Positions 1 through 34,410 of a stretch of 34,410 nucleotides of DNA are shown here, in pieces (the stretch's first letter is position 1; each line of letters opens with the position of its first letter). The translations under genes and the position numbers were made by a program. The DNA lies in the NCBI GenBank assembly GCA_021323955.1, contig JAJPKC010000395.1, forward strand, positions 1 to 34,410, in the 5' to 3' direction. The stretch comes from Oscillatoriales cyanobacterium Centralia_MAG_596 (GTDB lineage Bacteria; Cyanobacteriota; Cyanobacteriia; Leptolyngbyales; Leptolyngbyaceae). Under the pieces are notes generated by a model. It was not told the origin of the DNA. It was given only the letters and a program-made list of their open reading frames with translations, and made no database searches.

Positions 1-248
1 ATACCTGGCAGACTTGTCCCTTTTGTATCCGGGCCAAGATGCTGCTGCGCTGGAAGGGCGTCAACCTTACGGAACATAAAATCGATGGCGATGAGGCAGC
101 CAGAACGACGATGGCAGAACGGGCTAATGGCCGTCGCTCAGTGCCGCAGATCTTCATTAATCAGCATCACATTGGTGGTTGTGATGACCTCTATGCGCTC
201 GATCGCCAGGGGCAGCTAGATCCACTCCTGGCCCAAGCGGCAGTATAA
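1..248 (+). CDS. grxC: Glutaredoxin 3 (GrxC), 5' end outside the window
   Basis: This is the end of a small dithiol glutaredoxin, a cytosolic thiol-disulfide oxidoreductase that uses glutathione to reduce protein disulfides. The reading frame is open from base 3 to the edge, and the first visible residues are TWQTCPFC, so the CPFC active site is present and only the first few residues (start codon and first beta strand) are missing. Further family marks are the cis-proline segment RSVPQIFI and the glutathione-binding GGCDDLYAL near the end. The length from the active site to the stop matches GrxC. The stop is only 7 bases before the next gene, tadA, so the two are probably cotranscribed. CPFC rather than the enterobacterial CPYC is, as I recall, usual for cyanobacterial GrxC. 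Confidence 0.93.
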   Translation, partial: TWQTCPFCIRAKMLLRWKGVNLTEHKIDGDEAARTTMAERANGRRSVPQIFINQHHIGGCDDLYALDRQGQLDPLLAQAAV

Positions 249-255
249 GCGGATT

Positions 256-822
256 GTGGTCGGCGATGTTGACGACACTACCCTCAAACTTAACCCTCAA
301 ACTCTTCTCCCTTTGCACGCCCCTCATCCCTTCGACCATCCGGAATATCGCCAGCATCGACAGTGGATGGAACGGGCGATCGCGCTGGCTCAGGCTGCCG
401 GAGATGCTGGAGAAGTCCCCGTCGGTGCTGTGATTGTCGATAGTCAAGGTCGGCTGATTGCCGAGGCCGAAAACCGTCGCGAACGAGACCATGACCCTAC
501 GGCACATGCGGAAATACTGGCACTGCGAATGGCAGGACAGGCGATCGGCACCTGGCATCTGACCCAATGCACGCTGTATGTCACGCTGGAACCCTGCCCC
601 ATGTGTGCGGGTGCGTTAGTGCTGGCACGCGTCGCACGGCTGGTCTACGGAGCCGATGATCCCAAAGCGGGGGCAGTCCGGACGGTGATAAATTTACCCG
701 ATGGTGCCTGTTCTAACCACCATTTACCAGTTGTTGGTGGTATTCTTGAATCCGTCTGCCGTCAGCAGCTCCAGTCCTGGTTTGTGCAGCGACGTCACCT
801 AGCCCCAGATAAATATCTCTAG
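256..822 (+). CDS. tadA: tRNA-specific adenosine deaminase TadA
   Basis: TadA converts adenosine 34 of tRNA-Arg(ACG) to inosine in the cytosol and is normally essential. The cytidine/deoxycytidylate deaminase zinc motif is complete: HAE (His84, Glu86 as proton shuttle) and PCPMC (Cys114, Cys117), counted from the GTG at 256. The segment GEVPVGAVIV and the closing YGADDPKAGA stretch are also typical of the family. The start is uncertain. The GTG at 256 gives 188 residues with an extra N-terminal stretch of about 30 residues; the next ATG is at 367 (residue 38, in QWMERA), which would cut into the first helix of the fold. A start at 256 or shortly after is more likely. It follows grxC by 7 bases. 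Confidence 0.93.
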   Translation: MVGDVDDTTLKLNPQTLLPLHAPHPFDHPEYRQHRQWMERAIALAQAAGDAGEVPVGAVIVDSQGRLIAEAENRRERDHDPTAHAEILALRMAGQAIGTWHLTQCTLYVTLEPCPMCAGALVLARVARLVYGADDPKAGAVRTVINLPDGACSNHHLPVVGGILESVCRQQLQSWFVQRRHLAPDKYL

Positions 823-945
823 CGGTAGAACAACTGGCCTCATGCCACCGCGAAAAGTGTCCTTAGAGTAGAAGACGGCAATTGCAGAGCCATCTACGGT
901 AGAAGGACGTGTTGTTTTCGCATCTCGTCCGCCTCTCTTTACGCT

Positions 946-1800
946 ATGAATTCGCTTGATTCGACCAGACCGCTTGACCCTTCAGTGCAACTGCCAACGA
1001 ATGTAGAGAGTCAGGTGAATACACTCGGCTATAGTCCGACCGCCCAAGAGGGATATTCCACTGACGGCAAGTCTCCAATCGATCATGTAGCGCCTGACAA
1101 TTCGCTGCTGGTCAGGCTGCTGAAAGGAGAAGCCTACCATCGTGGTGTGGTTGCGACACCCACCGCATCACAATGTTCACCCTGGTTAGCCTCGCTGGTC
1201 TACCCGGTAGGGCGGTATCTCGTCGCACCACTATACTTTCGCCGGATTGAGGTGGTGGGACGTGAAAACTTACCGCGATCGGGGCCAGTGATTCTCGCGC
1301 CGACCCATCGTTCACGCTGGGATGCAATGATGATCCCTTACGCTGCCGGACATGATATTACTGGTCGTCATCTGCGATTCATGGTCTCTGCGGATGAAGT
1401 GAGGGGGCTGCAAGGCTGGTTCATTCGAAGATTGGGTGGTTTTCCGATCGACACGAGCCGTCCCGCGATCGCCAGTCTCCGTCACGGAGTTGAGCTGCTG
1501 CTCAGAGGCGAATCACTCGTAATCTTCCCCGAAGGCAACATCTTTCGGGAAGCGGAGGTTCAGCGACTCAAACCAGGCTTAGCGCGGCTGGCGCTGCAGG
1601 CAGAAGCCAGTCATCCCCATCTTGGGATCAAAATCGTCCCAATCCGTGTTTATTACAGCCATCCGCTCGCGCCGTGGCGGTGTCAGGTCAAAATTTGTAT
1701 TGGGCGACCGCTGCAACCGGCTGACTATGATCTAAAGACGCCGAAATGCAGTGCTCAAGCGCTCACCGCTGCTCTGAAGCAGGCGATCGAAGCGCTCTAA
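946..1800 (+). CDS. PlsC-like 1-acyl-sn-glycerol-3-phosphate acyltransferase
   Basis: A membrane-associated acyltransferase of the PlsC family, which adds the second acyl chain to lysophosphatidic acid in phospholipid and glycolipid synthesis. All four family blocks are visible: HRSRWD (His121-x4-Asp126, the catalytic HX4D), GGFPIDTSRP (about 164-173), FPEG (194-197) and VPIRVYY (231-237). The protein has 284 residues. The first 75 or so are polar and not recognisable, longer than in minimal PlsC enzymes, and are followed by a moderately hydrophobic segment (about 79-97) that probably sits in the membrane. A start inside this extension cannot be ruled out. Cyanobacteria often have several PlsC paralogues, so the exact acyl acceptor is not settled. 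It lies 123 bases after tadA on the same strand and converges on the phosphatase gene. Confidence 0.88.
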   Translation: MNSLDSTRPLDPSVQLPTNVESQVNTLGYSPTAQEGYSTDGKSPIDHVAPDNSLLVRLLKGEAYHRGVVATPTASQCSPWLASLVYPVGRYLVAPLYFRRIEVVGRENLPRSGPVILAPTHRSRWDAMMIPYAAGHDITGRHLRFMVSADEVRGLQGWFIRRLGGFPIDTSRPAIASLRHGVELLLRGESLVIFPEGNIFREAEVQRLKPGLARLALQAEASHPHLGIKIVPIRVYYSHPLAPWRCQVKICIGRPLQPADYDLKTPKCSAQALTAALKQAIEAL

Positions 1801-1828
1801 ATCGGACTGACTGATGCGGCAACCATAT

Positions 1829-2317
1829 TTAGAGCGGATTCTGAGCCGTTCGCTGCATGACGTCATCCAATAAGCCTTCACAGGCGTCAAACAATAGATC
1901 AATCACCTGATTAAAGCCTTCGGGGCCACCATAGTAGGGATCAGGCACTTCGCGAAGCGTGTAGCGTGTACAAAAATCGCACATTAGATGCACCTTATCG
2001 CGATGGGTGCCGGTCGAGTCCAGTAGGCAAATGTCAGCAAAGTTATCCCGATCCATCGCCAGAATGCGATCGAACGCCGCGAAATCGTCTCGGGTAAACT
2101 GGCGCGCACTGCCCCGTAGCGTGACACCGCGCTGTTGAGCCGCGATCGCCATCCGCCGATCGGGGGGACTCCCAACGTGATAACTGGAGGTTCCCGCCGA
2201 ATCACAAATAATTTGCCCACTCAAATTTGACTGGGCAATGAGATGATTCATAATATTCTCCGCTGAGGGAGATCGACAAATATTACCCAAACAAACAAAC
2301 AGCAGCTTGTAAGGCAT
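1829..2317 (-). CDS. Low-molecular-weight protein tyrosine phosphatase
   Basis: A small cytosolic phosphatase of the Wzb/YfkJ/arsenate reductase-like family. The P-loop CLGNICRS begins at Cys9 (nucleophile) and ends with Arg15, giving the CX5R signature directly after the first beta strand. The general acid loop PDPYYGG carries Asp126. The length of 162 residues is that of the family. Its substrate cannot be told from sequence; in bacteria such enzymes often act on tyrosine kinases that control exopolysaccharide export, and no such kinase is visible here. It is last in a same-strand row murC-murB-ybaB-phosphatase, but 163 bases lie between it and ybaB, so it may have its own promoter. Confidence 0.93.
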   Translation of the reverse strand: MPYKLLFVCLGNICRSPSAENIMNHLIAQSNLSGQIICDSAGTSSYHVGSPPDRRMAIAAQQRGVTLRGSARQFTRDDFAAFDRILAMDRDNFADICLLDSTGTHRDKVHLMCDFCTRYTLREVPDPYYGGPEGFNQVIDLLFDACEGLLDDVMQRTAQNPL

Positions 2318-2405
2318 GGATGACGCTAAATAGGACAGTACAACAGATAAGCCGATCGACGTGAGGAGATAGAGATTTAGACAAGAGACTTTAAACCCTT
2401 AGTTC

Positions 2406-2423
2406 CAAACGTCTGGACGTTTG
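2406..2423. other. Small perfect hairpin between ybaB and the phosphatase gene
   Basis: Eight bases, CAAACGTC, are repeated in inverted orientation around a TG centre. No T run follows on either strand, so it is not a convincing intrinsic terminator. It may be an operator-like palindrome upstream of the phosphatase gene or a processing site behind ybaB. Confidence 0.3.
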
Positions 2424-2480
2424 TATGAACGGGCCGTTCAGCCTCAGCGCTGCTGTCTCTCGTCTAGAATCTGGCGTCTT

Positions 2481-2825
2481 CTAAAGCCCTGGCAGGTTTA
2501 GTCCACCCGTCAGTTCCTCCATCCGCTCTCGCATGGTGGCTGTGGATTTGTTGTAGGCATCTTTCATGGCGGCAGCGACCAGGTCAGAAAGCACCTCTGC
2601 CCCTTCGCCCAATGCGTCGGGTGAAATGGTGACGCTGATCGGTTCCTGATTGCCGCTCAGAACTACTTTCACCAGTCCATTGCCAGCTTCACCTTCGATT
2701 TCGAGCTGTTCCAGTTCTTCTTGAAGCCGTTTAGCGCCTTCTTGAACCTGTTGTGCTTTTTTGAAGGCTTCCGTCAGCTCTTTCATTTTGCCAAGACCGA
2801 AGCCAAATCCCTGTCCTTGTGACAT
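2481..2825 (-). CDS. YbaB/EbfC family nucleoid-associated protein
   Basis: A small dimeric DNA-binding protein of the YbaB/EbfC family, thought to bind the nucleoid and influence expression broadly. The 114 residues show the family order: a Gly/Phe-rich start ([14 protein letters not shown]), a long charged helix rich in Gln, Glu and Lys (about 13-45, likely coiled coil), a central beta segment with [11 protein letters not shown] and the ISPDAL motif, and a C-terminal helix with [14 protein letters not shown]. It lies 145 bases behind murB on the same strand. As I recall, murC-murB-ybaB is a common cyanobacterial order. No clear Shine-Dalgarno is seen before the ATG. Confidence 0.92.
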
Positions 2826-2970
2826 AGCGTATAACGAGTTACGAATTGGTTGTAAGCAGTCAGTTGTCTCATTATGACATCGCTCATCCTAGCAACGTCA
2901 CTTTTCGTGAAATCCTCAGACCAGAATGCTGAGTGTCAGGCGCAGTGCTTAGCTGCCGCGATCGCTCGGC

Positions 2971-3984
2971 TCAGAAAGCTTCGGTCATTTGGAAGTCTCC
3001 CAGAATTCTCACTTCTGGTTCCAGATGCAGTGACCAGTGCTGTTCCACCTGCTGTTGCACGTACCGAATCAAGCGAAAGATGTCACTGGCCAGCGCATTG
3101 CCACGGTTGAGAATGAAATTAGCATGGCGCTCGGCGATCTGGGCACCACCAATCTGGTAGCCCTTGAGTCCCGATTGCTCGATGAGCCAACCCGCTTTGT
3201 ACTCGGTTGGATTGCGAAACACGCTCCCACAACTGGGTAAGTGGTACGGCTGTGTCGTGCGGCGATGGTTCAGGTGCTGAGTGGTGCGATCAGTCAGCGT
3301 GGCAGGGTCAAACCCCGGGTTCAGTTGAAATGTTGCCTGCGTCACTAGCCAGTTCTTTCCCTGGAGAGCAGAGGTGCGATAGCAGTAGTGGAAATCCTGG
3401 GGTGTCATGATCTTGGTGGTGCCGTCGGGAAGGAGTACCTGTGCTTCCACCAGGTAGTCAGCCGTAGATCCGCCGTGGGCACCGGCATTCATCACGACCG
3501 CACCACCGACGGTGCCGGGAATACCGACCGCCCATTCGAGGCCTTGCCAGCCGTGTTCGGCTGCTTGCCAGGCCAGACGGGGGAGGGGTTCACCCGCACC
3601 AACTGTGACACGCCCGGTTTCTAGATCAAATTGACTGTGGCGCAGGCGGCGCGTACTGATGACAAGCCCAGATAAGCCGCGATCGCTAATCAGTAAATTC
3701 GATCCCTTACCCAGCAGCGTTACAGTCAGACCTTTCATTCGCGCCCACTCAAAACTGGCCTGAAGTTCATGCAGGTGTTTTGGGGCGACATACCATTCGG
3801 CAGGGCCACCAACCCGAAACGAGGTGAAGGCGGCCAGCGATACTTGCGGTTTAATCAAGCAGTCGGTTCCAGACAAGCGAACTGGTTGAACAACTTCCTG
3901 ACAGATGTCATAGGTGAGCGGTTCTAAGCTCAACCGGGGCGTCCCAGCGGTCACAACTTTAGGCGGATCGTACGAGAGAGTCAT
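2971..3984 (-). CDS. murB: UDP-N-acetylenolpyruvoylglucosamine reductase MurB
   Basis: MurB reduces UDP-GlcNAc-enolpyruvate to UDP-MurNAc using NADPH and FAD, the second committed step of peptidoglycan precursor synthesis in the cytosol. FAD-binding segments are [12 protein letters not shown] (about 55-66), [12 protein letters not shown] (about 92-103) and the long [19 protein letters not shown] (about 154-172). The catalytic serine is in SCGSVFRNP (Ser254) and the C-terminal catalytic glutamate in LEPEVR (Glu324). I start at the ATG at 3984 (337 residues); the frame stays open to a TTG at 4017 that would add 11 residues. No strong ribosome binding site favours either. It lies 78 bases behind murC, so the two are probably one operon. 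Confidence 0.94.
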
Positions 3985-4062
3985 GGTAATAAATCGTGTT
4001 TGTGACCCAACAAGCAAGCGCCAGTGGGTTCAATTGGTCTAATCCATAGTCACCGGAGGGCG

Positions 4063-5628
4063 TCAGGCGTGGTTACACCATTCCTGGGAGATGCCCTGTT
4101 CAATGCACTGATAAAACGCCATAACCTCAGGAATCAATTGGTTCAGATTCCCGGCTCCCAAAAATAGGGCAATGTCTCCCGGCATCAATAGTTCAGTTAA
4201 GCGCTTACTGACCGCCTGCAGTGACGGTTGGTAATCTACTTGAGGATGGTGGTTTGAGATTAAATTAGCAACCTGCTGACCACTGATTTTACCCAGGTTC
4301 GTTTCACCAGCACTGTAGATGTCACTGATAACGACGATATCGGCATCGCTGAACGATGTCGCAAAGTCTGATAAGAAGGTGAGCGTCCGGCTGTAGCGAT
4401 GGGGCTGAAAGACCGCAACGACACGGCGCTTTAGACCGGGGCGCGTATTACCAGCTTGCAGTCGTGCCGCAGCCAGCGTGGCCCGCACTTCACTGGGATG
4501 GTGGGCGTAATCGTCAACAAAGAGGATGCCATTGTACTCACCACGACGCTCAAATCGTCGCCGCGCTCCTTCAAAGGTCGCGATCGCCTGAGCAATGGTG
4601 GCAAAATCCAGTTTTAACAGTCGTCCCACGGCTACCGCTGCCAGGGCATTGCTGAGGTTGTGTTTACCCAGCAGTTTGACATTGAGCCGACCGAGAATAA
4701 CGCCCCGTTCCCAAACTCTGGCCGTTGTGCCGTCGGCTCGATAGGTGACACAGTCAACGGTATAGTCTGCTTCAGAATCAGCTGTGAGGCTATAGCTGAT
4801 TGTCGGCTGGAGCTGGTTTCGCACCGTTTCGCAGTCAATGCTGCCAATTAAGGTTTGGCAATTGCCGGCGAAGGTTTTGAAGATGTCAACGACTTCGTTG
4901 AGACTGCTGTAATGGTCGGGATGATCCAGCTCAATATTCGTGACGATGCCGATCTGAGCTGCCATTTTGACTAAAGAGCCATCAGACTCATCCGCTTCGG
5001 CGACGAGATAGCTTCCCTGCCCCAGACGCGCATTGCCTTCCCAGGCATTGACCTCGCCACCCACGACGATAGTGGGATCAAGTCCAGCCTGCAGCAGCAT
5101 GTAGCCAATTAAACTGCTGGTGGTTGTCTTACCGTGCGTTCCCGCTACAGCAATGCTGGCGTATTCATACATCAATCCAGCCAGGACGTCGGAGCGGTGA
5201 AAGATGGGACAGCCCAACTCCCGTGCAGCCATGTATTCTGGATTGGCTGGATGGATTGCAGTCGAGCAAATCACCTGGGGCAATTGGGTTACTGCTTGTT
5301 CTGCCAGTACTGGCCCAGTGCGCGATCGCTCAGTAACCGCTTTTGCTGGCACTACCCCTACGCTGGTAGATGCTAACTGTACAGACGCCGAGCTCGCAGA
5401 CGCAGAACTTACGGACGTTTGAAAATGCTCTAGATTACTAGAATCCTGGCTCCAAAAAATGTGAACCCCTTCTTCTTGAAGTCGTTGCGTAATATGACTA
5501 AGACGAAGATCAGATCCTGAAACAGGTAGCCCACGTCTCGCCAGAACGTAAGCAAGGGCTGACATTCCAATTCCACCGACGCCGATGAAATGAAACGGTC
5601 TACCGCTGAAATCGATCGAATTCAGCAT
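4063..5628 (-). CDS. murC: UDP-N-acetylmuramate--L-alanine ligase MurC
   Basis: MurC adds L-alanine to UDP-MurNAc with ATP, the first amino acid of the peptidoglycan stem, in the cytosol. The N-terminal Rossmann motif GVGGIGMSALA (about 16-26), the ATP P-loop GTHGKTTT (163-170), the EADESDGS segment and the middle-domain DDYAHHPSEV are all present. At 521 residues it is longer than usual. The excess is an Ala/Ser/Val-rich stretch at about residues 66-115, inserted before the conserved VICSTAIHPANPEY; it has no known motif and its DNA is internally repetitive. The start ATG is firm, since it follows a very strong ribosome binding site GTGTGAGGAGTTAAA. It heads the murC-murB(-ybaB) cluster. Confidence 0.95.
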   Translation of the reverse strand: MLNSIDFSGRPFHFIGVGGIGMSALAYVLARRGLPVSGSDLRLSHITQRLQEEGVHIFWSQDSSNLEHFQTSVSSASASSASVQLASTSVGVVPAKAVTERSRTGPVLAEQAVTQLPQVICSTAIHPANPEYMAARELGCPIFHRSDVLAGLMYEYASIAVAGTHGKTTTSSLIGYMLLQAGLDPTIVVGGEVNAWEGNARLGQGSYLVAEADESDGSLVKMAAQIGIVTNIELDHPDHYSSLNEVVDIFKTFAGNCQTLIGSIDCETVRNQLQPTISYSLTADSEADYTVDCVTYRADGTTARVWERGVILGRLNVKLLGKHNLSNALAAVAVGRLLKLDFATIAQAIATFEGARRRFERRGEYNGILFVDDYAHHPSEVRATLAAARLQAGNTRPGLKRRVVAVFQPHRYSRTLTFLSDFATSFSDADIVVISDIYSAGETNLGKISGQQVANLISNHHPQVDYQPSLQAVSKRLTELLMPGDIALFLGAGNLNQLIPEVMAFYQCIEQGISQEWCNHA

Positions 5629-6035
5629 TTTAACTCCTCACACACCACACCAATATCTCGCGCTATCATATCAAGGATTATCTTTTCGGGATACAGCTTC
5701 CCGATAAATCTGGTTGCTTGTTAGTCAAGGCTTTATGTTCAAGCCTGAAGGTTTATCGTCCTGAAAGTTATATCACTCCTTTTGTAATTTTGGGGCACAG
5801 ATTTGAGCAGAACGGCTGTGATTTTTACCTGAGCGATTCAGTCACCGAGTGAATCGTAGGGTAGGGCACTCCTCTCCTTATTCATCTAATACAGCCCAGA
5901 TTTCGAAACTTCGTAACTAACGCAGGTAAGATTTGAGAAAGGTTGGCTCATTTTGGTCTACTGGTTCTCCGATTGCGTGGCTGACATTAGGCTGGAGCGT
6001 ATTTACAACTGATCGTTTGGATACGGAATGTAGCT
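5629..6035. other. Divergent intergenic region murC / nadD
   Basis: This stretch of 407 bases separates murC (-) from nadD (+) and must hold both promoters. Next to murC it contains the strong ribosome binding site. I see a small hairpin CGGGA/TCCCG (5687-5703) and a weak inverted repeat GATTCA/TGAATC near 5840. No open frame with a ribosome binding site, no RNA gene and no mobile element is visible. Confidence 0.5.
5633..5643 (-). promoter_or_regulatory. murC ribosome binding site, exact complement of the Yfr1 small-RNA motif
   Basis: On the minus strand the bases before the murC ATG read GTGTGAGGAGT, followed by TAAA and ATG. The core GAGGAG is a strong Shine-Dalgarno with normal spacing. 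The whole 11-mer is also the exact reverse complement of ACUCCUCACAC, the conserved unpaired element of the cyanobacterial regulatory RNA Yfr1. The match is seen directly; regulation by Yfr1 is inferred. Confidence 0.6.
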
Positions 6036-6689
6036 GTGTCTGAGATGCTCAACGTTGCCATCTTTGGTGGAGCCTTTAACCCTGTCCATTGGGGACATCT
6101 TTTAATTGCAGAAACCGCATTCGATCAGTTCAATCTCGATCACGTGATCTGGGTGCCGACCTTTCAACCGCCCCACAAGACACCGTCAATCCTGGCCTAT
6201 GAGCATCGGTTTGAGATGGTACAACGGGCGATCGCCGATCACCCTGCCTTTACAGTGTCAGCGGTCGATCAACAGCGGACGGGGCCATCTTACGCGATCG
6301 ATACGCTCAGGGCGTTACAGGTGCTTCATCTCAACACGCGCTGGCATTGGATTATTGGCCACGATGCGTTTGTCAGCCTGCCCCAGTGGCGGGCCAGTCA
6401 AGAACTCGGCGCGCAATGTATCTGGCTCGTTGCGCCGCGACCAGAGGCGGGGCCGGGAAGTGAGGCGATCGGGCGACCAGGCGACTCAGATCTGCAACCC
6501 GGCCAGAGCACACGTTTCGCCCTGCCGCACGCGCTACGCCTCCGCTGGCACTGGCTAGACATGCCGAGCGTCGGAATTTCTTCCAGTCTGGTGCGGCAAC
6601 GGTGTTTGGCGGGACGATCGATTCGCTATCTTGTGCCGCCAGCGGTTCATTCGTATATTGCTGGACAAAATCTGTACCAAATGAGTTAA
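6036..6689 (+). CDS. nadD: Nicotinate-nucleotide adenylyltransferase NadD
   Basis: NadD transfers AMP from ATP to nicotinic acid mononucleotide, giving deamido-NAD in cytosolic NAD synthesis. The nucleotidyltransferase signature GGAFNPVHWGHL lies near the N terminus with His18 and His21 of the HxGH box, and the second ATP motif is ISSSLVRQR (about residues 180-188). The stretch VPTFQPPHK is typical of the substrate loop. The length of 217 residues is slightly above average because of a Gly/Pro-rich insertion near 145-165 (RPEAGPGSEAIGRPGDS). Translation may begin at the GTG at 6036 or at the ATG at 6045 (MLNVAIFGG); the ATG fits family starts as well. NMN adenylyltransferases share the fold, but size and motifs fit NadD better. 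Confidence 0.87.
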   Translation: MSEMLNVAIFGGAFNPVHWGHLLIAETAFDQFNLDHVIWVPTFQPPHKTPSILAYEHRFEMVQRAIADHPAFTVSAVDQQRTGPSYAIDTLRALQVLHLNTRWHWIIGHDAFVSLPQWRASQELGAQCIWLVAPRPEAGPGSEAIGRPGDSDLQPGQSTRFALPHALRLRWHWLDMPSVGISSSLVRQRCLAGRSIRYLVPPAVHSYIAGQNLYQMS

Positions 6690-6844
6690 AATACCTATCG
6701 AAAGCATTGATGATTCAAAACGAAATACACCCCGGATAGAATGCAGGGCTAGTCCGCACCAAGTGTTGAGGTACGGACACGGGCGTTAGCGATCGCGCCA
6801 GCCGTTTAGGTTAACTCTTATAACAGCGCTGGGTGATTGAGTTA

Positions 6845-6873
6845 TTGCACTCGTATCCTTAGGGTCTTATGAT
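6845..6873 (+). promoter_or_regulatory. Predicted sigma-70 type promoter of gap2
   Basis: TTGCAC (6845-6850) and TATGAT (6868-6873) are separated by exactly 17 bases, each one or two mismatches from consensus. The predicted transcript start near 6880 gives a leader of about 40 bases before the GTG start of gap2, which suits a highly expressed gene. Confidence 0.55.
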
Positions 6874-6921
6874 CAGTTTTGACAACCAGGAATCTATTTA
6901 GTAGACAGAGGGCAAGACGCA

Positions 6922-7935
6922 GTGATTAGAGTAGCGATTAACGGATTTGGACGTATCGGACGTAATTTCACGCGGTGCTGGTTGACTCGCGAAAACAGCC
7001 AGTTTGAAGTGGTCGCTATTAACGACACCTCTGACCCCAAAACAAACGCCCACTTGTTGAAATACGACACCATGTTGGGTAAGTTTGATGCTGATATCAG
7101 CGCCGACGAAAACACGATTACCGCCAATGGGCACACGATCAAATGCACGTCCGATCGCAATCCTGAGAACTTGCCCTGGAAAGCCTGGGACATTGACCTC
7201 ATTATTGAGTCAACCGGTGTCTTTGTCACCAAAGAAGGTGCATCAAAACACATCACAGCGGGCGCGAAGAAGGTTTTGATCACTGCTCCTGGTAAAGGGG
7301 ACGACGGTACGTTTGTAGTGGGTGTCAACCATCACGATTACGATCACGATAAGCATTGGGTCATTAGCAACGCTAGCTGCACCACCAATTGTCTCGCGCC
7401 GATTGCGAAAGTAATCCATGAAAACTTTGGCATCATCAAAGGCACGATGACGACAACCCACAGCTATACCGGCGACCAACGCCTGCTCGATGCTAGCCAC
7501 CGTGACCTGCGGCGGGCCAGAGCGGCAGCTCAGAATATTGTGCCAACCTCGACGGGTGCTGCTAAAGCGGTCGCGCTGGTGCTTCCGGCATTAGCTGGCA
7601 AGCTCAACGGGATCGCGCTACGCGTGCCTACCCCTAACGTCTCTGTCGTCGATCTAGTTGTCCAGGTTGAAAAGAGCACCTTTGCTGAACAGGTGAATGA
7701 AGTGCTGAAGGAAGCGTCGGAAAATTCACTGAAAGGCATTTTAAAGTACAGCGACTTGCCGCTCGTATCGAGTGACTATGCTGGAACGGATGAGTCGTCC
7801 ATCATTGACTCGGCGCTAACAATGGTGATGGGCGGTGATCTGCTGAAAGTCGTTGCCTGGTATGACAACGAGTGGGGCTATAGCCAGCGTGTCGTTGACC
7901 TCGCCGAACTGGTGGCTGAGAAGTGGGTTGCCTAG
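6922..7935 (+). CDS. gap2: Glyceraldehyde-3-phosphate dehydrogenase, Gap2 type (Calvin cycle)
   Basis: Cyanobacterial Gap2 reduces 1,3-bisphosphoglycerate with NADPH or NADH in the Calvin cycle and gluconeogenesis. The 337 residues begin with the Rossmann motif NGFGRIGRN, have the catalytic SNASCTTNC (Cys153), the active-site His180 in [10 protein letters not shown], and end with the conserved [15 protein letters not shown]. Residues after beta strand 2 ([18 protein letters not shown]) and the [11 protein letters not shown] loop are those of the plastid/cyanobacterial GapA/Gap2 group, not the glycolytic Gap1. Translation starts at a GTG, since no ATG lies near the conserved N terminus. A promoter is recognisable about 50 bases upstream and a strong hairpin lies downstream. 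Confidence 0.96.
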
Positions 7936-8067
7936 GTTGGCCTGTATAGCTGGTGCCTTCATCAGGTGACAGACGTGAGTCAGAACGTCGACCTCGGCAG
8001 AGTATTACCGTTGCTCACGTTGTCTTCAGCGTTCTGACCCAAGTGCGCGTGGGGTGAAAGACTTATT

Positions 8068-8109
8068 AAATGGCGATCGGGGCATAGCAACATGCCTTGA
8101 TCGCCATTT
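8068..8109. terminator. Long-stem hairpin between convergent gap2 and amidohydrolase genes
   Basis: The left arm (8068-8085) and right arm (8092-8109) pair over 18 bases with only two G-T wobbles, around a six-base loop AGCAAC. The outer end of the stem is AAATGGCGATC/GATCGCCATTT. It lies between two genes that run towards each other, so it probably stops transcription from both sides. The T runs are short (three bases on each strand), so folding or cleavage rather than classical release may matter. Confidence 0.65.
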
Positions 8110-8130
8110 GGGTATTGCACCCTGAGCCAA

Positions 8131-9513
8131 TTACGATCGCCAGGGTCTCTGCTTGAAGCGATCGGTGCCCGCTCGTCTGGCTAGCTCATTGGCAGCGTGC
8201 TGCGATGCTTGCATTACTTCGGTTTCTGAAACCGTCTGCACCTGGCGATCGCGCATCACCACCTGCCCGTCTACCAAAACGGTTTCTGGCTCGTTGCCCA
8301 GTGCGGCATAGACGAGGGAAGACACCGGCGAGTGGACAGGCGTGACAAACACGTTGTCGAAATTCAGCACCACGAGATCGGCCTTTTTGCCCGGTTCGAT
8401 CGAGCCAATGTCATGATCCAACCCGATCGCGCGAGCACCCTCGATCGTCGCCATCTCCAGCACTTTTTCAGCCGTGATGATCGTCGGATCCCGGTGGTAG
8501 CCCTTATGGATCAGTGCGCCAAACTTGAGCGTCTGGATCATGTTGCTATTGTTGTTGCTGGCAGGGCCATCGCACGCTAAACCAACAGTGACTCCCGCCC
8601 GCAACATCTGCGGAATCGGCGCAAAGCCCGAGGCTAGATACATATTGCTGCACGGGTTGTGAGAGACTTTGACATTGTGCCGCTGCAAGATGGGGAGGTC
8701 TGATGCTTCGCAGTAGACGCAGTGGACGGCGAGCACGTCCGCACCTAAAAAATCGATCGACTGTAGATACTGCAGATCCCGCATGCCAAACCGCTGCAAA
8801 GAGTTCTCGATTTCGAGCGGCGTTTCGGCGATGTGGATGGTGATCAGGGCACGACGATCGCTCGCGAGCTGACGCGTCTTGTCCAATGTTTCTCGATCAA
8901 CGCTCCAGATCATGCACGGAGCCAGACCCACCTGCACTCGCGCCCCCGGTTGATTGTATTGATCCATCAAATCGCACGCATCCGACAACGCCTGATCAAT
9001 GGGTTCAATTAACGGTGCCGGTACGCCCAGTTCCACACCCTGCGTCAGATACCCCCGAGCGACAATGCCCCGGATGCCCGTTGCTTGAAATGCCTGGATC
9101 ACCGCTTCGGTCAACTGTCCCCGTGGGTGGGCATACATGAAGTCAACCACGGTGGTTGTGCCTGACTTGATCGACTCAACACAGCCATGGCAAGCGGCAG
9201 CATAGCAGTCTTCTGGAGTCAGGTGAACAGCCGATGGCCCAGTCATGCCGCAAAACCAGTCCTTGAGCACTCGATCGTCGCCCAGCCCCTTCAGCAGCGT
9301 TTGGAACAAGTGGGTATGGGTGTTGACCATACCGGGCATAATGACGCGATCGCGGCAGTCCATCTGTTCGCAGTCGGGGTATTTCGGCAGCAGGGTCGTG
9401 GTTGCACCAATATCCTGAATGCGATCGTCCTGAATGTAGATCGCCGCATCTTCGAGGATGTCGCGATCAGGATTCATCGTGATTACGGTTGCGTGGGTTA
9501 GCAGTCGGTTCAT
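8131..9513 (-). CDS. Amidohydrolase of the TrzA/AtzA/MtaD deaminase family
   Basis: A metal-dependent cytosolic hydrolase of the amidohydrolase superfamily, subtype III-like, which includes S-adenosylhomocysteine/methylthioadenosine deaminase, 8-oxoguanine deaminase and chlorohydrolases. Metal ligands are visible: NTHTH (the HxH pair), HIAE, AVHCVY and CDGPASNNN (Asp). The closing segment GSIEPGKKADLVVL is typical for the beta-sandwich domain. Which nucleobase or nucleoside it deaminates cannot be decided from sequence; the DGxxSNN segment is shared by the MtaD/SahH-deaminase and TrzA groups. I start at the ATG at 9513 (MNRLL, 460 residues). The frame extends to a TTG at 9561, but those 16 codons run through a 16-base tandem duplication and are unlikely to be coding. 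Confidence 0.85.
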   Translation of the reverse strand: MNRLLTHATVITMNPDRDILEDAAIYIQDDRIQDIGATTTLLPKYPDCEQMDCRDRVIMPGMVNTHTHLFQTLLKGLGDDRVLKDWFCGMTGPSAVHLTPEDCYAAACHGCVESIKSGTTTVVDFMYAHPRGQLTEAVIQAFQATGIRGIVARGYLTQGVELGVPAPLIEPIDQALSDACDLMDQYNQPGARVQVGLAPCMIWSVDRETLDKTRQLASDRRALITIHIAETPLEIENSLQRFGMRDLQYLQSIDFLGADVLAVHCVYCEASDLPILQRHNVKVSHNPCSNMYLASGFAPIPQMLRAGVTVGLACDGPASNNNSNMIQTLKFGALIHKGYHRDPTIITAEKVLEMATIEGARAIGLDHDIGSIEPGKKADLVVLNFDNVFVTPVHSPVSSLVYAALGNEPETVLVDGQVVMRDRQVQTVSETEVMQASQHAANELARRAGTDRFKQRPWRS

Positions 9514-9523
9514 GAGTCGTTCG

Positions 9524-9555
9524 CCCTGAGAATTATTGGCCCTGAGAATTACTGG
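9524..9555. repeat. 16-base tandem duplication upstream of the amidohydrolase start
   Basis: CCCTGAGAATTATTGG (9524-9539) is followed directly by the same 16 bases with one change (9540-9555). It lies 11-42 bases before the ATG, so it sits in the leader or at the promoter end of the amidohydrolase gene. Confidence 0.85.
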
Positions 9556-9609
9556 CACCAACTGACATCTTAGAGGGAATGACTGGACGCATCTGTAGTC
9601 GTAATTCGA

Positions 9610-10344
9610 TCACAGACTGCTGGTCATCACCATTGGGCCGGTGGGGCGATCGGGCGTGGGCGATGCTTCGACCGTGACCACCAGTCCAGTAATGCCAGCG
9701 CTGACCGACAAGGGCACTTTGACAAAAACGTTGCCTCTGGGATTGCCAGCAAACTGTCCGGATGCGACTTTTTTCCCATCGACTACCGACCAGAGCTGGT
9801 AGATTTTACCCGGAGGCAAGGCGGGCAGGTTTTGCAAAATGACAATCCCTTGCGGGTGTCCTGGCGTGATCACCACATTCCCCGAGGCATCCGACATCTG
9901 ATCCATGCCTTTGAGCGAGACGACCTGCGTCTTTGACTCCTGGAGCATGGCAATGAGATCCTTTTGTTGCGCTGCCTGGGCCTGAGTGCTGGCAAGCTGT
10001 TGCCGCAAGCGCACGTTGTCGATCGCGATTGCCACCAGCACGATCGCCGCAATACTGCCTACCACCTGGAGCAGTCGTCGCCGTCGCTGCGGTCGTACAG
10101 AAATCGTTGTCGCTTGAGCGGGTGTGCCCACAACCGCCGACCGCAAATGGGCAGGCAGGGGAACCTCTGGCAGACTGTAGGGCATGGCTGCCAGCACTTC
10201 CTGGAGCTGATGCACCTCACCGACCAGATCAGGATGCGCGGCCAGGAGTTGCTGAACGACCTCTGCCTCCGCCGGGTTGAGATCGCCGAGGACATAGCCA
10301 GCAATTAATTCTTGCCAATGTTCGGGACGGATTGGTTCTACCAT
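9610..10344 (-). CDS. RskA-like membrane anti-sigma factor
   Basis: A single-pass membrane protein predicted to hold the ECF sigma factor encoded directly before it. The N-terminal cytosolic part (1-85) resembles an anti-sigma domain (HWQELIAGYVLGDLNPAEAEVV), one membrane segment lies at about 91-109 after four arginines, a short coiled coil follows (about 112-138), and the outer part ends in the RskA C-terminal fold with LPPGKIYQLWSVVDGKKVASGQF. There is no cysteine in the N-terminal region, so this is not a zinc-binding (ZAS) redox-type anti-sigma factor. Its ATG is 8 bases behind the stop of the sigma gene, so the pair is translated together. The usual route to release would be regulated proteolysis; no protease gene is seen here. 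Confidence 0.85.
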   Translation of the reverse strand: MVEPIRPEHWQELIAGYVLGDLNPAEAEVVQQLLAAHPDLVGEVHQLQEVLAAMPYSLPEVPLPAHLRSAVVGTPAQATTISVRPQRRRRLLQVVGSIAAIVLVAIAIDNVRLRQQLASTQAQAAQQKDLIAMLQESKTQVVSLKGMDQMSDASGNVVITPGHPQGIVILQNLPALPPGKIYQLWSVVDGKKVASGQFAGNPRGNVFVKVPLSVSAGITGLVVTVEASPTPDRPTGPMVMTSSL

Positions 10345-10352
10345 ACACCCAA

Positions 10353-10937
10353 CTACTCAATCAACATTTTTAGATGGTTTCTCAAGTTCAGTAATCCCTG
10401 TCGTGACCAGCTTTTGACGGTTCCCAGTGGCGTTTCAAGGCGTGCCGCAATTTCTGATTGGCTCAAGCCTTCGTAGTACGCCAGCTCCAAGACCTGACGC
10501 TGCTTTTCAGGCAACTGAACAAGTGCCGTTTGAACATATTCAGACCGTTGACTGAGCGAGGCAAGCTCAAACGGAGTAGGAGAGGAATCACTGGACATGG
10601 CTTGGCTCCAGCGTTGCAGGAAGCGCACGTTACTGTTGCGAGCACGGATGCGATCGATGGCTCGCGATCGCGTCAGGGTTGTCAGAAAGCTGCTCAGCGA
10701 ACCGCGTCCGGGGACGTAGCTTTGGCGCTGCCAGAGGTGTAAAAATACTTCCTGGGTCAAGTCTTCAGCTTCTTGAGCATTGACAAGAATTCGCAGTGCC
10801 AGACGGTAAACGAGGCTGGCATAGCGATCGTAGAGCAGACCCAATGCGGCTTGCTCTCCAGACTTGAGTGCTAAAAATAACTCAACATCTGACTGAGCCG
10901 GACACACAGAGCGGCCTTTTGTGGGATCAAACGCCAT
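10353..10937 (-). CDS. ECF-type (group 4) RNA polymerase sigma factor
   Basis: A 194-residue alternative sigma factor. Region 2 lies at about 34-103 (LYDRYASLVYRLALRIL, EAEDLTQEVFLHLWQ, SRAIDRIRAR) and region 4 at about 134-188 (QLPEKQRQVLELAYYEGLSQSEIAARL and GTVKSWSRQGLLNLR). There is no region 1 or 3, as expected for ECF factors. With an RskA-like partner next door it fits the SigK/RskA-type ECF group; I recall cyanobacterial SigG/SigK-like factors in this group but do not assign a name. The ATG at 10937 has only a weak AAGAG ahead of it. The stimulus is unknown. Confidence 0.92.
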   Translation of the reverse strand: MAFDPTKGRSVCPAQSDVELFLALKSGEQAALGLLYDRYASLVYRLALRILVNAQEAEDLTQEVFLHLWQRQSYVPGRGSLSSFLTTLTRSRAIDRIRARNSNVRFLQRWSQAMSSDSSPTPFELASLSQRSEYVQTALVQLPEKQRQVLELAYYEGLSQSEIAARLETPLGTVKSWSRQGLLNLRNHLKMLIE

Positions 10938-11071
10938 AAAACTCTTGTAGACAAGGCTGCATCAATATCCGCTCCTGTGTGGTTGCCATGCAGGACGCCC
11001 CCAAACAACGATCGCTGCGATCAATTGCCGCAACTATTCCATATACGGATGCCGATGCAATTTGGATCAAA

Positions 11072-11107
11072 TAAAAACAGCCCCGACTCAACGTGAGCGC
11101 AGGACTG
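11072..11107 (-). terminator. Predicted intrinsic terminator of the nitroreductase gene
   Basis: On the minus strand CAGTCC (from 11107) pairs with GGGCTG, with an inner CTCA/TGAG pairing, and is followed by TTTTTAT. It lies about 40 bases after the nitroreductase stop codon. Confidence 0.5.
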
Positions 11108-11148
11108 TCATCAGCACGTCATCAGACGATCGCACCGTGAGCGTTGAT

Positions 11149-11808
11149 CTACGATACGTACTGCACAACCGCATCAACAGGGTATCGAACTTTGGGCAGC
11201 GCCGCATTCTTGTCATCGTCCGCGCGATAACCGGCGGGGCAAACGACAACAGACGTGTAATCTGAGCCTGTCAGCCCTAAGACTTCATCATATTTGGGCG
11301 GGTTGAATCCTTCCATCGGGCAGGTATCGATGCCCAATAGAGCCGCACTGGTCATAAATTGTCCCAATGCGATATAGAGCTGGCGCTTTGACCACTCATC
11401 CAGATCCAGCGGGTAGGGAGGCTTGGACAAAAAGCCGTTGATCACGTTTGCAAAGCCCTGCAAATTTTCAACCGGCACATGCCGCACGTCTGAAATGTTG
11501 TGCATGTAGCGCTCGACATCAGCGGCATTGACCCCCTTTTTGATCGTCAGCACCACCAGATGGGAGGCATCTGCAACTTGCGTTTGTCCCCAGGAGTGCT
11601 CGACTAACGTCTGCCGAATATCTGGGTTGGTGACAACGAGAAACTTCCAGGGCTGCAGCCCAAATGACGATGGGGCGAGCACCAGACTCTCTATCAATGT
11701 CTGCCAAACATCGTCCGGAATCTTCTTAGTCGGGTCAAATTTCTTGGTGGCATAGCGCCAGTGTAGCTGTTGACGTAACTGCTCGGTTGAAACTACAGCA
11801 CTGCTCAT
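11149..11808 (-). CDS. Nitroreductase-family NAD(P)H-dependent oxidoreductase
   Basis: A cytosolic flavoprotein of the NfsB-like nitroreductase family, which binds FMN and reduces quinones, nitroaromatics or flavins with NAD(P)H. The N-terminal WRYATKKFDPTKKIPDDVW and LAPSSFGLQPWKFLVV segments are the FMN-phosphate-binding start of the fold, the middle part KRQLYIALGQFMTSAALLGIDTCPMEGF is the conserved helix plus substrate loop, and the end VVVCPAGYRADDDKNAALPKVR matches the C-terminal FMN-binding RxxDD type motif. The 219 residues are family length. The natural substrate is not known. It stands alone, 211 bases from the sigma gene and 123 from the epimerase. Confidence 0.9.
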   Translation of the reverse strand: MSSAVVSTEQLRQQLHWRYATKKFDPTKKIPDDVWQTLIESLVLAPSSFGLQPWKFLVVTNPDIRQTLVEHSWGQTQVADASHLVVLTIKKGVNAADVERYMHNISDVRHVPVENLQGFANVINGFLSKPPYPLDLDEWSKRQLYIALGQFMTSAALLGIDTCPMEGFNPPKYDEVLGLTGSDYTSVVVCPAGYRADDDKNAALPKVRYPVDAVVQYVS

Positions 11809-11931
11809 ATGTATCTGTTTGTAAAGGCTGTTCGATTATAGCCGACCCACTTCTCCAACAGGCGTAATACTGGACACCGGAAGCCGCCTGCCGTTTGTCA
11901 CGGATTCGCGGTTGCGATCGCCCTTACCCCG

Positions 11932-13128
11932 TCAGTCCAGGTGGTCTACCGCTGACCTGGCCGCCAGCGTCTCAAACTGCTGCCAGCAAAGGTAAAGGGC
12001 ACGGGGGACGTGAAAGCAGCCTTTCCACTTCCCGCCCTTGAGGTTGAGCAGCACCTCGCCCCGGCGATCGAGGTAGCCAAACCATTCGCCGTAATCTGGA
12101 TCGGCAAAATGCGTCCAGGTATAGTCATGCAGCTTGTGGTACCACTCCCAGCAGGCATCCCGCCCCGTGAGGCGGTAACCCATTACCAGCGCCACTAACG
12201 ACTCCAGATGCACCCACCAAAGCTTTTGATCCCATTCCAACTGTTGGGGGGGGTGTCCTTCGGCATCCATAAAGTAGTACAGCCCCCCGTACTGCTCATC
12301 CCAGGCAAACTTGAGAATGGAGAGCACCACATCAACAGCGCGTTCGATCGTTGGTTGATCGTTGCACCGCTGGGCAATATCCATGATGAACCACATGGCT
12401 TCGATGCCGTGACCGGGGTTGATTAGACGTCCCTCAAACGAATCAACGTGCGCGCCGTTGGGGGCAACGTTTTCGTACATCAAACCGCGATCGCGACCCA
12501 AAAAGTCAGTCATCACCTCCTGAACCGTGGCCGCCAGGATTTGCTCCAGTTGGTCGCTTGGCAACAGCCAGTCCATCTCTAGCGATAGATTGGCTAAAAT
12601 CATGGGCACGGCCAGCGATTTCAGTGGGCGCGTGCCGGGATAGGTTTTGTTGTAATGCCCTTTGGGATCGTCTTTACGCCGCAACACGTTGTTGTAAGCC
12701 TGCAGCGCAACGTCTTTTGCCCACGCTTCACCCGATGCCAGAGCATACTTGCTAAACGCCATTGCGGCAAAGCAATCAGAAAAAATATTGTAGGGCTGCA
12801 CCAGCGGATTACCCACGCGATCGAGGGCAAAGTACCAGTTTCCGTCAGCATCACGCCCGTGTTGCGCCAGAAAATTTGCCCCATTGGTCGCAATGTTGAG
12901 CCAGGTTTCGCACGGCTCAAGCTGGGTGTATAGCATCGAAAAAATCCATACCTGCCGATTTTGCAGCCAGATGAATTTATCCGTGTCGTATACATTGCCC
13001 GCGCGATCGAGGCAGGTAAAATAACCGCCCTGTTCCCAGTCGATCGAATGCGTTTCCCAGAACGGAATCACATCGCTGAGCAACGCGTTTTTGTATTGAT
13101 CAGCAAGCGCCTTAAACTCTTTTTCCAT
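11932..13128 (-). CDS. N-acylglucosamine 2-epimerase (AGE family)
   Basis: An (alpha/alpha)6-barrel sugar epimerase that interconverts N-acetylglucosamine and N-acetylmannosamine. The 398 residues are very close in length to the characterised Anabaena and Synechocystis enzymes. The two catalytic histidines expected by homology are seen at [10 protein letters not shown] (His240) and [13 protein letters not shown] (His373), within one position of the published Anabaena pair as I recall it. Tryptophan-rich segments ([27 protein letters not shown]) line the barrel. No sialic acid gene is nearby, so the role may be amino-sugar salvage. The related cellobiose epimerases are the main alternative. 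The start is well set by AAGGAGGT four bases before the ATG. Confidence 0.9.
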
Positions 13129-13132
13129 ACAG

Positions 13133-13140
13133 ACCTCCTT
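13133..13140 (-). promoter_or_regulatory. Consensus Shine-Dalgarno of the epimerase gene
   Basis: AAGGAGGT on the minus strand, a full match to the anti-Shine-Dalgarno, ends four bases before the ATG at 13128. This fixes the start and is much stronger than the sites of the neighbouring genes, most of which show none. Confidence 0.8.
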
Positions 13141-13175
13141 CTCTCCAGCCCTTTATCATTCGATCATTCGGGTTC

Positions 13176-14051
13176 CTACCGCCGACTGCCGACGTCCTCA
13201 CTCAAAAACTCCCGCATCAGCTCATTTACCAACAGTGGTTGTTCCTGCTGTACCCAATGACTGCAGTTAGGAATATAGCGAATGCGGAAGTTCTGCACAT
13301 ATTTTTCGGTGCCGTAGGTTAACTCCTTCCCGAAAGCCGTATCTGCTTCACCCCAGATCAGCAGTGTGGGCACTGTCAAGATTCCCCAATCACGCGTTGT
13401 CAAGTCCTGGGAAAACAAATTGCGGTAGTAGTTGAGCACCGCCGTCAGAGCGTTTCGTTTGGCAAACGCATTTTTGTATGCTTCCAGGTCTTCGTCACTG
13501 AAGGTAGTTTGATCAACCGCCATGCCTCTAAATGCTGATTCCAAAAACCAAAAGTCATTGAGCTGGATCAGCAGTTCTGGCAATATTGGTAGCTGAAAGA
13601 AAAAGATGTAAGCACTCCGGAGCAACTGTTGCGGGGTGCGCAAGCCTTCGAAGAATTTAGCGGGGTGGGGCAGGTTGAGTATAATCAGCCGATCGACCAG
13701 CGCCGGGTAAGCGTAAGCAAATGACCAGGCGATCGCGCCTCCCCAGTCGTGTCCTACCAAGACACAGCGATCGTACCCCAGTCCCTCGATCACGCCTTTC
13801 ACGTCCTGGATGAATTCTGCCATCACGTAAGCCGACTGGGCTTCAGGCTTATCGCTATCGTTGTAGCCGCGCAAATCCAGGGCGACGACCTTGTGATCGT
13901 GAGCAAATTCTGGGATCTGGTACCGCCAGGAGTACCAGAACTCTGGAAACCCGTGCAGCATTAGCATGAGTGGCCCTTCTCCCTGGGTCACGTAGTGCAA
14001 TTTGATGCCGTTCGTTTCGATCGTGTCGTGGTGCCAGGATTGCTCAGACAT
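13176..14051 (-). CDS. Alpha/beta hydrolase, epoxide hydrolase-like
   Basis: A cytosolic alpha/beta-hydrolase with an aspartate nucleophile. The oxyanion-hole motif HGFPEFWYSW (33-42), the nucleophile elbow GHDWGG with Asp102, the acid in GEADTAFG (Asp237) and the base in NCSHWVQQEQP (His265) form a complete triad. Asp rather than Ser as nucleophile and the HGFPE motif point to soluble epoxide hydrolases or fluoroacetate/haloalkane dehalogenases. The cap (about 130-205) has several tyrosines and would decide, but I cannot settle it. The 291 residues fit the family. It lies 47 bases before the epimerase gene on the same strand, so the two may be cotranscribed, and it diverges from ocp. Confidence 0.88.
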   Translation of the reverse strand: MSEQSWHHDTIETNGIKLHYVTQGEGPLMLMLHGFPEFWYSWRYQIPEFAHDHKVVALDLRGYNDSDKPEAQSAYVMAEFIQDVKGVIEGLGYDRCVLVGHDWGGAIAWSFAYAYPALVDRLIILNLPHPAKFFEGLRTPQQLLRSAYIFFFQLPILPELLIQLNDFWFLESAFRGMAVDQTTFSDEDLEAYKNAFAKRNALTAVLNYYRNLFSQDLTTRDWGILTVPTLLIWGEADTAFGKELTYGTEKYVQNFRIRYIPNCSHWVQQEQPLLVNELMREFLSEDVGSRR

Positions 14052-14235
14052 AGTGTGAGTGAGGTGGAGTAGTGAGTTGACGTAGTGTTGCAGCGGGCAT
14101 TGCTACCAGTCTGTTTAAATTCTGGCCGCAATCCTATCCAAACCCGCCAATTCAGGTCGGTGAGCCGACGATCGTCGCCTCGACCATCGTAAGCCTGACA
14201 AGCAATGTTAAAAACAATTAATTTTTGTATAGTTT

Positions 14236-14244
14236 TGTGATAAT
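14236..14244 (+). promoter_or_regulatory. Possible extended -10 promoter element of ocp
   Basis: TGTGATAAT fits an extended -10 box (TGn plus a hexamer one mismatch from TATAAT). The -35 region is A/T-rich without a clear hexamer. It would place the transcript start near 14251 and give a leader of about 80 bases before ocp. Confidence 0.35.
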
Positions 14245-14259
14245 TTCATAACAGAGCGC

Positions 14260-14291
14260 TGAGGGTTCAGCTTGTACACGCTGAGTCCTCA
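14260..14291 (+). other. Hairpin in the predicted ocp leader
   Basis: TGAGGGTTCAGC (14260-14271) and GCTGAGTCCTCA (14280-14291) pair over 12 positions, two of them G-T wobbles, around the loop TTGTACAC. It lies 38 bases before the ocp ATG and just behind the predicted transcript start. The only gene upstream runs the other way, so it is not a terminator of a neighbour. Confidence 0.5.
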
Positions 14292-14329
14292 TTGTTGCCG
14301 GTTGTAATCTTATTAAGGTTAGGTCTGAT

Positions 14330-15289
14330 ATGCCAATTACCATTGACTCAGCGCGTGGAATCTTTCCCCAAACGCTATCGGCGGATGCAGTACCAGCGAC
14401 GATCGCGAGATTCGAGCAACTCAGTGCCGAGGATCAGTTGGCCTGGACATGGTTCGCTTATCTCGAAATGGGCAAGACTATTACAATTGCGGCCCCTGGA
14501 GCGGCCAGAATGCAGTTTGCCGAAGCCACGCTGAATCAAATTCGCCAAATGTCTTTCGCCGAGCAAACGCAGGTGATGTGTGATTTGGCAAATCATGCCG
14601 ATACGCCCCTTTGCCGCACCTACGCCACCTGGTCAGCAAACATTAAGCTTGGCTTCTGGTATCAGCTTGGACAATGGATGGATGAAGGAATTGTTGCGCC
14701 GATTCCAGCGGGTTATCAACTTTCTGCCAATGCTGCATCCGTCCTGCAAGCGCTGCGAGAACTGGATCAGGGTCAACAAATTACGGTCTTACGCAATGCT
14801 GTCGTGGATATGGGGTTTGATCCCAATAAATTGGGTGACTACACCAGAGTGGCTGAACCTGTGGTTGCCCCCAAGGAGGTATCTCAGCGCACAGAAGTCA
14901 CCATTGAGGGCGTCACAAACCCAACCGTGCTGAGCTACATGAACAATTTGAATGCCAACGACTTTGGGGCATTGATTGACCTGTTTGCACCCGACGGTGC
15001 CCTCCAGCCGCCATTCCAAAGACCGATCGTGGGTCGAGACGCCATCTTACGATTCTTTAACGAAGAATGCCAAAACCTGAATCTCATACCAGAACGCGGC
15101 GTTGCTGAACCCACTGATGATGGCTATACCCAGATCAAAGTGACTGGCAAAGTCCAGACGCCCTGGTTTGGTGCCGCAGTTGGTATGAACATGGCCTGGC
15201 GGTTTTTGCTCAATCCAAAGGGCAAGATTTTCTTCGTTGCGATCGACTTGCTCGCATCGCCGAAAGAACTGTTGAACTTAATTCGCTAG
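14330..15289 (+). CDS. ocp: Orange carotenoid protein (OCP)
   Basis: A soluble blue-light photoreceptor that binds a keto-carotenoid, converts to a red form and docks on the phycobilisome to dissipate energy as heat. The 319 residues contain the all-helical N-terminal domain (about 1-165), a flexible linker (about 166-192) and the NTF2-like C-terminal domain (about 193-317). Carotenoid contacts Tyr44, Trp41 and Trp110 are conserved, as are the two C-terminal hydrogen-bond donors, here Tyr203 and Trp290 (201 and 288 in Synechocystis, shifted by two). The salt bridge partners Arg155 and Glu246 are also kept. Full length and a neighbouring frp gene indicate the OCP1 type. The start is preceded by AAGGTTAGG. 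Confidence 0.97.
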   Translation: MPITIDSARGIFPQTLSADAVPATIARFEQLSAEDQLAWTWFAYLEMGKTITIAAPGAARMQFAEATLNQIRQMSFAEQTQVMCDLANHADTPLCRTYATWSANIKLGFWYQLGQWMDEGIVAPIPAGYQLSANAASVLQALRELDQGQQITVLRNAVVDMGFDPNKLGDYTRVAEPVVAPKEVSQRTEVTIEGVTNPTVLSYMNNLNANDFGALIDLFAPDGALQPPFQRPIVGRDAILRFFNEECQNLNLIPERGVAEPTDDGYTQIKVTGKVQTPWFGAAVGMNMAWRFLLNPKGKIFFVAIDLLASPKELLNLIR

Positions 15290-15324
15290 AGTGGCACCTG
15301 TCATCGGTCAATGATGACTGATTG

Positions 15325-15357
15325 TGAGCGCTCTTGAGTCAAGAGCGCTCAATTTTT
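15325..15357 (+). terminator. Intrinsic terminator between ocp and frp
   Basis: A perfect 12-base-pair stem (TGAGCGCTCTTG with its complement) around a three-base loop AGT is followed by AATTTTT. It begins 36 bases after the ocp stop and ends 25 bases before the frp start, so most ocp transcripts should stop before frp. Confidence 0.88.
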
Positions 15358-15382
15358 AGCCTGTGTAAATTAGACAGAAATC

Positions 15383-15709
15383 ATGCAAGTCAGTGACATC
15401 GATTGGTCTAAAGCAGAACGGGAAATAGCGCGAACTGCTTTTGAGAAGGCCTATGAGCGAGAGATTAAGGCATTGATTGAGGCGGTGCGCGATCGCGCCA
15501 GCGCCATTACAAAACCAGATGACATGTGGCAGCTGCACGACTTCTTGAGTGCAAAAAGACACGCGATCGACGGCAAGTATGACTACAGATACTCCATGCT
15601 GATCTTTGTCTTTGCTCAGTTGGTCAAAGAAGGCTGGCTGCAGCTCAAAGAACTGGACGGATTGGGAACAGATAAGCTAACCAAAATTGCTGCGCTCACT
15701 CGCGTATGA
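15383..15709 (+). CDS. frp: Fluorescence recovery protein (FRP)
   Basis: A small helical dimeric protein that binds the C-terminal domain of photoactivated OCP, detaches it from the phycobilisome and speeds its return to the orange form. The 108 residues match the family length, and the most conserved block is clear: WQLHDFLSAKRHAIDGKYDYRYS (in part), with Trp49, His52, Asp53 and Arg59 at the positions known to matter in the Synechocystis protein (50, 53, 54, 60). The N-terminal long helix AFEKAYEREIKALIEAVRDRAS and the C-terminal FAQLVKEGWLQLKEL also fit. No strong Shine-Dalgarno is visible, which suits low expression. It lies 93 bases behind ocp but is separated from it by a terminator. Confidence 0.94.
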   Translation: MQVSDIDWSKAEREIARTAFEKAYEREIKALIEAVRDRASAITKPDDMWQLHDFLSAKRHAIDGKYDYRYSMLIFVFAQLVKEGWLQLKELDGLGTDKLTKIAALTRV

Positions 15710-15778
15710 GCGCGGCAATCAATCCGTGCATCGCTGGCACACTCCAGGATGGCTTGAGCACCCGTGCAAAAGCGATGG

Positions 15779-16834
15779 TTAACTTTTTGCCGTTGCTTTT
15801 GCTCTTGCTTGAGCCACCTGCATGGTTCTCACCAACTCGGCCATCGCGTACTCCAACTGTGCACCGGCGTCCATAGCTACCCAGCCGTCAGGCGTTAGCT
15901 GACGAAACTCAAAGTGGAGGTGAGGGCCAGTAGACAGACCTGTGCTGCCGACACGCCCAATGACCGTTCCCTGCTTGACCCATTCCCCTGGCTTCACAAA
16001 AATTTCGGACAGGTGACCATAGATCGTCTGCTGGGTGCTCTTGTTATGGTCTAGAGCAACAGCAAGGCCATAGCCACCCAGAAAGTCTGCGATCGCCACC
16101 CTACCGGCATAGGCTGCTAAAACAGGCGTACCCAGCGGGGCAGCCAGATCAGTCCCTGCATGGAAGCGCTGCTCCCCTGTAATGGGATGCACTCGCCAGC
16201 CAAACAGAGACGAGATTGGAGCCGGGATCGACAGCGGAAAAATCAGGCGAATGTTGCCGTTACCCAGTACGCCAGGTGGCCATACAGTCCGTTTATAGTA
16301 GTCCTGCCAGGAAGGCATAACCCCTGTACGAACCGCATTTGCGCCAAACGTCGCCACGCTGACCGTTGGCAGACTTACTGATGTCACCGGCGGCTTTGGC
16401 GCATACCGACTGTCTAAAGCGCAGGGGCTACCGTCCAGCAGTTGGCCAGCCCGCAATACCGCACGGCATCCAGTGGAACGTTCTGTCAGCACGATCGAGG
16501 TTGGAGCATCATAGCCATCGTCGCGGTTCACAGGGCGTGGGGCTTTGGCCGTACTTGCTTTACTGGGCGCGATCGACACCGGCGGTGTCAAAACGGGATC
16601 AATTGACTCTGGTGCCGCAACGCCCGACGCTGCCGGACTCGACGGTAAAACCACTGGATCCGTTTCCGACGGGATGGTATCTGCATGGACAGGGGCCGAA
16701 ATCACCACTTCGTTCGCTTTACTCTGGGCCAGTGCCATACCGCTGCTCAGGAGGCCCAAACTACCGACACAGCCAAGTTCCTTAGCCAGCCGGGGAAGGC
16801 GGTTAAAAGAGGTTAGACGAGCGCTTTGAGTCAT
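15779..16834 (-). CDS. Secreted M23-family (LytM) peptidoglycan peptidase
   Basis: A predicted periplasmic zinc metallopeptidase that cuts peptide cross-links of peptidoglycan or regulates an amidase. From the ATG at 16834 it has 351 residues: a signal peptide (1-37, ending in MALAQ), a proline/serine/alanine-rich linker (about 45-110), a short domain with two cysteines (Cys123, Cys138) and the M23 domain (about 200-315). Zinc ligands His225 and Asp229 (HAGTD) and the catalytic HLH (305-307 in GPHLHFEF) are all present, so it should be active, unlike degenerate EnvC/NlpD forms. The ATG is supported by CAGGA 8 bases upstream; an open frame to a GTG at 16936 would spoil the signal peptide. It converges on frp. 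Confidence 0.9.
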   Translation of the reverse strand: MTQSARLTSFNRLPRLAKELGCVGSLGLLSSGMALAQSKANEVVISAPVHADTIPSETDPVVLPSSPAASGVAAPESIDPVLTPPVSIAPSKASTAKAPRPVNRDDGYDAPTSIVLTERSTGCRAVLRAGQLLDGSPCALDSRYAPKPPVTSVSLPTVSVATFGANAVRTGVMPSWQDYYKRTVWPPGVLGNGNIRLIFPLSIPAPISSLFGWRVHPITGEQRFHAGTDLAAPLGTPVLAAYAGRVAIADFLGGYGLAVALDHNKSTQQTIYGHLSEIFVKPGEWVKQGTVIGRVGSTGLSTGPHLHFEFRQLTPDGWVAMDAGAQLEYAMAELVRTMQVAQARAKATAKS

Positions 16835-17144
16835 GTATAGTTCCTGAAGGGGCGATCGTTTGCAGACTATCAATTTAGTCGATGAGACAGTCAATTGAGT
16901 TCCGCCAGGGAAGACGACAGAGCGTTTAACCTGCACGTCTGCCCAGGGAACTCGGCATCACAGTGATTCTAACGGCTGACCGTTACTTTAGTGACTTACA
17001 GTCTTTCAACTGCTTGCCGATCGGTCTGAAGCTAAAGTATAGCCAGAGGGTACTAACCCAGAACTGATTGTACCCGGCTTTAGGAAACCTGCTGCCATCA
17101 GGATCGTTGAAACCTCTTACCCTGCCCCCCTTACCGCTACTCTT

Positions 17145-17936
17145 ATGCATATCTGGCACTGGCGCACCTGGAACGAATTGCCCTACCTTACCTGTAGTTT
17201 GCTGGAGTCATGGTCGCATGGCTTTTTCACGCAGCAGTTTTGGTCACGATCGCCCGCTGAACTCACCCACGTGTTGCATGCAACGGCTCAGTCATATCGC
17301 GTCAAGCAAGTTCACGGTAACACGGTCCTGCTGCCCTCAGAGATTGCCGCCACCCCATCCCATGAATCGGTTCCCGCCGATGGACTTGTCACCGAGCAAC
17401 CGGATCAGGCGGTGTGGGCCTGTAGCGCTGACTGTACGCCTGTTCTCATTGCTGATGTGGGAACTGGCCAAGTGGCGGCTGTCCATGCAGGATGGCGGGG
17501 AACCGCATTAAAAATTGTGCCAGCAGCGATCGCGCGTCTCCGTGCTCAGGGCAGTCAGCTCAAAGATTTGCGCATTGCAATGGGGCCGGCGATCGCGGGT
17601 GAGCGGTATCAGGTTTCAGAACACGTTGCGGCAGAAGTTGGGTCTAGCATCGTGGCAGGCAATGCGGCAGATCTGGCCACCGTGCTCGATGCCATGCACC
17701 AACTGCCCAATACACCGCTCCTGCCCGACCCCCAACCGGGACGGGTGCGGCTGGATGTACGGCGCGTCAACGCGCTACAGCTAGAGCAACTCGGCATCAG
17801 CGCCGAACAGGTCGCGATCGCGCCCCATTGTACCTATCAAGACGCCGACTATTTCTTCTCCTACCGCCGGAGTCGCGAAAAGAAAGCCCAATGGTCTGGC
17901 ATTGTCAGCCGTAGTGAACGACTGTTCGCGCCATAA
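17145..17936 (+). CDS. pgeF: PgeF/YfiH-type polyphenol oxidase family protein (purine nucleoside or peptidoglycan editing)
   Basis: A cytosolic member of the DUF152/YfiH family. Members were first called laccases, but have since been shown to act on purine nucleosides (phosphorylase/deaminase type activities) and, in E. coli, to keep wrong amino acids out of peptidoglycan precursors. The metal ligand triad is seen: KQVHG (His57), SADCTPV (Cys97) and AVHAGWRG (His114). The N-terminal SHGFFTQQF and C-terminal CTYQDADYFFSYRRS are diagnostic. The 263 residues match the family. The stop codon lies inside the first unit of a short tandem repeat. It diverges from the M23 gene, with 310 bases between the starts. 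Confidence 0.92.
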   Translation: MHIWHWRTWNELPYLTCSLLESWSHGFFTQQFWSRSPAELTHVLHATAQSYRVKQVHGNTVLLPSEIAATPSHESVPADGLVTEQPDQAVWACSADCTPVLIADVGTGQVAAVHAGWRGTALKIVPAAIARLRAQGSQLKDLRIAMGPAIAGERYQVSEHVAAEVGSSIVAGNAADLATVLDAMHQLPNTPLLPDPQPGRVRLDVRRVNALQLEQLGISAEQVAIAPHCTYQDADYFFSYRRSREKKAQWSGIVSRSERLFAP

Positions 17937-17974
17937 ACATTAGGTCATAAACATTAGGCTATAAACATTACGGC
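17932..17974. repeat. Three tandem copies of a 14-15 base unit at the end of pgeF
   Basis: CATAAACATTAGGT, CATAAACATTAGGC and TATAAACATTACGGC follow one another without gap, and a fourth copy starts (CATAAA). The TAA stop of pgeF is part of the first unit. Confidence 0.85.
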
Positions 17975-17989
17975 CATAAAAACCAGGAA

Positions 17990-18035
17990 TCAGGAGTCAG
18001 ACGCCAGCATGGCAACCCTATATTCTGACTCCTGA
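17990..18035. repeat. 12-base inverted repeat of the GAGTCAG type
   Basis: TCAGGAGTCAGA (17990-18001) and its exact complement TCTGACTCCTGA (18024-18035) enclose 22 bases. The sequence resembles the short repeats built of seven-base units known from filamentous cyanobacteria. A poor terminator for pgeF is also possible, but no T run follows. Confidence 0.6.
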
Positions 18036-18048
18036 ATAGCGGCTCCCG

Positions 18049-18076
18049 GATATCGGCTTTACGATATCGGCTTTAC
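18049..18076. repeat. Exact 14-base tandem duplication
   Basis: GATATCGGCTTTAC occurs twice without gap (18049-18062 and 18063-18076). Confidence 0.9.
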
Positions 18077-18108
18077 ATTGTTAGTGTCACGCCTCCGAGA
18101 GCCATTGC

Positions 18109-18189
18109 TCACGCAAGCCCTTTGTTTGCATCAACCACCATCATTCTCAACACGATCGCGAGAACCGATGCAAATAAAATCAGCTGCAT
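18109..18189 (-). CDS. Possible 26-residue hydrophobic peptide
   Basis: The frame encodes MQLILFASVLAIVLRMMVV and a short polar tail, ending with TGA. The first 19 residues would make one membrane helix, as in small photosynthetic or stress membrane proteins. I recognise no family, no ribosome binding site precedes the ATG, and so short a frame can occur by chance. It lies 84 bases downstream of the small gene at 18274-18426 on the same strand, so it could share its transcript. Confidence 0.15.
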   Translation of the reverse strand: MQLILFASVLAIVLRMMVVDANKGLA

Positions 18190-18273
18190 TGCAACACACT
18201 TTCTAAGCCTTCAAATTGGCTGAAAATGTGAGTTACGTTGTACTCAAAAGTTTAACAAAATTCATACATTAGA

Positions 18274-18426
18274 CTATGAATCAAATGAGCGCGATCGCTT
18301 CTTGTACGTCCCTTCAAACGGCTGCACACCCACATTAGGATACGCATCATCATTCAGCCCAAAAATGCGAGCCAGTGCGCCAGAGAAGTACTGAATTACG
18401 CGATCAAACTTCTTGAGAATTGTCAT
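18274..18426 (-). CDS. Small conserved-looking protein of unknown function, 50 residues
   Basis: The protein reads MTILKKFDRVIQYFSGALAR at the N terminus (an amphipathic helix), then IFGLNDDAYPNVGVQPFEG and a basic tail KKRSRSFDS. The start is supported by AGGTGA five bases before the ATG. The middle motif NDDxYPxxGVQPFxG is reminiscent of small proteins I vaguely recall from other cyanobacteria, but I cannot name a family. The start and stop are within an otherwise noncoding stretch and codon use includes a HIP1 site near the end. No function is assigned. Confidence 0.6.
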   Translation of the reverse strand: MTILKKFDRVIQYFSGALARIFGLNDDAYPNVGVQPFEGTYKKRSRSFDS

Positions 18427-18805
18427 AGCAATCACCTAAAAGCAAGTGTTTAAACCTAAACGCCATCACCGCCAGCGTTTAGCTCTCGTACAGCATGTCT
18501 TGATAGCTTGATTATGCCGTAGTCGCTCACTGAGCACTCATTTTTGCATCATTTATTCAAGATAGAACTTAAAACATTGATCATTTGTGATGTAGCGTTA
18601 CGAAGACAGGCTCATTCATTCAATTGTCGATGACGCTGAACCAGGAAGAGCTTGATGAATCAGGTGACCCAAACAATCCACAATTACCCGTCACCAGCAA
18701 AACCATCTGCGATGACGTGTCTTTGAACGCTGGAGATTAAAGCAACTTTATGGCAGATGAGTGAAAGCACCCTTATGCCCCACAGCCTTAACGCTGGTGC
18801 AACCC

Positions 18806-18841
18806 TATACGATTAACACTTAATATACGATTGACACTTAA
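18806..18841. repeat. 18-base tandem duplication with one mismatch
   Basis: TATACGATTAACACTTAA (18806-18823) is followed directly by TATACGATTGACACTTAA (18824-18841). Confidence 0.9.
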
Positions 18842-18863
18842 TGACAGATACTGTTTTTAACTA

Positions 18864-18897
18864 ATATCAGTTGGATTCAAATATCAGTTGGATTCAA
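18864..18897. repeat. Exact 17-base tandem duplication
   Basis: ATATCAGTTGGATTCAA occurs twice without gap (18864-18880 and 18881-18897). Confidence 0.9.
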
Positions 18898-19180
18898 AAC
18901 GACTCGAATGGTGGCGTTTGTGCCGCGTTCACCCAAAATGTCACAAGCGCAGCCGCCCGTGAGCAGTCGGTTTACGATTCACTCGGTTCAATCTAAAGCT
19001 TTTCTTAATTCCTCCACCACGTACAATCTCTTTAAATGTCTACTGTATGAATATCAACAGTTAACTGCGCTTTTCTAGTGGCAGCATTCGCTCACCTGCC
19101 CAACTTTTGATCAGACGATCGAGAGAATAGGCGATTGAGAGAATATTTGCAATATTTCGCAACGCAAGGAGACAACAGGT

Positions 19181-19969
19181 ATGTCATCGACGCCACCATT
19201 AGCAAAGCGTCTCATCGCAGAATTCATTGGCACCTTCTGGCTTGTACTGGGTGGTGCTGGCAGCGCTGTCTTAGCGGCTGCATACACAGCAGACAGTACC
19301 AAAATTTCTGAAAATACAGTTTACCCTCTAGGCATCGGCTTACTGGGGGTGGCGCTCGCATTTGGACTGACGGTGGTGACGGGTGCTTACGCATTTGGCC
19401 ACATTTCAGGTGGTCATTTCAATCCGGCTGTTTCGATCGGACTGTGGGCAGCTAAACAATTTCGCGGTGGAACCGATTTGCTGGGCTACATCATCGCCCA
19501 AGTGTTAGGGGCGATCGTTGGTGCCGGGGTGATTTACTTAATCGCCAGCGGTAAGTCGGGATTTACGCTCAGTGGGTCTAATCCACTGGCTACAAATGGT
19601 TTTGGCGCACATTCACCGGGAGGGTATAGCATCGGTGCTGCCTTCCTGACCGAACTCGTGTTGACCTTTATCTTCCTGCTAATCATTCTTGGCTCGACCG
19701 ATCGCCGTGCTCCAGCTGGATTTGCACCATTAGCGATCGGGTTTGGGCTGACGCTGATCCACTTAATCAGTATTCCAGTCACCAACACCTCCGTAAATCC
19801 TGCGCGTAGCCTTGGCCCCGCGATTTTTGCCGGTGGTGAACTTCTGGGACAGGTCTGGTTGTTTTGGGTCGCGCCCATTGCAGGTGCGTTATTGGCCGGG
19901 TGGCTCTATTCATCCCTCTTTACGCCAACGGTGGAAGAGCGATCGGAGCGGCTTAGAGAACCGGTTTAG
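19181..19969 (+). CDS. aqpZ: Aquaporin Z (water channel)
   Basis: An inner-membrane water channel of the MIP family, with six membrane helices and two half-helices. Both NPA boxes are intact: HFNPAVS (81-83) and SVNPARS (206-208). The selectivity filter residues Phe61, His194, Thr203 and Arg209 equal those of E. coli AqpZ (43, 174, 183, 189), so this is a strict water channel rather than a glycerol facilitator. The 262 residues include a longer first outer loop ([13 protein letters not shown], about 37-49) and a charged C-terminal tail ([11 protein letters not shown]). The start is fixed by AAGGAG nine bases upstream. A predicted terminator lies 60 bases behind the stop. Confidence 0.95.
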
Positions 19970-20028
19970 ATTCCGCTAACAAAGATCAGCTATACCGAAA
20001 CTACGGTCACTCAAAGCATGGATGGCAG

Positions 20029-20075
20029 GTGAGCGTGTTGCTCGTTAATACGGGTAACGCGCTCACGTTGTTTTT
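20029..20075 (+). terminator. Predicted intrinsic terminator of aqpZ
   Basis: GTGAGCGTGTT (20029-20039) pairs with AACGCGCTCAC (20056-20066), one pair being G-T, and an inner CTCGT/ACGGG stem continues after single-base bulges around the loop TAAT. GTTGTTTTT follows. Confidence 0.75.
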
Positions 20076-20325
20076 AATGAAATCAAACGTACGTAGAGTT
20101 GAAGCACCACTGATGCGAGCAAGGCTTGGGCCTGGAGTGAGGCAAAAAGAACTGAGTTGTAAATGATGACACTGACAATAGAAATGCTTTCTAGCGCTTA
20201 GGTGATTCATCTCATTCACGATCGGTTAATTGATCGCCCCCCAACTTCCTGGTGGCAACAGGTGAATATGCTTTTTTTAAGCGCCTGTGTTCATAAGTAG
20301 GTGGGTCTAATTAAATATAAAACCT

Positions 20326-20391
20326 GCGTAGGTTGGGTTGAGGCACGAAACCCAACGCCCGCATGGGTTAGCGATAGCGTAACCCATCCTA
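20326..20391. repeat. Dispersed double-hairpin repeat of GTTGGGTT type
   Basis: Two adjacent hairpins are seen: GTTGGGTT (20332-20339) with AACCCAAC (20349-20356), then ATGGGTTA (20363-20370) with TAACCCAT (20380-20387). Sequences with GTAGGTTGGGTTGAGG and ACGAAACCCAAC are, as I recall, scattered through many cyanobacterial genomes between genes. Only one copy is in this window, so the repeat nature is known from elsewhere and not shown here. Confidence 0.6.
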
Positions 20392-20507
20392 AAGTTGATT
20401 CCACCTCGCTACTTACTGATTCCAAATAATCTCAAATTAATGGAAGCTGCGCGTACTGTACAATCGAGTGTGTTGTGGTGATGGGTTTTTGTGAAGGAGA
20501 TACTTTG

Positions 20508-21236
20508 ATGCGCTTTCAAGGAAACGATCGAACCGCTCATGCGATCATCGCGACACTCATAATGACAGCAGGATTTACGATCGGAGATGGATTTTTGACA
20601 CCCAGCCACGCCATCCCTGCGAAGCAAGCCACTACTATGCCAGCATTCCAGCTAGCGCAAACCACCCCAACCCTAACTGAACGTCCTGATCAAATTGATA
20701 CCTGCCGCGGCGTCGGTAATTCAGCCCTCGCAATCTACAAAAATACGGGGTTGAATGGTGTCATTGGAACAGCTCCAGCAAACTCCAGCGTCACGTTAAC
20801 AGGCGTTTTTGGTCCTGACATTGCACAGATTCGCCTTCCAAAAGTGGGATGGGTGTCGTCCCCGCTGCTCAAAACAGACTGTAGCGGTACACCGCCGGAG
20901 GGTGGATTACCATCTGACCTGGACACCAATCCTAAATACTGCCGCCGTCTCCGCAGCTCACAAACGGATGGATCAGCCTATAGTGATTTAGACAGTGGTT
21001 TAGTTGCCCGCAATGCTCCGAATGGTGATATTCAGTTCGTAGGCGACACCAATCAACCAGACGGCCCTGCTAGAGCCGCGATCGTTCGATTTCCCGGTCG
21101 CGCATCCGATATTCAGGACGCCGCTTACAGACGGTGGATTCGAGTGAAATATATTGGAGTGTTGGGCACACCTCGCCTTGGATGGGTTACAAATGGGCCA
21201 ACAGGAACGAACCGCAATATTGCGACATGCTTCTAG
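20508..21236 (+). CDS. Secreted protein with two SH3-like segments
   Basis: A protein of 242 residues, probably exported to the periplasm or outside. It begins with a signal-like segment (HAIIATLIMTAGFTIGDGFL, then PSHAIPA). Two parts each start at CR and end near C: about 64-125 (CRGVGNSALAIYKN ... VGWVSSPLLKTDC) and about 143-242 (CRRLRSSQTDGSAY ... LGWVTNGPTGTNRN). The pattern of short strands ending in GWV-S/T resembles bacterial SH3b folds common in cyanobacterial secreted proteins, where they may bind peptidoglycan or protein. The ATG at 20508 is supported by AAGGAG eight bases upstream; the open frame to a GTG at 20475 is not. It converges on the sensor gene, 86 bases away. Confidence 0.75.
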   Translation: MRFQGNDRTAHAIIATLIMTAGFTIGDGFLTPSHAIPAKQATTMPAFQLAQTTPTLTERPDQIDTCRGVGNSALAIYKNTGLNGVIGTAPANSSVTLTGVFGPDIAQIRLPKVGWVSSPLLKTDCSGTPPEGGLPSDLDTNPKYCRRLRSSQTDGSAYSDLDSGLVARNAPNGDIQFVGDTNQPDGPARAAIVRFPGRASDIQDAAYRRWIRVKYIGVLGTPRLGWVTNGPTGTNRNIATCF

Positions 21237-21322
21237 TCCCCAGCCGTAGCATGATGGCATGAGATGAATAAGATCTGAAGGCAGAAGTCAATAGCCAACT
21301 GATTTATCTGGCCGTTAGCAGC

Positions 21323-23455
21323 CTAAATGGCAACTTCTGCCTGTCGCCGTTTATCTAATGCTGCTTTTTGCGTTGTAATGTCTTGCATCTGAGCCACAAA
21401 ATAGAGCGGCTGCTGTTGGCTATCGCGCACCAGCGATACACTGAGCAAACACCAGATAATCTGCCCATCTCGATGCTGATAGCGCTTTTCCAGATGGTAA
21501 TAGGAAATTTCACCAGCCAGCAGTTTGAGGGCACATCCGAGCGTTGTTTCCAGATCGTCGGGGTGGGTAATTTCTGAGAATGTCCGTTTTAGGAGTTCTG
21601 CTTCGGTATATCCCAGCATTTGGCATAGGGATGGGTTCACCTGCAGAAACCGTCCATCGGGCGCGGTGAGAGCCATGCCAACAGCAGTCGTATCGAATGC
21701 ATTACGGAAACGTTGCTCGCTTTGACGGAGCGCTTCTTCGGCCTGTTTACGGGCTGTGATTTCACGATAAATACAAAGCAGACATGACTGCCCATCCAGA
21801 TCAACGACTTCCGCAGATACCAGCACAGTTCTCAACTGTCCATGCTTATTGCGATAGTCGATTTCCGCATCGCGGACATAATTTTGCGATCGCACGAGCT
21901 GTTCAAAGCGCGCTACCTGTGTTGGGCTGACCACAAGACTCAAACTGACGGCACTTTGCCCAATGACTTCCTCACGGGAATAGCCCGTAAACGCCAAAAA
22001 TTGATCGTTCACTTCGATGTAGCGCCGTTCGGGCAGCGTGGCAATGCTGATTGCATCAGGACTCGTGCGGAAGACTTTGGTAAATCGGGCTTCTGATTCC
22101 TGGAGTGCCGTTTTTACCTGATCGAAAGATTGCTGTAAGTGCTCTGACATCTGGTTGAACGAATGGGCCAGGACTTCTAGCTCGGCGATTCGGCTCTGGC
22201 TCTCAACCGGATGCGGCCATTCTCCCAGCGCTAATTCACGGCTGGCATAGCTCAGACGTAGGATCGGTCCCGCAATCCGGGAAGCGGTTAACCATCCGAG
22301 AATGGTGGCAACCGTCAGTGCTCCGGCACACAGCAGGAGCGTCAGGCGATGGTTTCCCTGGACGACATCCGTAAAGTCTGCTTCCGGTAGAATGACTACG
22401 ACCAACCAATTTAAGCTACGGTCGCTGGCCAAGGGCTTGACAGAGACGAAGTAGCGCTGCTGATCGACCGTGAGGCTGAGATGGTGTTGGGTGTAAATGT
22501 GATCAAACCCACCAAAGCGATCGGTCAGGAAGGTGGCAACCTGCTGGATGACGACATTGTGGCTATTGACGGCTTTGATGCGCTGCGGCTCTAGCTGCTG
22601 TGGGATTGTGGTGATGGATTTGGATGTCTCCAGAACCGCAGAACGGCGACGGAAAATTGGCTTGTCATCGGTTGTTGCTACCAGCAAGCCGCTCTGCTCA
22701 GCGATAAACACCTGTCCCGTTGAACCAATCTTTAAATCCTTTAAAAAACTGCCCAATTGGGTCAGCTTTGCAGATGCAGCCAGTACTCCGCGAAACAGGT
22801 TGGTGCGATCGTAGAATGGCTGAAAATTAACGGCTTGCAGAACCGGTTCATGATTGCGATCCAGCGATGTGATTAGCTGCCACTGCGGTTTTCCAGTCGT
22901 CTTTGCAGCGAGATACCAATCCTCATGCCGCAGGTCACGGGATGTCGTGATAGCGCGATCGATCAAACGGCTCAGGGGAGCACTATCATTACGGATAAGC
23001 GCTGGGGCGGGGCTATAAAGCGTGACTTCATTTTCAACATGCGTGTCAACTGAGCCGTCATGGTGTTTTTCCAGCGCCAAAACGCGCCGTTGTTCATCAA
23101 TGACAGCAACCGTATCAACCGAGTCAAAAATTTGGAGCTGCTGCCCAAAATAGCGCTTCAAGGCTGGAGGACTGCGCCAATCTAACATCCCCAGGCGGAT
23201 AGCAGCCGCGTCGCTCCGGGACATCGCAGCCGGGACGCGGAGCCACGATGTGAGTCTTTGCTCAATCTGCTCATCTGTCTTCGTGGCCAATTGATTGGCA
23301 AGGTTCGTAATCGTCTGTTGTCCATTCCGAACCGATAAATATCCCATCGCGCCCACCACCGTAGCAACTGGCAGCACAAACGGTATCACCAGCGCTATGC
23401 GCAAAGGGATTTTCTTACCAGAGCGATGAGATAAACAAGAGGCTGAACGGGACAA
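21323..23455 (-). CDS. Membrane sensor Cache-HAMP-PAS-PAS without output domain
   Basis: A membrane-bound signalling protein of about 710 residues. Domains in order: membrane helix 1 (about 19-40), a periplasmic double Cache-like sensor (about 44-365), membrane helix 2 (about 371-393), HAMP (about 393-446), PAS/PAC 1 (about 455-572, with REITARKQAEEALR) and PAS/PAC 2 (about 578-700, with MQDITTQKAALDK). It stops nine residues later at a TAG. No histidine kinase, GGDEF, EAL or methyl-accepting domain follows. The frame is open to a TTG at 23503; I prefer the TTG at 23455 because GGGAGAA precedes it. It could work by pairing with a separate kinase, or be the remnant of a longer protein. Confidence 0.85.
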   Translation of the reverse strand: MSRSASCLSHRSGKKIPLRIALVIPFVLPVATVVGAMGYLSVRNGQQTITNLANQLATKTDEQIEQRLTSWLRVPAAMSRSDAAAIRLGMLDWRSPPALKRYFGQQLQIFDSVDTVAVIDEQRRVLALEKHHDGSVDTHVENEVTLYSPAPALIRNDSAPLSRLIDRAITTSRDLRHEDWYLAAKTTGKPQWQLITSLDRNHEPVLQAVNFQPFYDRTNLFRGVLAASAKLTQLGSFLKDLKIGSTGQVFIAEQSGLLVATTDDKPIFRRRSAVLETSKSITTIPQQLEPQRIKAVNSHNVVIQQVATFLTDRFGGFDHIYTQHHLSLTVDQQRYFVSVKPLASDRSLNWLVVVILPEADFTDVVQGNHRLTLLLCAGALTVATILGWLTASRIAGPILRLSYASRELALGEWPHPVESQSRIAELEVLAHSFNQMSEHLQQSFDQVKTALQESEARFTKVFRTSPDAISIATLPERRYIEVNDQFLAFTGYSREEVIGQSAVSLSLVVSPTQVARFEQLVRSQNYVRDAEIDYRNKHGQLRTVLVSAEVVDLDGQSCLLCIYREITARKQAEEALRQSEQRFRNAFDTTAVGMALTAPDGRFLQVNPSLCQMLGYTEAELLKRTFSEITHPDDLETTLGCALKLLAGEISYYHLEKRYQHRDGQIIWCLLSVSLVRDSQQQPLYFVAQMQDITTQKAALDKRRQAEVAI

Positions 23456-23698
23456 TACTTCTCCCAGAAAATAGCACAGACACGCAGATACACGAACACG
23501 CAACCCTTGGCAACGATCAATCTAACGTGTTTGAGCCAACGTAGAATCAGCCAGAATGCTCATTATTCTGACTCGCCTTTGTACGCGCGGTCTGACGATA
23601 GCTATAAATTTCCTATGGTAATCATTGTATTTCCACTATGCTTGATCACACGGTATAGCAGCACCAATGATTTTGCGTGTCTTCGTGGGGTGACTTCC

Positions 23699-25429
23699 CT
23701 AGAATTCAAATGAGAGCCCCCCCTTAACAAAGAACCCGTCCAGGCTCAGATCCCCATTGCTGCGCGATATCAGCCCTGGATTTGAGGCATTAACAAACCG
23801 CAAATCTTCACTGGTATTAAACCAATGTTGATATTCATAGCCAGCGCTGAGGTTAATCTTGGCCTGTTTGCCCAAAGGCGCTTGCCAATCAAGTCCAATC
23901 GCCGCTTCGAGCACTGGCACTGTATGGCTACTTTGACTTCGCTTCAGATTAGCAATTAGATCAGCCCCATTGTTGTCTGTTTCGCGATAGGTAGAGGTTA
24001 AATCACCGATCAGAATGGATGCCGCACCCCGACCAAAGATGCTAAAACCGCTGCCCAGCATCAGTTTTGCTTCTGCTCCTACCCGCGGGCCAAAACCAGA
24101 GAAGTCATTGCCAATTTTGATCCGCCCGTTGACGTAATCGAACTGGTCATATTTGGCATCCAAATCCTGATTGATAGAAGCAAACTTTAAGCCACCAAAC
24201 AGGCGCAACCCGAGGCTTTTACCCACGCGAAATTTGTAGCCCAATTCCAGATCCGTATTGTTGTAGTCGAGTGCGGCGCTGGCACTGGCAATACCAGCAC
24301 GCTCATTTTGACGCGGGCTGGAGAGTGTTGAGAATAAAAACCCATTGGCAGGCGCGATCGCGCTATCCTTACCACTGGTTACCAGAGACGTATACGCCAC
24401 AGCAATATCCAGCGCTGAACTTGGCGGTTGGTAGGTGATTCCCACACGGATGCCAGCGCCCCGATCGTAGTCTGCAGTTTGCAGTTTGCCGTCGATCGCC
24501 AGTGCATCACCAGCATCCTCGATCGCATAGTCGAAAGGTGTACTGGTGCGTGGTTTGAAAAATACCCCTGTGGCTGAAATGGTCAGATTTTGGGGTTGGT
24601 CTTCGGCAATTGAAACGGCTGGAGTCGTGTTTTTAGACCCTGCCAGGGTTTGCTTAAGGCGTTCGATTTCTTGCTCAAGCTGCTGCTGCCGTTGCTCCAA
24701 CGTAGAGAGTTGTTCCTGCAAGGGTTGTGTACTCGGTACAGCATCGGGCACGATGACTGGCGTGCTTTGGGCCAGTACTGCGCGAGTGGGTACGATCGGG
24801 GCGGCAGCGGGTGGAGAGAATTCGATCGCGGTTGCGGTCTCGGCGATCGGAGCGGGAGCAGCGGCAGGAATACGGGGACGAGCGGCAGGAATCGACTGGG
24901 TGAGGGGGACTGGAGAAAGGTCGGCGGCGGTTCCAGTCGCTGGGAGCGGGCGGGATGTGGGTAGATTGGTAGATGCCTGCGTCGGCTCGATCGTGAGCGT
25001 CGGTTCGATCGTGGGCGTCGGCTCGATCGCAGTGCCCTTAACCAATACGGCAGTCGATTTTTTTACAGGGATCGGTTGTTCGGGATAGGTGACAGGATCT
25101 GCAGCACTTGCTGGTGTGGTTGGGATTGTAGAGACAATAACTGGACGATCGCGACGTTGCGCCACAAAACTGGGTGGGCCAGACGTAATTGGCACGGAGC
25201 GAGTGGACGATGGTGCAGAAAACTCAATTGCTGCTGGTTCAACGGTTGGGCTGGTTTTCGGTGTTGCCGTCGCCATGTCTAATTGAGTCTGGTTGGGCGC
25301 AGTTGACTGGGTCAAATCTGGCGATTGTGGCGATGGTGATGATTCTGGTTGTTCCTGTGCACCTGCCGCAATCGGCGCGCCCAAAACGGCAGTTAATGCA
25401 ACAGCGAGGCTGATCGTACGATCGTTCAT
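23699..25429 (-). CDS. Predicted outer-membrane beta-barrel protein with Pro/Thr-rich stalk
   Basis: A 576-residue exported protein. A signal peptide ends in PIAAGA (about 1-24). Residues 25-235 are rich in Pro, Thr, Ser and Ala and include three repeats of the type TIEPTP. A coiled coil follows (about 236-264, LQEQLSTLEQRQQQLEQEIERL). From about 280 to the end, alternating hydrophobic residues form strands (for example ELGYKFRVGKSLGLRLFGGLKF) and the last residue is Phe in FVKGGLSFEF, the usual signal for outer-membrane barrel assembly. It is not recognisable as a porin with an SLH domain. The start is supported by GAGGAA six bases before the ATG. It follows the giant RTX gene by 116 bases on the same strand. 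Confidence 0.78.
   Translation of the reverse strand: MNDRTISLAVALTAVLGAPIAAGAQEQPESSPSPQSPDLTQSTAPNQTQLDMATATPKTSPTVEPAAIEFSAPSSTRSVPITSGPPSFVAQRRDRPVIVSTIPTTPASAADPVTYPEQPIPVKKSTAVLVKGTAIEPTPTIEPTLTIEPTQASTNLPTSRPLPATGTAADLSPVPLTQSIPAARPRIPAAAPAPIAETATAIEFSPPAAAPIVPTRAVLAQSTPVIVPDAVPSTQPLQEQLSTLEQRQQQLEQEIERLKQTLAGSKNTTPAVSIAEDQPQNLTISATGVFFKPRTSTPFDYAIEDAGDALAIDGKLQTADYDRGAGIRVGITYQPPSSALDIAVAYTSLVTSGKDSAIAPANGFLFSTLSSPRQNERAGIASASAALDYNNTDLELGYKFRVGKSLGLRLFGGLKFASINQDLDAKYDQFDYVNGRIKIGNDFSGFGPRVGAEAKLMLGSGFSIFGRGAASILIGDLTSTYRETDNNGADLIANLKRSQSSHTVPVLEAAIGLDWQAPLGKQAKINLSAGYEYQHWFNTSEDLRFVNASNPGLISRSNGDLSLDGFFVKGGLSFEF
24979..25032. repeat. Three tandem copies of an 18-base unit in the barrel-protein gene
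   Basis: GCGTCGGCTCGATCGTGA occurs three times without gap, with one to three changes per copy (24979-24996, 24997-25014, 25015-25032). Read on the minus strand it encodes the TIEPTP-like hexapeptide repeat of the stalk. Confidence 0.9.
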
Positions 25430-25489
25430 GGTCGGTTCCTCATGCGGTAGAAGTGAATGAATACAGAGAGGGGAGAATGATGGGGCTAT

Positions 25490-25516
25490 GCGTTCGCTTT
25501 GCCCCTGGTCGAACGC
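25490..25516 (-). other. Hairpin behind the giant RTX gene
   Basis: GCGTTCG (25490-25496) and CGAACGC (25510-25516) are perfect inverted repeats around 13 bases, 30 bases past the stop of the giant gene. No T run follows, so termination is doubtful and readthrough into the barrel gene is possible. Confidence 0.35.
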
Positions 25517-25545
25517 TTGCTTAGAGCCTTGCGCCTTTGCCTGTC

Positions 25546-28500
25546 TTACCCTGGCAAATCGAGATACAAGTCACCGGACAGCGCCAGCGCATTTTGAGCT
25601 TTCACGCTGTCAAGCAGATATTGCCGGGTAGCGGGACTGAGGAGATCAATGAGTCTGGCCTGAACGATAGGGGCGATCGCGACTTCATCATTGGGACTGG
25701 GGTTTGTGTTGCGCACAACGTTGCTGCCAGCGCCACCAACCAGCGCATCGTCGATCTGGTCACCAAATAAATAATCATTGCCGGGATTGGTTGCCAGATC
25801 GCCCGGTAGTGCATCCCCGTAAAGCCTGTCTTTATCTCTCAGCCCAAACAGAATGTCGTTGCCGTTCCCACCGCTCATGTCGTCCTGTGCGAGTTGGGTA
25901 AATCCAGCGGCCAGGTTGCGGTAGAGCGTATCGTATTGATGCGGCAACCCCTGGAAGAAGTTATGGGCCTCATTACTGGTATCGAGGTAATCCAGAATGC
26001 CTCCATCCAGATTCATACTCAGGTCTACCTGCCCGTTCAGGAACGGGAGGATAAACGTTGCATTGTCGCCCAGCAGCAGATCATCGCCGTCATCCCCTTT
26101 AATCTGATCATTCTGGGCAATCAGGGCATTATCGCGATTTTGAGTGGTGTAATCGATCCCATGCCAATCTTGATAGCGATCGCGCATAAAGTCGTTCACA
26201 TCTTTGATCAACACATTCAGGCTTTCGCGTTGTTGATTGCTCAGGGGCGTTGCCGCCGTGATGATGGGCGTAATGATGGTGCTGTAGTCGCCTGTGATCA
26301 GGTCATTGCCGCCGCCGCCACTCACCGTGTCATTACCCAGTTTCAGGTCGAAGTCACGGAAGTTGCTGCGAGCAGGGCGATTAAGACCGATCGCGTTTGA
26401 GGGTTGCCAGAAGCTACCGCGCTGATAGGGCAGGCTGCTGACCAGTGGTGCAATCTGAATGCTGTCATCTGCAAAGATCTTGTCATCGCCATTCCCGCCG
26501 TAAATTGCATCGTTGCCAATCGACAGGGTGTATGGCTGACTGCTCACCCCGCCCGCAAAAGGAGCCAGAAGGGCATTGACGCCATTACTGAAACTGGCGA
26601 TCGCCTGATTGATATTCGTCAGCAGATTGCTCAGAGCGACCTGGTTAGCGGGTGCTTGATTCACCACAGGGCCAAACAGGATACTGTTATCGCCGTCGAT
26701 CACATCGTTGCCGTCGTCGCCCGCGATCGTGTCATTACCTAACCGCAACTCCTGCGGTGACGCACCGCTGGTAGACGTATGGGCCAGTTCCAGGTCATGG
26801 AGGTCGTAAATTAACTGGTAGAGACGGCGCGTGGTTTGATCGAGCGACAAATCAAAGGTGCTATTCCCACTGCGGAGCGGCATAAATGCAGAGTCATTGT
26901 CGCCGATAATGGTGTCATTGCCAGCGCCCCCACTCAAACTGTCATTGCCAGCCAGCAGATCAAGGTGGTGTACCAGATCGGGCACGATCGACACGAGGGG
27001 TTGCAGAATTGCACCATTGGTTGCGGTTAGAGGCCCGATCGGTGGAATGGGCGACGCATCGCGGAACAGTTGCGGTACTAACGTCAGCGTTGGCAGCAGT
27101 CCACCAGTCGTCTGTGGCTCTAGCGTCACGCTGGGCAGCACCACCGTGCCGTACGTGCCTAGCTCAATCCCCACGCCAGCGCTCTTGTCAATCAGATGAA
27201 TGCCCTGGACGACATTGGGCAGTTGGGTGTTGAAAGCCGCTGAATTATTGCCACTGTCACCAATGATCACATCATCGCCTGCATCGCCACTAATCTGGTC
27301 ATCCCCAGCGTTGCCCTGCAGAAAATCATTGCCGCTACCGCCGTGCATGACGTCATTGCCACGCTGCCCAAACAGGCTGTCGTTACCCGCATCGCCGTTG
27401 ATGATGTCGTTGCCATCGTCGTAAAGCGAGATCAACTGTAAAGCGGTGTTAGTGCCGTCAGCGCTGGCCGTCAGCAGGAAGCGATCGACCGTTTGAACCT
27501 GATCGTCCGTCACTGCGTTGGGGCTGACGGTGCCGATGAGTTTGCCCACATCCGTGAGAATCACATCCCGGTGCCAGGAGCCATCTGGGTTAATGCGTGG
27601 TGTGCCATCGGCATTGTAGGCGCGAGTAATGATACCCACATCGCCCAGAGCGGTGTCTTGCCCTGCCCCGCCGCTAATTGTGTCGTTGCCCAGTTCACCA
27701 TAAATTTCATCATCGCCAGAATTGCCAAATATGAGGTCATTGCCGCGCTGACCGTGCAGAATATCGTCCCCGGAACCGCCGTATTCCGTATCGTTGCCGC
27801 CAATACGATCGCGATCATCAAAGCGCACGACATCCCGAATTACATCAGCGAACGGTTGAGGATAGCGCTGCCAGAGGTTATAGCCAATTGATCGCCGGGT
27901 AATCGTGCCGTTATCGCCCAGCACCACATCGGCATTTGCGCCGCCATCAATGATATCGTTGCCATCAGCACCACCAACGACGTTGTGCCCGCCGATGATG
28001 TCATCTTCGCCGGTGTCACCAAAGAGGCGATCGTCGCCCTGCTGTCCCAGAATGGTGTCGTCGCCCTGGTTGCCAAAGATCAGGTCATTGCCACCGCCAT
28101 CGGCGGCCTGGGTGTCGATCGAGAAATAGTTTTGTCCCGGCGGCAGTGCCCGATAGACCTTCCCGTGATCGCCGAGTAATAGATCATCTGCCTCTGAGCC
28201 GTTTTGCAGGAAGGCATACTGCTTAAAGGTATTGCCATTGAGGAACCAGGAGACGGTTTGACCCGTGGCGCGATCGTGCCATAACAGATCGGTCTGTCCA
28301 TCGTTGTTGAAGTCGGCTGTACCGCTGATATCCCAGGCTGCATCCTGGACTGCGGGTAAAAACGTAAAGCCACTCAACGCATTACCGTTTAACGTCCAGA
28401 TGATATTCTCACCTGTGTGCTGATTGTGCCAGAGCAGATCCATATAACCATTGACATCCTGGTTAAAATCCGCGATGCCTTTGATCTGCCAATTGAGGTC

Positions 28501-31500
28501 ACTAATGGTGGGGAGCTTGGTGAAGCCACCATATGCCGTTCCATTCATCGTCCAGATCAGGTTCTCGCCCGTCTGCTGATTGCGCCACAGCAAATCAATA
28601 TAGCCATTGGCATCTTTGTTGAAGTCCGCCACGCCCTGAATCTGCCAATTGAGATCATTAATGGTAGGGAGCTTGGTAAAGCCAGCATACGCCGTTCCAT
28701 TCATCGTCCAAATGACATCTTCGCCTGTCGTTTGGTTGCGCCACAGCAGATCGGCATAGCCCTTCGCATCTTTGTTGAAGTCCGCTACACCTTTGATCTG
28801 CCAGTTGAGGTCACTGATGGTGGGGAGTTTGGTAAAGCCAGCATATGCCGTCCCATCCATCGTCCAAATCAGGTTCTCGCCCGTCTGCTGATTGCGCCAC
28901 AGCAGATCCAGGTCACCTTTTACATCTTTGTCAAAGTCTGCGATACCGGAAATTTGCCAGTTGAGATCGCTAATGGTCGGCAGTGCAATTTCCTGCTGGA
29001 GGTTTGTCCCTTCCATCAACCAGATGACCAGTGCGCCGGTGGTCTTGTTGCGCCAGAGGATGTCTGCTTTGCCATCCTGGTTAAAGTCTCCTTTGCCACT
29101 GATGTCCCATTGGGCGCTGTTGACGATCGGGTTGGGTCGATCGCCGAGCGGCAGGTAGGCAACTTGATTCGCACCGAGATTATTTACCTGCCAGATGGAT
29201 GTTTGCCCGGTGGCGCGATCGTGCCATAACAGGTCGCCTCGACCATCCTGGTTAAAATCGGCAACACCATCGATCGCCCAATTCAGGTCACTGATGGTTT
29301 GAAGGGCGGTAAAGCCACCAAAAGCGGTGCCATTCAACGTCCAGATGATATCTTCACCCGTCTTTTGATTGCGCCAAAGCAGATCGGCATACCCGTTTGC
29401 ATCTTTGTCGAAGTCCGCCACACCCTGGATCTGCCAGTTGAGATCATTGATGGTGGGGAGCTTGGTAAAGCCACCAAAAGCAGTACCGTTTAGCGTCCAG
29501 ATGATGTCTTCACCCGTCTTTTGATTGCGCCAGAGCAGATCGGCGTATCCATTGGCGTCTTTATTGAAATCGGCAATCTTTTGGATTTGCCAGTTCAGGT
29601 CACTAATGGTGGGCAAGGACACCACACCAAGGCGAGTAACCCCATTCATGCGCCAGATCTGGTCTTCGCCCGTCTGCTGGTTGCGCCACAGCAAGTCGGT
29701 TTGACCATCTTTATCAAAATCAGCCGCGCCAATGAAGCTCCAGTCGATGGATTGATTGAGCAAGGGAATGGACGCGATCGCGCTACTGCCATTCATCTGC
29801 CAGATGAGATTTTGTCCGGTTTCCTGGTTCCGCCACAAAATATCCAGTTTGCCATCACCTGTCAGATCGGCGATGCCTGCGACCAGCCAATTATCGTCAA
29901 GATGGTCAATGCCGTTATCACCATAAATGGTGTCTGCGCCAGTGCCGCCTAGTACCGTGTCATTGCCCCACCCACCAAAGATCAGATCATTGCCGCCCAG
30001 CGTGGGATCGGTGGTGGTGAAGAAGTCAAGCGTTGCCAGATTATTGTCATTGGCGACGACGCCCGCTTCGCCGTAGTTATAGTCAAACTTGCCATTGTCA
30101 CCCAGAATGCGATCGGCTCCCGTATCGCCGTAAAGCGTGTCGTCGCCAAATCCACCTGCGATCAGGTCATCGTCTTCGTTCCCCGAAATCGTATCATTGC
30201 CGCCGAGTCCTGGTGTGATGGTTTCAATCAGGCTGACCACACCACCTGTTAATGTGATGCGTCCGTTGTCACCCAGGAGTACATCCGCACCGGGGTTTGG
30301 TGCCACACCGTTACCGGAGTCGCCCAGAATCGTGTCGCCTGCCACACCACCGAGAATAATGTCGCTACCGTCATTTCCTTCGATCGCGTCTGCTCCACCC
30401 GTGGCAGTGATGGTATCTGTAGTAGTGATGAGATCCAATGTAGACAGGTTGGCATCTACACCATAGTTGAGCAAGCCATTGTCACCCAGGATAATGTCAT
30501 CGCCCTCATTGCCCTTCAGCTTGTCGTTGCCGAAACCACCGAGAATTCGGTCAGTGCCTTCATTACCCTGGATGTCATCGTTACCGCCCAACGATGGATC
30601 GATGGTTTCGATGCGCTTGATTTGGGTGCCGCTGAACACGATCTGCCCATTGTCGCCCAGCAGAATATCGTTGCCTGCGTTGCCTGCGATCGCGTCTCCG
30701 GCAAAGCCACCCAGCGCAATATCATCACCCTCATCGCCTGTGATTTTGTCGCTCCCGCCGAACCCTGGATCGGTGGTCGTAATCAGATCCAGCGTAGCGA
30801 GGTTTCCATCGATGGTGTAATCTAACAAGCCATTATCGCCCAGGATAATGTCGTTGCCTGTACCGCCTGCGATTGTATCGTTGCCATAGCCACCGATCAG
30901 GATGTCATCGCCTGCATTGCCTGCGATCGTGTCATCACCGCCCATGTTGGGAACAATGGTCGCGATTTTCTCAATCACATCGGCTGCATTGCGTGTGATG
31001 TAAGCGTTATCACCAATCACCACATCATTGCCATCGTCGCCAGAAAGGTTGTCGCCGCCTACACCTGTGACATCACTGCCACCAGACCCACCCACGATGA
31101 TGTCATTGCCACCACCGCCTGTAATGGTATCCCTGCCACCGAAGTCGGGGTCTGTGGAGAAAATATCGTTGGCTTCTGGCGATCCATCATTACGGACTAC
31201 TACACCATTGTCGCCCAGCAGAATGTCATCCGCATTATCGTTGCCGCCTGAAATCGCGTCATTGCCGCTGCCGCCGAGCACAATATCGGCATCATTGCCG
31301 CCTGTAATGGTATCATTGCCGCTGGCGATCGCTGCATCAGTGGTTTCAATGCGCGTAATGACATTGGCTTGCAGCGTTATCTTGCCGTTATCGCCCAGGA
31401 TGGTGTCTTTCCCGGCATCCCCGGAGAGATGGTCATCACCAGCGCCACCCAGAATGATGTCATCACCACTGTTTCCGGTAATCGTGTCGTTGCCACCAAA

Positions 31501-34410
31501 AGCGCTGGTTGCCGTGACGAAATCTAACGTTGCGAGATTACCATCGGCACTGTAATCGACTACGCCATTGTCGCCCAGCAGAATATCGGCTCCGCTATCG
31601 GCGGTGATGGTGTCGCTGCCAAAACCACCGAGCGCGATCGTGATGCCTGTACCACCGTCGATCGTGTCGTCGCCGCCTTTATTGGAAAACAGCGTTTCAA
31701 TTTTCTCGATCGTGCTACTGGCATTGCGCGTGATGTAACCACTATCGCCCAGAATGATGTCATCGCCAGCATTCCCAAAGAGACTATCGCCGGGACTACC
31801 CGCGACATCGCCGCCACCGGAACCACCGAGAATGATGTCATTGCCACCGCCCCCTGTAATGGTGTCCCTGCCGCCAAAATCGGGGTCTGTGGAGAAAATA
31901 TCGTTGGCTTGTGATGATCCATCAATGCCCACAACGACACCATTATCGCCGAGCAGGATATCGGCTGCGTCATCAGTGCCACCCGAAATCGCGTCATCAC
32001 CGCTACCACCGAGCACAATATCGGCATCATTTCCGCCTGTGATAATGTCATTGCCGCTGCTGATTGCCGCATCCGTAGTTTCAATGCGCGTAATCATATT
32101 GGCTTGCAGCGTCACCTTGCCGTTATCGCCCAGAATGGTATCTTTCCCGGCGTCGCCAAATAGATGGTCATCACCAGCGCCACCTAGAATAATGTCATCG
32201 CCACCGTTTCCAGTAATCGTGTCACTGCCACCAAAGGCACTAGTGGCTATGATGGTATCTAATGTGCTGGGATCGCCATCAACGCTGTAATCGACTACAC
32301 CATTGTCGCCCAGCAGAATATCGGTTCCAGTATCGGCAGTGATGGTGTCGTTGCCAAAACCACCCAGAGCGATCGTGATGCCTGTACCACCGTCGATCGT
32401 GTCGTCGCCACCACTATTCGGCGCGATCGTCTCAATTTTTTGAATAACATTGGCCGCATTGCGAGTGATTCGGGCATTGTCACCCAGTAGAATATCGTCG
32501 CCTGCATCGCCAAACAGCCCCCCAAAGCCACTTATCCGATTATCATCACCCGCGCCACCTATGATTATGTCGTTGCCACCGCCGCCGTGAATATCATCCT
32601 GTCCACCGAAACTGGTGTCCGTGGAAATAATATCGTTGGCATCAGCCGTTCCATCGGCCCCATGCACAACGCCATTGTCACCCAGTAGAATATCAACGGC
32701 ATCGCCACCACCATCCAGAATGGTATCGTTGCCCACGCCACCCAGAATAATGTCTGGGTTCACGCTGCCTGTAATCGTGTCATTCCCACCCGTCGTCCCA
32801 AAGGCTTCGATGCGGGTGTAAACTCCACCGCTGTTGAGTTCTACCCGACCATTATCGCCAATGAGCGCAATATCGGCACCGACATTACCCAAGATCTGGT
32901 CATTGCCAATACCACCGACCAGGATGTCTGCGTCTTCGTCACCACTCAGGATGTCATCGCCACCGATCGTGGGATTGATGGATTCATAGCGTACGGCACC
33001 TCCACCTAACGCCACGCGCTGTCCATCATCGCCAAAGACGACATCATTGCCCTGGTTGCCCTGCAAGAAATCATTACCTGCGCCACCGGAGAGGAAGTCA
33101 TTCTCGGTACCGCCATATAGTTCATCATTGCCTGCCTGACCGTACAGGGCGTCACTGCCTGCGTTACCGTAGAGTTTGTCATTACCCGTACCGCCCCCTA
33201 ACGTGACGCTGCCATCAGGATTCAAATTGCCGATATCACCGAGCAAATAATCATTACCATCACCGCCTTCCAGCGTGTCGTCGCCATTACCGCCTTCGAG
33301 AACGTCGTTGCCCACCTGACCACGCAGAATATCGTTACCGTCACCCCCTTTGAGGCGATCGTCTCCATTGCCGCCTTCGAGCGTGTCATCCCCATTCTCG
33401 CCCTGAAGAATGTCATTTCCATCGCCACCCTGCAAGGTGTCGTTGCCAGTGCCGCCATAGAGTTTGTCGTTACCTGTGCCGCCGTCCAGCGTATCGTTAC
33501 CTGTCCCGCCAAAGAGCGTGTCGTTGCCGTCCTCGCCGTATAGGAGTGAATCGCCTGCCCGTGCTGTCAGTTCATCATTGCCCTTGCCACCATGAAGGAT
33601 GGTTTTGCCGTTGCCTGCAATTAAGTGATCATCGCCAAACTCCGTTCGTCCCGGGTTTACTGCCGGATTGAAATCACCCCATAGTTCTGATTCGGCAGCG
33701 ACATCGGGTGCAATTTCAATCACATCATTGCCAATGCCCCCTTCGGCGTAAATCTTGCGAACGCCTGCGTAAGTCTGGTTATAGCCAAACGCTGACACAA
33801 TGACCGTCTCGGTGCCATCAGGCTGAGTGGACACATGGGTCACTTTAAAGGTTTCATCGATGTCGGTGCTGAAGGTTGGTGAAAGGCGAGCCGCCGCGTT
33901 GGGACCCATGTTTAACCGGAGCAGCCCCGTTGCAGGATCTACCAGCGTTGCCAGCACAGGGTCAGGGTTGCCAGCCCCATTGCAGGCAAAGGAGAAGTCG
34001 AGCAGCGTTGCCGAAGCAATATCAAAGGAATCTTCCCAACCGACAAAGCCCACGAAGGGAATATCAACCCCCACTTTGACGTAAGCGCTCAGAGCTGCAG
34101 TGAGTTTGCCATCAATATCAAAAATGCAAAGTGGGCCGTCCAGGAAGTTACTCAGCAACTCGTCCAGACGCACTTTGCCATCGTGGTTGGGGTCATCTAA
34201 ATCAGCATTCACGTTCGCATAAATGCCACCACCAACACCCACATCCACCACCACTGCATTTAATGAGGCAAACGCGCCAATTCCAGCCGTGAGCACCACT
34301 TCGGGTACATCGGCTCCTGTACCGTCAGGGTTAGCCGTATCGCTCACATAGAATCCCCGGAACACCAGCCCTGGGTCAGTGAAGCCCCCCGATGCAAACA
34401 GCCGAATGCC
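25546..34410 (-). CDS. Giant RTX calcium-binding surface protein with FG-GAP-like module block, N terminus outside the window
   Basis: The frame is open from the window edge to the TAA at 25546, giving 2,954 visible residues; the true start lies beyond 34410. In order: a beta-rich region (about 1-240) holding an EF-hand-like loop [12 protein letters not shown], a first RTX array (GGxGxDxxx nonapeptides such as [11 protein letters not shown]), a block of 11 modules with the pattern ADFNxDGxxDLLWRNQxTG, a second RTX array, and a C-terminal end without repeats (about 60 residues, NEVAIAP-like start to LYLDLPG). RTX repeats bind calcium and usually fold after type I secretion; the unrepeated end could be the secretion signal. 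No transporter genes are in view. It is probably an extracellular or surface adhesin-like protein; enzymatic function is not visible. Confidence 0.9.
25700..28190 (-). repeat. RTX array B (C-terminal side) of the giant protein
   Basis: RTX turns occur in small groups ([20 protein letters not shown] and similar) separated by long non-repeat inserts of 50-90 residues rich in Leu, Asn and Gln. This is looser than array A and lacks the 735-base period. Confidence 0.85.
28190..29900 (-). repeat. Block of 11 FG-GAP/VCBS-like modules in the giant protein
   Basis: Eleven modules of about 48-60 residues share the pattern W-x-I/F-x-G-x-ADF-D/N-x-D-x5-DLLWRNQ-x-TG-x-x-IW-x-x-NG. The aspartates in ADFNKDxNG-type loops match calcium-binding loops of FG-GAP beta-propeller blades. 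Modules 3-4 and 7-10 are nearly identical to each other, 5 and 6 are diverged, and 1, 2 and 11 form variable caps. Confidence 0.85.
29900..33680 (-). repeat. RTX array A (N-terminal side) of the giant protein
   Basis: Nonapeptide repeats of 27 bases run through this region. In the upstream part (33200-33680) they are nearly continuous ([20 protein letters not shown] type); below that they are broken up by longer spacers such as ILLGDNGVV and [10 protein letters not shown], each ending again in an RTX turn. Confidence 0.9.
31131..32640 (-). repeat. 735-base superrepeat inside RTX array A
   Basis: Matching landmarks lie 735 bases apart: TGATGCCTGTACCACCGTCG at 31641 and 32376, and the segment for [18 protein letters not shown] at 31131 and 31866. 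A third, more diverged copy of the latter lies about 732 bases further at 32598. Each unit codes for about 245 residues and contains the same series [41 protein letters not shown]. Confidence 0.85.

Follow-up and report, generated by a model that had tools for sequence, protein, structure and literature searches.

The window analysed here, the whole 34,410-nt stretch of contig JAJPKC010000395.1 from Oscillatoriales cyanobacterium Centralia_MAG_596, carries the peptidoglycan gene murC with murB 3' of it on the same strand, so that the two are possibly transcribed as one mRNA. The features of the murC start region, and the gene for the small RNA Yfr1 located elsewhere in the same genome (contig C124), are as follows:

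2971..4017, minus strand: murB, 3' of murC
4063..5628, minus strand: murC, UDP-N-acetylmuramate--L-alanine ligase, 521 aa (TIGR01082, 513.8 bits against a cut-off of 335.1)
5628-5626, minus strand: ATG start codon of murC
5634..5639, minus strand: Shine-Dalgarno sequence GAGGAG, within the Yfr1 site (from the sequence)
5643-5633, minus strand: contiguous 11-mer GTGTGAGGAGT, directly 5' of the murC ATG (from the sequence)
5650-5633 (-22 to -5), minus strand: predicted bipartite Yfr1 site GTGTGGTGTGTGAGGAGT (from duplex energy and sequence)
5665..5670, minus strand: TATGAT, likely -10 box (from the sequence and the leaders of relatives)
C124, 10784-10849: yfr1 (RF01116, 58.8 bits against a cut-off of 38)

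The position of TATGAT implies a murC leader of about 30 nt and would fix the transcription start accordingly; a promoter scan with the sigma-70 consensus found no promoter for this region. The -10-like box and the bases following it, including CGCGTG, read TATGATAGCGCGAG at 5670-5657 (minus strand). In many relatives the box and its adjoining bases read TATGATANCGCGTG, and several families conserve them. Within the window, no Rfam family scored as high as its cut-off.

Yfr1 is typically an abundant and nearly constitutive transcript. It is defined by two stem-loops separated by 16-20 unpaired nt that contain the ultraconserved ACUCCUCACAC (PMC2190773). The preliminary description of this DNA had proposed a search for yfr1 in the source genome (6.96 Mb in 704 contigs), and a single copy was detected there with RF01116. 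Its predicted fold consists of two stems separated by 16 unpaired bases, ACUCCUCACACCACAC, with ACUCCUCACAC inside. As that description had noticed, the 11-mer before murC is the exact complement of this core. The complementarity extends further: GTGTGGTGTGTGAGGAGT corresponds to the complement of the entire 16-nt linker with two surplus bases bulging out, and GTGTGG occupies 5650-5645 (minus strand). The computed duplex between the murC leader and Yfr1 of the same genome has 17 pairs, including an additional G-U pair at 5651, and a single 2-nt bulge in the mRNA strand, with an energy of -27.7 kcal/mol, and it covers the Shine-Dalgarno sequence. It counts against a regulatory role of Yfr1 that the Shine-Dalgarno sequence is partly paired in the minimum-energy structure predicted for 162 nt; in the centroid structure the leader is open.

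The simplest explanation would be an ordinary strong Shine-Dalgarno sequence that matches Yfr1 over 11 bases by chance. The bare 11-mer would fit this: the genome contains GTGTGAGGAGT five times (reversed control, 1), and it is not significant because this copy number is about what its length alone would give. The five places are yfr1 itself, murC, L004 (inside an open frame), L005 and L006 (a place of unclear nature). At L005 (1501-1520) the 11-mer stands directly 5' of the start of a fatty-acid-hydroxylase-like gene (PF04116), with a duplex energy of -24.5 kcal/mol. The bipartite pattern, in turn, was found in the source genome at yfr1, murC and two other places only. Among 391 start regions (471,193 bases, or roughly 7% of the genome, sampled from the window and 40 contig stretches, five of the sampled contigs having been picked for carrying yfr1 or a match), murC formed the strongest duplex with Yfr1, the mean being -11.6 with a standard deviation of 3.8. 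Ranks 2 and 3 went to a squalene/phytoene-synthase-like gene on contig C306 and to the L005 gene, both on contigs picked for their matches. The murC site is thus significant by its position and its longer match rather than by the 11-mer.

To see how far this layout extends, we assembled 156 murC leaders from 36 families and scored motifs in their last 50 bases. The leaders came from 30 relatives and from 130 of 366 matching genomes (30 loci and 100 fetched), three genomes being in both groups; of the resulting 157 genomes, G013 was left out, its murC start lying on another contig (L026). The leaders of family f2 and of G022 were kept despite uncertain start codons. The motif GTGTGG is present in 102 of the 156 leaders and in 24 of the 36 families, against about 23 leaders expected from dinucleotide shuffles; the corresponding figures are 118 against about 24 for GGTGTG and 89 against 1.5 for GTGTGGTGT. 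The GTGT flank, whose variability among related leaders had been named as an argument against Yfr1, is therefore conserved. The contiguous form GTGTGAGGAG was found in just 16 leaders (0.05 expected), which is to be counted against Yfr1, and the exact 11-mer was rejected as the conserved unit. Thus, the preliminary description was right that the 11-mer is present at murC, whereas as a signal it is neither rare nor conserved and is a special case of local occurrence. What is conserved is a larger, bipartite unit: it is composed of GTGTGGTGT and the Shine-Dalgarno sequence and is two bases longer than the perfect complement of the Yfr1 linker. The Shine-Dalgarno core varies among the leaders (GAGGAG, AAGGAG, GAGGAA, GAGGAT), while the upstream block persists. 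Two overlapping GTGTGG units were seen in 43 of the 102 leaders with the motif and three in one of them, in several families (e.g., L188, L156); where inspected, they were spaced in five-base steps, which gives several possible registers of pairing with Yfr1.

The distance from the last GTGTGG to the Shine-Dalgarno sequence is 5 nt in 81 of the 101 leaders measured (standard deviation 0.9), two more than in the perfect complement of Yfr1. The distance to the -10-like box is mostly 14 to 34 nt, with a maximum of 38 and a standard deviation of 5.8. These spacings bear on the idea that the block is a DNA element, that is, a transcription-factor or promoter-proximal site just 3' of the transcription start. 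In favour of such an element, a TATNAT box does lie upstream of the block in most leaders, and several families conserve it. However, it is the distance to the -10 box that varies between families while that to the Shine-Dalgarno sequence hardly does, and the block is in place in leaders of families f9, f11, f22 and f30, where absence of TATNAT is the commonest result. The near-fixed spacing on one side and the variable spacing on the other therefore tie the block to the start of translation rather than to the promoter, and we regard a DNA element as very improbable.

Energy calculations with the canonical Yfr1 gave -20 or better for 123 of the 156 murC leaders, with at least one such leader in 28 of the 36 families. 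The same threshold was reached by 8.5% of 1,560 shuffled leaders, by 2 of 63 further genes from the loci of the 30 relatives and by 1 of 71 usable murC loci (out of 74) from outside the photosynthetic cyanobacteria, a set that includes a few non-photosynthetic cyanobacterial relatives. Since a general Mur-ligase patch was one of the two peptide patterns used in the contig scan behind this last control, that scan mainly hit other phyla; it also gave six cyanobacterial loci (L037-L042), which were read but are not among the 156. The proportion of shuffles shows that the composition of G/T-rich leaders alone produces fairly strong energies, a point against Yfr1. With the strict pattern GTGTGGTGTNNRAGGAGN{3,10}ATG we obtained 26 matches in 25 of the 145 genomes of the class and none with the reversed control; 120 genomes, including families with looser versions of the leader, have no match to a pattern of this strictness. 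All of the matches except one open into murC, and the abundance of equally long matches before unrelated genes that had been envisaged as a refutation was found neither here nor in the source genome. The bipartite layout is nearly specific for murC. Shuffles, energy controls and the strict-pattern scan together reject chance for the bipartite site, and given its length, its presence in two thirds of the families and its near-exclusive association with murC, a fortuitous match to a plain Shine-Dalgarno sequence is hardly credible, even though the contiguous 11-mer on its own would fit one.

The remaining strict match belongs to the C306 gene of the source genome mentioned above, a member of the squalene/phytoene-synthase family (PF00494; L269, 671-1492, minus strand) with the bipartite leader GTGTGGTGTAAGAGGAG at C306:3697-3723. 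As a second conserved target it is no more than a lead: the GTGTGGTG block is preserved within the genus, with no clear conservation outside.

Control of murC by Yfr1 is already known from Nostoc sp. PCC 7120, where Yfr1 represses murC (alr5065) through the ribosome-binding region in an E. coli reporter system (Brenes-Alvarez et al., 2020, PMC6974561). In that work more than 90% of the reporter fluorescence was lost with Yfr1, a CCUC-to-AAAA mutation of Yfr1 strongly weakened the repression and depletion of Yfr1 in Nostoc raised the murC mRNA (PMC6974561). The compensatory test for murC was not clean, which we count against the pairing: with Yfr1_UG the wild-type and the mutated leader did not differ significantly (PMC6974561). 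The pairing over the Shine-Dalgarno sequence suggested in the preliminary description is therefore supported, and being the published Nostoc mechanism it is not new. Nostoc and the source genome are alike in the sRNA family, the target gene and the ribosome-binding region, while they differ in the kind of evidence: repression was shown in one heterocystous strain, and here a site layout is read from the sequences of 36 families. The target prediction of the Nostoc study covered ten heterocystous genomes (PMC6974561), and our searches of the open-access literature, supplementary files aside, turned up no paper on whether the murC site is conserved outside heterocystous strains. New here are the bipartite layout, with an excess of two bases that hardly varies, its link to the Shine-Dalgarno sequence, its occurrence in many cyanobacterial families and its near-specificity for murC.

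Another peptidoglycan gene, mraY, is the second such target detailed in Nostoc; in Anabaena PCC 7120 the site in mraY (all4316) lies at -23 to -6 (PMC8566892). This site and the murC site described here both comprise 18 nt over the ribosome-binding region at approximately the same place. They differ in that the gene is another one and that the mraY leaders of the relatives mostly have a looser, G/T-rich layout. Duplexes of -20 or better were obtained for mraY in 24 of 26 readable relatives (4 of the 30 loci, L385-L414, were left out for frame problems), although choosing the best start among several candidates favours low energies here. The mraY leader of G027 contains the exact 11-mer and gives -32.4. 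The porin mRNAs targeted by Yfr1 in Prochlorococcus MED4 (cited in PMC6778093, PMC6974561) resemble murC in that the ACUCCUCACAC core pairs near the start of envelope genes. Unlike the source genome, the murC leaders of f2, probably a picocyanobacterial family to judge from genome sizes and Yfr1 sequence, have no site (GTGTGG in 0 of 5, with uncertain start assignments), and the words murC and peptidoglycan are absent from the main text of the MED4 targetome paper (PMC6778093).

We compared the state of the leader with that of Yfr1 itself. A Yfr1 match was present in 75 of 80 genomes, and for 71 of these the sequence was obtained, each with a murC leader. Where the linker ACACCACAC was intact, GTGTGG was found in 43 of 58 leaders, and where it had diverged, in 2 of 13 (Fisher p = 1.4e-4, with no correction for kinship). 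The murC site is missing from picocyanobacteria-like genomes and from some further lineages, partly alongside a changed linker. Divergence of the linker together with lack of GTGTGG in the scored leader was observed in genomes of families f2, f5, f23, f24 and f34; in G022 of f5 the scored start is probably wrong, and GTGTGG is present before a likely start further upstream. One genome each in f20 and f30 combines a diverged linker with GTGTGG. In genus g50, G119 has no Rfam match for Yfr1; the use of this genus as a natural control without Yfr1 was dropped because its congeners G274 and G258 have a canonical yfr1 in a pattern search.

These data also bear on the possibility that the GTGTGGTGT block serves to enhance translation or to bind a protein that recognises RNA, its complementarity to Yfr1 being secondary. 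Its fixed position relative to the Shine-Dalgarno sequence is what such an element would have, the two extra bases are not required by pairing alone, and 15 of the 58 genomes with an intact linker (families f14, f17, f22, f26, f28, f29 and f31) lack GTGTGG, which speaks against Yfr1. On the other hand, loss of the block tends to accompany divergence of the linker, the mraY leaders too are G/T-rich and form strong Yfr1 duplexes, and Yfr1 mutants alter the murC reporter in E. coli, that is, without cyanobacterial proteins (PMC6974561). We thus consider an enhancer or protein site unlikely, if less so than the other alternatives.

The explanation we prefer, with a probability of about 0.85, is that Yfr1 blocks murC translation in the source organism in the same way as in Nostoc, via a leader site overlapping the Shine-Dalgarno sequence. 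The single-stranded linker ACUCCUCACACCACAC would pair with GUGUGGUG-UG-UGAGGAGU of the murC mRNA and leave the two bases UG bulged; the duplex would block binding of the 30S subunit and lead to less MurC synthesis. The same repression is to be expected in the source organism.

More tentatively, and at somewhat less than even odds, the partnership of murC with Yfr1 may be ancient and, outside the picocyanobacteria, nearly universal. The leader would then be an inbuilt antisense to all 16 nt of the linker, with a two-base bulge that is strictly maintained and functional, and such permanent pairing to an essential gene may be one reason for the frozen motif. If so, the bulge might, for example, keep the duplex reversible or beyond the reach of RNase III with the Shine-Dalgarno sequence still covered. 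It was proposed that the Yfr1 motif may be frozen through targeting a conserved element in other RNAs (PMC2190773). The murC leader is a conserved element of this kind, found in 24 of the 36 families, nearly fixed in layout and nearly confined to one gene. A finding from a single heterocystous strain thereby becomes a prediction across cyanobacteria that is testable in strains that are easy to handle. The bulge of two bases poses a concrete structural question. A site layout kept in so many families may help to explain why Yfr1 hardly changes.
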